A stretch of DNA of 64,000 nt from an uncultured Alphaproteobacteria bacterium (GTDB taxonomy: Bacteria; Pseudomonadota; Alphaproteobacteria; HIMB59; GCA-002718135). The stretch is from positions 1 to 64,000 of the forward strand of contig CACGNZ010000005.1 in NCBI GenBank assembly GCA_902574475.1, read 5' to 3'. The notes below the pieces were generated by a model. It searched no databases. It saw only the letters and a list, made by a program, of their open reading frames with translations, and was not told the DNA's origin. Every line of letters starts with the position of its first letter. The first letter of the stretch is position 1. Positions 1 through 64,000 of this stretch are shown one piece after another. The translations under genes and the position numbers were made by a program.

Positions 1-1
1 C

Positions 2-2053
2 ACATTCTATTTAATGCTTCCGAACAATGATTTAGTAAAAGACCCTAGAAGATTACAATTTTTTTTATTGGCAGATGTTATTTTTGTCATTTTATTGATT
101 TCAATAATTATTAGACAAATTGTCCTTATTTTAGTGAGAAGAAGAAAAAGTTATGATGAATCTCGATTGTATATAAAATTTGTTAATTTATTTGCTGCTA
201 TGGCTTTAGGTCCGGCCATCGGTTTAGTTATTATTACATCACTTTTTTTCAATTTAGAATTAAGAACTTGGTACGGGGATGCAGTAAGAGACGCGGTTGT
301 AAATTCTAATATAGTAGCAAAAAATTATGAAAATGAGATACAAGCAGAATTAGTATCTGATACTCAATTAATTATGAGAGAAATATTAAAAGCTTCTCAA
401 AATAATGAGGTTAATATTCAGTCAATCAGAACAGCTTTAAGTGAATTTATTAATTTGAGAACAATTTCAAGTATTTATATTTTTAATACAGAAGGAAGTA
501 TTTATTTGAGTCTTAAAGATCCTGATAATAAAAATTTTTCTATCCCCTCAAGTGAAATATTTAAGATTGTTAATCAAAACCGAGTTTACATTTTTCAATT
601 AGATAAAAATTCTATTACTGCTTATAAAAAAATAAATTTTTTAAATGATGTTTATATGCAAGTTAATAGAAACTTGAATACTAATATTTGGGATCATATC
701 AGTGCTACAAAAGAGGCATTTGAAATTTACACTTTAAAAGAAGAGGAAAGTTCAGGAATTCAAATAACTTATTCTATGATATTTGTTCTTTTCTCCATTT
801 GTTTTATTTTAGTTGCTATTTTGATTGGTTTTAATTTAGCAAGTAATCTAAGTAAACCAATAACAAACTTAATAAAATCTGCAAACAAAATATCTGAAGG
901 AAATTTTGATGCTAAAGTTAGTGAAACAGATCAATTTCAAGAAATAAAAGTACTACTATCGTCTTATAATAAAATGATTTCTGAAATTGAGAATAAACAA
1001 AATGAGCTAATATCTAAAAGTCAAGAAGATGAAGAAAAAAGAATTTTCATAGAAGCCATCTTAAGTTTATTAACAATAGGAGTAATTTCATTAGATAAAA
1101 ATTTTAATATTTTATTATTCAATAAAACTTTAACAAAACTATTTAGAAATACTAAAACTTTTCAAATAAATGAAAATTTTCTTTCTTTTTTTCCTGAATG
1201 GAAAAAAATATTCGATAATTTTGAAACCTCAAATAAAGTATTATTAAATTTCCAATACGATTTTACATTATTTGATGATAAAAGAAATTTTAATATTAGA
1301 GTTATTAAAGAGATTAAAGATAATAAAATTGAAGGATATGTTGTTGCTCTAGATGATGCCACATCTCTAATTTTAGCAGAAAAACATGCAGCGTGGTCTG
1401 ATATAGCAAGAAAGATAGCTCATGAAGTAAAAAATCCACTCACCCCAATCAAACTTTCTGCCGAAAGAATAGAAAAGAAATTTTTAGATGAAAAAACAGA
1501 TAAGCAGGATATTTCACTATTAACTAAAACAATTTCAAGACAAGTAGATGATATTGGAAAGTTAGTAGACGAATTTTCATCTTTTGCTAGAATGCCAGAA
1601 GCAGAAATCAAACTTGATAACCTGTCTAGATGTTTAGAAGATGCATACCTTTTATATTTTAATACGAGGAAGGATATAAAGCTTAATTTAATTAAACCTA
1701 AAGATGATATTTATTTTCACTTTGATACACTTCAAATCTCAAGATGTTTTAATAATTTAATTAAAAATGCTATTGAGGCTGTAGAAAAAATACCAAATCC
1801 AGCAGTCGAAGTATTAATGTCTAGTGATACTAAAAATATAAAAATTGAAATAAAAGATAATGGTGTTGGAATTGATGAAAAAATGTTGAGTAAAATATTT
1901 GAGCCCTATTTTACAACTAAAACAAAAGGAACTGGTCTTGGATTATCTATAGTAAAAAGAATTATTGAAGATCATGGTGGTAAAATTAAAATTGAGAAAA
2001 ATAAAAATATGGCAGGAACAACATCACTAATAAATTTTGAATATAATGCATAA
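2..2053 (+). CDS. ntrY: NtrY-like sensor histidine kinase (TM-HAMP-PAS-HisKA-HATPase), 5' end probably outside window
   Basis: H-box AHEVKNPLTPIKLSAERI, N-box NNLIKNAIEAV, DNGVGID, GTGLGLSIVKRII; the frame stays open to the window edge upstream of the ATG at 14. Confidence 0.9.
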   Translation, partial: TFYLMLPNNDLVKDPRRLQFFLLADVIFVILLISIIIRQIVLILVRRRKSYDESRLYIKFVNLFAAMALGPAIGLVIITSLFFNLELRTWYGDAVRDAVVNSNIVAKNYENEIQAELVSDTQLIMREILKASQNNEVNIQSIRTALSEFINLRTISSIYIFNTEGSIYLSLKDPDNKNFSIPSSEIFKIVNQNRVYIFQLDKNSITAYKKINFLNDVYMQVNRNLNTNIWDHISATKEAFEIYTLKEEESSGIQITYSMIFVLFSICFILVAILIGFNLASNLSKPITNLIKSANKISEGNFDAKVSETDQFQEIKVLLSSYNKMISEIENKQNELISKSQEDEEKRIFIEAILSLLTIGVISLDKNFNILLFNKTLTKLFRNTKTFQINENFLSFFPEWKKIFDNFETSNKVLLNFQYDFTLFDDKRNFNIRVIKEIKDNKIEGYVVALDDATSLILAEKHAAWSDIARKIAHEVKNPLTPIKLSAERIEKKFLDEKTDKQDISLLTKTISRQVDDIGKLVDEFSSFARMPEAEIKLDNLSRCLEDAYLLYFNTRKDIKLNLIKPKDDIYFHFDTLQISRCFNNLIKNAIEAVEKIPNPAVEVLMSSDTKNIKIEIKDNGVGIDEKMLSKIFEPYFTTKTKGTGLGLSIVKRIIEDHGGKIKIEKNKNMAGTTSLINFEYNA

Positions 2054-3377
2054 AGTTTTAATTATTGATGATGAAAAGGATATTTGTTTTCTTATTTCAG
2101 AAATTTTGAAAGATGAAAATTATAATACCTCAATTGCTCTTAATTCAGATGAAGCAATTAGTAAATTCAATGAAATTAAACCTGATTTAGTTATTTTAGA
2201 TGTATGGCTATCTAACAGTAATTTAGACGGTATTGAGATTTTAAAAGAATTCAAATCGATTGATAGTAATATTCCAATTATTATTATAAGTGGTCATGGA
2301 ACTGTTGATCTTGCAGTAAAATCTATAAAAAATGGAGCTTACGATTTTTTAGAAAAGCCATTCAATAGTGATAAATTAATTATTCTTACTAAGAGAGCAA
2401 TAGAGAGCTCATCATTATTGAGTGAAAATAAAAACTTAAAAGATACTTTAATTAAAACAACGCCGTTGATGGGGAATTCAGAATTTATTAAAAAAATTAA
2501 CAAACATTTAAATGAGCAGAGTTCAAGTAATTCTAGACTATTAATTGAAGGAACATTTGGAACAGGAAAAAAACATTTTGCAAATTTAATACATCAAAAT
2601 TCACAATACCGAGATAAGCTTCCTATATCAATTGATTTTAAAAAACTAACAAATGAAGCATTGGATAATATGTTTGTAGAAAATAAAAATGCAATTAATG
2701 AAAATATTTTTTATCGATCAAATAATAATACATTAATATTGCTTAATATTGAAACACTACCAAATGTTTATCAAAAAAAACTTTTAAATTTTCTAGAAAA
2801 CAAAAAATTTTTTGAAGACCTTGATATTAAATTAAATCATAAAATAATTACAATTACTGAGAAAAATTTAGAAATAGAAATTGAAAAGGGTAATTTTATT
2901 AAAAGACTATATGATAGAATTTCAACAGAGATTATAAAATTTAAATCTCTTTCTGAAAGGAGAGATGATGTTCTGCCCATACTTGATTTTTATTTAAATG
3001 AAAAGAGTGGAGGAAATTTAAATTTTAAATTTTCTTCTAAAGCCTTAACTAAGTTACAAATGTATGATTGGCCAGGAAATATATCTCAATTAATTAACTA
3101 CGTAGAGAAAAGTCTAATACTTAATCAAGACCAAAATATAAAAGAGTTAGAGGTTGATGATTTAGCTCTACAAATGGGAGATGAAACTGCGTCAAATTCT
3201 TCAAATAATTCACTTGATTTGTCACTTAAGGAAGCAAGATCTGACTTTGAAAAAAATTATTTGATATCGCAAATTAAGAGATTTAATGGTAATATAACTA
3301 AAGTTTCTGAATTTACAGGAATGGAGAGAACTGCTCTTTATAGAAAATTTAAATCATTAGATATTAAAGTAGAATAA
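2037..3377 (+). CDS. ntrX: NtrX-like response regulator with degenerate sigma-54 AAA domain and Fis-type HTH
   Basis: Receiver domain (IIDDEKDI, DLVILDVWL, SGHGTVDLAV), Walker A-like GTFGTGKKH, C-terminal HTH GNITKVSEFTGMERTALYRKFKSL; directly after ntrY. Confidence 0.88.
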   Translation: MNIMHKVLIIDDEKDICFLISEILKDENYNTSIALNSDEAISKFNEIKPDLVILDVWLSNSNLDGIEILKEFKSIDSNIPIIIISGHGTVDLAVKSIKNGAYDFLEKPFNSDKLIILTKRAIESSSLLSENKNLKDTLIKTTPLMGNSEFIKKINKHLNEQSSSNSRLLIEGTFGTGKKHFANLIHQNSQYRDKLPISIDFKKLTNEALDNMFVENKNAINENIFYRSNNNTLILLNIETLPNVYQKKLLNFLENKKFFEDLDIKLNHKIITITEKNLEIEIEKGNFIKRLYDRISTEIIKFKSLSERRDDVLPILDFYLNEKSGGNLNFKFSSKALTKLQMYDWPGNISQLINYVEKSLILNQDQNIKELEVDDLALQMGDETASNSSNNSLDLSLKEARSDFEKNYLISQIKRFNGNITKVSEFTGMERTALYRKFKSLDIKVE

Positions 3378-3384
3378 CTAACCA

Positions 3385-4749
3385 ATGAAAACAATTATTT
3401 GTGGTGCTGGAGATGTTGGATATAGTATAGCTGATAAACTATCACGTGAAAATTTTGAAGTTACAGTTATAGATGAAGATGAAAATAGATTAAATAAAGT
3501 ATCTGAAACACTGGATGTCAAAACAATAAATGGAATTCCTAGTATGCCATCAGTTTTGGAGAGCGCCGGTGCAAATGATTGCGAAATACTAATTGCAGTT
3601 ACTAAGAGTGATGAAACTAATATGGTTACTTGCCAAATTGGTCATTCTTTATTCAAAATAAAAAAGAAAATTGCAAGAATAAGACAGCAAGATTATTTAA
3701 AAAATGATTGGAAAAATTTATATAATGATGAAAATTTCCCAATAGATGCAATTATTTCTCCCGAACAAGAGGTTGCTAAAGGTATATTTAGAAGATTAAT
3801 TTCTCCAGGAACAATAGATATGGTTGAGTTATCTGATAAAAAATTAAAACTAATTGGTCTAAAATGTGAAGATAATTTTTTACATTCAGGCCTATCTGTA
3901 AGAGAATTATCTGAAAAATTTCCTAACTATCTTGCTAACATAATGTTTATATTTAGAGGCGATCAAAAATTTACTGTGAATTCATCAACTAAAATTGAAA
4001 AAAAAGATACTATTTTTCTAGTTGTAGAAACTGATAATTTAACAGATGTGTTATCTGAGTTTGGTCATCAAGAATTACAGGCAAAAAAAGCTGTAATCAT
4101 AGGTGGTGGAAACATAGGATTTTCACTTGCTCAATTAATTGAAAATTCTAAAACATATATAAAAACTGAACTAATTGAAGCTAATAAAGAACGTGCAGAA
4201 TTTCTTGCTTCAAATTTAGAAAATATCACAGTTACATGTGGAGATGGTTTAGATAATCAGATACTTGAAGAAGTAAACATATCAGATTCAGGTTACTGTA
4301 TATCAATTACGGAAGATGATGAAGTTAATATACTATCGTCTTTATTAGCTAAAAGAGCAGGTGCCAACACATCAATTACTTTGATTAATAATAGTAATTA
4401 TTCTTCCTTGTTATCAAATATTGGAGTTGATATGACGATAGATCCAAAAATAATAACAATTTCTAAAATTTTAGAAAAGGTAAGAGGTGTAAAAATACGA
4501 AACGATTATTCAATAGGTGAAGGTTTTGGAGAAGTAATAGAGGCAGATATTCAGTCAGAATCATTTCTTTGTAATAAAAATCTTAAGGAATTAGAATTAC
4601 CTAAAGGTATACGTATTGGCTCTATTGTAAGGGATAAGAAAATTATAATCCCTAATAGTCAAACTGTTTTTAAAGAAAATGATGATGTTGTTTTTTTTGC
4701 TGAAACAAACTGCATAAAAAAACTAGAAAAACTTTTATCAAAAGTTTAA
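3385..4749 (+). CDS. trkA: Trk system potassium uptake protein TrkA (two RCK/TrkA-N domains)
   Basis: N-terminal IICGAGDVGYSIADKL and second AVIIGGGNIGFSLAQ Rossmann motifs; follows ntrYX. Confidence 0.92.
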   Translation: MKTIICGAGDVGYSIADKLSRENFEVTVIDEDENRLNKVSETLDVKTINGIPSMPSVLESAGANDCEILIAVTKSDETNMVTCQIGHSLFKIKKKIARIRQQDYLKNDWKNLYNDENFPIDAIISPEQEVAKGIFRRLISPGTIDMVELSDKKLKLIGLKCEDNFLHSGLSVRELSEKFPNYLANIMFIFRGDQKFTVNSSTKIEKKDTIFLVVETDNLTDVLSEFGHQELQAKKAVIIGGGNIGFSLAQLIENSKTYIKTELIEANKERAEFLASNLENITVTCGDGLDNQILEEVNISDSGYCISITEDDEVNILSSLLAKRAGANTSITLINNSNYSSLLSNIGVDMTIDPKIITISKILEKVRGVKIRNDYSIGEGFGEVIEADIQSESFLCNKNLKELELPKGIRIGSIVRDKKIIIPNSQTVFKENDDVVFFAETNCIKKLEKLLSKV

Positions 4750-4753
4750 TTTA

Positions 4754-5599
4754 ATGCCAAATTTTGCTTATATAAATAACAAATTTGTAAATTTTAAATC
4801 GGCAAAAATTCATATAGAGGATAGAGGATTACAATTTGCAGATAGTGTTTATGAAGTTATTGCAGTTTTAGATAAAAATTTAATTGATTTAGATTTTCAT
4901 CTTAAGAGATTAAAATATTCTCTTCGCGAATTAGAAATTAAATTTACAATTAATAAATCAAACTTAAATAATATTTTTTTAGATCTAATAAAGAAAAATA
5001 AAACAAGAAATGGTATAATATATCTGCAAATTACAAGAGGTATTCAATTTAGAGAACATAAATATCAAAAAGACTTAACCCCAACTTTAATTGTATACAC
5101 AAGAAATAAAAGTTTTAATTTACCTGGAAAAAATTTTACTGGGGTAAATACAATTACATACCAAGACCTTCGATGGAAAAGACGTGATATTAAAACAGTA
5201 AATTTACTGCCAAATATTATTGCAGCAAATATGGCTAAAAAGAAAAATGCTTATGAAGCAATTTTAATCCAAAATGGAAAGGTGACTGAGGGTACATCTT
5301 CTAATATTTGGATTATTAAAAGAAATAATTTAATTACTCATCCAGCTAATTCAGATATTTTAAAAGGAGTAACTAGAACATCTCTCTTAAAAATAATCAA
5401 AAAAACTAAACTAAAATTAATAGAAAAACAATTTACGCATAATCAATTAGTTAATGCAGATGAAGTATTTTTAACAAGCTCTGGAAGTTTTATTACTCCT
5501 ATTCTAAAAATTGATAATAAAAAAATCAATAATGGTAAAATTGGCAGTTTAACATTGAAACTAGCAGAAATGTATACTGAAGAATGTATAAATGGATAA
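4754..5599 (+). CDS. D-amino acid aminotransferase-like class IV PLP transaminase
   Basis: FVNFKSAKIHIEDRGLQFADSVYEV start, EAILIQNGKVTEGTSSNIWI motif. Confidence 0.87.
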   Translation: MPNFAYINNKFVNFKSAKIHIEDRGLQFADSVYEVIAVLDKNLIDLDFHLKRLKYSLRELEIKFTINKSNLNNIFLDLIKKNKTRNGIIYLQITRGIQFREHKYQKDLTPTLIVYTRNKSFNLPGKNFTGVNTITYQDLRWKRRDIKTVNLLPNIIAANMAKKKNAYEAILIQNGKVTEGTSSNIWIIKRNNLITHPANSDILKGVTRTSLLKIIKKTKLKLIEKQFTHNQLVNADEVFLTSSGSFITPILKIDNKKINNGKIGSLTLKLAEMYTEECING

Positions 5600-6398
5600 T
5601 ATAAAGCAAGAAGACATTGAGGACATTTGTTTTAACGTAAGTCAAAATATTATTTTACCTAAATTCAAAAATTTATCAGACGATGATATTAATTATAAAA
5701 ATGGATCTGATTTAGTAACAGCAGCAGATATAGAAGCAGAAAAAGAATTAAAAAAAAACTTGTTAAAAATTTTACCTTTCTCTAATTTTATAGGGGAAGA
5801 AGAATATTCTAGAAATGAAAATATAATAAATTTTTATAATGATGATACATATTGTTGGACTGTTGATCCAATTGATGGAACAACAAATTTTGCTAATGGC
5901 AGAGATAAATTTGCAATAATGATCGCCTTAACATTTAAAGAAAAGATTTTACGCTCTTGGATATATAAGCCTTTAGAAAAAATTATGTGTTCAGCTATTG
6001 TAAATGAAGGTGCTTATATCAATAATAATAAAATTGTTACAAAAGGTGTAAATATAATTGAAGAAACTATAGGATCTATAAGTACAAAGTATTGGGAGCC
6101 AGGATTTAAAGATAAGTTAAAAATTTTTAAAAACATATTTAAAGAAGTGAACTCTTATAGATGCATTGGTTTTGAATATATAGATATAGGTATTGGGATT
6201 AGAAATTTTGCTATTTTATCAAAACTATCTCCCTGGGATCATATTCCAGGTATTCTTTTTGTCAGAGAAGCAGGTGGTGCTGACACAGATTTTGAACACA
6301 ATAAATATGACTTTACAAAAAAGAATAAGAATTTAATTGTAAGTAATTCAGAAGATTTGAACTTTAAAATTTTAGAAAAATTAGGAGAATATTCATGA
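5592..6398 (+). CDS. Inositol monophosphatase family protein
   Basis: GEEEYS, WTVDPIDGTTNFANG and SPWDHIPGILFVREAGG motifs. Confidence 0.88.
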   Translation: MDNIKQEDIEDICFNVSQNIILPKFKNLSDDDINYKNGSDLVTAADIEAEKELKKNLLKILPFSNFIGEEEYSRNENIINFYNDDTYCWTVDPIDGTTNFANGRDKFAIMIALTFKEKILRSWIYKPLEKIMCSAIVNEGAYINNNKIVTKGVNIIEETIGSISTKYWEPGFKDKLKIFKNIFKEVNSYRCIGFEYIDIGIGIRNFAILSKLSPWDHIPGILFVREAGGADTDFEHNKYDFTKKNKNLIVSNSEDLNFKILEKLGEYS

Positions 6399-7267
6399 GT
6401 ATTAAAAATGTATCTTTTATTGGTTTAGGGGTAATGGGTTATCCAATGGCAGGCCATCTTCAAAACAATGGTTATAATGTAACAGTTTATAATAGAACAA
6501 CTACTAAGGCAGAAAAATGGGTAGAAGAATATAAAGGTAGCATGTCTAAAACTCCTGGTGAAGCTTCTCAAAATTCTGAAATTATTTTTATGTGCGTTGG
6601 ACGCGATGAAGATATTATTGAAGTAATGGAAGGTGAAGGTGGCATTCTTTCAAATGTAGCTGAAGGATCAATTATTGTTGATCACACAACAGCTTCTGCA
6701 GAGATAGCGAGAAATTACTATCAAAAGCTTAAAGATAAAAAATTGAGTTTTCTTGATGCTCCTGTATCTGGTGGTCAGGCTGGAGCAGAAAATGGTGTTC
6801 TTTCTATTATGATTGGTGGTGATGAAAAAGATTATAATACTGTTAAGTCAGTTCTGACATCTTATGGTAAAGCCATTGAACTTATAGGTCCATCTGGATC
6901 AGGTCAAATAGCTAAAATGATAAATCAAATTTGTATTGCGGGATTAGTGCAAGGTTTATCTGAAGCAATGGCTTTTGGAAAAAAATCGAATGTAGATATG
7001 GAAAAGGTTCTCAGCGTTATATCAAAGGGTGCAGCTCAATCATGGCAAATGGAAAATAGATATAGAACTATGCTCGATGGCAAATTTGATTATGGTTTTG
7101 CAGTTGATTGGATGCGTAAGGATTTATCAATTTGTTTTAATGAAGCAGATAAAAATGGTGCAATTCTTCCTATTACAAAAATTGTTGATAAATATTATGA
7201 AGAAGTACAAAAAAATGGTGGCAATAGGTTTGATACATCATCCCTCATGACTCTTGTAGATAAATAA
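6395..7267 (+). CDS. NAD(P)-dependent 3-hydroxyisobutyrate dehydrogenase / tartronate semialdehyde reductase family
   Basis: FIGLGVMGYPMAGHL Rossmann motif, DAPVSGGQAGAENGVLSIMIGG, IAKMINQ. Confidence 0.88.
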   Translation: MSIKNVSFIGLGVMGYPMAGHLQNNGYNVTVYNRTTTKAEKWVEEYKGSMSKTPGEASQNSEIIFMCVGRDEDIIEVMEGEGGILSNVAEGSIIVDHTTASAEIARNYYQKLKDKKLSFLDAPVSGGQAGAENGVLSIMIGGDEKDYNTVKSVLTSYGKAIELIGPSGSGQIAKMINQICIAGLVQGLSEAMAFGKKSNVDMEKVLSVISKGAAQSWQMENRYRTMLDGKFDYGFAVDWMRKDLSICFNEADKNGAILPITKIVDKYYEEVQKNGGNRFDTSSLMTLVDK

Positions 7268-8182
7268 ATGTCAAGAAACTTAATGTTAGCAATCATATTG
7301 TTAACAGCCTCTTCTTTATTTTGGTCAGGAAATTTTTTTTTTGGAAAAGTTGCTCACATAACTGATCTTTCACCATTTAAATTAAGTTTTTTTAGATGGT
7401 CTTTAGCTTTACTTTTACTACTACCTTTCACCCTTAAAAGTATTTTGGAAAATTTAAATTATTACAAAGAAAACTTTTTACTAATGACTACATTAAGTAT
7501 TTTAAGTGTTACAATATTTAACTCATTTACATATATTTCATTACAAACTACTTTAGTTTTAAATTCTACTATAATGGCATCTACTGCACCAGTAATTATG
7601 ATTGGTTTTTCTTGGCTAATGTTTCGAACTAAAATATCAAAACTTCAATTAATTGGCATAATTTTATCTTTATTAGGTGCTTTAGCAATAATTTTAAAAG
7701 GAAACTTAAACAATTTATATACTTTAAATTTTACTATTGGAGATATATGGATGTTTGCTGCTGTAATATCTTGGTGCTTATATTCAGTGCTGTTAAAAAA
7801 AATGGATAAATCAATTTCACAATTAGCAAGCTTAGAAGTAATGATTATTATTGGTTTATTTTTTATTATTCCATTTTATCTTTTTGAATCTTTTAATGGC
7901 ACCTTTTTACTTTCATCATCCTATGATTTTTTCATTATTATTTATGTTGCTATTTTTGCAAGTATTGCTGCGTATTTTGCTTGGAATAAAGGTGTGTATT
8001 TGATTGGACCAAACAGAGCTGGTTTATTTTTACATTTCATACCTGTCTTTGCTGCAATTTGGGCAATAACTTTTTTAAATGAGAGTTTTGCAATATTTCA
8101 TATTGTAGGTGTTTTTTTTATAATTACAGGAATTATATTATCTAATATAAGATTTAAAAATGAACAAAATAGTCAAAACTGA
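7268..8182 (+). CDS. EamA/DMT-family transporter
   Basis: About 10 predicted hydrophobic helices, two EamA-like halves (WSGNFFFGK; FAAVISWCLYSVLLKK). Confidence 0.82.
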   Translation: MSRNLMLAIILLTASSLFWSGNFFFGKVAHITDLSPFKLSFFRWSLALLLLLPFTLKSILENLNYYKENFLLMTTLSILSVTIFNSFTYISLQTTLVLNSTIMASTAPVIMIGFSWLMFRTKISKLQLIGIILSLLGALAIILKGNLNNLYTLNFTIGDIWMFAAVISWCLYSVLLKKMDKSISQLASLEVMIIIGLFFIIPFYLFESFNGTFLLSSSYDFFIIIYVAIFASIAAYFAWNKGVYLIGPNRAGLFLHFIPVFAAIWAITFLNESFAIFHIVGVFFIITGIILSNIRFKNEQNSQN

Positions 8183-8555
8183 TCAGGAATGGAAATCTCT
8201 TCTCACGGAAGACGAGTATTATGTAACTAGGCAAAAGGGAACAGAACCTCCTTTCTCTGGTAAAAATTTTGAAATTATTAATGGCGGTATTTTTAAATGT
8301 AAATGCTGTGGTAATGAATTATTTAATAGTTCTACAAAATATGATTCTTATTGTGGATGGCCAAGTTTTTTTGAGCAAATATCACCTGAAGCAATTAAAA
8401 CAGAGACTGATAGATCGCATGGAATGGTGCGTATTGAAATTATGTGTGCCAAATGTGACGCACATTTAGGCCATGTCTTTGATGATGGCCCGGAGCCAAC
8501 TGGCAAAAGATATTGTGTAAATTCTCTTTCTATTAATTACGAAGAGTTTGAATAA
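8160..8555 (+). CDS. msrB: Peptide-methionine (R)-S-oxide reductase
   Basis: CKCCGNELF, CGWPSF, CAKCDAHLGHVFDDGP, RYCVNSLSI. Confidence 0.95.
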   Translation: MNKIVKTDQEWKSLLTEDEYYVTRQKGTEPPFSGKNFEIINGGIFKCKCCGNELFNSSTKYDSYCGWPSFFEQISPEAIKTETDRSHGMVRIEIMCAKCDAHLGHVFDDGPEPTGKRYCVNSLSINYEEFE

Positions 8556-9729
8556 TACTTTTTACACACTACTATTTTCTTCAATAGGTCATGCGCTCAT
8601 GCATATGTTTGCTGCATTTTATTTTGTAATTGTTCTAACAATCGAAAAAGAATGGAACATTTCTTATGATCAATTGATTAAATTATGGTCACTTGCAGCT
8701 CTTTTAATTGGTTTGGGAGCAATTCCATTTGGCTGGCTTAGTGATAGATGGTCTCGTTCAGGTACAATGACCATCATGTTTATTGGAATGGGATTAGCCT
8801 CCATTTTATGTGGTTTAAGCACTTCAGTTTCTTTTTTATTTTTTTCACTATCACTTCTTGGACTTTTTTGTTCGATATATCATCCTGTTGGTATTCCTTG
8901 GGTGATTCATGCAGCTAACAAACAGGGAAGAGCGCTTGGTGTAAATGGTATTTTTGGTGGAGTAGGGATAGGATCAGGAGCATTTGTAGCTGGCACTCTA
9001 ACAGAATTACTAAATTGGCAACTAGCTTTTATATTGCCTGGTGTAATATCTATTATTATTGGATTTTATCTTATCTACTTAATTCTAATTGATAAAATAT
9101 CTTATAAAAATTATTTTATAAAAAACGATGATCAAGATCATTCCCGTAATGAAATGATTTTGATTGCATTAATAATGCTTTTATCAATGTTTGCCCTTGG
9201 ATTATCTTTTCACAATACACAAATAGCCTTACCAAAAGTTTTTGAAATACGTATTGGTAATATAAACTCAATTCAAATTGGATTTATGATAGCAGTTATC
9301 TATTTTATCTCTGGTGCTACAACATTTGTTGGGGGATTACTTGCTGATCGTTTTAATCTAAAAACTATTTATTTAATTGGTATTTTTCTTCAGTTTCCTT
9401 GCTACCTAGGTATAGCTTACATATTTGGTTACTCTTTAGTAGTGTTATGTATTCTTGCTGCCGTATTTAATGCAAGTATTCTTCCTACAGAAAACCTCTT
9501 ACTTGGAAGATTTACACCTCAAAAGTATCATGGTGTAGTATATGGAATTAAGTTTATTCTTGCATTTGGATCGGGACCAATTTCGGTATTCTTAATTTCA
9601 GAAATTTACTCCATAACTTTAGAGTTTACTTATTTGTTTTTAATTAATGCAATAATGATGGCTATAGTTTCAGTTTTTATTATTTTTTTACCCATTCAAA
9701 GTAATCAAAGAATAGCTACTCAGGATTAG
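8548..9729 (+). CDS. MFS transporter (TTG start)
   Basis: 12-TM-type hydrophobicity; GWLSDRWSRSGTM and GGLLADRFNLK loop 2/8 motifs. Confidence 0.85.
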   Translation: MNNTFYTLLFSSIGHALMHMFAAFYFVIVLTIEKEWNISYDQLIKLWSLAALLIGLGAIPFGWLSDRWSRSGTMTIMFIGMGLASILCGLSTSVSFLFFSLSLLGLFCSIYHPVGIPWVIHAANKQGRALGVNGIFGGVGIGSGAFVAGTLTELLNWQLAFILPGVISIIIGFYLIYLILIDKISYKNYFIKNDDQDHSRNEMILIALIMLLSMFALGLSFHNTQIALPKVFEIRIGNINSIQIGFMIAVIYFISGATTFVGGLLADRFNLKTIYLIGIFLQFPCYLGIAYIFGYSLVVLCILAAVFNASILPTENLLLGRFTPQKYHGVVYGIKFILAFGSGPISVFLISEIYSITLEFTYLFLINAIMMAIVSVFIIFLPIQSNQRIATQD

Positions 9730-9943
9730 ATTTTATTTCTTCAAGATAATTAATAACATCATTAAATTTTTCATCAGGTATATTTTTATAAGTCATGCCA
9801 AAATGATTTTTTACTTCTAATGCAACATGAGCATAAGGATTTCTCCCTTTTGGATGATTTGGATGATCTGGCAATTTCCCTTTTAAAAAATCTCCTGTTT
9901 TTTGGATTTCTTTCCATATTATTTTTGCTTTATTTACATTCAT
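9716..9943 (-). CDS. Conserved-looking small protein of unknown function (75 aa)
   Basis: Intact ORF convergent with the MFS gene; charged, no known motif recognised. Confidence 0.6.
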   Translation of the reverse strand: MNVNKAKIIWKEIQKTGDFLKGKLPDHPNHPKGRNPYAHVALEVKNHFGMTYKNIPDEKFNDVINYLEEIKSNPE

Positions 9944-10063
9944 ATTGATACAAATTCCCTAATAAATTGATATTTTTTATTAAATATTATTCTTACTTAT
10001 TTAAGTATATTTTTAATAACAAAATAATTGCAATTTTTTTTATTATTATTAAATAATTTAAAT

Positions 10064-11053
10064 ATGCACGTAGATTCTAGTATTTGGTTCAAACCTAAAA
10101 TCGATCGAAAGAAATTAAAGGAATTATCTATAAGAAGTGATTTTCCAGGATTAATTCATTTTGCGATTTATTTTTCTTCACTTATATTCTTCGGATACCT
10201 ATCTTATATTTTTTGGGGTAGTTGGTTTTTTATACTGTTCTACTTTATTTATTCAACAATCTATGCTTTTAACGTTGCGAATTGGCATGAGACAGTTCAT
10301 CGTACTGCTTTTAAAACTAGGTGGATAAATGAAATTTTTTATTATCTTAGTAGTTTTCAAGGTATGGCAGAACCTCTAAGCTTAAGATGGTCACATAGTT
10401 TTCATCATTCTAATACTCTACAAACAGAAGAAGAGTATGATCACGAAATTGAGGTATCGAGACCTACTGATCTTTTTAGATTTTTTTTGAAATTTATTCC
10501 TTTAACTGATTTAATTTATATTCATCAATCTCCATTTGTTCATATATTTAAACTTTCATTTGGTAAATTAAGTCCAGGAATAAAAATTTCTGTGCCAGTA
10601 AGTGATATTAAAAAAATAATTAGAAATGCAAGAATTTATTTACTAATTTGGTTTGCTATTATTTTGTCTTGTTTTTATTTTGATACTATTTTACCAATTT
10701 TGTTTTACTTTTTGCCATCATACGTAGGCAAACCTATACAATTTGCTGTCAATGTTACACAGCATCTTGCTGCTAAATTTGATTCAAAGGATCACCGATT
10801 AAGCACACATACAGTAATATTAAATCCTATATTTAGCTTTTTATACTGGCATATGGAATATCATTTAGAGCATCATATGTTTCCAATGGTTCCTTCATAT
10901 AATTTAAAAAAATTGAGAAAGGAAATTGAAAGTCAGCTACCTAGACCTTTCAATGGATTGTTTGATTTTTACAAGACAATTCTACCATATTTGATTAAAC
11001 TTGCTTTTAACTCAAATGATTACTATCGAGTAAAATTGCCAGAAAATACCTAA
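10064..11053 (+). CDS. Membrane fatty acid desaturase family protein
   Basis: Histidine boxes HETVHR, HSFHHSN, HMEYHLEHHMFP; ATG at 10064 preferred over the upstream TTG at 10028. Confidence 0.85.
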   Translation: MHVDSSIWFKPKIDRKKLKELSIRSDFPGLIHFAIYFSSLIFFGYLSYIFWGSWFFILFYFIYSTIYAFNVANWHETVHRTAFKTRWINEIFYYLSSFQGMAEPLSLRWSHSFHHSNTLQTEEEYDHEIEVSRPTDLFRFFLKFIPLTDLIYIHQSPFVHIFKLSFGKLSPGIKISVPVSDIKKIIRNARIYLLIWFAIILSCFYFDTILPILFYFLPSYVGKPIQFAVNVTQHLAAKFDSKDHRLSTHTVILNPIFSFLYWHMEYHLEHHMFPMVPSYNLKKLRKEIESQLPRPFNGLFDFYKTILPYLIKLAFNSNDYYRVKLPENT

Positions 11054-11182
11054 AAGTCTCAATTTTCTTTATATTACCAAAATTTAAAACAACATTTATA
11101 AACATTATTCAATCTATAATGTTTGACAGGAAATCTTTCTTATATTTCAATAAATTATACATTAATTTATTTGGAGGTAAAA

Positions 11183-12592
11183 ATGTTAAAAAAAATAATC
11201 GTACTTATTAGTACAACTACTATTTTTTCTTCATTTATATTTTCAAGCTCTCATGCATTTGAATGTGATATTCCAATTTTAGAAAGTTCATCAGATGCTG
11301 TTAAAGCTTATTATATACCTGAAAAAAAATTTGAAGGAATGAGTATAAATGTACCAAAGGAAAATGTTGAGAACGATATTGAAAAGGGTTGCAGAGAAAA
11401 ATTTGAAGAATTATCTGGAGCTAAAGTAAATGTAATAGTTTTTCCAAAACAAAAAGATATGCTTGATGCAATCAATCTAGCTTTAGCAACTAATAGCGGA
11501 GAATTTGATGTTATGACATCAGGTGCAGGTGGAGCAAAGGAGTATGGCTTAGGTGGACATCTAAACCCTTTACAAACACCACCAGATATAGATGATTTTT
11601 ATACTGGTGATATTAATCAATATAGTATTGGTGGAAAACTTATGGGTATACCTAGTATAGCTGATACTAATATATTGTATTGGAGAACTGATTTATTTGA
11701 ACAAGCAGGTTTGGATCCAAACAAACCACCTAAAACATATTCAGAATTAACTGAATATGCAAAACTGTTAACAATAGATAAAAATGGTAAAAATAGCACT
11801 GAAGAGGGATTTGATAAAAATAATATTGATATCTATGGTTATGGTTTTAGAGGTGAAGCAAGTTTAGCAAGCCCTTGGCAATGGTATAACTATCTCTTTG
11901 CATTTGGTGGAGATTTATTTGATAGCGAATATAATATTATTATTGATCAGCCAGAGTCCGTAGCTTCACTACAATGGGTTGTAGATAATTACAGAGTGCA
12001 CAATATTATGCCAGCTGACACACCTGTTTATGACTATGGCGCATTCCATACTTTGTTTATACAGGGCAAAATGGCTATGGCTGTAAATTGGCCATATATG
12101 TATGGTATGTCTCAAGACCCTGAACAATCAAATGTTGTAGGCAAGGTAGCTGTAGGAAGAAAACCTATGGAAGTGAGACATGCTGGTAATATGGGCGGAT
12201 GGTCTTGGAGTGTTTTGAAAATGTCTCAGAAACAAGAACTAGCTGAGGCTTATGCAAAATGGAATGGTAATCCTGACATGGCAGTTTATAATGCTGTTTT
12301 AAGGGGAAATGCTCCTGCTAGAAGATCTGCTACTGAAAGAATGATAGAAGAAAATCCAGTTATTGCCGGTGCTATTGCTCAAAACTTACCTGATAATATG
12401 GGAGTTAAGTGGATAGATACAGGACCTTCATGGATGGCACTAGAAAAAGAAACTTGGAAGTTCATCCAATTTGCTTTGACAGGAGAAAAAACACCTGAAC
12501 AAGCTTTAAAGGATGCAAAAGTTGAAATGGAGAAAATTCTCAAAAGAGATAGATTCTATGAGGAAATTGCTCCACAACTTCTAGGGAATTAA
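11183..12592 (+). CDS. ABC transporter substrate-binding protein, sugar (family 1) type
   Basis: Sec signal MLKKIIVLISTTTIFSSFIFSSSHA; sugar-SBP pattern (GAFHTLFIQGKMAMAVNWPYMYG); SD GGAGG before the ATG at 11183. Confidence 0.88.
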   Translation: MLKKIIVLISTTTIFSSFIFSSSHAFECDIPILESSSDAVKAYYIPEKKFEGMSINVPKENVENDIEKGCREKFEELSGAKVNVIVFPKQKDMLDAINLALATNSGEFDVMTSGAGGAKEYGLGGHLNPLQTPPDIDDFYTGDINQYSIGGKLMGIPSIADTNILYWRTDLFEQAGLDPNKPPKTYSELTEYAKLLTIDKNGKNSTEEGFDKNNIDIYGYGFRGEASLASPWQWYNYLFAFGGDLFDSEYNIIIDQPESVASLQWVVDNYRVHNIMPADTPVYDYGAFHTLFIQGKMAMAVNWPYMYGMSQDPEQSNVVGKVAVGRKPMEVRHAGNMGGWSWSVLKMSQKQELAEAYAKWNGNPDMAVYNAVLRGNAPARRSATERMIEENPVIAGAIAQNLPDNMGVKWIDTGPSWMALEKETWKFIQFALTGEKTPEQALKDAKVEMEKILKRDRFYEEIAPQLLGN

Positions 12593-12609
12593 TTCAAATA
12601 AAAATTATC

Positions 12610-12632
12610 ACAGGCAGCATATTGCTGCCTGT
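12610..12632 (+). promoter_or_regulatory. Intercistronic hairpin between SBP and permease genes
   Basis: Perfect 10-bp inverted repeat acaggcagca-tat-tgctgcctgt, followed by an A-run rather than a T-tract. Confidence 0.75.
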
Positions 12633-12640
12633 AAAAAAAT

Positions 12641-13528
12641 ATGAAATTTATAAATTCTTCTTCTTTTTTTGGTGGGGCAATAATACTACCAGGTGTAATA
12701 ATTTTATTGTTATTTTATTTATATCCATTAGCTTATTCTCTTTTTATAAGTTTACATGATTTTAGGTTAATAAGACCAGATTTAACTCAATTTGTTGGTT
12801 TTAGAAATTATTTTGAAATTTTTTATGATGACGAGTTCCTTAACGCTTTCATTAATACTCTTATTTATGTTGGAATATCTTTACCTTTTGAATTAGTAAT
12901 TGGCCTTTTTTTGGCTTTAGCTTTGGATAAAATTACAAGAGGAAAAAATATAATTAGAGCTTTTTTAATCGTTCCACAATTTTTGGCTCCTCTTGCCATG
13001 GGTTTCATATGGAAATTTATGTACAATGATGATTTAGGAATAATAAATTTTTTTCTTCGTTTTGTAGGAATGGAAAGGCCACCATTGTGGATAGCTGATC
13101 CGGCAATATCCTTGTACAGCTGTATAATTGTTGAGATTTGGGCTTGTGTTCCTATTTTTATGCTTTTGCTTTCTGCAGGGTTAACAACTTTATCAACTGA
13201 AATTATTGATGCTGCAAAAATTGATGGTGCGAATGCTTATCATCGTCTTCGCTATATAATACTTCCTCATTTAAAACCTATTATTCTTGTTACATTATTA
13301 ATAAGAGGAATGGATTCATTTAGAATATTTGATTTAATTTATGGACTCACGCAAGGTGGCCCAGCCATGAGTAGTGATGTTTTATCATTGTACATGTATA
13401 GGTCAGGAATGTTGGATCGACAATTTGGTTATTCAGCAAGCGCAGGATGGATTATGGTATTTATGATGTTAATTGCATCTTATATTCTTATTAAACTTAT
13501 GTACAGAGATGGGATCAACAAACAATGA
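12641..13528 (+). CDS. ABC transporter permease (MalF/UgpA-like)
   Basis: EAA-like loop EIIDAAKIDGANAYHRLRYIILPHLKP, 6 TM. Confidence 0.9.
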   Translation: MKFINSSSFFGGAIILPGVIILLLFYLYPLAYSLFISLHDFRLIRPDLTQFVGFRNYFEIFYDDEFLNAFINTLIYVGISLPFELVIGLFLALALDKITRGKNIIRAFLIVPQFLAPLAMGFIWKFMYNDDLGIINFFLRFVGMERPPLWIADPAISLYSCIIVEIWACVPIFMLLLSAGLTTLSTEIIDAAKIDGANAYHRLRYIILPHLKPIILVTLLIRGMDSFRIFDLIYGLTQGGPAMSSDVLSLYMYRSGMLDRQFGYSASAGWIMVFMMLIASYILIKLMYRDGINKQ

Positions 13529-14346
13529 ATAAGAGTGAAAAAAGATTAACAACAATAAGTTGGTTCTTTATTAGTTTATCTCTGTTTATATGGTTATTTC
13601 CAATTATCTGGTTTGCATTGGCTTCTTTTAAAAATCCAAAAAATTTATATGATATTTTTTCATTTGAATTTAGTTTGTATAACTACAGAGAGGTTTTTAA
13701 TACATATCCAATTGCAACCTATATGAAAAATAGCTTAATTTTAGCAATATCAGCAACGTTATTTGCTGTTACAATAGGTACTTTAATTGCTTACGGCTTA
13801 AGTCATACTCGTTTTCGATTTAAGACACAAACAACTGTTTTTATCTTTTTATTAAGACTGATTCCAGGAATGGCTGTAATGGTTCCTCTATTTATAATTT
13901 TTTCATCGTTAGGATTAACAAATACCTATCATGGATTAATTTTTGCTCATACAACTATGTCAATTCCTTTGGTTGTTATAATAATGCTTGGATATTTATC
14001 AGATTTTCCAAAAGAACTTTTAGATGCAGCTTATATTGATGGATGTAATAAATTTAATGTAATTTATTTAATAGTTTTTCCACTTATTAAACCTGGGTTA
14101 GCAGTTGTAGCAATTTTTACATTTATTGGTAGTTGGAATAATTTTGATATTGCATTGATTCTTGGTTATATGCCTGAATATAAGACTCTACCACTTGGTC
14201 TTGCTGGTATGGGAAATAGGTATGGAATATTATGGCATCATGTTGCAGCTGCAGGGGCAGTATACATAATTCCAACAGTAATTATGGCAATAACACTCTC
14301 CAAATATGTAATTAGTGGATTAACTGTTGGAGCAATTAAAGGGTAA
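13525..14346 (+). CDS. ABC transporter permease (MalG/UgpE-like)
   Basis: EAA loop KELLDAAYIDGCNKFNVIYLIVFPLIKPG; overlaps the previous permease. Confidence 0.9.
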   Translation: MNKSEKRLTTISWFFISLSLFIWLFPIIWFALASFKNPKNLYDIFSFEFSLYNYREVFNTYPIATYMKNSLILAISATLFAVTIGTLIAYGLSHTRFRFKTQTTVFIFLLRLIPGMAVMVPLFIIFSSLGLTNTYHGLIFAHTTMSIPLVVIIMLGYLSDFPKELLDAAYIDGCNKFNVIYLIVFPLIKPGLAVVAIFTFIGSWNNFDIALILGYMPEYKTLPLGLAGMGNRYGILWHHVAAAGAVYIIPTVIMAITLSKYVISGLTVGAIKG

Positions 14347-14373
14347 AAAAAATAACATCTATATTATATTTCT

Positions 14374-15333
14374 ATGAATTCTAATTCGAAAGTAAAATAC
14401 TTTAATTTAAATGAATTTGAGCTTTCAGATGGAGATAAAAAAAAAGAATTAATAATAAATTTAGATAATGTCTGTAAAGATACTGGTTTTTTATTAATCA
14501 CTGGTCATAACATAGATAGAAAAATAATTGATAATATTTGGTCAGTGGTTGATTTTTTTTTTGAACAATCGATTGAATTTAAGCAAAAAATTAGCCCTCC
14601 ATATAAGGGGTATCCATACGGCTATCTTGCTAAAGGTTTAGAGGCTTTAGCTTATTCTAAGGGAGAAAAAACACCTCCTGATTTAAAGGAAAGTTTTAAT
14701 GCTGGACCATTATTAATTCCTGATTCTATATCTGATAAAGAAGCACTTGAATTTTGCTATGCTCCTTCATTATGGCCAGAAATATTAAATTTTCAAAAAT
14801 ATTGGAGTGCATACTATAATTCGATGCAAACATTATCTGCACGCGTAATGAGATCTTTCGCATTGGCATTGAATCTTGATGAAACTTATTTTGACCAATA
14901 CATAGACAAAAATATTTCAGCTTTAAGAGCACTTAATTATCCTCCAATTCAAAAAATTTTACCAAAACAACAGATGGCAGGTGCCCATACTGATTATGGT
15001 AGTCTTACAATATTACTACCAAAGGATAATACCAGTGGACTTCAAATTAAAAATCTTGCAGGAGAATGGATAGATGTACCTTGTGATCCTAATATTTTTG
15101 TTTGCAATATTGGAGACCTGATGGCCCAATGGACAAATAACAGATGGGTTTCTACTTTACATAGAGTGGTACCAAATAAAAAAAATAATAATAGAAGGTC
15201 ACTTGCTTTTTTTCATCAACCTAATTGGGATGCGGAAATAAAATGTTTAGAAAGTTGTAGAGGAAATAAAGAAAATTATAAACCAGTTCAATCAGGGCCA
15301 TATTTAATGTCAAAATTTAAGTCTACTTTATAA
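14374..15333 (+). CDS. 2-oxoglutarate/Fe(II)-dependent oxygenase, isopenicillin N synthase-like
   Basis: N-terminal DIOX_N-like region, HTDYGSLTIL, LHRVVPN, RRSLAFFHQPN. Confidence 0.88.
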   Translation: MNSNSKVKYFNLNEFELSDGDKKKELIINLDNVCKDTGFLLITGHNIDRKIIDNIWSVVDFFFEQSIEFKQKISPPYKGYPYGYLAKGLEALAYSKGEKTPPDLKESFNAGPLLIPDSISDKEALEFCYAPSLWPEILNFQKYWSAYYNSMQTLSARVMRSFALALNLDETYFDQYIDKNISALRALNYPPIQKILPKQQMAGAHTDYGSLTILLPKDNTSGLQIKNLAGEWIDVPCDPNIFVCNIGDLMAQWTNNRWVSTLHRVVPNKKNNNRRSLAFFHQPNWDAEIKCLESCRGNKENYKPVQSGPYLMSKFKSTL

Positions 15334-15350
15334 AAAATAAATTATAAAAT

Positions 15351-16673
15351 TTATCTAGCAAGTGCCCCCATAGGATCCCAAGGCGCTAGCGCAACTGGTT
15401 CCATATCTAAATATTTTAAAAGTCTCTTGTTAAGATATTTTTTATCAATGACAACTTCATAGGTATATTCATCGAACCATTCATCAGTCATCATCATATA
15501 TCCTTGATTCCCACTTTTTGTCCCCCAGCTATTTTCAATTTTCCATTTAGTTGAATTTCTTTTTTTAATATCGACACCCGTTAAAAGCATCGCGTGAGTC
15601 ATTTCACTATCACCATACTCTAAACGAGTTTGTTTATTCATCTTAAATGAAGTTTGGAAGACATTTTCATAATCGTAAATACCCATATCAAGTACACCCA
15701 TATCACGACTAAAACGTTTCCCAACATCACAACCAAACCATACTGCTTCATTGTTTTTTATTGAGTCCATCGCAGATTTTTTTAATTCTTTAATATCTAC
15801 ATTAAGATATTTAATGATTTGTCCCTCAACAACATTACCGAGATATTCAACGGTATAAATTGTATTAAATTTTTTATTACTCATGGGAGCATGAATTAAG
15901 CAAACTTTATCTTTAATATTAATATCAGCATATTTTTTGCAAAAATCAATTGGTGTCATATCTGAAATGACAATGTGTCTATTATCTTTATTTCTAGTAG
16001 ACCAATTGATAACATCTGGTGGCTGACCAAGAAACATTGCTAGTAAATTATAAATTGTTTCCATCATATCTTTTTTTAGAGCTGCAGAATTTTTTGCTGG
16101 TTTCTTTCTTAGTATAGACGCAAACTCTCTTAATTTATGAGTCAAAATATAATTCATGGCGCCAGATTTACTACTATGGTTTGTTTCAGGCATTACGTCT
16201 TTAGGTACTGCACCATACTTATTAATTAAGTTTACAAACATATCCCATTGTCCACCATCTTGGACAGGTGCTTTTAAGAGATGTGTTATTAATCTGCTCT
16301 CATATGATTCATCTCTTGATTTGATAATATTCTCTAAAAAATAATTTGCTTTCTCTAACTTATCCCAAAACATGAAATAATTTTGTGAAAATTCAAATGT
16401 ATTCAGTTCAAGGCTATCAACAACTTTTAAACGCATAAGATTCAATCCTGCAAATCCCCAACATCTACCTGATGCCATCTGATTTGTTGCAGGTAGTTCT
16501 TTTTTTATTAGATTAGAAAAATTATGATTGATTTGACTAAAGTTTTCCCAATTGAGTGCAACATTGGCTAAATCATTTTTAATTAATGCATTTCTTGATG
16601 CTGTATTTTTATTATTTCTAAGAAATTTATTTTTGAAAGTTTTAATTGTTGATAGAGATATATTTTTTGCCAT
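15351..16673 (-). CDS. pepC: Aminopeptidase C / bleomycin hydrolase-like papain-fold cysteine peptidase (C1B)
   Basis: Cys region MASGRCWGFAGLN, His region MTHAMLLTG, Asn region KIENSWGTKSGNQGYMMMTDEWF. Confidence 0.88.
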   Translation of the reverse strand: MAKNISLSTIKTFKNKFLRNNKNTASRNALIKNDLANVALNWENFSQINHNFSNLIKKELPATNQMASGRCWGFAGLNLMRLKVVDSLELNTFEFSQNYFMFWDKLEKANYFLENIIKSRDESYESRLITHLLKAPVQDGGQWDMFVNLINKYGAVPKDVMPETNHSSKSGAMNYILTHKLREFASILRKKPAKNSAALKKDMMETIYNLLAMFLGQPPDVINWSTRNKDNRHIVISDMTPIDFCKKYADINIKDKVCLIHAPMSNKKFNTIYTVEYLGNVVEGQIIKYLNVDIKELKKSAMDSIKNNEAVWFGCDVGKRFSRDMGVLDMGIYDYENVFQTSFKMNKQTRLEYGDSEMTHAMLLTGVDIKKRNSTKWKIENSWGTKSGNQGYMMMTDEWFDEYTYEVVIDKKYLNKRLLKYLDMEPVALAPWDPMGALAR

Positions 16674-16703
16674 GTTCTCTATTTAAAACTATTTCAGCTT
16701 AAT

Positions 16704-19245
16704 TCAATTCTTAACTGTTTTTTTCTTTTTTTTGAGACCCATTTTAGCTTTTCTTTCATCAATTAACCTAATGGCATCTTCTAGTTTTAAGCTATCTATT
16801 GATTGATCACCAAGAATTGAAGCATTTATTTTTCCACATTTTACATATGGTCCAAATTTTCCATCATGAGCAGTAATGTTTTTCTTTTCTGTTGGATGCT
16901 CACCAAATGTTTTTAGCGTAGCATTACCTCTCTGTGTAGGTTTAGCAATTAATTCAATGGCTCTTTCAAGTTCAATATCAAGAATATTATCTGTTTTTTC
17001 TAGAGCTTTATATTTTTTATCATGCAGAATATATGGTCCATACATTCCTATACCTGCGCTAACCGTTTTATTTGTTTCTGGATGAAAACCTAATTTACGT
17101 GGTAAGCCAAGTAGTTGAATAGCTGTGTTTAATCCTATTTCATCTGGTTCAAAATTTTTAGGAATAGAAACTCTTTTTGGTTTCTTTTCTTTTGTCCCTT
17201 CACCAACTTGCATATAAAATCCATAAGGACCTTTTCGAAGAGTAATCATTTCACCTGTTTCTGGATAAATACCAATTTCTTTTGGTCCGCTAAGAGCAGC
17301 GCCATCTTTATCGTTTAATTGATTAAACTGAACCGTATATTTACAATCAGGATAATTAGAGCAGCCAATAAATCCTCCAAACTTTCCAACTTTAATTCCT
17401 AGTCTTCCATTATCACAGGTTGGACATTTCCTTTTTTCATCTGCTCCGTTTGGTGGAAAGAAATGCGGACCTAGCGCTTCATCTAACACATCAATCACTT
17501 CTCTATTTGATTTGCCTACTGTTTCATCACAAAGTTGTTTAAATGTTTCCCAAAATTTTCTTAGAACCTCTTTCCAATCAAGCTTACCATCAGAAATTTC
17601 ATCAAGTTGATTTTCAAGATCAGCGGTAAAATCATATTCTACATATTGATTGAAATATTTCTCTAAAAATATCGATACTATTCGTCCTCTATCATGAGGA
17701 TTAAAACGTTTTTTATCTAAAATTACATAATCTCTATCTTGTAGAACTTTAATAATAGAAGCATAAGTAGATGGTCTGCCAATGCCAAGTTCTTCAAGTT
17801 TTTTAACTAAGCTTGCTTCGGTGTAACGAGGAGGAGGGGAGGTAAAATGTTGTGTCTTTTCAACTTCTTTTAAATTTAAACTCTCTCCTTCACTCATTGC
17901 AGGAAGAATTGTTTCTTTTTCTTCATCTTTATCATCATCTTTAGCTTCTTGATAAACTTTGTACATTCCAGGAAACTTGATTGTTGATCCATTTGCTCTT
18001 AAAACAATTTTTTTATCTTCGTTTGTAATATCAACAGCTACCTGATCTAATACAGCACTCGCCATTTGTGAACTTACCGCTCTTTGCCATATAATTTCAT
18101 ATAATTTATATTCTTCTAAAGTAATGTATTGCTTAATATCTTTTGGTGTTAGGTAAATATTTGTTGGTCTAATACATTCATGTGCTTCTTGGGCATTTTT
18201 AGCTTTTGATTTATAAACTCTTGGCGCTTCAGGTAAATAGTTTGCACCATAATTTTCAGTTACAAAACCTCGAACTTGGTTAATAGCTTCTTTTGACATG
18301 ATGACACTGTCTGTTCGCATATAAGTTATTAAGCCAGTTGTTTCTCCTTTAATGTCTGTTCCTTCATAAAGGCGTTGAGCTGTGCGCATTGTTTGGCTCG
18401 CACTAAGACCAAGTTTACGACTAGACTCAATTTGCATCGTAGATGTAGTAAAGGCAGGGTAGGGATTTCTTCTAGCTTCTTTTTTTGTTATATTTCCAAC
18501 AGTGAAAGTAGAATTTTTAATATCATTAAAAATTTTTGTCGCCTCACTCTCATTTTTAATATCAAGTTTATCTACTTTATTCCCATCATAAACTGTAAGT
18601 CTTGAATTAATGATTTTATCTTCTTTATTTCTAAACTCGCCTTGTAAAGACCAATATTCCTGTGGAATAAATTTTTCTATTTCAAGTTCTCTCTCACTAA
18701 TTATTCTTAAGGCAACAGATTGAACTCTACCCGCTGATTTTGAACCTGGTAACTTTCTCCATAGTACTGGAGAAAGTGTAAAACCGACAAGAAAATCTAA
18801 CGCTCTTCTTGCAAGGTAAGCATTTACTAAATTTTCATCTATTTCTCTTGGCTCTTTAAGACTATCAAGAACTGCATTTTTTGTAATTTCATTAAATGTA
18901 ACTCGGTGAATATTTAATTTTGAAAGTGATGAATTATCTCTAAGTAATTTTTCTACATGCCAAGCTATGGCTTCACCTTCACGGTCGGGATCAGTGGCTA
19001 GATATAAATTTTCAGATTTTTTTGCTGCATCTGTAATTTCTTTTATAACTTTTTTTTCCACGATCACTAGTTTCCCATTTCATTTGGAAATCATTTTCAG
19101 TATCTATCGCATCATTTTTTGCTGATAAATCTCGGACATGTCCAACACTTGCGAGAACTTTAAAGTCAGAGCCTAAATATTTATTAATAGACTTTGCCTT
19201 CGATGGTGATTCAACAATTAATACATTCATAAATTTTGGCCCCAA
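16704..19245 (-). CDS. topA: DNA topoisomerase I, apparently frameshifted at an A8 run near 19050-19060
   Basis: N-terminal [20 protein letters not shown] (ORF 19012-19245) and [15 protein letters not shown]...[10 protein letters not shown]...[28 protein letters not shown] (ORF 16704-19067) are continuous if one A is removed. Confidence 0.9.
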
Positions 19246-19295
19246 ATTTCAGTTTAAAGATAATTCGTCAAGAAATTTTAAAAAAAAGTATATTT

Positions 19296-19901
19296 TTACT
19301 TGGATAATTTAATTTTACTTTCAGTTTTTTTTATGAGTCTTTTAATGTTTTCTGTGTGTTTAAGATAAATAATTAAAGTTAAATAAATAAAGAAAATTAG
19401 AATATAAAAATTAAAATTAATAAAAATATAATAAGCTGGAGCTATTAAAATTCCAATTAAAGATCCAAGAGAAGAGTATTTACTTACAAAAGCAGTAACA
19501 AGCCATACCAATAAAAATAAAATTGCAATGTAAGGATTAAAACCAAATAAGAAGCCAATATACGTAGCCACTCCCTTTCCACCCTTGAATTTTAACCAAA
19601 CTGGATAGATATGACCTAAAATCGCAAAGTGACAGAGAAGTATTTTATTCAATAAAGAGATATCTTGAAAATACATTTGTAAAATGAGGAATGGAAGAAA
19701 GCCTTTAAAAATATCAAAACAAAGAACAATGAATGCTACAAATTTATTTCCTGTTCTTAAAACATTTGTTGCGCCTACATTTCCAGAACCAACCTTTCTA
19801 ATATCTCCCAAGCCAAATAATTTTGTAAAAATCAATGCAAAGGGTAATGATCCTATTACATAAAAAAATATGATTAATGATAAACTACTTACTAAAGTCA
19901 T
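19296..19901 (-). CDS. plsY: Glycerol-3-phosphate acyltransferase PlsY
   Basis: GSLPFALIFTKLFGLGDIRKVGSGNVGATNVLR, KGGKGVAT. Confidence 0.95.
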   Translation of the reverse strand: MTLVSSLSLIIFFYVIGSLPFALIFTKLFGLGDIRKVGSGNVGATNVLRTGNKFVAFIVLCFDIFKGFLPFLILQMYFQDISLLNKILLCHFAILGHIYPVWLKFKGGKGVATYIGFLFGFNPYIAILFLLVWLVTAFVSKYSSLGSLIGILIAPAYYIFINFNFYILIFFIYLTLIIYLKHTENIKRLIKKTESKIKLSK

Positions 19902-21030
19902 CTCTGTTTTTAATAATTAAGTCTAAGCATGCCATTCTTACTGCAACGCCCATAGCGACCTGTTCTTGTATTAAGCTCCTCGTGACGTCATCGGCAAGTT
20001 TTGAGTCTATTTCTACACCACGGTTCATTGGACCTGGATGCATAACGAAAGCATTTTTTTTAGCATATTTAAGTTTATTGTAATCTAATCCATACTTTTT
20101 AAAATAAGTCTTTTGATTAGGCATAATTTTTCCAACTATTCTCTCTTTTTGAATACGTAGCATCATAACAATATCACAATTTTGTAATCCCTTTTTCATT
20201 TCAGTATAAACATTCACAGGAAGTTTTTTTAAACTTTTTGGTAACCATTCCTTTGGACCAATAACATTTATTTTTGCACCTAACTTTGAGAGAATGATTA
20301 TGTTTGATCGTGCAACGCGGCTATGTAAAATATCGCCGCATATAGCTATTTTTAATTTTGAAAAATTTTCAAATTTATTTTTTATAGTAAGTGCATCTAA
20401 TAACGCTTGTGTAGGGTGTTCATGACTTCCATCACCAGCGTTAATTACAGAGGCATCAACTGATTCAGAAATTTTTTTACTAATTCCTTCCTCCGGATGT
20501 CTCACAATTAAGACGTCTGGATTCATTGAATTAATAGTAGTCATAGTATCGAGTAAGGTTTCACCTTTATTTATAGAACTATCTTTTACCACTACATTAA
20601 TGAGATCTGCTCCTAACCTTTTAGCAGCAACTTCAAAACTTGTTCTTGTTCTTGTTGAATCTTCAAAGAAAAGATTAAATATTGTTCTCCCCTCTAGAAC
20701 ATTTATTTTTTTAATTTTCCTTTTATTAAAAGATATATATTTTTTAGATTCATCTAAGATGTGCTTAATTTCTTTCTTGGTTAAGTCAGCTGTTTCTACT
20801 AAATGAGTTTTTTTAAAAATATTTTTTGTTCGTTTTAATTTTATATTTGTTTTTGAAGAAATTGATGAATAATATTTTAAAGCTATATTTTCTGCATCTT
20901 TAAGAATTTTTGAACCTGTAGATGATCTGATCGCTTTTAATTTAGGCAATTTGACTTTCATTTGCCAATATTTCGAATTTTCTCTTTTATATAATTTTAT
21001 ATGTCCTGATTTTAGTAGTTTTGAATTCAT
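19885..21030 (-). CDS. pyrB: Aspartate carbamoyltransferase with atypical N-terminal extension of about 70-80 aa
   Basis: FFEDSTRTRTSFEVAAKRLGAD, DGSHEHPTQALLDALTI, HPGPMNRGVEID; the extension KLYKRENSKYWQMKVKLPKLKAIRSSTGSKILKDAENIALKYY resembles integrase arm-binding domains. ATG at 21030 (the track uses TTG at 21039). Confidence 0.93.
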   Translation of the reverse strand: MNSKLLKSGHIKLYKRENSKYWQMKVKLPKLKAIRSSTGSKILKDAENIALKYYSSISSKTNIKLKRTKNIFKKTHLVETADLTKKEIKHILDESKKYISFNKRKIKKINVLEGRTIFNLFFEDSTRTRTSFEVAAKRLGADLINVVVKDSSINKGETLLDTMTTINSMNPDVLIVRHPEEGISKKISESVDASVINAGDGSHEHPTQALLDALTIKNKFENFSKLKIAICGDILHSRVARSNIIILSKLGAKINVIGPKEWLPKSLKKLPVNVYTEMKKGLQNCDIVMMLRIQKERIVGKIMPNQKTYFKKYGLDYNKLKYAKKNAFVMHPGPMNRGVEIDSKLADDVTRSLIQEQVAMGVAVRMACLDLIIKNRDDFSK

Positions 21031-21059
21031 ATGTGTCAATAATGTGTAAGTATGTGTAA
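21031..21059 (-). repeat. Three short direct repeats TKACACAT spaced 10-11 bp, immediately upstream of pyrB
   Basis: On + strand atgtgtca (21031-21038), atgtgtaa (21042-21049), atgtgtaa (21052-21059). Confidence 0.7.
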
Positions 21060-21068
21060 ACTAATTTA

Positions 21069-21527
21069 TTAATTATTTCTATATCTATCTAAATATCCTT
21101 GTAAGATATAAGCAGCCGATTGCTGATCAAGTTTACCTTTTATCTTTGTTTTACTTAAATCAGCTTTTCTCATTTCTTTAAAAATTACATCAGATGAAAA
21201 TCTTTCATCCCAAAGAGCCGTAGGTTTTTTAAAAAAGGTTTGGAGATTATTATTAAAATCTCGTACTAATTGACTTTGTTTATTTTCACTATTATCCATG
21301 CTAATTGGCAGACCAAGAATAAATCCACCAATTTCATACTCTTTCAAAATATCTTTCAAGATGATCAAATCTTTATTAGTGCCTTTTCTTTGAATAATTG
21401 AAAGCGGTGTAGCGATTATTTTCGATCTATCACTTACTGCAACTCCAATCGTTTTAGTGCCTAGGTCTAGACCTACAAGTATTTGTGATGTATTAAGACC
21501 ATCGATTAAATTATTTTGATCATTCAT
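21069..21527 (-). CDS. ruvX: Putative pre-16S rRNA nuclease / Holliday junction resolvase-like YqgF
   Basis: LVGLDLGTKTIGVAVSD, GLPISMDN, LWDERFSS, DQQSAAYILQGYLD; ATG at 21527 preferred. Confidence 0.92.
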   Translation of the reverse strand: MNDQNNLIDGLNTSQILVGLDLGTKTIGVAVSDRSKIIATPLSIIQRKGTNKDLIILKDILKEYEIGGFILGLPISMDNSENKQSQLVRDFNNNLQTFFKKPTALWDERFSSDVIFKEMRKADLSKTKIKGKLDQQSAAYILQGYLDRYRNN

Positions 21528-21544
21528 ATAATGGAGCTCATAAA

Positions 21545-21832
21545 TTGAAGATTGATAAAAATACAATAAATAAAATTGCTCGTCTATCTAGAATAAAGTT
21601 AGATGATAAAGAATCTGAAGATTATATTAAGGATCTTAATTCCATTTTAGACTGGGTTGAGCAATTAAATGAAGTAAATACTGAGAATGTAGAACCGTTA
21701 AGTAATATATCATCATCGATATTACCTAAAAGAGAAGATGTATCTAAAGATACGAATTCAAGTGAGGAAATTCTTGAAAATGCCCCTGATAAACTTGAAG
21801 GATTTTTTGCTGTACCAAAGGTGGTAGAATAA
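21545..21832 (+). CDS. gatC: Asp/Glu-tRNA(Asn/Gln) amidotransferase subunit C (TTG start)
   Basis: IARLSRIKLDDKE, ILDWVEQLNEVNTENVEPL; first of gatCAB. Confidence 0.93.
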   Translation: MKIDKNTINKIARLSRIKLDDKESEDYIKDLNSILDWVEQLNEVNTENVEPLSNISSSILPKREDVSKDTNSSEEILENAPDKLEGFFAVPKVVE

Positions 21833-23256
21833 TGTCTAAATCATCTTTGAAACAAACATTACAAGATCTCGAGTCAAAAAAAATATCAATACGAGAATTA
21901 AATCAGGATTATTTAAAAAGAATTAAGGAAAAAGAAAATTTAAATGTCTTTATTCATTTTAGTGAAGATAATATTTTAAAGCAGATTGATAATTTAGAGA
22001 AAGATAATTCAACAAAAAAATTAAAAGGCATTCCTATTGCAATAAAGGATCTATTTTGTACTAAAAGTATGCCTACAACCGCAGCTTCAAAGATTTTACA
22101 AAATTTTAACCCAACTTATGAATCATTTGTTACGCAAAAATTATTAGATGAAGGATCTATTTTTATTGGTAAGACAAATCTAGACGAGTTTGCTATGGGA
22201 TCCGCTACTAATACAAGTTTTTTTGGAAATACAATAAATCCTTTATCAAAAGAGAATGAGCCCTTAGCTCCTGGAGGATCTTCTGGAGGTTCTGCGGCGG
22301 CAGTCGCTGCAGATTTATGTTTAGGTGCCACAGGAACAGATACAGGTGGATCAATAAGGCAGCCAGCTAGCTTTTGTGGTGTTGTAGGTATTAAGCCAAC
22401 ATATGGCTTATGTTCACGTTGGGGTATAGCTGCATTCGCATCGAGTTTAGATCAAGCAGGAATTTTTTCTCATAATGTTGAAGATGCATCAATATTATTA
22501 CAATCAATTGCTGGATTTGATCAAAGAGATAGTACAAGCGCTAAAGTAGATATCCCAAATTATTTTGAAAATTTAGACGATGACCTAAATGGAAAAACTG
22601 TTGGTATACCAAAAGAGTATTCTATTGATGGTACACCAATGGAAATTAGTCAGATATGGGAAGATGCTATCAAAGTTTTAGAAAAAAAAGGTGTTGAAGT
22701 TAAAAATATTTCACTGCCTCATACTAAATATGCACTTCCTACTTATTACATAATCGCTCCTGCTGAAGCTTCCTCAAACTTAGCTCGATATGATGGAGTA
22801 AAATATGGTTTTAGATCTGATGAAATTGATTCTCTGGATGCAATGTATGAAAATACAAGAGCTCAAGGTTTTGGAAGAGAAGTAAAAAGAAGAATTTTAA
22901 TAGGAACATATGTTTTATCTGCTGGATATTATGATGCATATTATCTTAAAGCACAAAAAGTCAGAAAATTAATTGCAGATGATTTTAATAAAGCTTTTAA
23001 AGAATGTGATTTTATAGTTACTCCTACTGCACCAAGTGCTGCATTTCCCTTAAATGAAAAACAGAGTGATCCTATCAAAATGTATTTAAATGATGTGTTT
23101 ACGGTACCTGCTTCTTTAGCGGGCCTACCAGGTATTTCAATTCCTTTTGGAAAAGATAAAAATAATTTACCACTAGGTATTCAAATTTTAGGAAAACACT
23201 TTGACGAACAACAAGTTTTTAATGTTGCCCTATCTCTAGAAAGATCATATGAATAA
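21832..23256 (+). CDS. gatA: Asp/Glu-tRNA amidotransferase subunit A
   Basis: Amidase signature PGGSSGGSAAAVAADLCLGATGTDTGGSIRQPA. Confidence 0.97.
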   Translation: MSKSSLKQTLQDLESKKISIRELNQDYLKRIKEKENLNVFIHFSEDNILKQIDNLEKDNSTKKLKGIPIAIKDLFCTKSMPTTAASKILQNFNPTYESFVTQKLLDEGSIFIGKTNLDEFAMGSATNTSFFGNTINPLSKENEPLAPGGSSGGSAAAVAADLCLGATGTDTGGSIRQPASFCGVVGIKPTYGLCSRWGIAAFASSLDQAGIFSHNVEDASILLQSIAGFDQRDSTSAKVDIPNYFENLDDDLNGKTVGIPKEYSIDGTPMEISQIWEDAIKVLEKKGVEVKNISLPHTKYALPTYYIIAPAEASSNLARYDGVKYGFRSDEIDSLDAMYENTRAQGFGREVKRRILIGTYVLSAGYYDAYYLKAQKVRKLIADDFNKAFKECDFIVTPTAPSAAFPLNEKQSDPIKMYLNDVFTVPASLAGLPGISIPFGKDKNNLPLGIQILGKHFDEQQVFNVALSLERSYE

Positions 23257-24724
23257 TTTAATAAAAGGTGAAAAGCATGATTGGGAAATGGTCATAGGTC
23301 TTGAAATACATGCTCAGGTAAAATCAAACTCTAAATTATTTTCTTCATCGTCTACAAAATTCGGCTCATCACCAAATAGCCAAGTATCTTTAGTTGATGC
23401 TGCTATGCCAGGAATGTTGCCAGTAATTAATAAGTATTGTGTAGAACAGGCAGTAAGAACTGGAGTTGGTTTAAATGCTAAAATAAATAATTATTCAGTA
23501 TTCGATAGAAAAAATTACTTTTATGCTGATCTCCCACAAGGATATCAAATTAGCCAGTATAAATATCCAGTCGTTGGTGAAGGAAAGGTTACAATTGATT
23601 TTAAAGATGGAACATCAAAGGATATTAGAATTGTAAGATTACATTTAGAACAAGATGCAGGTAAAAGTTTACATGATCAAAATCCATCAAAAACATATGT
23701 AGATCTAAATAGATCTGGTGTTGCTTTAATGGAAATTGTTAGTGAGCCTGACATTAGAACACCTGACGAAGCTGGAATGTATATATCCAAAATCAGATCA
23801 ATTTTAATGTATTTAGATACATGTGATGGCAATATGCAAGAGGGCTCTTTAAGAGCTGATGTAAATATTTCAGTAAGAAAACCTGGTGATGAATATGGTA
23901 CTCGTTGTGAAATTAAAAACTTAAACTCTATAAAGTTTATTAAACAGGCTATTAATTATGAAGCAAAACGACAAATAGAAATATTGGAGTCTGGTGGTTC
24001 TATAGAGCAAAATACCATGCTTTTTAATACATCTACAGGTAAAACTAGACCAATGAGAAATAAAGAAGAAGCACATGATTATAGATATTTTCCTGATCCA
24101 GATTTGCTACCACTAGAAATTTCTCAAGAAGAAATAGAAGAAATTAAATCATCAATTCCAGAACTACCAGATGAGTTAAAAAATAAATTTATTAAGATTT
24201 ATAAATTATCTAACTATGATGCCTCAGTTTTAACTGCAGACAAACAAACTTCTGATTATTTTAATAAATCGATTAATTCAGATCCAGAATTAAAAAATCA
24301 TGCAAAAATCATTGTGAATTGGATTACATCTGAATTATTTTCTTTATTAAATAAAAATAATTTTGAACTTATAAACTCTCCAGTACCACCAGAAAATTTA
24401 GGACAACTTGTTAAGTTGATTTGTACAAATGAAATTTCCGGTAAAATTGCTAAAGAAGTATTGGAAGATATGTTTTCTACAAAAAAATCTGCTAGAGAAA
24501 TTGTTGATAAGAAAGGATTAAAACAAGTAACAGATCAGGGAGAAATAGAAAAAGTAATAGATGAGGTCATTGCAGATAACCAAAAAATGGTCGAACAATA
24601 TCTTGATGGCAAAGATAAGTTACTTGGATTTTTTGTTGGTCAAGCAATGAAATTAACTAAAGGTAAGGCTAATCCAAAAATATTAAATGATATTTTAAAA
24701 GAAAAATTAAATAAAAAAGATTAA
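23249..24724 (+). CDS. gatB: Asp/Glu-tRNA amidotransferase subunit B
   Basis: WEMVIGLEIHAQV, EAHDYRYFPDPDLLPL. Confidence 0.97.
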   Translation: MNNLIKGEKHDWEMVIGLEIHAQVKSNSKLFSSSSTKFGSSPNSQVSLVDAAMPGMLPVINKYCVEQAVRTGVGLNAKINNYSVFDRKNYFYADLPQGYQISQYKYPVVGEGKVTIDFKDGTSKDIRIVRLHLEQDAGKSLHDQNPSKTYVDLNRSGVALMEIVSEPDIRTPDEAGMYISKIRSILMYLDTCDGNMQEGSLRADVNISVRKPGDEYGTRCEIKNLNSIKFIKQAINYEAKRQIEILESGGSIEQNTMLFNTSTGKTRPMRNKEEAHDYRYFPDPDLLPLEISQEEIEEIKSSIPELPDELKNKFIKIYKLSNYDASVLTADKQTSDYFNKSINSDPELKNHAKIIVNWITSELFSLLNKNNFELINSPVPPENLGQLVKLICTNEISGKIAKEVLEDMFSTKKSAREIVDKKGLKQVTDQGEIEKVIDEVIADNQKMVEQYLDGKDKLLGFFVGQAMKLTKGKANPKILNDILKEKLNKKD

Positions 24725-25036
24725 GCGTAAAGAATAGCATCGATAAGCAACAATTATAAAAGTTAAAACTATCCAAATAATATTTCCATTATAATTTTCT
24801 GCCGATCTCCAAATTCCTATTGAAATAAAAATTGTCCATAAAAAAATAATAATTTTAGAAAATAAGGTCAGATTATTAAAGTTAAGAAAGGGTATTTGAG
24901 TTAATAAGTTACTTGAATTGAAAAAATATATTTCTAAATTGAAAAGTATGAGTAATACAATTCCATTAAGCAACTCACCAATTAGCCAGTATGATTTCCA
25001 AAGCTTAATATTTCCATTAAAAAAATCTTTTATCAT
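24707..25036 (-). CDS. Small multi-pass membrane protein (109 aa) of the VTC/CotH cassette
   Basis: FFNGNIKLWKSYWLIGELLNG ... IGIWRSAENYNGNIIWIVL; 3 predicted TM segments; overlaps the gatB 3' end. Confidence 0.7.
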   Translation of the reverse strand: MIKDFFNGNIKLWKSYWLIGELLNGIVLLILFNLEIYFFNSSNLLTQIPFLNFNNLTLFSKIIIFLWTIFISIGIWRSAENYNGNIIWIVLTFIIVAYRCYSLRLIFFI

Positions 25037-25089
25037 TTAACAATCATCTATTTTTTTATTTGCAACTAAAGTCAACACCATTAAATTAA

Positions 25090-25689
25090 TTATCTTATAT
25101 TTAATGTTTTATAGCCACGACAATACTTAGATAAACGTGTTCTTTGAAATGGAAAATTATTAAGTAATTCATCTATTGATTTAAAAATACTCGTTTTTAT
25201 TTCGACTGATATTATATCATCTTTATGATAAATATTTGATGAACTAGCATAATTTAAATATTCAATATTATAATCTATTGTTATTCTTTCTTCTAAAACT
25301 TTATAATATTCTCTATTATAACGCACTGTTAATTTTGGAAAACATTTCCCATACTGTAAGTCTGTATAGCCTACAGATTTGATTTCATTAAAAACTTGCG
25401 GTTCTATTCTTGTAAAATTTTTGTATCTTCCTTCAATTGAAGATATTTTGATCTCTAAATTAAATTTTTGTTTATCTATTATTGGATAACTTCTTACTCT
25501 TATTTTTTTTCTAGGTGAGCAACCCTCCTCAGAATCTGCGTACATTTGTGACTTATAGTTATCAAAATATAAACTCTCAATCTTTCTTTGTGGAAAGATA
25601 GATATCGCACCTTGCATTTTCATCCATGCCTTAAAATCATCAATTTGATTTCTATTAATTAGTAATTTTTCTTCAATTCTAAATGTCAT
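25090..25689 (-). CDS. VTC-domain (polyphosphate polymerase-like) protein
   Basis: FRIEEKLLI, SLYFDNYKSQMYADSEEGCSPRKKIRVRSY, NLEIKISSIEGRYKNF, TVRYNREYY, ISVEIKTS arranged as in VTC tunnel domains. Confidence 0.8.
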   Translation of the reverse strand: MTFRIEEKLLINRNQIDDFKAWMKMQGAISIFPQRKIESLYFDNYKSQMYADSEEGCSPRKKIRVRSYPIIDKQKFNLEIKISSIEGRYKNFTRIEPQVFNEIKSVGYTDLQYGKCFPKLTVRYNREYYKVLEERITIDYNIEYLNYASSSNIYHKDDIISVEIKTSIFKSIDELLNNFPFQRTRLSKYCRGYKTLNIR

Positions 25690-28102
25690 TTAAATTTTTA
25701 ATATGTATTTTTGAACCATCATCAGAAGAATAAATTTTAGAAGTAGAATTTAATTTCTTACACTCTAAGTTTTGAATTTCAATAAATCCTCCAGAAAATT
25801 CTTGTTTTTTTGAAAAAGCTTCTGCACATATATCTGAATTAATGATCTTAGCCTTATTAACATTTACAGAACTAAAATCTTTAGATGCTATTCCCATATT
25901 AGATTTATTTATTAATATATTGTCAATATAGACATTAGAATTTTCCCCAACTGAAACACCTTTATCTCCACATTCAAATATATCTACTTTTTCAATTCTA
26001 TATTTGCCATATGAAAAATCTATGCAATCATTTTTAGAATTTTTAATATTAATATCATTAATATTTATATTTGAAAAATCAGCATCTAATGCATCACCTA
26101 AAGTATTAATTATTTCTATTGAATTTAAACTTCCATTACTTCTAACAAAGTTAAGTGAATCCTCACATGCAGCATTTTCTACAGAGATATTTAAGTTTTT
26201 AAATTTAATATCAAAGAAGTTTAAACATCCTGTTAAACCATTTGAGTCTCTTGGGAAAATATTCTCTTTAGAATTATTTATTGAAAAATCATGAAATTTA
26301 ATATTCCAATTATTCAAATTACCGCCCTGAAACATAAGTTTATCATAAAGATTATATTTATTGATTATTATATTTTTATTTAACAAATCAATTTCTAAAT
26401 CCATATTTCCAAAAGAAATCAATTTGGTTTTTTGGTTTATTTTGGTAATTTTTTTATCGTCATTAGTAAAAATTATATTTTTAAAAGATTTATCAATATA
26501 TTTTTTTTCTTTCATCTGATTAAGATTACCCATAAAGATTAAATCATTACCATAACTATCTTTTAACTCCTGCTCTATAGATTTAGTTTTATCTTTTAAA
26601 CCTAACTTTATAAATTTACATTTATTCATATTTAAATCACAAATTTGATATTTGTTTTTTTTATAATCACCAAAAAGATATTTAATCTTTAAATCTTGAA
26701 TTGAATCTTTTAATTGAATTATCTTATTACCGGCAAATGGTTCTGATTTATTAAATCTATCTATTGGAATTTTTTGAAGTGTTAATAAATTTGATTTAAT
26801 ATTATCAATAACTTTTCTAAGGACTTCTTTACTTATATATAATCCTCTTTCATCTAATTTATTATATACTTTATTAAAATCTAAGTTATCTATTAATTGT
26901 AAAGCCTCTTTTGAACCTTTTCTTGCAGATAAGGGAATAATATAATCTTTATGATTTTCATGACCCCAACTAAAGTAAATATATTCTTTTATATTTATTA
27001 AATTGGATCTTTTAATAAGTTTATTTTTTTCATCTATGAGTACTTTTTCAGTTGGTGTAAAGCCATCATAATAAATTGGATAGAAAATATTTGAGACGGG
27101 ATCATAATAAAATCTTCTATTCCCAATAGATAAACTATGAGGAAAACCAATCCCCCAGACTAAAGCATCATATACTGGAAATAATTTAAAAGAGTTTGAT
27201 AAAAAAGAATTATTTAAACTTGTATGGTAATCTATTACGTTTGTATTCTTATCACTGTAAAAATGATTAGCAAAATTTAAAATTTCCAAACCTCTAGACG
27301 CTACGTGAAAATTATAATTATTTAATTCAGCCCATTTTCCATTTGTCATTCTATGCTTGATTAATCCAGCAGTTATTATATCTGGATATTTAAAAATAAA
27401 TCTTTCATCTCCCTCATATATAGGACCTTCTATAAGAGCATTATTTTCTAAAAATTCCTTAACAATTTTTTCTTGAAATATTAATCTTGTTAATTCATTA
27501 TTATATAAAACATTTACATAAGTTGATCTTGGGGCAAGAATTTTCATTTCTTCTAAAATTGTAGTTGTCAATATTTCATTTCCGTTATTTCTAGTTTCTG
27601 GTCTTAATAAAAGAAACTTTGTTATTCCAAAAATATGACCTTCTTTCAAACGAACATTTAAACTTGGCAAATCATATATAAATCTATTTCCTTTTCTAAA
27701 ACTAACATGATGATCCGTTAAGTCTCCATGAGGCCTAACTATGGCTTTAAGCTTACATTCAATATTAGTATTAGTTTTTAGAATTAAGATTGCATCTATG
27801 CTGTTTTCGTTGAGATAAGATCCATTTTTTTCTCTTGAGATTTGATTTTCTAATAATAATTTTTTCCATTTTCTTTGGTCAGGAATATCTAATTTTAAAT
27901 CAAAATTTTTAAAATTATTAGGATTAAGTTCTTTGCCTACGCTATATGGAAGGGTATTACAATTCTTAATATTTAAATCTGATTTTATATAATTAGGACT
28001 TTGTTGGCTTATATTAAATAAAATAATTATACATAAGAATAAAAATAAAGAGGCAATTATCTTAGATATATTTTTATAATATAGTAGTTTTTTTATCATC
28101 AA
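25679..28102 (-). CDS. Exported/membrane-anchored CotH-like protein with C-terminal parallel beta-helix
   Basis: N-terminal hydrophobic anchor; IVRPHGDLTDHH, PSLNVRLKEGHIFGITKFLLLRPETRNNGNEILTTTILEEMKILAPRSTYVNVLYN, GNRRFYYDPVSNIFYPIYYDG (CotH-like); C-terminal repeats DSLNFVRS/DALDADFS/DCIDFSYG/DKGVSVGE/MGIASKDFS. Confidence 0.75.
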   Translation of the reverse strand: MMIKKLLYYKNISKIIASLFLFLCIIILFNISQQSPNYIKSDLNIKNCNTLPYSVGKELNPNNFKNFDLKLDIPDQRKWKKLLLENQISREKNGSYLNENSIDAILILKTNTNIECKLKAIVRPHGDLTDHHVSFRKGNRFIYDLPSLNVRLKEGHIFGITKFLLLRPETRNNGNEILTTTILEEMKILAPRSTYVNVLYNNELTRLIFQEKIVKEFLENNALIEGPIYEGDERFIFKYPDIITAGLIKHRMTNGKWAELNNYNFHVASRGLEILNFANHFYSDKNTNVIDYHTSLNNSFLSNSFKLFPVYDALVWGIGFPHSLSIGNRRFYYDPVSNIFYPIYYDGFTPTEKVLIDEKNKLIKRSNLINIKEYIYFSWGHENHKDYIIPLSARKGSKEALQLIDNLDFNKVYNKLDERGLYISKEVLRKVIDNIKSNLLTLQKIPIDRFNKSEPFAGNKIIQLKDSIQDLKIKYLFGDYKKNKYQICDLNMNKCKFIKLGLKDKTKSIEQELKDSYGNDLIFMGNLNQMKEKKYIDKSFKNIIFTNDDKKITKINQKTKLISFGNMDLEIDLLNKNIIINKYNLYDKLMFQGGNLNNWNIKFHDFSINNSKENIFPRDSNGLTGCLNFFDIKFKNLNISVENAACEDSLNFVRSNGSLNSIEIINTLGDALDADFSNININDINIKNSKNDCIDFSYGKYRIEKVDIFECGDKGVSVGENSNVYIDNILINKSNMGIASKDFSSVNVNKAKIINSDICAEAFSKKQEFSGGFIEIQNLECKKLNSTSKIYSSDDGSKIHIKNLNDI

Positions 28103-28755
28103 TCTTCAAAAGAACTCCTATAAGAAATAAGTGAACCGGAATCTCTAAAATGCTCAATAAAATTTTGGGCTTCGTATCTATCTTCAAATAAAAGATCGTA
28201 TTCACTAATGTCTGTTTCTTTTGAGTAAAAAGAATTTGAAAGATTATTATTTTTTTCTATTTCAGTATTAATCCCTTTAGTCTTTATGTTTAACATATTT
28301 TTGGAAGATCCTTCTGTAAAAGAAGGTTGATAAAGAGATAATCCTAAATTTTTGAATAATTTTTGAAAAATAAATATACCAACAACAACAATAAAAGCTA
28401 AAATTATAAGTAATAAAGAATATTTAATATTTACACTCGCAGATATTCCCAAAGTTATAAGAGCAAAAAAAATTGTTAGCTCAAATGGACTCCTCACAGG
28501 GTGACGAAATCTTACTATTGATAAAGCCCCGATCATACCAAGAGATAAGGCAATATTGTTGGCAATTACTGTAGTTATTACAAAGGCTATACATGGTAAA
28601 AGCATATATGTTGCTAGATGATGATATGTGTTTGCCCAATATTGACCGCAGTAAACCAAGCTAAATCTTAGGAATAAACCGCAAACAGCTAAAAATAAGA
28701 GTATCGTAATTTGAGATGGAATTAACTCTATAAATTGCATAAGACTATATAACAT
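28099..28755 (-). CDS. DUF4956-like membrane protein
   Basis: 4 TM-type segments and LSLGMIGALSIVRFRHPVRSPFELTIFFALITLGI motif. Confidence 0.8.
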   Translation of the reverse strand: MLYSLMQFIELIPSQITILLFLAVCGLFLRFSLVYCGQYWANTYHHLATYMLLPCIAFVITTVIANNIALSLGMIGALSIVRFRHPVRSPFELTIFFALITLGISASVNIKYSLLLIILAFIVVVGIFIFQKLFKNLGLSLYQPSFTEGSSKNMLNIKTKGINTEIEKNNNLSNSFYSKETDISEYDLLFEDRYEAQNFIEHFRDSGSLISYRSSFED

Positions 28756-28858
28756 TTATAGCATTTTTATATAGAATTAAAATTGACCTTTGATATTTGA
28801 TAGAATAACTATGTAAAAGAAACTATGTTTATGAGAAAAGAATGACGAAACTTGAACA

Positions 28859-28950
28859 GGAGAGATGGGTGAGTGGCTTAAACCACAGGTTTGCTAAACC
28901 TGCGAAGGAAGTAATTCCTTCCGAGGGTTCGAATCCCTCTCTCTCCGCCA
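28859..28950 (+). tRNA. tRNA-Ser(GCT), CCA encoded
   Basis: Acceptor GGAGAGA/TCTCTCC, anticodon stem-loop CAGGTTTGCTAAACCTG, long variable arm GAAGGAAGTAATTCCTTC, GGTTCGAATCC T-loop. Confidence 0.97.
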
Positions 28951-28957
28951 CATAAAA

Positions 28958-29830
28958 ATGTTTAAAGGTAGCATACCAGCAGTTATAACACCATTTTTAG
29001 GTGATAAAGTTGACTATGATTCTCTTACTAAAGTATTAACTCACTTAATAGATAATGGATCTCACGGACTTGTTCCATGCGGAACTACTGGTGAATCACC
29101 AACCTTATCGCATGATGAACATAAAAAAATAATTGAAGAAACAATAAAAATATCTGATAAGAGAGTTCCTGTTATAGCTGGAACTGGTTCAAATAATACC
29201 CTAGAAGCAATAGAGTATACTAATCATGCCGAAAATTCAGGTGCAGATGCTGCTTTAATTGTAACACCGTATTATAATAAACCAACTCAATCTGGCTTAT
29301 ATGAACATTTTAAAATAATTGCAGAAAAAACGAATATTCCAATTATTATTTATAACATACCAGGTAGATCAATTGTTGATATGACCATTGAAACTATGAT
29401 CGAATTGTCAAAAATTAAAAATATAATTGGAGTTAAAGATGCTACCAATGACTTATTTAGACCATTACTTACTAGAAAAAAAATGCAAAATAAATTTTGT
29501 TATCTCTCTGGAGAAGACGGAACAGCATTAGCATATTTAGCACAAGGTGGACATGGCTGTATCTCAGTTACTGCAAATGTTGCTCCAAAATTATGTTCTG
29601 AAATGCATTCCGCATGGCAAGCATCAGATATTTCTAAGGCTCAAGAAATTAATCTTAAGTTATCATCATTACATAATGCTTTATTTGCAGAATCTAGTCC
29701 CGGTCCAGTTAAATATGCAGCTTCATTATTAGGTTTATGTAATAAAGATACCAGACTACCATTATCAGAAATTAAAGATAATACAAAAAAACTTGTAAAG
29801 AATTGTCTTCAAGAATTACAACTTTTGTAA
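28958..29830 (+). CDS. dapA: 4-hydroxy-tetrahydrodipicolinate synthase
   Basis: MFKGSIPAVITPF, GTTGESPTL, YYNKPTQSGLYEHF, YNIPGRS, GVKDAT. Confidence 0.97.
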   Translation: MFKGSIPAVITPFLGDKVDYDSLTKVLTHLIDNGSHGLVPCGTTGESPTLSHDEHKKIIEETIKISDKRVPVIAGTGSNNTLEAIEYTNHAENSGADAALIVTPYYNKPTQSGLYEHFKIIAEKTNIPIIIYNIPGRSIVDMTIETMIELSKIKNIIGVKDATNDLFRPLLTRKKMQNKFCYLSGEDGTALAYLAQGGHGCISVTANVAPKLCSEMHSAWQASDISKAQEINLKLSSLHNALFAESSPGPVKYAASLLGLCNKDTRLPLSEIKDNTKKLVKNCLQELQLL

Positions 29831-30277
29831 ATGAAAATTATTGCTGCCAACAATAGAGCTAATTATAATTTTACAATATCAAATAAAATAGAAGCTGGTA
29901 TTGTTTTAACTGGATCTGAAGTCAAATCTTTACGAATAAATACTGGTTCTATTAGGGGCTCGTATATTACAGAGCAAAATGGCGAACTATGGCTCTCTAA
30001 TTCTTTTATAAAAAAATATCAAAATTCATCTGACAATAATTATGATCCAAATAGAGATAGAAAATTACTAATTAAAAAAAGAGAATTTGACAAAATATCG
30101 GGATCTATTAAACAAGGAGGATTTACAATAATACCAATATCTTTATATTTCTCAGATAAAGGTCTAGCAAAACTATCTTGTGGAATTGCTAAAGGTAAGA
30201 AAAAAATTGATAAAAGAGAGTCAATAAAACAAAGGGATTGGAATATTAAAAAGCTAAGATTACTTAAAAATAATTAA
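29831..30277 (+). CDS. smpB: SsrA-binding protein
   Basis: [42 protein letters not shown]. Confidence 0.96.
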
Positions 30278-30314
30278 CTATTTACTTTTAAAAATTGATC
30301 ACTATAAGCCTCAT

Positions 30315-30734
30315 ATGGCAAGAATTACAGTTGAAGATTGTATTGATAAATTTCCAAGTAGGTTTGAATTGGTTTTAGTTGCTTCAAATAGAGCAAGAAA
30401 ATTACATTCAGGTGAAAACCCAACTGTTGAAATTGATAATGACAAAAACACTGTTATCGCTCTAAGAGAGATAGCAGATGAAACTTTAACTATTGACCAA
30501 TTAAAAAATGATTTAATTGAGGAATATCAAACTAATACCTTTAATGAGGATGATGATATAAATGAAATAGAGGATAATAGTGGCGAGAGTCAATCAGAAG
30601 AAGAGAAGTTAGGGGTTGATGAAATACTACAAGATGAAGAAAATATTAATCAAACTGCTGAAGAAAAACATATCGATACTTCAAAAGATAATTTAGAAAA
30701 TTTATCAGATGAAGATAAAATTCAGGATTTATAA
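30315..30734 (+). CDS. rpoZ: RNA polymerase omega subunit with long acidic C-terminal tail
   Basis: [39 protein letters not shown]. Confidence 0.93.
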
Positions 30735-30777
30735 TAAAGTTAAATTATAATTTAAGTAAATAATTTAAAAATTATTT

Positions 30778-32901
30778 ATGGCTAAAGAAATTCAAAAAGA
30801 AATAGAGTTAATTACTTCTTATCTTTCTTCTAAAGAGAAAGATATGGTAAGACACGCACTTAAATTAAGTGAACAAGCTCATAGTAATCAACTTAGAAAA
30901 TCAGGTGATCCATTTATAACCCATCCATTGGAAGTTGCAAAAATTTTGACTTCCATCAAATTAGATGCCGACTCTATAGTTGCCGGTCTACTTCATGACA
31001 CTTTGGAAGATACAAATTTAAATATACAAGAAATTGATAAATATTTTGGAAATCAAATAGTCGAGCTTGTTGATGGTTTAACAAAAATAAATAAATATTC
31101 ATTAAAGGTTAATAATCAAAAATTTGGAGAAAATTATAAAAAATTAATTTTAGCTACAACAAAAGATTTGAGAGTAATTTTAGTTAAATTAGCTGACAGA
31201 TTACATAATATGAGAACTATTAAATTCATTAAAGAAGAAAATAAAAAAACTAAAATAGCTTTAGAAACATTAGAAGTTTTTGCACCTTTAGCTCAACGAT
31301 TAGGAATGAAGGAATGGCAAGATGAGTTAGAAGATATTTCATTTGAAGTAATAAATCCTGATGCAAAAAAAACAATTATAGAAAGACTGGAATATTTAAA
31401 ATCAAAGGATGATAATATAGTTGATGAAATTAGATATGAATTAAAAAAAATATTTTTCCAAGAGGACTTATTCTGTAAAGTGGAAGGGAGAATAAAATCT
31501 CCATATTCAATATGGAATAAAATTAAAAATAAAAATATTTCTTTTGAGCAACTTTCAGATATTATGGCTTTTAGAGTTATTACTAATTCAACAAGAGAAT
31601 GTTATAGATGCTTAGGCATAATTCATAGACAATTTCCATATATTCAAGGAAGGTTTAAGGATTTTATTTCAGCACCTAAATCAAATGGATATAGAGCTTT
31701 ACATACATCAGTAATGGGACCTAAAAATAAAAAAATTGAAATACAATTTCGTTCAAACATAATGGATCAAATTGCTGACTTTGGTGTTGCATCTCATTGG
31801 AAATATAAAGATCCCAAAAAAATAAAAGAAAAAGATGCAAAAGAATATAAGTGGGTCTATGATTTAGTAGATTCAATGAATTCTTCAGTCTCTCAAGACG
31901 AATTAATACAAAATTCTAAATTAAAAGTTTTTCAGAATGATATTTTTGTTTTTACTCCAAAAGGAGATCTTATAGAGTTACCCAAAAATGCTACTCCTGT
32001 AGACTTCGCTTATGCTATTCATAGTCAAATTGGAGATAAATGTGTAGCTGCAAAAATTAATGACAAATTACAACCATTAAAAACGGTTTTAAAAAATGGT
32101 GATCAAATAGAGATCATTACCTCAGAAACTTCACAGCCATCTCCTTTATGGCAAAGATTTGCGGTAACAACAAAAGTTAAAACTCAGCTAAGAAGATTTT
32201 TTAGATTTAAGAAAAAAGAAGAGCATATTATATTTGGCAGAGAAATTTTAATAAATTATTTTCAAAAAGAAAATTATGAATTTAATAAAAAAATTGAACA
32301 AAAAATACTTGATGTTTTTAATTATAAATCAATTAATGATTTATATGCTTCAATTGGATCAGGAGAAATTACAGCACTTTCTGTTATAAAAAAAATTTAT
32401 CCTGAGTATAATTATATTCCAGTTTCTAAATTCAATGAAAATACTCAAAATCCAATAAAGTTAAAAGGTTTAACTGCTGGAATGTCTTATCATTTAGCCG
32501 GCTGTTGCTCTCCTTTAAAAGGAGACAGTATAGTAGGGATAGTAACTGCGGGAATAGGTGTTGCAGTTCATACACTTGATTGTGACACCCTTACTTCTTA
32601 CCAAGATGCACCTGATAGATGGTTAAATATTTCATGGGATAATCAAAATAATTTAGACACGGTATCTAATGCAAGAATTGTTGTGGTATTATTTAACAAA
32701 CCTGGAAGCCTTGGGAAGGTCACAACAGTTATTGCAAAAAATAACGGAAATATTTCAAATATTCTTTTTTCAGTTAGGAAATCCGATTTTTTTGAAATTA
32801 TTATAGATATTGAGGTTAGAGATGCTAATCATTTACAAAATATTATTGCAGCATTAAGAATGGAAAAAGAGGTATCTTCATTAGAAAGATTAAAAGGTTA
32901 A
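30778..32901 (+). CDS. Bifunctional (p)ppGpp synthetase/hydrolase, Rsh/SpoT type
   Basis: HD-domain AGLLHDTLEDT, synthetase AFRVITNSTRECYRCLGIIH, TGS and ACT domains. Confidence 0.93.
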   Translation: MAKEIQKEIELITSYLSSKEKDMVRHALKLSEQAHSNQLRKSGDPFITHPLEVAKILTSIKLDADSIVAGLLHDTLEDTNLNIQEIDKYFGNQIVELVDGLTKINKYSLKVNNQKFGENYKKLILATTKDLRVILVKLADRLHNMRTIKFIKEENKKTKIALETLEVFAPLAQRLGMKEWQDELEDISFEVINPDAKKTIIERLEYLKSKDDNIVDEIRYELKKIFFQEDLFCKVEGRIKSPYSIWNKIKNKNISFEQLSDIMAFRVITNSTRECYRCLGIIHRQFPYIQGRFKDFISAPKSNGYRALHTSVMGPKNKKIEIQFRSNIMDQIADFGVASHWKYKDPKKIKEKDAKEYKWVYDLVDSMNSSVSQDELIQNSKLKVFQNDIFVFTPKGDLIELPKNATPVDFAYAIHSQIGDKCVAAKINDKLQPLKTVLKNGDQIEIITSETSQPSPLWQRFAVTTKVKTQLRRFFRFKKKEEHIIFGREILINYFQKENYEFNKKIEQKILDVFNYKSINDLYASIGSGEITALSVIKKIYPEYNYIPVSKFNENTQNPIKLKGLTAGMSYHLAGCCSPLKGDSIVGIVTAGIGVAVHTLDCDTLTSYQDAPDRWLNISWDNQNNLDTVSNARIVVVLFNKPGSLGKVTTVIAKNNGNISNILFSVRKSDFFEIIIDIEVRDANHLQNIIAALRMEKEVSSLERLKG

Positions 32902-32903
32902 AT

Positions 32904-33290
32904 ATGATTTATGGTAATGGGATTGATATTATTGATATTAGCAGAATAAAAAGAGTAATAGATAAATATGGCAATCAATTTAAAAAAAGATGTTTTAGTA
33001 TTTCTGAGATAGAAAGATCAGAGAAAAGATTAAATTCTGTAGAATCTTACGCAAAAAGATATGCTGCTAAAGAAGCTTGCGCTAAAGCTTTAGGAACAGG
33101 TTTAGCTAGAGGTGTATTTTGGAAAGACATTGAAGTTGAAAATAATCAATATGGTAAACCATTTATAAAACTTCATGGTAAAGCAAATGAAATTTATAAA
33201 AATATTAATAAAATTTCAAATACAAAAATCGAAGTATCACTTTCTGATGAAAAAAAATATGCAATAGCAAATGTGATAATTTATGACTAA
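32904..33290 (+). CDS. acpS: Holo-[acyl-carrier-protein] synthase
   Basis: GNGIDIIDISRIKRVI, SYAKRYAAKEACAKALGTG. Confidence 0.95.
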   Translation: MIYGNGIDIIDISRIKRVIDKYGNQFKKRCFSISEIERSEKRLNSVESYAKRYAAKEACAKALGTGLARGVFWKDIEVENNQYGKPFIKLHGKANEIYKNINKISNTKIEVSLSDEKKYAIANVIIYD

Positions 33291-34017
33291 AGCAAAAAAA
33301 AATAGTTTTTTTGGTAATTTGAAATCAATACTAATTGCAATTTTTATAGCATTATTAATTAGGTCGTTTATATTTGAGCCATTTAATATTCCTTCTGGAT
33401 CAATGAAACCCAATCTTCTTGTTGGAGATTTTATTTTTGTTTCTAAATATTCTTATGGTTTTTCAAGACACTCTCTTCCATTTTCAATACCTTTGATACC
33501 TGGAAAAATATTTTCAAATAAGCCTGAAAGAGGCGACGTAGTAGTTTTTAAAACTCCTGAAAATAATAGAACTGATTATATTAAAAGAGTAATTGGTATA
33601 CCTGGTGATAAAATTGAAATTAAAAATGGAATTATTTTTATTAATGGATCAGAGATCTTAAGAAAAAAATTAAGTGATTTTTTAGATACAGATAATAAAA
33701 CGAGTAAAAAGAGAGTCAGGATGTATAGTGAATATTTCTACAATAAAGAAATCAATATACTAGATATAACAGACAATGGTATAGCGGATAATACTCAGCT
33801 TTTTAATGTTCCAGAAAATCATTTCTTTGTAATGGGTGATAATAGAGACAATTCACAGGATAGTAGATTTATAAATACCGTTGGATTTATTCCTTATGAA
33901 AATTTAGTTGGTAAAGCACAATTTATTTTCTTTTCTTTAGAAAATGCAAGATTTCTGCAGATATGGAAATGGCCAAATTCAATTAGATACAAAAGAATTT
34001 TTCAAAAAATTCAATGA
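33283..34017 (+). CDS. lepB: Signal peptidase I
   Basis: FNIPSGSMKPNLLVGDFIFV, RGDVVVFK, YIKRVIGIPGD, FFVMGDNRDNSQDSR. Confidence 0.96.
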   Translation: MTKAKKNSFFGNLKSILIAIFIALLIRSFIFEPFNIPSGSMKPNLLVGDFIFVSKYSYGFSRHSLPFSIPLIPGKIFSNKPERGDVVVFKTPENNRTDYIKRVIGIPGDKIEIKNGIIFINGSEILRKKLSDFLDTDNKTSKKRVRMYSEYFYNKEINILDITDNGIADNTQLFNVPENHFFVMGDNRDNSQDSRFINTVGFIPYENLVGKAQFIFFSLENARFLQIWKWPNSIRYKRIFQKIQ

Positions 34018-34721
34018 TAGACAGTAAAAAACTCAAAATATTTGAAAAAAAAATAAATTACAAATTTAAAAATAGTAAATTATTAATTCAATCCTTAACT
34101 CATCCAAGTTTTTATTTAGAAAATGAAAAAAATATTAAAATAAATGAATTTGAAAGATTTGAATTTTTAGGTGATCGAGTATTGGGATTAATAATAGCAA
34201 ATTTATTATTTTCGAAATATAAAAAGTTTAATGAGGGTGATTTATCTAAAAAATACTCTTACTTAGTTCAAAAAAAATTTTTATTTAAGATTTCACAAGA
34301 ATTAAAAATAGAAGATGTGCTCCAATACAATTTTAAGAAAAAAAATAGTAAAATGTTAAATTCAATTTTTTCAGATTCAGTTGAATCATTAATTGGAGCA
34401 ATATTTATAGATGGTGGATATAATCCTTCATTTGATTTTATAAATAAATTTTGGTCAAAATCTTTAGATATTGAAGTTTCTAAAACCTTAGACCCAAAAA
34501 CATTATTACAAGAAAAATCACAACAACTTTATAAAAAACTTCCTGAATATAAATTAATCAAAAAAGAAGGACCGCCTCATTCACCCACATTCACTGTTTC
34601 AGTTAAAGTGGTAAATTTAAATAAGATTAATGCAAAAGGTTCTTCAATAAGAGAGGCAGAGAGAAATGCAGCAGAAATTGCATTAAAAAAAATTAATGAA
34701 AAGAAAAATATTAAAAATTAG
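34014..34721 (+). CDS. rnc: Ribonuclease III
   Basis: NEFERFEFLGDRVLGLIIA, SDSVESLIGAIFIDGG, dsRBD at C-terminus. Confidence 0.95.
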   Translation: MIDSKKLKIFEKKINYKFKNSKLLIQSLTHPSFYLENEKNIKINEFERFEFLGDRVLGLIIANLLFSKYKKFNEGDLSKKYSYLVQKKFLFKISQELKIEDVLQYNFKKKNSKMLNSIFSDSVESLIGAIFIDGGYNPSFDFINKFWSKSLDIEVSKTLDPKTLLQEKSQQLYKKLPEYKLIKKEGPPHSPTFTVSVKVVNLNKINAKGSSIREAERNAAEIALKKINEKKNIKN

Positions 34722-35553
34722 TCTTGTCGGTAAGACTAATGCAGGTAAATCAACTCTATTAAACAACCTTGTTGGTGAGAAAATTTCAATAACAAATAAA
34801 AAAATTAATACTACTGAAGATTTTGTTATTGGTATTGTTAATATTAAAAATACTCAATTAGTTCTATATGATACACCTGGTATCAGCTTTCTTAGAGACA
34901 ATAAATCACAAAAAAATAAACTGAAGAGAAATTTATGGGAAGGCTTAAATCAATCAGATATTATTTTGTATTTAATTGACTCAAAAAGAATTGAATTAAA
35001 TGATTTAAAAAATGATTTTCCTAAACTTTATGAATTAAAAAAAAATATTTCAATTATTTTTAATAAAACCGATTTGATAAAAGCAGAAAATTTACTTAAG
35101 CATATAAAATTAATTACAGAAAAATATAAAATTGAAAAGTTTTTTAATATATCAGCTAAAAAAAAATTAGGTTTTGAAAATTTAATTGATTATCTTTTAC
35201 AAAAATCAAAATATGGAAAGTGGCAATATAAGGATGATGAAATCACAGACAAAGATGATATTTTTATTACTAATGAATGTACAAGAAATGAGATACTATC
35301 ACTCATTCATAAAGAAATTCCATATAATATAGAAGTAACTAATAAAACTTTTAAATATCTGAAAAATGGACAGTTAAAAATAAAGCAAGATATTATTATT
35401 AAGAATGACAGATACAAAAAAATCTTATTAGGTAGAAAAGGATCTAAAATAAAAGATATTAGAATAAAAAGTCAAAAAGAAATTTCTAAAATTTTAGATG
35501 TAAAAACTCATCTTTATATCAATATTATTTCATCAGATGCAAAAAAAATTTAA
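34696..35553 (+). CDS. era: GTPase Era
   Basis: LVGKTNAGKSTLLNNLVGEKISI, YDTPGIS, NKTD, C-terminal KH GRKGSKIKDI. Confidence 0.95.
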   Translation: MKRKILKISLVGKTNAGKSTLLNNLVGEKISITNKKINTTEDFVIGIVNIKNTQLVLYDTPGISFLRDNKSQKNKLKRNLWEGLNQSDIILYLIDSKRIELNDLKNDFPKLYELKKNISIIFNKTDLIKAENLLKHIKLITEKYKIEKFFNISAKKKLGFENLIDYLLQKSKYGKWQYKDDEITDKDDIFITNECTRNEILSLIHKEIPYNIEVTNKTFKYLKNGQLKIKQDIIIKNDRYKKILLGRKGSKIKDIRIKSQKEISKILDVKTHLYINIISSDAKKI

Positions 35554-36253
35554 CGGTATACTTATACATTCAAAAGTTTTTAAAGATAATGATCTATTAA
35601 TTAAATTTTTATCAGATACCGATGAGGTATTCTCAGGAATTGTATATGGGGGACTTTCAAAGAATAAGAAAAACATAATGCAACTTGGTTTTTTTTTAAA
35701 TTTAGATGTGACATACATTGGGAGTCGCCCACCATCAATAAAAGCTGAATTATCAAAACCTTATTTATCAAGTGTTATTAATGATAAATATAAACTAAGC
35801 TGCCTACTTTCTGTTGTGTCTTTAATCAATGCCTCAGTAATCGAAGGGCAGAAAATAAACCAAATATATAAAATTTCTAAAGAGTTTTTAGAAATTATGA
35901 TTAATAAAAAAAAATGGTTAAATTTTTATTGTATCTACTTATTTGATTTACTTAAATATATTGGATACGAATTGGATTATTTTAACAATAACAGATTCAA
36001 ATATTTTGATACAGATACTTTAGAATTTAAAGAAAATTACTCAAACTATACTATTGATTTTCCTCATCATCTTTTTGTAAAAAATTCAAATATTGCATTC
36101 GATTATAACTCTTTAAATAATTTTTTTAAAATTTTTGAGATTATCTTTATCAAAAATCATTTATCAAATTTAAATCATAAATTGCCAAATCAGTATATTT
36201 TATTTAAGAAAAATATAATCAGTTTTTTAGAAAAAAATGAACAAGATAATTGA
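35537..36253 (+). CDS. recO: DNA repair protein RecO
   Basis: GILIHSKVFKDNDLLIKFLSD, position between era and parC; divergent C-terminus. Confidence 0.85.
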   Translation: MQKKFNGILIHSKVFKDNDLLIKFLSDTDEVFSGIVYGGLSKNKKNIMQLGFFLNLDVTYIGSRPPSIKAELSKPYLSSVINDKYKLSCLLSVVSLINASVIEGQKINQIYKISKEFLEIMINKKKWLNFYCIYLFDLLKYIGYELDYFNNNRFKYFDTDTLEFKENYSNYTIDFPHHLFVKNSNIAFDYNSLNNFFKIFEIIFIKNHLSNLNHKLPNQYILFKKNIISFLEKNEQDN

Positions 36254-38433
36254 ATCTAATTTAGATACCATTCTTAGTGAAAAATATCTTTCTTATGCAA
36301 TATCAACTATCGTTTCAAGGTCGTTACCTGATGTAAGAGATGGTTTAAAACCTGTTCACCGCAGAATAATTTATTCAATGTATCAACTAAAACTTTTCAA
36401 AAGTTCAAGTTATAAAAAATGTGCAAGAATTGTTGGTGATGTGATGGGTAAATTCCATCCTCATGGCGATCAAGCTATTTATGATAGCTTAGTAAGAATG
36501 GCGCAGGATTTTTCTACAAGAATTACATTAGTGGATGGCCAGGGTAATTTTGGAAATATTGATGGTGATAATCCTGCAGCAATGCGATACACTGAGGCAA
36601 GACTGCAAGATTATACAAATTATTTTTTTGATGGTATCGAAGAAAACTCTGTAGATTTTAAAGATAATTATGATGGTCAAAATTTAGAACCAGTGGTTCT
36701 ACCATCTCAACTTCCTAATATTTTAATTAATGGAGCCATGGGAATAGCTGTGGGAATGGCTACAAATATTCCTCCTCATAATATTGTTGAATTAATTGAT
36801 GCATTAAAATTAATAATAAAAAAAGATAGAGCTTCCCTAACTGAAATTTTAAAAATTATAAATGGACCAGATCTACCCACAGGTGGTGAAATAATTTTAG
36901 ATAGTAATGAAAAAAAGCAAATTTATAAGAATGGCAAGGGCTCATTTAATATTAATGCTAAATATCAAATAGAAGAATTAAAAAATGGTTTGTATCAAAT
37001 CATTATTACTGAAATTCCATATCAAGTTAATAAAGTTAAGATAATCGAACAACTGGCTAATAACATCAATAACAAAAAATTACCATTGGATGATGTAGTT
37101 GATGAGTCAGATGAAAATATTAGAATTGTCTTAAAACCAAAGACCAGAAATATTGATGCTGAAAAATTAATAAGCCTATGTTTTAAATTAACTGACCTAT
37201 CAATTAAGTACTCTTGTAATTTTAATGTTTTAATTGATGGTATAGAGCCTAAACAAATTGGAATTATTGAAATACTTTCTAATTTTTTAGAACATCGAAA
37301 AGTTACAATTAAAAGAAAATCAAAATTTAATATAGAAAAAATTAAAAAGAGACTAGAAATTCTTAAAGGTTATCAAATCGTCTTTAAAAATTTAAATTCT
37401 ATAATAAAAATAATAAGAACAAAAGATAATCCCAAAAAAAGAATTAATTAAAAAATATAAATTATCTGATTTACAATGTGATTCAATTTTAAGTATGCGT
37501 TTAGGATCTCTTAGAAAGATTGATGAAAAAAATATTAAAGATGAAATCCAAAAATTAAATGAAGAATTAAAATACCTTAACAAATTAATAAAAGATAAAA
37601 AAACATTAGATAAATTTATAGTAAGTGAATTAGATCTTATAAAAAATGATTTAGATAGTGATATAAAGGATAGAAAATCTGTAATTTCATCAGAACAAAA
37701 TAATAATACTGATATTAGCATTGATGAATTTAAAGAAATTGAAAAATTTACCATTATTATTAATAAAGATTTTCAGCTCAAGAGGATTAAAGTGATAACT
37801 GATGAAAAGGAAATTGAAAAAATAAAAAAAGAAAATCTATTTTTAGTTAATTTAAATTCAAATCAAAAAATACTTTTGTTTGTTTCTTCTGGTAAAGTTT
37901 ACACGATAGATCCAAATATTTTACCAGGTGGAAATAGTAATCCTAAATCATTTATTTATTTTGTCGATAGTATGCCAAATGATAAGGTTACTGGATTACT
38001 TTCATCAATCGATGAAGAGCTCTTAATTGTATCCAAAAACGCTAAAGGATTTATTAGTAATACTGAATCTCTTGTAACTAATCAAAAGAAAGGCAAGCAA
38101 TTATTTAATTTAAAAAATAATGATATCGTAATTAAAGTATTAAATCTTACAAAAAAACATATTGCTTGTGTTACAAAGTTGCAAAAAATGCTAATTTTTG
38201 AAATAGATGCTTTGCCAAAATTACAAAAGGGTGGGGGAGTTCAATTAATTAAAATCAAGAAAGATGATTTTTTATCGGATGTCACTCAATTAACCATTGA
38301 AGATGGTTTAGAATGGAGCACTGGTTCTAAAAATAGAAAATTGGATGATGTTGAGTTTTGGATTGGAAAGAGAGCTCAGGCTGGAAAAAAAGTTCCTAAG
38401 TTTTTCAATAAAAATCAGAAATTTGATGGTTAA
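36237..38433 (+). CDS. parC: DNA topoisomerase IV subunit A, apparently frameshifted at an A7 run (37434-37440)
   Basis: SRSLPDVRDGLKPVHRRIIYSM, ARIVGDVMGKFHPHGDQAIYDSLVRMAQDF, MRYTEARL (ORF 36237-37451); remainder MRLGSLRKIDEKNI... (ORF 37495-38433) is in frame if one A is removed. Confidence 0.9.
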
Positions 38434-38484
38434 TTTTATTTATTTAAATATATTTAAGTTTACTAATACAATTTAATCATAAAT

Positions 38485-38988
38485 ATGAAAAATCTTTCTG
38501 CCTTTTTAAATATTGTAAATAGATACGCAGGATACTTGTGTGCTTTTCTAGTTGTTCTAATGGTTGTTAATGTTTTTTTAGTAGTAATACTGAGATACTT
38601 ATTTGGAATTAGTTTTATATGGATGCAAGAAACATATGTATGGATGCATGCTTATATTTTTATGGTTGGCGCCGGTTTTACTTATCTAAATGATGATCAT
38701 GTCAGAATTGATATAATTTATAGAAACTCATCTAAATTATATAAAGCAATAGTAGACTTAGTTGGCAACATTTTTTTATTATTACCTTTTTTATATATTA
38801 TTTGGTCTTACAGCTTTCCCTTTGTATTAAAATCTTGGCAAATGAATGAGGTATCTAGAGAAGCTGGAGGTTTAACAATGATCTATTTGCTCAAGTTAGC
38901 AATTTTGATTTTTGCTTTTCTATTATTTATTCAAGTTGTTTCAAAAATTATAAATAATTTTTTAAATCTTAATTCCAATGAGTCCTGA
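38485..38988 (+). CDS. TRAP transporter small permease (DctQ-like)
   Basis: 4 TM; YLFGISFIWMQETYVWMHAYIFMVGAGFTYLNDDHVRIDI. Confidence 0.88.
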   Translation: MKNLSAFLNIVNRYAGYLCAFLVVLMVVNVFLVVILRYLFGISFIWMQETYVWMHAYIFMVGAGFTYLNDDHVRIDIIYRNSSKLYKAIVDLVGNIFLLLPFLYIIWSYSFPFVLKSWQMNEVSREAGGLTMIYLLKLAILIFAFLLFIQVVSKIINNFLNLNSNES

Positions 38989-40351
38989 AATTTTAGCAAT
39001 AGTAATGTTTTTAACAACATTGTTGTTTTTGTTATTTGGTTTTCCAGTTGCTTTTACTTTAGCAGGTTCATCTTTAATTTTTGCCTTTTTAGGAGATTTA
39101 CTTGGAGTTTTTAATTTTAAAATGCTGCTTTTCTTTCCTCAAAGAATCTATGGAGTAATGATTAATGAGGCTCTAGTTGCGGTACCTTTGTTTATCTTTA
39201 TGGGAGTCATGCTAGAAAAAACTAAAATTGCTGCTAAACTTTTAGAATCAATTGGAGATTTGTTTGGTTCAGTTAGAGGTGGATTAGGAATTGGAGTAGT
39301 ATTAGTCGGAATGTTATTAGCTGCCTCAACAGGTATAGTAGGGGCAACAGTAGTAACAATGGGTATGCTAGCATTACCAACGATGCTCAAAGCAGGTTAT
39401 GATGAAAAGATAGCTACTGGAACAATTTGTGCTTCTGGAACACTTGGACAAATTATTCCACCATCAATTGTTTTGATACTACTTGCTGAAATGTTGCAAG
39501 GTGCTAACGAAGAGGCCGGTCTTTTGAGAGGTGATTTGGCACCTTTACCTGTTACAGCAATTGATTTATTTGCAGGCGCACTATTGCCTGGGTTAATGCT
39601 TGTTGGTTTTTTTATTATCTACATTTTGTTTATTGCAAGAATAAGACCTCAAGATTTGCCTCTTAAGAAAATTGACAAACCAAGATTGGAAATTTGGAAA
39701 ACTGCTTTTTTTGAAGTTCTTCCTCCTATATTTCTAATTTTAGCAGTGCTTGGTTCAATTTTTTTAGGTATTGCCACACCTACTGAATCAGCTTCAGTTG
39801 GAGCAGTTGGAGCTGCAATACTTGCCTTATTAAGAAGAGATTTAAATTTAAAGAATATATCTGACGCAGCAATTACAACCGTAAAAATGAGTTCGTTTGT
39901 ATTTATTATTTTAATTGGCGCTTCAATGTTCTCTCTTGTCTTTAGGGGTTTCCAAGGTGATGAAATGATAAGTAATTTTTTAACCAATATACCTGGCGGT
40001 GAATATGGAGCTCTTATTATTGTCATGCTAACAATTTTTATCTTAGGTTTTTTTTTAGATTATATTGAAATAATATTTGTAATAATTCCTCTTGTTGGAC
40101 CAGGTCTAATTGCAAATGGCGCAGATCCCTTATGGCTTGGAATTTTAATATCTCTTAACTTGCAAACTAGTTTTTTAACTCCACCATTTGGATTTTCATT
40201 ATTTTTTCTGAGAGGAGTGGCTCCAGAAAATGTAAAAACTTCAAATATTTATAGTGGTGTAATTCCTTTTATTTTTATACAAATTTTTGCAATTATTTTA
40301 GTTTTTGCTTTTCCTGAAATTGCAACATGGTTACCTAGACTTATAAATTAA
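38978..40351 (+). CDS. TRAP transporter large permease (DctM-like)
   Basis: GFPVAFTLAGSSLIF, ATGIVGATVVTMGMLALPTML, CASGTLGQIIPPSIVLIL, TPTESASVGAVGA. Confidence 0.93.
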   Translation: MSPEILAIVMFLTTLLFLLFGFPVAFTLAGSSLIFAFLGDLLGVFNFKMLLFFPQRIYGVMINEALVAVPLFIFMGVMLEKTKIAAKLLESIGDLFGSVRGGLGIGVVLVGMLLAASTGIVGATVVTMGMLALPTMLKAGYDEKIATGTICASGTLGQIIPPSIVLILLAEMLQGANEEAGLLRGDLAPLPVTAIDLFAGALLPGLMLVGFFIIYILFIARIRPQDLPLKKIDKPRLEIWKTAFFEVLPPIFLILAVLGSIFLGIATPTESASVGAVGAAILALLRRDLNLKNISDAAITTVKMSSFVFIILIGASMFSLVFRGFQGDEMISNFLTNIPGGEYGALIIVMLTIFILGFFLDYIEIIFVIIPLVGPGLIANGADPLWLGILISLNLQTSFLTPPFGFSLFFLRGVAPENVKTSNIYSGVIPFIFIQIFAIILVFAFPEIATWLPRLIN

Positions 40352-40353
40352 AA

Positions 40354-40379
40354 AAAGAGGTCTTAAGGAAGACCTCTTT
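40354..40379. terminator. Bidirectional Rho-independent terminator between convergent TRAP genes
   Basis: aaagaggtctt-aagg-aagacctcttt: perfect 11-bp stem, 4-nt loop, flanking A/T. Confidence 0.88.
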
Positions 40380-40396
40380 ATAATATAATTTACGAT

Positions 40397-41509
40397 TTAT
40401 ACTGAATCAGGAAATTTGAATGGTAAATCTCTGATACGTGAGAATTCTTGCTCACCTTTTGTAAACCATTCTTTGATTACCTTTCTAAAAGATAACAAAT
40501 GATTTGATAGAGATTTAGTTTCAGCATTAATCGAACCTCTTTCAAAAACAACTTCACCTGCTGCATTACCAAGAGCTACTAATACTTCATCAGGAAAAGT
40601 TTTAATTTGTACATTATGTTCATTTACAAGTCTTTGTAATGCAGGACCATTAATTGCTTGGAAACGACTAAAGACAGTCATATTAAAAGATTTAGCAAGA
40701 TCATCAATCAAGCTTTGAGTATCAGCATCTAATGACTCCCAAGCTTTAAGGTCGATTGATAAATCTAAAAGTGTAGATGGTTCATGCCAACCAGGTCCAT
40801 AATAGTATTTTGCTGCTTGATATAAACCTGCTCCTAAGTCTGCAGCAGGACAAATCCACTCTGCAGCATCTACAGCGCCCGAAGTTAATGCAGGTAGTAT
40901 GTCTCCTCCTGCAAGCAATACTGGAGTAGCTCCTAATTTTTCAATTGTTCTACCACCCAATCCAGGCATTCTCATTTTAAGACCTTTGTAATCATCAGGC
41001 GTATTGATTTCTCTATTAAACCAACCACCCATTTGGTTACCAGTATTTCCCATTGGTAAAAACTTTACTCCTAGAGCATTGTAGATTTTATCAGCTTCTT
41101 CAATACCGCCACCATAATAACACCATGCATTTTGTTCCATTGCATTCATTCCAAATGGACAAGTTGCTACGAACTCAATCGCATCAGAAAGGTTTGGCCA
41201 ATAATAAGGTGCTCCATATGCTGCTTGAGCTGCACCAGATCTTACTGCATCTAATGCTTCTAAACCTGGAACAAGTTCACCAGCATGATAAACCTTAACT
41301 TTAAGTTTTTCAGAGTAACTATTGATGTTGTCTCCAAAAGCCTGAATTGCTTGCCCAAGAACTCCAGCTTTACCAAAAGCACTACAAATGATCCACTCTT
41401 GATGACCGCCAGCTATTGCTGGAGCTGCTAAAGTAGAAGCACCAACTGCAGCCGCACCTGCTACACCGGCTTTCTTTAGAAACTCACGTCTTTTTAAATT
41501 TTTTTTCAT
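40397..41509 (-). CDS. TRAP transporter solute-binding protein (DctP/TakP-like) with Tat-like signal
   Basis: MKKNLKRREFLKKAGVAGAAAVGASTLAAPAIA; MRMPGLGGRTIEKLGATPVLLAGGDILPALTSGAVDAAEWICP; ATG at 41509 preferred. Confidence 0.9.
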   Translation of the reverse strand: MKKNLKRREFLKKAGVAGAAAVGASTLAAPAIAGGHQEWIICSAFGKAGVLGQAIQAFGDNINSYSEKLKVKVYHAGELVPGLEALDAVRSGAAQAAYGAPYYWPNLSDAIEFVATCPFGMNAMEQNAWCYYGGGIEEADKIYNALGVKFLPMGNTGNQMGGWFNREINTPDDYKGLKMRMPGLGGRTIEKLGATPVLLAGGDILPALTSGAVDAAEWICPAADLGAGLYQAAKYYYGPGWHEPSTLLDLSIDLKAWESLDADTQSLIDDLAKSFNMTVFSRFQAINGPALQRLVNEHNVQIKTFPDEVLVALGNAAGEVVFERGSINAETKSLSNHLLSFRKVIKEWFTKGEQEFSRIRDLPFKFPDSV

Positions 41510-41636
41510 ATGTCCTCCCAAGATAATATGAATTAATGTCTGAGATTTATACAAAAATCGTATTTGTATCAATTTCTAATGGTATTAAATATTAACAAAA
41601 TTTACTAAATCAAACCTCTAAAACTAGAAATTACTT

Positions 41637-42812
41637 TTAAAAACTGGATATTCCAGTCTGATTTTTTCCTAAAATTAATGAATGAATATCTTCTGCACCT
41701 TCGTAAGTTTTAACAGTTTCTAAATTAACCAAATGTCTCATGATATGATATTCTTCTAATAAGCCATTTGCCCCAAGCATATCACGAGCATTTCTAATTA
41801 TGTCTAAAGATTTTTTACAGTTATTTTTTTTTAAAATACTAATTGCATTAATGATATTTTTTCCTTCATCTAAAGCTTTAGAGCTTAAAAGACATGATGC
41901 CAGTCCTAGATTTATCTCTATTTGCATTTCAGATAATTTTTTTTGAATTAATTGATTTGATGCTAAAGGTTTTTTAAACATAATTCTATTTTCTACATAG
42001 TCTTTTGCAATTAACCAGCATTCAGATGCTGAACCCAATACACCCCAGCTAATTCCAAATCTTGCTTTATTTAGACAACTAAAAACTGATTTCCATCCTT
42101 CGGTATTTTCTAAACACAAATTATTTGGAACAAAAACATTATTTAAAATTATTTGCCCAGTTGGACTGATTTTTAAGCTCGTTTTATTTTCTATTGTTGA
42201 AGTATTTAATCCTTCAGTATTTTTTTCAATTATAAAACCTTTGATACTTTTGTGATCTTTATTTTCTTCAATTGCCCAAATAATAAATATATCAGCAATT
42301 GGTGCATTCGTAATCCAGTTTTTAGATCCATTTAAAATATATCCATCTTTAGTTTTTTTAAATGAAGTTTTCATTGAAGCAGGATCAGAACCAGCTTCGC
42401 TTTCTGTTAAACCAAAGCAACCAATTTTTTCTCCTTTAATTAATTGCGGAAGGTATTTATCTTTTTGTTCCTGAGATCCAAATTCATTAATTGGATGTAT
42501 CACCAGTGAAGATTGAACAGAAATTGAAGATCTGTAGCTGCTATCTATTTTTTCAAATTCATATGCTACAAGTCCATATGCTAAATTAGATGTACCAGAA
42601 CCACCGTGTGTTTTAACTGTTTGCCCTAAAACTCCAAGTGATCCAAATTTTGGATAGAGGTCTAGATCAAATTCATTTTTTCTATTCCTTTCAACTACTA
42701 TAGGTTTGAGTTCATTATTACAAAAATCCCTAACATTTTTCTGAATATTACTTTCTTCTTCACTTAAATGACTTTGAATATAAAATGGATCAAACCAATT
42801 ATTTTCTTTCAT
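41637..42812 (-). CDS. Acyl-CoA dehydrogenase, glutaryl-CoA dehydrogenase-like
   Basis: GCFGLTESEAGSDPASMKT, GSKNWITNAPIADIFIIWA, RDMLGANGLLEEYHIMRHLVNLETVKTYEGAEDIHSLILGK. Confidence 0.9.
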   Translation of the reverse strand: MKENNWFDPFYIQSHLSEEESNIQKNVRDFCNNELKPIVVERNRKNEFDLDLYPKFGSLGVLGQTVKTHGGSGTSNLAYGLVAYEFEKIDSSYRSSISVQSSLVIHPINEFGSQEQKDKYLPQLIKGEKIGCFGLTESEAGSDPASMKTSFKKTKDGYILNGSKNWITNAPIADIFIIWAIEENKDHKSIKGFIIEKNTEGLNTSTIENKTSLKISPTGQIILNNVFVPNNLCLENTEGWKSVFSCLNKARFGISWGVLGSASECWLIAKDYVENRIMFKKPLASNQLIQKKLSEMQIEINLGLASCLLSSKALDEGKNIINAISILKKNNCKKSLDIIRNARDMLGANGLLEEYHIMRHLVNLETVKTYEGAEDIHSLILGKNQTGISSF

Positions 42813-42863
42813 ACAATATTAGCCAATATCATCATTTTAATGTAAATAACCACAAAAATTATT

Positions 42864-43283
42864 ATGCAAAATAAGAATATATACATTGCCTCGGACCATG
42901 CTGGATTTGATCTCAAAACCAAATTGTTAAAGAATTTTCCAAAAATTAATGATTTAGGGACAAAGACAGATGAGAGTGTTGACTATCCTGATTTTGCACA
43001 CAAATTAACTAAAGAGGTTCTTAAGAATAAGAAAAACGTAGGTATTCTAATCTGTGGAACTGGTGTTGGTATGAGTATTGCAGCTAATAGAAAAAAAGGA
43101 ATTAGGGCAGGCCTTGCTAATAATTCAAAAATAGCAAGATTGATAAGAAAGCACAATGATGCTAATGTACTCGTTTTACCAGGAAGGTTTATAAATACTA
43201 GCGAGGCAAAAAAAAGTGTTCAGGCTTTTCTTTCTACAAAGTTTGAGTCAGGACGACATAAAAGAAGGATTAAAAAACTATGA
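42864..43283 (+). CDS. rpiB: Ribose 5-phosphate isomerase B
   Basis: [43 protein letters not shown]. Confidence 0.94.
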
Positions 43284-44569
43284 TTTCAGATTTGTTTACT
43301 AAAGGAATTAAAGAAGCAGACCCAGAGGTTTATGGGACTTTAAGCCGTGAACTAGAAAGACAGCAAAACCAAATAGAGTTGATAGCATCTGAAAATATTG
43401 CTTCAAGATCAATTTTAAATGCTCAAGGCTCTGTCATGACAAATAAATATGCAGAGGGTTATCCTGGTAAACGATATTATGGTGGGTGTGAATTTGTTGA
43501 TCAAGCTGAAGAGATTGCTTTAGAAAGAGTTAAAAAACTTTTTAATTGTAAATTTGCAAATCTACAACCGCATAGTGGAGCTCAGGCAAACCAAGCAGTC
43601 TTTCTAGCGTTACTTCAACCACATGATACTATTTTAGGTATGTCTCTTGCATCAGGCGGTCACTTAACTCATGGAGCAAAACCTAATCTATCTGGTAAAT
43701 GGTTTAATGCTGTTCAATACGGTGTAAAAAAAGATGGCAATGATAAAGATTTAATTGATTATGATGAAGTTGAAGCTTTAGCTTTGGAGCATAAACCAAA
43801 AATGATAATAGCGGGAGCATCCGCTTATCCTAGAACAATAGATTGGAAAAAATTTAGAGAAATAGCTGATAAAGTAGGAGCATATTTTTTAGTTGATATG
43901 GCTCATTATTCTGGTTTGGTTGCTGGTAAACAATATCCAAATCCGATTGAGCATGCCCATGTAGTAACTTCAACAACTCACAAAACTTTAAGAGGCGCAA
44001 GAAGCGCAATGATTTTAACTAATCATGAAGATTTATATAAAAAAATTAATTCTGCTGTTTTCCCCGGATTACAAGGTGGTCCACTAATGCATGTTATTGC
44101 AGCTAGAGCTGTTTGCTTTGGTGAAGCACTTAAACCTGAATTCGAAGAATATATTAAAAATGTAATTGCTAGTGCTAAAGTTATGGCAAAAACTTTAGTT
44201 GATAGAGGATTTAGAATTGTTACAGGAGGCACAGATTCACATATAGTTTGGTTAGATTTGACACCAAAAGGTTTAACTGGTGATAAAGCTGAAAAAATTT
44301 TAGAAGAAGTTGGATTGGCATGTAACAAAAATGCAATTCCATATGATCCTAATCCACCAAAAATAACTAGCGGACTTAGATTTGGTACAGCAGCTGCTAC
44401 GACCAGAGGTTTTAATCAGAAAGATTTTGAACAAGTCGGAAATATGATTGCTGATATTTTGGATAGTCTTTTACTTGAAGAAAATGAGAGAAATGTAGTT
44501 TTTAATAAAACAAGAAAAGACGTAATTGAGCTTTGTAAAAAATATCCAATTTATAGTGAGGCATTTTAA
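43280..44569 (+). CDS. glyA: Serine hydroxymethyltransferase
   Basis: [51 protein letters not shown]. Confidence 0.98.
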
Positions 44570-45022
44570 ATGAGATGCCCTTTCTGTAGTAATGAGGATA
44601 CACAAGTAAAAGACTCAAGACCTACAGAAGATAATACAGCAATAAGAAGAAGAAGAGTTTGTGATGCTTGCGGCTCTAGATTTACAACTTTTGAGAGAAT
44701 TCAACTAAGAGATTTGGTTGTAATGAAAAGTAACGGTCAAAAAGAAAATTTTGATAGAGATAAAATGTATAGATCTCTTTCTTTGGCTTTAAGAAAAAGA
44801 AATGTTGATAATGAAAAAATTGAAAAAATTGTAAATGCTATTGTAAGAAAATTAGAAAACTCAGGTGAAACTGATATAAAATCTAATATTATTGGTCAGT
44901 ACATTATGGAAGCTTTAATGCATTTAGATCAGGTAGCATACGTCAGATTTGCATCTGTTTACAAAAATTTTAGAGAAGCAAAAGATTTTGAAGATTTCTT
45001 AGGTAATTTAGAAGATAAATAA
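44570..45022 (+). CDS. nrdR: Transcriptional repressor NrdR
   Basis: [43 protein letters not shown]. Confidence 0.97.
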
Positions 45023-45028
45023 TTTTTA

Positions 45029-46111
45029 GTGTCTCAACAAAATGTAAAGATGATTAATTTAGCGCATAATATTGCTAAAAAAAAATTTGGAAAAACTTTC
45101 CCTAATCCCACAGTGGGCTGTGTAATTGCAAAAAATTCAAAAATAATTTCTAAAGCTGTAACCAATAAATCTGGAAGGCCTCATGCTGAAGAAATAGCTC
45201 TAGCTAAAGCTGGACATAAAGCTAATGGAGCTTCAATGTATGTTACTTTAGAACCATGTTTTCATAGTTCAAAAGATGGATCATGCACAGATCAAATATT
45301 AAGATCAGGAATTAAAGAAATATTTATATCTGCGGCTGATCCAGATGTTAGAACTAATTATAAAAGTATTAAAAAGTTAAAAAAAAATAATGTAATTGTA
45401 AATGTGGGTTTAGAAAAAAATAGAACATATAATTTAAATAAATTTTTTTTTAAAAGTGTTTTTAAGAAAAAACCATTTACAAAAGTCAAAATTGCAACTT
45501 CTGTAGATGAAAAAATTGCATGGCATGATTATAAAAGTAAATGGATATCTAATAAATCAAGTAGAGAATATGCACATAAGTTAAGGTCAATGAGTCAAGC
45601 TATTTTAACTACTTCAAAAACTGTATTAAAAGATGATCCAAGATTAACTATAAGATTAAAAAAAACTTTAGAGCAACATATTCCAATTATAATAATTGAT
45701 AATAATCTAAAAATACCAATGAAATCAAAAATATTAAAAGATATATCTAAAAAAAGAATTATTATCTTTACTTCTAAAAAAAATAAAAAATCTGAAAATT
45801 TAATTAAATTAGGATGTGAAATTATTTTTTGTAAATTAAATAAAAACAAAAAACTAAATTTAAAAAATATTTTTAGTAAAATATACTCATTAAAAATATC
45901 AGATTTATTAGTTGAAGCAGGGGGTATTTTTTTTACAGAATTGTTAAATAAAAATTTAGTAGATGAAATTCATTTATTTAAATCCAAAATTATTATAGGA
46001 AAACATGGTAAGCCAGCAATTGTTGGAAAAAAACTTAGTCAATTAAATTTATCTTTAAATGAAAGAAAAAAATTTAAAGACGACATATATACAAACTATC
46101 AGGTGAATTAA
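45029..46111 (+). CDS. ribD: Bifunctional riboflavin deaminase/reductase
   Basis: NPTVGCVIAK, GRPHAEEIALAKAG, VTLEPCFH; C-terminal reductase domain. Confidence 0.93.
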   Translation: MSQQNVKMINLAHNIAKKKFGKTFPNPTVGCVIAKNSKIISKAVTNKSGRPHAEEIALAKAGHKANGASMYVTLEPCFHSSKDGSCTDQILRSGIKEIFISAADPDVRTNYKSIKKLKKNNVIVNVGLEKNRTYNLNKFFFKSVFKKKPFTKVKIATSVDEKIAWHDYKSKWISNKSSREYAHKLRSMSQAILTTSKTVLKDDPRLTIRLKKTLEQHIPIIIIDNNLKIPMKSKILKDISKKRIIIFTSKKNKKSENLIKLGCEIIFCKLNKNKKLNLKNIFSKIYSLKISDLLVEAGGIFFTELLNKNLVDEIHLFKSKIIIGKHGKPAIVGKKLSQLNLSLNERKKFKDDIYTNYQVN

Positions 46112-46701
46112 TGTTTACAGGTATTATTCAAGATTTAGGAAAAATTAAAACTAAAGAAGAAGGGCTTTACCAAATATCTACGAATCTTGATTTGAGTAAT
46201 TGTAAGGAAGGTTCTTCAATTTCTTGTAATGGAGTGTGTCTTACAGCAAAGAATATAACCCCATCAAACAACAATTCATTTAGCTTTGATGTGAACATTG
46301 GAGAAGAAACTTTGAAAAGAACAAATCTTGCTAACTCTATTTTAAAAAATGAAAATATTAATTTGGAAAAATCTCTTCAGATAGGTGACGAAATCAGTGG
46401 CCATTTTGTGTATGGTCATGTTGATACTACAACTAATGTAAGTGATATTTTAGAACTTGAAAATAGTTGGGAATATCATTTTGAAAAAAAATTTAATAAA
46501 AACAATAGATTTATAGTTGAAAAAGGATCTATTTCAATAAATGGTATTTCTTTAACAGTAGCAAAAGTACAAAATAATACTTTTATGATTTCTATCATTG
46601 ATCATACATTTCATCATACTAATTTAAAATTTTTACAAAAAAGTGATCAAGTAAATATTGAATTTGATTATCTTGCCCGTTTCATCTTAAATAATGAATA
46701 A
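46111..46701 (+). CDS. ribE: Riboflavin synthase alpha subunit
   Basis: MFTGIIQDLGKI, GSSISCNGVCLTA, ISGHFVYGHVD, SISINGISLTVA. Confidence 0.95.
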   Translation: MFTGIIQDLGKIKTKEEGLYQISTNLDLSNCKEGSSISCNGVCLTAKNITPSNNNSFSFDVNIGEETLKRTNLANSILKNENINLEKSLQIGDEISGHFVYGHVDTTTNVSDILELENSWEYHFEKKFNKNNRFIVEKGSISINGISLTVAKVQNNTFMISIIDHTFHHTNLKFLQKSDQVNIEFDYLARFILNNE

Positions 46702-47797
46702 AGATAACATTGAAGAAAGTTTATCTTCTATTGAAGAAATCATAGAAGATGCAAGAAATGGTAAAATGTATATTCTTGTTGATGATCCTGACAGAGAGAA
46801 TGAGGGCGATCTAATCATTCCCGCTCAATATGCTAACCCTCAAGCTATTAATTTTATGGCAAAACATGGAAGAGGATTAATTTGTTTAGCTTTAACTAAG
46901 GAAAGAATAGAGGAATTGGAACTTCCCTTAATGAATCCAAGTAACATAAAAAATGATTTAACTGCATTTACTGTTTCTATTGAGGCAAAAGAAGGGGTGA
47001 CAACCGGAATATCTGCAGCTGATAGAGCGCATACCATATCAGTAGCTGTAAATAATAATAAAAACAAAAACGATCTAGTTTATCCTGGTCACGTTTTTCC
47101 TCTTATGGCTTGGGATGGGGGAGTATTAGTTCGTGCTGGTCATACAGAGGCAGCAGTTGATATTTCAAAACTTGCCAATTTAAACCCTTCTGGAGTTATT
47201 TGTGAAATTATGAGCGAAGATGGATCTATGGCGAGATTACCAGAAATTATAAAATTTGCAAAATTGCATAATTTAAAAGTAGGAACTGTTAGTGACTTGA
47301 TTAAATTTAGACTTAAAAAAACTAAAATTGTTGAACAGATCTCCGAAAGACCATTTGAAAGTGAGATGGGGTCACAATTTACTTTAAAAGTTTTTCAAAA
47401 TACCATTTCAGGTGAAAAGCATTACGCTCTAGTAAAAAATCTCAATAATGAAAAGCAACCTGTGTTTGTTAGAATGCACAGACTGAATGTTACAAAGGAT
47501 ATATTTGAAGAAAAAAATATTTTTGGAAGTGAAATTAAGTCTGCTTTTCAGCTTATAGAGAAGAATGGATCTGGTGCCATAGTTTTAATAAATAGTGATA
47601 TGTCACCAAGTATACTAAAAACTTTCAATAAAAGAAAAAGATCAAAAAATAAATTAGAACTAAGAGAATATGGTGTAGGCGCTCAGATTTTATCATTACT
47701 TCAAATAAATAAAATTATATTATTAACAAACAGTAAGAAAAGAATTATTGCCTTGGATGGATTTAATATTGAAATAGTTGATCAGAAAAAAATATGA
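46694..47797 (+). CDS. ribB: 3,4-dihydroxy-2-butanone-4-phosphate synthase with degenerate GTP cyclohydrolase II domain
   Basis: VDDPDRENEGDLIIPAQYA, GHVFPLMAWDGGVLVRAGHTEAAVD; the C-terminal domain lacks the GCHII cysteine cluster. Confidence 0.92.
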   Translation: MNKDNIEESLSSIEEIIEDARNGKMYILVDDPDRENEGDLIIPAQYANPQAINFMAKHGRGLICLALTKERIEELELPLMNPSNIKNDLTAFTVSIEAKEGVTTGISAADRAHTISVAVNNNKNKNDLVYPGHVFPLMAWDGGVLVRAGHTEAAVDISKLANLNPSGVICEIMSEDGSMARLPEIIKFAKLHNLKVGTVSDLIKFRLKKTKIVEQISERPFESEMGSQFTLKVFQNTISGEKHYALVKNLNNEKQPVFVRMHRLNVTKDIFEEKNIFGSEIKSAFQLIEKNGSGAIVLINSDMSPSILKTFNKRKRSKNKLELREYGVGAQILSLLQINKIILLTNSKKRIIALDGFNIEIVDQKKI

Positions 47798-48195
47798 ATA
47801 ATAAAATTCTAATAGTATCAGCAAATTATTACAAAGAAATATCGAGAAATCTTGAGTTGGGTGCAATCAATACCCTTAAAGAAAATGGTTATGAATATGA
47901 AGTTATTAATGCACCGGGTTGTTTTGAAATTCCCTATTTAATTAAAAAGAATATTAATAATTTTAAAGGATTTATTTCTTTAGGATGTATTATTAAAGGT
48001 GATACGTATCATTTTGAAGTTATTGCTAATGAAACTTCTAGAAAAATTATGGATCTATCTGTTGAATATAATGTTCCTATTGGATTTGGTATCTTAACGT
48101 GTTACGATTTAGAGCAAGCAATAATAAGAAGTGATATTAATCAAAAAAATAAAGGTCAAGAAACCGCATTAGCTTGCATAGAGTTATTAAAATAA
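47794..48195 (+). CDS. ribH: 6,7-dimethyl-8-ribityllumazine synthase
   Basis: INAPGCFEIPYLIKK, LGCIIKGDTYHFEVIANETSRKIMDLS, PIGFGILTC. Confidence 0.95.
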   Translation: MNNKILIVSANYYKEISRNLELGAINTLKENGYEYEVINAPGCFEIPYLIKKNINNFKGFISLGCIIKGDTYHFEVIANETSRKIMDLSVEYNVPIGFGILTCYDLEQAIIRSDINQKNKGQETALACIELLK

Positions 48196-48198
48196 AAA

Positions 48199-48669
48199 AT
48201 GCAAAATTATATCAAGTCACAAACAAGACTTGCTTTTGTTCAATATATTTTTCAGAATGAATTCTTAAATACAGATTGTACAGAAGGTATTAATGATTTT
48301 CAAAAACATTTTTACGATACTAATATTGCCATTATTGATGAAAAGAAAGAATTTAAACTGAAATTTAATAAAAATTTTTTAAATAGACTTTTTTCTAGCT
48401 TTCAAAATAATATTGATAAAAAAGTTATTATTGAAGATTTGAATAAGTTTATTGATATAAATCGAAAATTTGAAAAATGGGATAATATTTTGAAATCAAT
48501 AATATTTGCAATAATTGCAGAATTATTAATTACTGAAAAAAATAAATTTAAAATTGTTTTTAATGATTACTTAAATATCAGTAAAAGTCTTGTTTCTAGT
48601 AAAGAAACTAAATTAATTAATGCTATAATTCAAAAATATATAGACAAATATGAAATTGATAAAAAATAA
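48199..48669 (+). CDS. nusB: Divergent transcription antitermination factor NusB
   Basis: QTRLAFVQYIFQNEF, AIIAELLI, position between ribH and thiL. Confidence 0.78.
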   Translation: MQNYIKSQTRLAFVQYIFQNEFLNTDCTEGINDFQKHFYDTNIAIIDEKKEFKLKFNKNFLNRLFSSFQNNIDKKVIIEDLNKFIDINRKFEKWDNILKSIIFAIIAELLITEKNKFKIVFNDYLNISKSLVSSKETKLINAIIQKYIDKYEIDKK

Positions 48670-49630
48670 TTTATCTGAAAAATTAATAATAAATAAATAT
48701 TTTAAAAAATTAAATTTAAAAAAAAGGGGAACATTTAATTTTGAAAATGATGGAGCATATTTAGATTTAAACAATAAAAATTATAAACTTACTGTTACGA
48801 CTGATAGCATTTCTGAGGATATAGATTTTCTCTCTAATGACGACCCCACATCGATAGCTCAAAAAATTACAACAGTAAATTTATCTGATATTTTTGCAAT
48901 GGGAGCCTTACCTCACTCTTATCTTTTAAATTTACATTTACCAAATCATATTAATGAAAATTGGTTAAATTCATTTTCACATCGATTAAAAAAAATACAA
49001 AGTAAATATGGATTTTATCTTTTGGGTGGTGATTTATCAAAATCAAATAAACTTATTGTTTCTTCAACTTTCTTTGGATTTATAAAAAAAAAATTAGAGA
49101 TATATCAAAATAAATTTAATTTAAATGATGATATTTTAATAACTGGCAATATTGGTGAGTCAAAAATTGGTTTAGAGATTTTAAAAAAAAAACTTTTATC
49201 AAATACAAATTTGAAACAATATTTTATTAAAAAATATCTATATCCCAGACCTTGTAAACTTGGACCATTAATTGCACATCATGTTAATTCAATGAAAGAT
49301 ATTTCTGATGGTCTGATTGGAGATTTAACTGATATGTTAAATGATAAATATGGTGCATTAATTAATGTAAATAAAATTCCATTAAGTGTTAAAACAAAAA
49401 AAATTCTCAATATTAAAAAAAATTATAGAATTGAAAATCTAATAAATGCTGGTGATGATTATGGATTGATAATCATATCTAATCAAAAAAATAGAAATAA
49501 AATTTTAAGTATTGCCAATAAAAATAATATTAGAATTTCGTGCATTGGAAAAATTATTAATGAAAAAGGAATTCATTTCGATTCATATTTAGACATAAAG
49601 AACATTAAGAAATTTGATCATTTCTGCTAA
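48650..49630 (+). CDS. thiL: Thiamine-monophosphate kinase
   Basis: LTVTTDSISEDIDFL, VNLSDIFAMGALPHSYLLNL, LGGDLSKS, MKDISDGLIGDL, GDDYGLI. Confidence 0.93.
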   Translation: MKLIKNNLSEKLIINKYFKKLNLKKRGTFNFENDGAYLDLNNKNYKLTVTTDSISEDIDFLSNDDPTSIAQKITTVNLSDIFAMGALPHSYLLNLHLPNHINENWLNSFSHRLKKIQSKYGFYLLGGDLSKSNKLIVSSTFFGFIKKKLEIYQNKFNLNDDILITGNIGESKIGLEILKKKLLSNTNLKQYFIKKYLYPRPCKLGPLIAHHVNSMKDISDGLIGDLTDMLNDKYGALINVNKIPLSVKTKKILNIKKNYRIENLINAGDDYGLIIISNQKNRNKILSIANKNNIRISCIGKIINEKGIHFDSYLDIKNIKKFDHFC

Positions 49631-49687
49631 AAACTTGATTTTTTCTTTAGTTTCTGACATATCACCCAAAATTTTAAGGAGTTTTCA

Positions 49688-51793
49688 ATGACAACACTGC
49701 AGGTATTAATTGTTTTATGCGGTCTAGCAGCCGTTCTTTATGGTTTAGTAACATCTAGACAAATTTTATCACTAGGTTCTGGAAATGATAAAATGCAAGA
49801 AATTGCTGGCGCAATTCAAGAGGGAGCTAGGGCTTATTTAAATAGACAGTATATGACCATCGCAATTGTAGGTGTTGTTATTTTTGCTCTTATATGGATA
49901 GTTTTTGATTTAGCATCAGGTATTGGTTTTTTAATTGGTGCATTTTTTTCTGGTGCTGCTGGTTATGTTGGTATGAACATTTCTGTGCGTTCAAATGTAC
50001 GTACAACACATGCAGCAAGTAAAAGTTTAGCTGAGGGTTTATCTGTATCTTTTAAAGCAGGAGCAGTAACCGGTATGTTAGTCGCAGGATTTGCACTACT
50101 ATCAATTGCTATTTTTTACTTTGTTTTACATAACTCTGGATCATTTCCAGGAAGAGAAATTGTTGCTCCTTTAGTTTCACTTGGTTTTGGTGCATCATTA
50201 ATTTCAATTTTTGCAAGATTAGGTGGAGGTATTTTTACTAAGGGTGCTGATGTAGGAGCAGATTTAGTTGGTAAAGTAGAAGCTGGTATACCAGAAGATG
50301 ATCCAAGAAATCCTGCTGTTATTGCTGATAATGTTGGTGATAATGTTGGTGACTGTGCAGGAATGGCCGCAGATCTTTTCGAAACTTATGTTGTAACTGT
50401 TGTAGCAACAATGGTTTTGGCCTCTATATTTTTTGTAGAGAATTCCTATACAATGATGATATTTCCTCTAGCTATTGCAGGTGTTTGTGCATTAACAAGT
50501 ATAATTGGAACATACTTTGTGAGGCTTGGAAAAAATAACAATATTATGGCTGCCCTTTATAGAGGATTTGCAGTGTCGGCTATTTTATCTGCTATTTTAT
50601 TATATTTTGTTACTGATTATATAGTTGGGTTAAATAATGTTTTAGTTGTTGAAGGAACATCGACTCAGTTTACTGGGATGTCACTTTTCATTTGTGGTTT
50701 ACTTGGCTTAATTATTACAGGTTTAATAATATGGGTAACTGAATATTACACAGGAACTAATTACAGACCTGTCCAAAGTATTGCACAATCTTCAACAACT
50801 GGTCATGGAACTAATGTTATTCAGGGCTTGGCAATAAGTTTAGAAGCAACAGCCCTGCCCGCATTGATTATTGTTGCAGGTATTATTTCAACTTATTCAT
50901 TAGCAGGTTTGTTTGGTATAGCAATTGCTGTTACAACTATGTTAGCTTTAGCTGGTATGGTAGTTGCTTTGGATGCCTATGGACCTGTAACTGATAATGC
51001 TGGTGGAATTGCAGAGATGTCAAATTTAGATGAAAATGTTAGAAAGACAACAGATGCACTTGATGCAGTTGGTAATACAACTAAAGCTGTAACAAAAGGT
51101 TATGCTATTGGATCAGCAGGATTGGGTGCGCTTGTTCTATTTGCGGCTTATACTGAGGATCTTGATCATTTTGCTAAAGATCAAAGCAGTCCTTTATATG
51201 GAATAGAAGTTTCATTTGATTTATCTAACCCTTATGTTGTTGTTGGGTTGTTATTAGGAGGATTACTACCTTTCTTATTTGGTGCATTAAGTATGACTGC
51301 AGTTGGTAGGGCAGCTGGTTCAGTTGTTCTAGAAGTGAGAAGGCAATTTAAAGAAATTCCTGGTATTATGGAAGGTAAGGGTAAACCAGAATATGGTACC
51401 TGTGTAGATATACTTACTAAATCAGCAATTAAAGAAATGATAATCCCATCAATGTTACCTGTATTATCACCTATTATTGTATACTTTGTAATTTTATTTA
51501 TAGCTGGCCAATCTGCTGCATTATCCTGCTTAGGTGCTTTGTTACTTGGAGTTATTATAACTGGATTATTTGTAGCTATAAGCATGACCGCTGGAGGCGG
51601 AGCATGGGATAATGCTAAGAAATATATTGAGGATGGTAATCATGGAGGTAAGGGAAGTGAAGCACATAAAGCTGCTGTAACAGGTGATACAGTTGGAGAT
51701 CCCTACAAAGATACTGCAGGGCCTGCAGTTAATCCTATGATTAAGATTACAAACATTGTTGCCCTACTTCTTTTAGCTGCAATATCTTTATAA
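49688..51793 (+). CDS. hppA: Membrane-bound proton-translocating pyrophosphatase, K+-independent type
   Basis: [52 protein letters not shown] motif; [10 protein letters not shown]. Confidence 0.97.
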
Positions 51794-51795
51794 AT

Positions 51796-52224
51796 TTAAG
51801 GAGATGTTGGTAACTCGCGTTGAGTACCAACACCTCCAAAAATTCTCTCTATTAAACCTCTTTTGACTAAATTATTATCCGTTTTAAATTTTATATTTTC
51901 TATATTTTGTAAATCTTTAATGTCATATACTTTTGAGTAAATTATTTTATCATTTTCATCAAAGTTAAATACAAAAATATAGCTATACTCTTGCCTTTCC
52001 TTAAATATTGATTTTCTAAAATTTTTTTCAGTAAAATAGAAATATTTATTTTCAATTGGATCAATATAGCTAGGTGAACCAAGCTTGGTTAACAAGTATT
52101 CTTTGTTTTTAAAATTAATATTATCTAAATTTTCTTGATTTATTATTTTTCCAGAATAGTTAATTTCATTAGAGCAACTAAATGAAAATAATAGTATAGT
52201 TATAATTATAAAAATTTTAGTCAT
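51796..52224 (-). CDS. bamE: Outer membrane assembly lipoprotein BamE-like
   Basis: Lipoprotein signal MTKIFIIITILLFSFSC; GSPSYIDPIENKYFYF SmpA/OmlA-like motif; position opposite the cyt c chaperone gene. Confidence 0.78.
   Translation of the reverse strand: MTKIFIIITILLFSFSCSNEINYSGKIINQENLDNINFKNKEYLLTKLGSPSYIDPIENKYFYFTEKNFRKSIFKERQEYSYIFVFNFDENDKIIYSKVYDIKDLQNIENIKFKTDNNLVKRGLIERIFGGVGTQRELPTSP
51800..51837. terminator. Long hairpin at the hppA/bamE convergent junction
   Basis: ggagatgttggta / taccaacacctcc, 13-bp stem with one mismatch plus inner CTC/GAG pairing; no strong T-tract. Confidence 0.6.
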
Positions 52225-52227
52225 ATT

Positions 52228-52719
52228 ATGGTACTACAGTATTTAAATAAAAAAGAAAATAAAGAGAAAAATATTGCTCTTAAACAATACAAAAAAATCC
52301 TTGAGGATAGTATAATTTTTCTAAATGAATATGATTTATTTAAATATAAAAATTATAACAGCTCATTTGAAATAGTTTCGATATTATTAATCATTTATTT
52401 TAAAATAAATACATTTGGAAAAAAATTAGATTATAATAAAATTAATGATCATTTAATTTCTTTATTCATTAATGATTTAGATGAATCTCTTAGGCAAAAA
52501 GGCATAGGTGATATGTCTATTGGAAAATATGTTAAATCTTATGTAAAAAAATTTTATTTTAGATTAAAAAAATTTCCAAAAAATTACGACTTTAAAAATA
52601 TAGAAGATTTAAATGATTATATGAATATTGTATATTCTTTAAAAGAAAACAAGTTTATTGATTTCTCAATTAGAATAAATGATAAGTACAACGAGATCAA
52701 AAAATCTTATTTGATGTAA
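52228..52719 (+). CDS. Ubiquinol-cytochrome c chaperone-family protein
   Basis: SFEIVSILLIIYFKI, FINDLDESLRQKGIGDMSIGKYVKSYVKKFY; alphaproteobacterial position upstream of rpmF-plsX. Confidence 0.8.
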   Translation: MVLQYLNKKENKEKNIALKQYKKILEDSIIFLNEYDLFKYKNYNSSFEIVSILLIIYFKINTFGKKLDYNKINDHLISLFINDLDESLRQKGIGDMSIGKYVKSYVKKFYFRLKKFPKNYDFKNIEDLNDYMNIVYSLKENKFIDFSIRINDKYNEIKKSYLM

Positions 52720-52761
52720 ATATTCCTTGCAATAATTTAAAAATCTAATATTTGGGTAAAA

Positions 52762-52953
52762 ATGGCTGTTCCTAAAAGAAAAACTAGCGTTTCAAAAAGA
52801 AACATGAGAAGATCTCACAGTGCTTTAAAAAAGTTAAACATTATAATTGATAAAGACTCAGGAGAAGCAAGATTATCTCACCAGATTGATAAATCTACTG
52901 GTTTTTACAAAGGGCGTGAAATATTTAAGAAAAAATCTCAAGATAAAAATTAA
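52762..52953 (+). CDS. rpmF: 50S ribosomal protein L32
   Basis: [19 protein letters not shown]. Confidence 0.97.
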
Positions 52954-52955
52954 AA

Positions 52956-53966
52956 ATGTCAGTTAGGCAAATTACCATTGCTATAGATGCAATGGGTGGT
53001 GAAAATAGTCCACATAAAGTTCTTAAAGGTGTAGAAATATTCTTAAAAAAAGAAAGTAATATAAAAATTATTCTATTTGGAAATAAAAACGTAATCAATA
53101 ATTATATAATAAAAAACAATTTATCATTACCAAATATTGAAATAATTAATACTGATCAAATTATAAGTGATGAAGATAATGTACATACAATATTGAGATC
53201 AAAAAAAAATAGCAGTATGTTTAAGGCAATAGAATATGCCAAAAAATATAATACTGGCTTTGTATCAGCGGGTAGTACTGCTGCTATAATGGTTTTATCA
53301 AGATTACACTTTGGGATGATAGATGGTATAGATAGACCTGCAATATGTTCATTAATACCCAATAGAAAAAATTATTCTTTAATGTTAGATCTTGGGGCTA
53401 ATGTTAGTGTTAGTGGATCTAATTTATTGCAGTTTGCAATAATGGGATATTGTTATTTTTTATTAATTAATAAAGAAAAAAAACCCAGTATTGGAATATT
53501 AAATATTGGAACTGAAAACAACAAAGGTCTTGAGTTTCTCCAAGAAGGTTCTGAACTTATTGCATCAAGTTTTTTAAAAGACTATTTTGTAGGTTTTATT
53601 GAGCCAAATAAAATTACATCTGGAGATTGTGATATAATTGTATCTGATGGATACACTGGAAACATAATGTTAAAATCTGCTGAGGGAATATCAAATTTCA
53701 TTACTTTAAAATTAAAAGAGATATTTGAAAAATCAATAATGAATAAAATTTCTTATAAAATTATTGAAAAAGATTTAGTTCTTTTAAAAAATCAAGTTAA
53801 TCCAGATATATACAATGGAGCTACATTGATCGGCTTAAATGGTATTGCGATTAAAAGTCATGGTAACGCAAATCCAATTGCTTTTAGTCATGCTATAAAT
53901 CAATGCTATAATTTCATGTTAAATAATTTGAACAGACAAATAATAAACTCTATAAAAAATTTATGA
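52956..53966 (+). CDS. plsX: Phosphate acyltransferase PlsX
   Basis: IAIDAMGGENSPHKVLKG, VSAGSTAAIMVLSR, DGYTGNIMLKSAEG. Confidence 0.96.
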   Translation: MSVRQITIAIDAMGGENSPHKVLKGVEIFLKKESNIKIILFGNKNVINNYIIKNNLSLPNIEIINTDQIISDEDNVHTILRSKKNSSMFKAIEYAKKYNTGFVSAGSTAAIMVLSRLHFGMIDGIDRPAICSLIPNRKNYSLMLDLGANVSVSGSNLLQFAIMGYCYFLLINKEKKPSIGILNIGTENNKGLEFLQEGSELIASSFLKDYFVGFIEPNKITSGDCDIIVSDGYTGNIMLKSAEGISNFITLKLKEIFEKSIMNKISYKIIEKDLVLLKNQVNPDIYNGATLIGLNGIAIKSHGNANPIAFSHAINQCYNFMLNNLNRQIINSIKNL

Positions 53967-54268
53967 TCAATAACAAAAATATTTCAAGAGATGATATTGC
54001 AAATGCAATAAATCAAGATTTTGGTTTTAATAAAAAACAATGTCTCGAAATTGTTAATGATATTATTGAAATAATTATTGAAGGCTTGATCTTAAACCAA
54101 ATTGTAAAAATTCACAATTTTGGCACATTTAGATTAATAAAAAAAAATAGTAGACTTGGAAGGAATCCAAAAACTAAAGAAGAATATACTATCTCAAGTA
54201 GATTTGTTGTAACATTTAAAGCTAGCAGAATATTATTATCTAGTATTAATAATCAAAATAATGATTAA
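53963..54268 (+). CDS. ihfA: Integration host factor alpha-like HU/IHF protein
   Basis: VKIHNFGTFRLIKKNSRLGRNPKTKEEYTISSRFVVTFKAS. Confidence 0.9.
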   Translation: MINNKNISRDDIANAINQDFGFNKKQCLEIVNDIIEIIIEGLILNQIVKIHNFGTFRLIKKNSRLGRNPKTKEEYTISSRFVVTFKASRILLSSINNQNND

Positions 54269-54283
54269 AAAAAAATATTTAAA
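54260..54283 (+). repeat. Left copy of a 24-nt exact direct repeat flanking merR
   Basis: aatgattaaaaaaaaatatttaaa, identical to 54624-54647. Confidence 0.85.
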
Positions 54284-54632
54284 TATCTCTGAAGTATCCA
54301 AAATGCTTAATTTACAAGAACATAAAATTAGATATTGGGATTCAATTGATCCAAAAACAAAAAAATACAGAATAGAGGGTATCTCAACAAAAAGTAAAGG
54401 TGGTACTAGGTATTTTAATAATGATAATATTAGTAAACTAGAGAAGTTAAAGCAAATTTTGTATGATGATAATTCTCAAAATTATTCAATAAAATTAGCA
54501 AATAAAATAATATCGTCAAATAAAGTTAATAATTTTAATCGAAAAAAACCTAGTTTCATTAATAATGAAAATCTAAAAAAAATTGATCAGATTCTTAATA
54601 AAATGAGATTATTGTTGAAAAACAATGATTAA
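54261..54632 (+). CDS. MerR-family transcriptional regulator
   Basis: YLNISEVSKMLNLQEHKIRYWDS ... GGTRYFNNDNISKLEKLKQILY. Confidence 0.88.
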   Translation: MIKKKYLNISEVSKMLNLQEHKIRYWDSIDPKTKKYRIEGISTKSKGGTRYFNNDNISKLEKLKQILYDDNSQNYSIKLANKIISSNKVNNFNRKKPSFINNENLKKIDQILNKMRLLLKNND

Positions 54633-54647
54633 AAAAAAATATTTAAA
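54624..54647 (+). repeat. Right copy of the 24-nt exact direct repeat flanking merR
   Basis: aatgattaaaaaaaaatatttaaa. Confidence 0.85.
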
Positions 54648-54794
54648 AAAAAATTCATATATTTCATATAGTTAAATAAGATATTTATACAAAAAATAAG
54701 AAAAAAAAAGTTATTTTTAAGGTTTTATTTGTGCGTCAATTAAAATATATGAACTTCATCTTATTAGTAAGGAAACAAACTATAAGGAGTTTTT

Positions 54795-55559
54795 ATGTTA
54801 AATAAGACTAGTCTACTAGGTATCATTGCTGCGACTATAGCATTTATTGCTGTTCCAGCATTTGCTGCCGATACTTTCTTAGGTGAAGGTGATTTCGTAG
54901 GTATTACATTCTGGATTGTTTCAATCGGAATGTGGGCATCTACTATTTTCTTCTTTTATGAAGGAATGAGAGTTTCTGCAAAATGGAGAACTTCAATGGT
55001 AGTAGCAGGGCTAATTACTTTTATTGCCGCTGTTCACTACATGTATATGAGAGATTTTTGGGTTGCTACAGGTGAATCTCCAACAGTATATAGATATATT
55101 GATTGGATTTTAACTGTTCCACTTCAAATGGTCGAGTTCTTCTTAATTCTAGTTGCTGCTGGTGCAGCTGTTTCTAGTGGTGCTTTCTGGAGACTTCTAG
55201 TTGGTACACTTGTTATGGTTGTAGGTGGATATCTTGGAGAAGCAGGTCATATTTCGGTATTACTTGGTTTCATCATTGGTATGATCGGTTGGGCTGTAAT
55301 CATTTGGGAAATATTCCGAGGTGAAGCAAGTCAAGCTGCAACAACTAAAGAATCAGTAACGTCAGCATTTAATGCAATGAGATTAATTGTATTAGTTGGT
55401 TGGGCGATTTATCCTCTTGGATATGTATTTGGTTTAATGATGGGTTCAGTTGATGCTGATACTCTAAACTGGATTTACAACCTTGCTGATTTTATTAACA
55501 AAATCTTATTCGGTTTAATTATCTGGAACGCTGCTGCTAAAGACTCAGCAACTGCATAA
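54795..55559 (+). CDS. Proteorhodopsin, predicted blue-absorbing (Gln at tuning site) proton pump
   Basis: RYIDWILTVPLQMVEFFLIL (D..T..Q..E), AVHYMYMRDFW, retinal Lys in NLADFINKILFGLIIWN; signal peptide MLNKTSLLGIIAATIAFIAVPAFA. Confidence 0.97.
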   Translation: MLNKTSLLGIIAATIAFIAVPAFAADTFLGEGDFVGITFWIVSIGMWASTIFFFYEGMRVSAKWRTSMVVAGLITFIAAVHYMYMRDFWVATGESPTVYRYIDWILTVPLQMVEFFLILVAAGAAVSSGAFWRLLVGTLVMVVGGYLGEAGHISVLLGFIIGMIGWAVIIWEIFRGEASQAATTKESVTSAFNAMRLIVLVGWAIYPLGYVFGLMMGSVDADTLNWIYNLADFINKILFGLIIWNAAAKDSATA

Positions 55560-55580
55560 TTAGACTTCTAAACACTATAA

Positions 55581-55608
55581 AAAACCCTCTGTATAGAGGG
55601 TTTTTTTT
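55581..55608 (+). terminator. Rho-independent terminator of proteorhodopsin
   Basis: aaaaccctct-gtat-agagggtttttttt. Confidence 0.92.
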
Positions 55609-55654
55609 ATTAATTTATTGACTTAATTTTTCAAAATATGTATTTGGGCACGCG

Positions 55655-56113
55655 ATGAAAACATTTTCTTTAAAAAAAAATGATATTAACAAAAAATGGG
55701 TTCTAATTGATGCAAAAGATGCAGTTTTAGGAAGACTTGCTGTTATTTCTGCAAACATACTTAGAGGTAAAAATAAGCCTGAATATACACCCAACCAAGA
55801 CTGCGGCGATAATCTAATTATAATTAATTCTGATAAAATTCATCTAAAAGGAAAAAAAGCTGACAATAAAATTTATTACAGACATACTGGTTATCCAGGA
55901 GGAATTAAAGAAACAACTCCTAACAAAATGAAGGAAAAAAATAAATCTGATGAAATGATAATGCTTGCTATAAAAAGAATGATTCCAAGAGGACCATTGG
56001 GAAGGCAGCAATTATCAAATTGCAAAATTTATAGAGATGAAAATCACAAGCATGAAGCTCAAAACCCTAAGGTCATTGATATTGTATCTATGAATTCTAA
56101 AAATAAAATTTAA
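55655..56113 (+). CDS. rplM: 50S ribosomal protein L13
   Basis: [51 protein letters not shown]. Confidence 0.97.
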
Positions 56114-56115
56114 GT

Positions 56116-56544
56116 ATGGAAAATCAAGATAATCAAACTGAAAATTTATTAGATAATAAGGAGAGAGCTTACGCTACTGGAAAAAGAAAAAACTCTATTG
56201 CTAGGGTTTGGTTAAAAAGAGGGAGTGGTGAAATAAAAATTAATGGTAAACCTTTAGATAAATACTTTTCAAGACCGGTCTTACAAATGATAGTTAACCA
56301 ACCTTTGGATATCGTTAAAGCCGACAATTCATATGAGATTATGGCTTCAGTTAAGGGTGGAGGTCTTTCAGGTCAAGCTGGTGCTATAAGACATGGTATT
56401 AGCAAAGCACTGAGCTTATATGATCAATCAAATAGACCATCTCTTAAAAAAGTTGGTTTTCTTACTAGAGACCCTAGGGTTGTTGAAAGAAAAAAAGCTG
56501 GTTTAGCAAAAGCCAGACGAAGTTACCAGTTCTCTAAGAGATAA
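56116..56544 (+). CDS. rpsI: 30S ribosomal protein S9
   Basis: [57 protein letters not shown]. Confidence 0.98.
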
Positions 56545-56550
56545 ATTTTC

Positions 56551-57579
56551 ATGAAAAATAAGATTAGAGTAGCCGTTTTAGGCTCAACGGGCTATGTTGG
56601 AATGGAGTTAGTAAAAATTCTATCAAATCATCCTTACGTTGACATAAATTTTTTAGGATCAGAAACTATTCATGGAAGTTATCTAAATAATATTGATAAT
56701 ACAATAGAATTTAATCAACTTCCTCTATTAAAGCCAAATGATAGTTTTAATTCTAAAGATAGTGATTATGTATTCTTAGCTTTACCTCATTCAGTATCTA
56801 ATAAATATGTAAAAAAATATTTTGATGAAATTAATATTATAGATTTATCAGCTGACTTTAGATTAGATAGTTTTGATGTTTATAAAAAAAATTATGGCAA
56901 TGAACATGAGTGCAAAGAGTATTTAAACAGTTTTATTTATGGTCTTGCTGAAATAAATAGAGAAAAAATATTAGAATCAAAAAATATCGCAGTTCCTGGT
57001 TGCTACCCAACTTCTATTTTATTACCATTAATACCTTTAATAAAAAATAAATTAATCAATACCGAGAATATAATTATAGATTCGAAATCGGGCTATAGTG
57101 GAGCAGGAAAGAAATTTGATTTCAATAAAATGAAATCAAAAAATGATTATAATTTTTATAATTATAATACAAATAATCACAGACATATTGCAGAAATTAA
57201 ACAAGAACTTAATAAGCATAATTCAGAAAATGAAGTAAAGTTTTCTTTTAATCCTCACATTCTTCCTAATTTTAGAGGTATGATTTCTACTATTTATTGT
57301 GATCTCAATAAAAGTATAAAAAAAACTGATATTATCAATCTTTTTCACGACTTACTAAAAATAAATCCTTTTTTAAAATATATCGATTATGATGAAACTC
57401 TTGATTTTTTTTCTGTCCAAAACACTAATTATTGTAAAATTAAAATTTTTAATCATCATAGTGACGATAAAATTATTATAGTAAGTGCTATAGATAATTT
57501 AATAAAAGGCGCTGCCGGTCAAGCAGTACAATGCTTTAATATATCAGAAAATATTGAAGAAACAGTATCTTTAGTATGA
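56551..57579 (+). CDS. argC: N-acetyl-gamma-glutamyl-phosphate reductase
   Basis: VAVLGSTGYVGMELVKIL, FLALPHSVS, VPGCYPTSILLPLIPL, KSGYSGAGK. Confidence 0.95.
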   Translation: MKNKIRVAVLGSTGYVGMELVKILSNHPYVDINFLGSETIHGSYLNNIDNTIEFNQLPLLKPNDSFNSKDSDYVFLALPHSVSNKYVKKYFDEINIIDLSADFRLDSFDVYKKNYGNEHECKEYLNSFIYGLAEINREKILESKNIAVPGCYPTSILLPLIPLIKNKLINTENIIIDSKSGYSGAGKKFDFNKMKSKNDYNFYNYNTNNHRHIAEIKQELNKHNSENEVKFSFNPHILPNFRGMISTIYCDLNKSIKKTDIINLFHDLLKINPFLKYIDYDETLDFFSVQNTNYCKIKIFNHHSDDKIIIVSAIDNLIKGAAGQAVQCFNISENIEETVSLV

Positions 57580-57761
57580 GTAAATATTTTATAATTTTCT
57601 TTCTATTTTTTTCTATTATTTCTTGTGGATATCCAGATATTGATAATGTTCCAGATTTTAGTGACACTAAATTAACTGATGAAGAATTATTAGAATATTG
57701 TAGTATTTCTAATACTGATAAAAAAGATATAGATAAATGTATTAATGATTATAAAAGCTAA
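57576..57761 (+). CDS. Tiny predicted lipoprotein (61 aa)
   Basis: MSKYFIIFFLFFSIISCGYPD lipobox; overlaps the argC stop; 9 nt before hom. Confidence 0.65.
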   Translation: MSKYFIIFFLFFSIISCGYPDIDNVPDFSDTKLTDEELLEYCSISNTDKKDIDKCINDYKS

Positions 57762-57769
57762 ATATTGTT

Positions 57770-59068
57770 ATGAATAAGCTTAATATTGGCATAGCAGGAT
57801 TAGGAAATGTTGGGTCCGCACTAGTTGAAACAATAGAAATAAATAAAAATTATTTCTTTGATAAAACAGATGTAGAATTGAACATAGTTGGAATATCTGC
57901 AAGAAAAAAAAATAAAGAAAGAAATTTTAATATATCAAATTATACTTGGTATGACGACCCAATAGAAATGTCTAAAGATGATAATTTTAACGTAATTGTT
58001 GAATTAATTGGTGAAGAAAAAGGAATTAGCTATGAAATAATTGAAACAGCATTAAAAAATAAAAAAAATGTTGTAACAGGGAATAAAGCTTTAATAGCTA
58101 ATCATGGAAAAGAATTATTTGAATTAGCTAATATAAACTCACTAGCTTTATCATATGAAGCTGCTGTTGCAGGCGGTATTCCAATTATAAAAACAATAAA
58201 AAATTCTATTAGCTTAGATAGAATTAACAAAATTTCTGGAATTTTAAATGGAACTACAAATTACATTCTAACTAAAATGCAACAAGATAATTTATCCTTT
58301 GATGAAGTTCTTAAAATTGCTAAAGATAAAGGGTTTACTTCTGATCAGGAATCAAAATTAGATATTGGTGGATATGATGCAGCGCACAAGTTAACAATAT
58401 TATCAACTCTATGTTTTAAATCAAATTTAAACTTTAATAATAATTATATTGAAGGTATATCAAATATTAAAATTGAAGATATAAATTTTGCTGAAAAATT
58501 AGGATATAAAATAAAGTTAATATCTGAAGCCTGTATAATTGAAGGAAAAATTTCAAACTTTACTTCACCAAAATTAGTTTCAATGGATAATCCTCTAGCA
58601 AGTGTTGATAATGCTCTGAATGCGATTAATATTGAAACTATACATCTAGAAAATTTATTTTTAGAGGGTGAAGGAGCAGGGGGCAAGCCAACTGCCAGCT
58701 CTGTCTTGTCTGATTTATATGATATATCTCAGAATGTAAAATTTGATAATTTGGGTTTTAAAATTGATAAATTACAAAGCTTCGAAAAATATTCAGCAGA
58801 AAATATAATTAATAGCTATTACCTAAGAATAATGACAGAAGACAAACCTGGCGTTCTTTCATCAATTACTAATTATTTTAGTGATTTTGATATATCTGTT
58901 AAAAAAATACTTCAACTTCCCGAGAGTTCTGAAGCAGATAAACCTATACCTATTATAATAACTACTCATAATATTCAGAAAGAAAAATTAAGTAATGTAA
59001 TTAATAAAATTGAAGGTTTAGAATTTGTAAAAGAAAAAATTACTGTTCTTGCTATTCATGATAATTAA
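57770..59068 (+). CDS. hom: Homoserine dehydrogenase
   Basis: IGIAGLGNVGSALVETI, GNKALIANHGKEL, GILNGTTNYILTKM, C-terminal ACT. Confidence 0.95.
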   Translation: MNKLNIGIAGLGNVGSALVETIEINKNYFFDKTDVELNIVGISARKKNKERNFNISNYTWYDDPIEMSKDDNFNVIVELIGEEKGISYEIIETALKNKKNVVTGNKALIANHGKELFELANINSLALSYEAAVAGGIPIIKTIKNSISLDRINKISGILNGTTNYILTKMQQDNLSFDEVLKIAKDKGFTSDQESKLDIGGYDAAHKLTILSTLCFKSNLNFNNNYIEGISNIKIEDINFAEKLGYKIKLISEACIIEGKISNFTSPKLVSMDNPLASVDNALNAINIETIHLENLFLEGEGAGGKPTASSVLSDLYDISQNVKFDNLGFKIDKLQSFEKYSAENIINSYYLRIMTEDKPGVLSSITNYFSDFDISVKKILQLPESSEADKPIPIIITTHNIQKEKLSNVINKIEGLEFVKEKITVLAIHDN

Positions 59069-59073
59069 TTAAT

Positions 59074-60822
59074 GTGAATATTGAAAAATCACTATCCGAT
59101 AAATTTTGGGAAGAAAAGCAAATAGACTTTAAGCACATTCAAGCTCTTTCACAAAAAAAATCAATTTCTGAAATTTTTTCAAAACTTCTAATTTCAAGAG
59201 GTGTCTTCGAAGATAATTATGATAACTATATAAATCCCAATCTTTTAAATAATCTTCCGGACCCTTTTGAACTTAAAGATATGAAAAAAGGAATTGAAAG
59301 ATGCATTGAGGCTTTAAAAAATAATGAAAAGATTGGAATAATTGCTGATTATGATGTTGATGGATCCACTTCTGCATCAATTTTATATAAGTTTTTAAAT
59401 AATTATACCAATAATCTTGTTTGCAAAATACCTAATAGATTGTCAGAGGGTTATGGTCCAAATGTCAGGCTTATGAATGAAATGCTTAATGAAAATACTA
59501 CACTATTGTTTACACTGGATTGCGGAACATCAGCATTTAACTCAATTGATTTGCCTGATTTCAAAAGTATTGAGGTTATAGTAATAGATCATCATTTAAG
59601 TGAATTTAAACTTCCAAAAGTCCATTCGGTAATTAATCCAAATCGTTTTGATGAAAACAATGATTATAAAGATTTTGCTGCAGTAGCAGTAACATTTCTA
59701 TTTTTAATGGGATTAAGGAAGCAAATTAGAGAATTAAATTTATTTCCAAATATAAAAGAACCGAATTTAATGTCATATTTAGACTTAGTTGCTGTTGGAA
59801 CAATATGCGATATTGTCAATATTAACAATTACAATAGATCAATTATTAGTAAGGGTTTGGAACTCATTAGAAGTCGAAAAAATAAATCAATAACAAAAAT
59901 ATTAGATAACTCTAATATTAATCATGAGCCTTTATCAAAAGATATCGGTTTTGTCTTGGGACCACAAATTAATGCTGCTAGTAGAATTGATGATTCTTCT
60001 TTATCCTCTAGACTTCTGATATCAAATGATGAATCTGAAATAGAAACTATTTCTAGAAAACTATTTTTAATTAATGAAAAAAGAAAATTAATTGAACAAA
60101 ATATATTCAATGAAGCAATTGAGCAAATAAAAGATCAAGAAAATAAAAAATTTATTATTGTTTATAAAGAGAATTGGCATCAAGGTGTTCTAGGTATTGT
60201 TGCCAGTAAAATAGTAGCTCTTTATAACAAGCCAACATTTGTATTTTCTTTTATTAATAACAGTGGATCTGGCTCAGGCAGATCTATAGATCAAATTGAT
60301 ATTGGTAGTATTGTTCTTGAACTTAAGGCTAATGATTTAATAGAAGATGGTGGTGGTCATAAAATGGCAGTAGGTTTAAAAATAAATAAAAAAAAATTAG
60401 ATAAAATAGATGAATTTTTAGTTAAAAAATTTGATTCATATCATGATAATTTTTTTGAAAAAAAAATATTTTATGACAGTGAAATTTCTGTAAATCAAAT
60501 AAACAAAGATTTTTTAGATAATTTAGAATTATTAGAACCTCACGGCAAAGGTAATGAAGAACCTCAATTTTTAATCAAAGATATAGTAATCGATCAGGTA
60601 AAAAATTTAAAAAATAAACATATTTTAATTTTTTTTAAAAATGATTTAGGTGAAAATATAAAAGGGATTTCATTCAACAGCACTAATACCCCGGTTGGTG
60701 ATTATCTTATGAAGTTTAATAAATTTAAATTTCATATATTGTGTTCTATTAAAAAAGATAACTTTTCAAATAGTCAGATTCCCCAAATACTTATCCATGA
60801 CTTGAAAGCATCAATTAAATAA
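59074..60822 (+). CDS. recJ: Single-stranded-DNA-specific exonuclease RecJ (GTG start)
   Basis: IGIIADYDVDGSTSASIL, VIDHHLSE, GGGHKMAVGL. Confidence 0.94.
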   Translation: MNIEKSLSDKFWEEKQIDFKHIQALSQKKSISEIFSKLLISRGVFEDNYDNYINPNLLNNLPDPFELKDMKKGIERCIEALKNNEKIGIIADYDVDGSTSASILYKFLNNYTNNLVCKIPNRLSEGYGPNVRLMNEMLNENTTLLFTLDCGTSAFNSIDLPDFKSIEVIVIDHHLSEFKLPKVHSVINPNRFDENNDYKDFAAVAVTFLFLMGLRKQIRELNLFPNIKEPNLMSYLDLVAVGTICDIVNINNYNRSIISKGLELIRSRKNKSITKILDNSNINHEPLSKDIGFVLGPQINAASRIDDSSLSSRLLISNDESEIETISRKLFLINEKRKLIEQNIFNEAIEQIKDQENKKFIIVYKENWHQGVLGIVASKIVALYNKPTFVFSFINNSGSGSGRSIDQIDIGSIVLELKANDLIEDGGGHKMAVGLKINKKKLDKIDEFLVKKFDSYHDNFFEKKIFYDSEISVNQINKDFLDNLELLEPHGKGNEEPQFLIKDIVIDQVKNLKNKHILIFFKNDLGENIKGISFNSTNTPVGDYLMKFNKFKFHILCSIKKDNFSNSQIPQILIHDLKASIK

Positions 60823-60862
60823 TTTGAAAAAAATCAAAATATCTACTATATACCAATCACGT

Positions 60863-60937
60863 GTCCCCTTCGTCTATCGGTTAGGACATCAGGTTTTCAT
60901 CCTGAAAAGAGGAGTTCGACTCTCCTAGGGGATGCCA
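60863..60937 (+). tRNA. tRNA-Glu(TTC), CCA encoded
   Basis: GTCCCCTTCGTCTATCGGTTAGGACATCAGGTTTTCATCCTGAAAAGAGGAGTTCGACTCTCCTAGGGGATGCCA; anticodon TTC. Confidence 0.97.
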
Positions 60938-60942
60938 CTAAT

Positions 60943-61929
60943 TTAGGGGCATAGAATTATTGACCCTACCGAATTCCTTGATTGTATTAACTCATGAGCC
61001 TCACTAGCTTCGGATAATTTAAATTTTTTGAATATATTAGGCTTAATTTCTTTATTTTTAATTTTTGAAAACAATTTATTACTACATTCTGTTAGCTCTT
61101 CTGAATTACGAATATAATGCATTAATGTTGGTCTAGTATAATATAAACTTTTAGGATTAAATGTACTATGAAGATTTACATCATTTACCATTCCGGAAGA
61201 TTGTCCGAAAGATACCATTAGCCCTCTAAATTTTAAGCATTTTAAAGATGTATCAAACGTATCTTTGCCTACTCCATCATAAACAACATTAACTCCCTCA
61301 TTGTTTGTTAATTTTAAAACATTACTATGAACATCCTCTTGTTTATAATTAATAGCGAATTCACATCCGTTTTCTTTTGCTAATGATGCTTTTTCATCAG
61401 TACTAACAGTACCTATCATTTTAGCTCCTATGGATTTTGCCCATTGACTAGCAATTAATCCTACACCTCCAGCAGCTGCATGAAATAAAAAAACTTCATC
61501 TTTTTGTAATTTATATAACCTTTCAAAAAGGTATTCGACTGTCATTCCCTGCAATAATATTGAAGCAGCTTCATCATTTGAAATATATTCTGGTAATTTT
61601 ACAACTCTTTGAGCATCAAAATCTCTAACTTCGCAATAAGCACCAATTGGAGGACTGAAGGAGTACGCTACTCTATCACCAACTTTTAAGTTTGATACAT
61701 TATCTCCAATTTCTATTACATCTCCTGCTGCTTCTACTCCTAAACAAAAAGGGATTTCTACAGGTAATGGGTATATTCCTGTTCTATGATACGTATCTAT
61801 GTAGTTAATGCCAATTGAAGTTTGGTTAATTCTGACCATATTTTTTTCAACATTTTTAGGTAAGTCATAGTTTTCATATTTTAAAACTTCTGGACCACCT
61901 AGTTTACTGACTATAACTCTATTTGGCAT
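60943..61929 (-). CDS. Zinc-less quinone oxidoreductase (NADPH:quinone reductase, MDR family)
   Basis: IGINYIDTYHRTGIYP, FLFHAAAGGVGLIASQWAKSIGAKMIGTVST. Confidence 0.92.
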   Translation of the reverse strand: MPNRVIVSKLGGPEVLKYENYDLPKNVEKNMVRINQTSIGINYIDTYHRTGIYPLPVEIPFCLGVEAAGDVIEIGDNVSNLKVGDRVAYSFSPPIGAYCEVRDFDAQRVVKLPEYISNDEAASILLQGMTVEYLFERLYKLQKDEVFLFHAAAGGVGLIASQWAKSIGAKMIGTVSTDEKASLAKENGCEFAINYKQEDVHSNVLKLTNNEGVNVVYDGVGKDTFDTSLKCLKFRGLMVSFGQSSGMVNDVNLHSTFNPKSLYYTRPTLMHYIRNSEELTECSNKLFSKIKNKEIKPNIFKKFKLSEASEAHELIQSRNSVGSIILCP

Positions 61930-63868
61930 AATTATTCTTTAAGTTTTTATATACTAATTCGAATTCTTTTAAACATTCTGGATTTGCCAATGATTCTTCA
62001 TTTTCAATACTTTCACCATTAATTAATTTTTTAATTAAAATTTCAACTATTTTACCACTTCTAGTTCTTGGTATTTCACTTATAGCATATATTTGTGAGG
62101 GAATATGTTTGTAAGAAAGATTATTTTTTATTTCATCAATTATTTTAGACCTTAAATTTTCATTAAACTCAAAATTATTATTCAAGACAATAAATAATAT
62201 AATTTGCGTATCATTTTTTAATTTATATTCCACTGCAACTGCTTCCTGAACTTCTGTAATATTTTCAATTACTCTATAAATTTCTGCAGTGCCTATTCTT
62301 ACTCCTCCAGAATTTAGAGTTGCATCTGACCGTCCATAAATAACATAACCCTCATTTATAGTTTTTTCAATATAATCCCCATGATACCAAATGTTTTTAT
62401 ATTTACTAAAATAAGAATTAAAATATTTTTTATTATCATGATCGTTCCAAAAATATAATGGCATTGATGGAAAAGATGATTTACATACTAGTTCTCCCTT
62501 TTGATTTTCAATTGAATTGCCTTTTTCATCAAATACATCAACATCCATTCCAAGTGCTTTACACTGAATTTCACCACTATAGACATCCATTAATGGATTA
62601 CCGGTAACAAAACACGAAACTAAATCAGTGCCACCACTTATAGATTCAAGATGTATATTTGATTTTATGTTTTGATAAACGTATTCAAATGTTTCATTAA
62701 CCAAAGGAGATCCTGTTGATGCTAATGTATTTAAATTATGTAATTTAAAACTTTCCTTAATTGTGATTTTATTGTTTTTTAAAGTATCTAAAAATTTTGC
62801 ACCAGTTCCAAAAAAATTAATACCTTCTTCTTCTGCTATCTCAAAAAGATGTTTATTATTGGGAGTAAAAGGCGATCCATCATATAAAATTATTGTTGCT
62901 TTTGACGCTAAGGCAGAAACTAACCAATTCCACATCATCCATCCACAAGTAGTAAAATAAAAAACTCTATCCATTTCATTAATATCACAATGAAGTACAT
63001 GTTCTTTTTTGTGTTGTATTAGCGCTCCACCAGAACTGTGAACAATACATTTTGGTACTCCAGTGGTTCCACTTGAATAAAGAATATACAGTGGGTGATT
63101 AAAATTAAATTTTTCAAATTTACTGTATTCAATTTCTTGTTTTAAAATATTGTATAAATTTTCATATTCAAAATCTAGTTGATAATCTACGTCATTAAAT
63201 TCATATGGTATTAAAACGATCTTTTCTATACTTGGAATATTCTTAATTACTTCTTTTATAATTTTTGTCGTATCAATTTTTTTATTATTGTAAAAATAAT
63301 AATCTGAAAATAATAATATTTTTGGTTCAATTTGTCTAAATCTATCTATTATTGCTTTTTTTCCAAAATCTGATGAACATGATGACCAAATAGCACCTAA
63401 TTGTGCTGTAGATAAAAATGAAATTACAGTTTCAGGTATATTAGGAAGTATAGCAGCTATCCTGTCATTTTTTTTAATGTTATTATTTTTTAAATAATTT
63501 GCAAATTTAAAAACTGCACTTCTAAGCTCACTCCAAGAATATTTTCTTTTAATTTTTTTTTCAGAATGAAATATTATTGACTCACCATCATCTTTTTTTG
63601 TTAAACAATTTTCAGCATAATTTATGCTACATTCATCAAAGAATTTATTTTTAGTAAATTCAGGTGCTGATTTAAAAATTTTACCTTTTTTTTCACCCAC
63701 AAAATTTGTGAAATCCCATACATTACTCCAAAATTCATTTTTATGTTTTACACTCCAGTTATGCAAGTCAGCATAATTTTTTATTTTTAAATCAGTATCA
63801 AGTTGATTGATAAACTTCTGGAGGTTTGTATTTTTGTTATTTGGAGACCACAACTTTATGTTGTGCAT
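61919..63868 (-). CDS. Acetoacetyl-CoA synthetase
   Basis: LYILYSSGTTGVPKCIVHSSGGALIQHKKEH, TTCGWMMWNWLVSALA, SGGTDLVSCFVTGNP, IPRTRSGKIVEILIKKLINGE. Confidence 0.93.
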   Translation of the reverse strand: MHNIKLWSPNNKNTNLQKFINQLDTDLKIKNYADLHNWSVKHKNEFWSNVWDFTNFVGEKKGKIFKSAPEFTKNKFFDECSINYAENCLTKKDDGESIIFHSEKKIKRKYSWSELRSAVFKFANYLKNNNIKKNDRIAAILPNIPETVISFLSTAQLGAIWSSCSSDFGKKAIIDRFRQIEPKILLFSDYYFYNNKKIDTTKIIKEVIKNIPSIEKIVLIPYEFNDVDYQLDFEYENLYNILKQEIEYSKFEKFNFNHPLYILYSSGTTGVPKCIVHSSGGALIQHKKEHVLHCDINEMDRVFYFTTCGWMMWNWLVSALASKATIILYDGSPFTPNNKHLFEIAEEEGINFFGTGAKFLDTLKNNKITIKESFKLHNLNTLASTGSPLVNETFEYVYQNIKSNIHLESISGGTDLVSCFVTGNPLMDVYSGEIQCKALGMDVDVFDEKGNSIENQKGELVCKSSFPSMPLYFWNDHDNKKYFNSYFSKYKNIWYHGDYIEKTINEGYVIYGRSDATLNSGGVRIGTAEIYRVIENITEVQEAVAVEYKLKNDTQIILFIVLNNNFEFNENLRSKIIDEIKNNLSYKHIPSQIYAISEIPRTRSGKIVEILIKKLINGESIENEESLANPECLKEFELVYKNLKNNYAK

Positions 63869-63874
63869 AATAAA

Positions 63875-64000
63875 TTAATTCTTTTCTTGGTCTTCTTTAA
63901 GAGATCTTACTCTTACAATAACATCAATGTTATGTAATGATAGGCAAGCAGGTATAGAAGGTATATCTAGATTAATATTTTTTGTAGGTATATCGTGTAT
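63875..64000 (-). CDS. C-terminal fragment of an unidentified protein, cut by the window edge
   Basis: Frame open to the window end: ...IHDIPTKNINLDIPSIPACLSLHNIDVIVRVRSLKEDQEKN*. Confidence 0.45.
   Translation of the reverse strand: MHDIPTKNINLDIPSIPACLSLHNIDVIVRVRSLKEDQEKN

Follow-up and report, generated by a model that had tools for sequence, protein, structure and literature searches.

The pyrB Locus and Its Repeat Array

The window, by which we mean the whole 64,000-nt stretch of DNA analyzed here, encodes on its minus strand a chimeric aspartate carbamoyltransferase (ATCase) that is preceded by ruvX and followed by plsY (table 1). On this strand, 38 nt separate the ruvX stop codon (21071–21069) from the pyrB ATG (21030–21028), and 29 of these 38 nt are taken up by three short direct repeats. 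After the ruvX stop codon and a short stretch come site 1, AC, site 2, TAT, and site 3, so that the array (21059–21031) reads TTACACAT-AC-TTACACAT-TAT-TGACACAT and lies directly against the pyrB ATG. An earlier reading of the DNA made without database searches (the sequence-only reading) had described three TKACACAT repeats with periods of 10 and 11 bp before pyrB, and both the minus-strand sequence and the counts given below confirm this description.

Table 1. Positions of pyrB, its parts, its neighbors, and the repeats in the window
Feature	Position	Strand	Remarks
ruvX, directly upstream of pyrB	21069..21527	minus	Pfam RuvX, E 3.2e-39
Arm-like site 1 (distal), TTACACAT	21052..21059	minus	
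Arm-like site 2, TTACACAT	21042..21049	minus	
Arm-like site 3, TGACACAT	21031..21038	minus	Touches the start codon
pyrB, chimeric ATCase	19885..21030	minus	381 aa plus stop
N-terminal domain, aa 1–57, homologous to the tyrosine integrase arm-binding domain	20860..21030	minus	hhalign, HMM, model
Variable linker, aa 58–75	20806..20859	minus	dN/dS 0.19; low confidence in the full-length model
ATCase catalytic part, aa 76–381	19888..20805	minus	Pfam, fold match, motifs
plsY, overlaps the pyrB end	19296..19901	minus	

TKACACAT matches three times on the two strands of the 64-kb window, each time in the ruvX–pyrB gap, and the pattern CACA-N6-7-CACA-N6-7-CACA occurs once in the whole 1.30-Mb assembly, where it corresponds to the array before pyrB. 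By chance, 0.0005 triples of RCACA at a spacing of 10/11 would occur in 64 kb and 0.01 in 1.3 Mb, and the single observed triple is, therefore, far above chance. Pairs of the form CACA-N6-7-CACA are not in excess elsewhere in the genome (18 in all vs. 25 in the reversed control), so there is no sign of a regulon, and the presence of one array per genome indicates that its target would be its own gene, pyrB. Relative to the reading frame the CACA cores differ in phase, and they are preceded by an in-frame stop codon; conservation of the array is at the level of the DNA, and codons are not what is conserved. Searches of the pyrB locus identified neither a tRNA gene nor an integrase, nor an adjoining recombination core with an active integrase, and no sigma-70 promoter-like pair was recognized at the array. 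The locus also did not match an Rfam leader or any other known RNA family. Elsewhere in the window, topA (16704–19245, minus strand) is present as two overlapping frames, 19012–19245 and 16704–19067, which suggests a frameshift or an assembly error.

The N-Terminal Extension of PyrB and Its Integrase Relatives

The ATCase domains of PyrB start near residue 76 and match the Pfam models OTCace_N (E 9.5e-43) and OTCace (E 5.4e-22). The best fold match of this part is the ATCase of B. subtilis (40% identity), and the active-site motifs STRT, HPTQ, RxQ, and HPGP were recognized by inspection. In the full-length model the ATCase part is predicted poorly (mean pLDDT 56) as a result of the shallow alignment. 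The core-binding and catalytic domains of tyrosine recombinases are absent from PyrB, the remainder of which is ATCase. No Pfam arm domain matches the N-terminal extension, and the homologous integrase domains described below also lack a convincing Pfam match.

An HMM of the extension searched against other alphaproteobacteria matched the N-terminal ends of open reading frames of 380–550 aa with E values down to 4e-7. These are tyrosine integrases as judged by weak Pfam matches and by catalytic motifs found on inspection, and annotated relatives on Rhizobium and Asticcacaulis plasmids further support this identity. Aligning the extension profile with the integrase N-terminal profile in hhalign gave a probability of 98% (E 2.7e-13, 33% identity, 54 columns), and in the reverse search an HMM of the integrase domain found the extension of the window's PyrB at E 1.1e-10. 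The model of the extension (pLDDT 93) contains strands at residues 11–15, 23–26, and 34–37 and a helix at residues 43–61; the arm-binding domain has been described as three strands and one helix (PMC8138268), and the extension as modeled agrees with it, with one extra short N-terminal strand. A Foldseek search of the extension against the PDB gave no match to a solved structure, and the top five hits in the viral library included two phage integrases, with a probability of 1.00 and weak E values of 0.07–0.13. A phage origin of the extension was considered and rejected, as the domain had no match in INPHARED, PHROGs, or IMG/VR with the sole exception of an IMG/VR contig that was found with a full integrase (L289). 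No other copies of the domain were found in genomes of the window's family; a weak match to a conserved protein of 403–410 aa in most of these genomes is TrpB and represents noise.

The repeat motif was defined on pyrB first and then looked for in the 120 nt before the start of integrase genes. Among 24 distinct genes with a close domain, some of which are truncated, 15 have a pair of RCACA spaced by 10 or 11 bp, whereas shuffled sequences gave 0.02 on average and never more than 1, and about 20 of the 24 are positive with a relaxed motif, nearly always at 11 bp. The repeats were found at only two of 19 integrases with a distant domain (Fisher p 6e-4 vs. the close-domain set). CACA ranks first among all 256 4-mers upstream of the integrases and the reverse-strand word TGTG gives 0. 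The motif beside the close-domain integrases and before pyrB is T[TACG][AG]CACA, and its degenerate positions are common to integrases and pyrB relatives (TTACACA, TAGCACA, and TAACACA). At one integrase gene, L137, the motif is present three times, TTACACAgttcTTACACActtTTACACAT, with spacings of 11 and 10 bp. The integrase arrays lie some 10–80 nt from the ATG. Wherever int follows a tRNA gene of the same orientation, the repeats are flanked by the 3' end of the tRNA on one side and by the ATG of int on the other, as would be expected of the arm sites of attL. On the strength of these upstream sequences, the repeats can be assigned as candidate arm-type sites to this group of alphaproteobacterial integrases. 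T[TACG][AG]CACA at 11 bp and no more than 90 nt before int was observed at L137, L138, L141, L142, L145, and L254 and likewise at L262, L274, L289, L291, L294, and L295. Several members of the group are located at tRNA-Met genes, and the group is widespread in alphaproteobacteria.

The repeats before pyrB resemble the arm-type (P') sites of lambda Int, Tn916 Int, and alphaproteobacterial islands in being short direct repeats one helical turn apart, and they occur together with an N-terminal reader domain built from three strands plus one helix, as in tyrosine integrase systems, and with a motif common to integrases that have the homologous domain. Unlike tyrosine integrases, PyrB has no core-binding or catalytic domain and its locus has no att core or tRNA gene; instead, a domain of the arm-binding type forms the N terminus of an enzyme whose start codon the sites touch. 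The sequence-only reading had linked the repeats to integrase arm sites, and this link is supported by our finding that integrases with a homologous N-terminal domain also have these repeats, with an 11-bp period, upstream of their start codon. We are highly confident that the array originated as arm sites and the PyrB extension as part of an integrase.

Distribution and Conservation among Relatives

In the marine alphaproteobacterial family to which the window belongs (f1), the extension and the array are present in all genomes with an assembled pyrB start, bar one. In the exception, G132 (L067), PyrB is 310 aa, there is no array, and the ATG lies six bases after the ruvX stop codon. The sister family f2 also has the gene order ruvX-pyrB-plsY with ruvX and pyrB close to each other and has neither extension nor array. 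Because L067 is nested (100/99) in the PyrB tree among other genera having both, the simplest history would be a single gain of extension and array at the base of f1 and a single loss of both together. This co-loss may have been one deletion that removed the extension and the array, in which case it would indicate that they are dispensable for the ATCase rather than that they are functionally tied together. Twenty genomes seemingly lack a pyrB start. In 16 of them the assembly lacks both ruvX and plsY; of the other four, two are readable, with a complete adjacent gene extending to the locus and the contig ending there, and two have a partial ruvX only. None of the 20 is a counterexample to co-occurrence. 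The expectation that the repeats are confined to genomes with the extension, thus, held in both directions: the array accompanies the extension in every relative for which the 5' end is assembled, and relatives without the extension, including the nested genus L067, have no array. The plain 310-aa PyrB of L067 provides a natural control for the domain and the array. The ATCase parts of PyrB in f1 and f2 (L001 vs. L083 and others) are about 47% identical and separated by very long tree branches, from which a replacement of pyrB in one of the two lineages is possible.

Within f1 the number of sites varies, as the distal site is degenerate in three other genera, giving two or three sites and not always three, and L064 has three intact sites spaced 11 + 11. 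Among 78 distinct haplotypes, the CACA core of site 1 is present at the exact spacing in 74; in the remaining four, which are from other genera, it is found at 11 bp in one or two and is degenerate in the rest. At sites 2 and 3 all 78 haplotypes have the CACA core, and in 78/78 the array touches the pyrB start codon. In 997 pairs of close relatives, we counted 0 differences in the 12 columns of the CACA cores, compared with 0.099 at the other positions of the 30-nt array and 0.185 at pyrB 4-fold sites. The dN/dS is 0.115 for the N-terminal domain, 0.19 for the linker, and 0.041 for the ATCase part. Purifying selection acts on the N-terminal domain, and more weakly than on the ATCase part.

These data bear on two alternatives. 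The array and the domain could be leftovers of an integrated element with no present function, as the sequence-only reading had also proposed ("relic arm sites"); both very probably come from an integrase, and one genus has lost both and kept its ATCase. However, there is variation within the genus in the spacers and at 4-fold sites but none in the CACA cores, purifying selection acts on the domain, and several genera retain array and domain. Strict conservation of cores and domain disfavors the proposal, and we regard it as improbable. Alternatively, the array could be the operator of another host regulator, with the domain serving, for example, ATCase assembly or localization. Conservation taken alone is compatible with such a role, but the same motif lies beside integrases that have only this domain in common with PyrB, the array is missing where the domain is missing, and it is unique in the genome, all of which make another regulator equally improbable.

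PyrB as a Candidate Self-Regulating Enzyme

The best explanation that we can offer from the sequence comparisons, and one that fits all findings, is that the N-terminal domain of PyrB would be the reader of an operator array at its own gene. The present function of the extension and the array is probably such self-binding, and, with somewhat less confidence, we favor the view that ATCase, by way of its N-terminal domains, binds at the start of its own gene and represses it. An integrase may once have been located between ruvX and pyrB or been copied there, and in the ancestor of the family its arm-binding domain and arm-type sites would have been captured together, the domain becoming fused to the start of pyrB. 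The captured sites would now be the dedicated operator of the fusion enzyme, which would close the loop. ATCase is a trimer in solved structures; one trimer would, thus, present three arm-binding domains on flexible linkers, and these could dock on three sites that face the same side of the DNA at intervals of one helical turn and extend up to the start codon. When ATCase is abundant, transcription that runs into pyrB or begins there would be blocked, also for plsY downstream, resulting in negative autoregulation in genomes where PyrI was not found. The match of one trimer to three sites is a conjecture, and the loop may also respond to substrates. The fuller proposal, that an integrase gave a complete cassette of reader domain and sites to a core metabolic enzyme and that the homotrimeric ATCase senses its own abundance, and perhaps its substrate state, by docking on three phased sites over the start codon, has in our estimate about an even chance of being correct.

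The position of the array could also point to control of translation, in which the PyrB domain or another protein would bind the ACACAU repeats by the AUG of the mRNA and block ribosomes. The invariable contact of the array with the start codon in the 78 haplotypes and its location where a ribosome-binding site usually lies are in keeping with this. By contrast, the homologous domains are parts of integrases, which bind double-stranded DNA, the integrase arrays stand off from the ATG by the variable distances given above, the helical 10/11 spacing is better suited to DNA, and no Rfam family matches; we consider translational control unlikely.

The direction of control is suggested by precedent. 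Repression of an integrase gene by the integrase itself is documented for cases in which attL and the int promoter overlap, and in KplE1 one arm site lies over the −10 box of that promoter (PMC2951348). PyrB would resemble autoregulated KplE1 intS in that a product with an arm-binding domain has sites that overlie the start of the gene encoding it, and it would differ in that the product is an ATCase and no recombinase and that regulation is inferred for PyrB. The overlap of the KplE1 arm site with the −10 box could be taken to favor positive autoregulation or a promoter function, in which bound PyrB, or the array itself, would aid the start of pyrB transcription. However, the array has no promoter-like pair and the documented precedent (PMC2951348) is repression, which leaves positive control the least probable of the alternatives. 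Repression by PyrB is our preferred reading.

Self-regulating enzymes combine an intact enzyme, a DNA-binding domain, and a site at their own gene, and all three are found for PyrB, the DNA-binding domain by homology. PutA, BirA, and NadR are enzymes in which a fused DNA-binding domain controls their own genes. PyrB is like them in being a metabolic enzyme with a predicted DNA-binding domain and a dedicated site at its own gene; it is unlike them in that the enzyme is an ATCase and that its domain would have come from an integrase and arrived with its own sites. PyrI regulatory chains and PyrR attenuation similarly control pyrB or its product; unlike in those systems, no PyrI was found in 40 genomes of the window's family and no Rfam leader at the locus. 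In the literature, of which our coverage is incomplete, we found no description of such an ATCase. If the preferred reading is true, a reader-and-site pair was domesticated from an integrase as one unit, and a streamlined ocean bacterium has a one-gene feedback loop with no separate regulator. In one relative (L097, G028:C7:66015-66464), a break in the pyrB reading frame separates the domain from the ATCase part, giving frames of 81 aa and 321 aa, with the array intact. The break stems either from misassembly or from the two parts being naturally separate.
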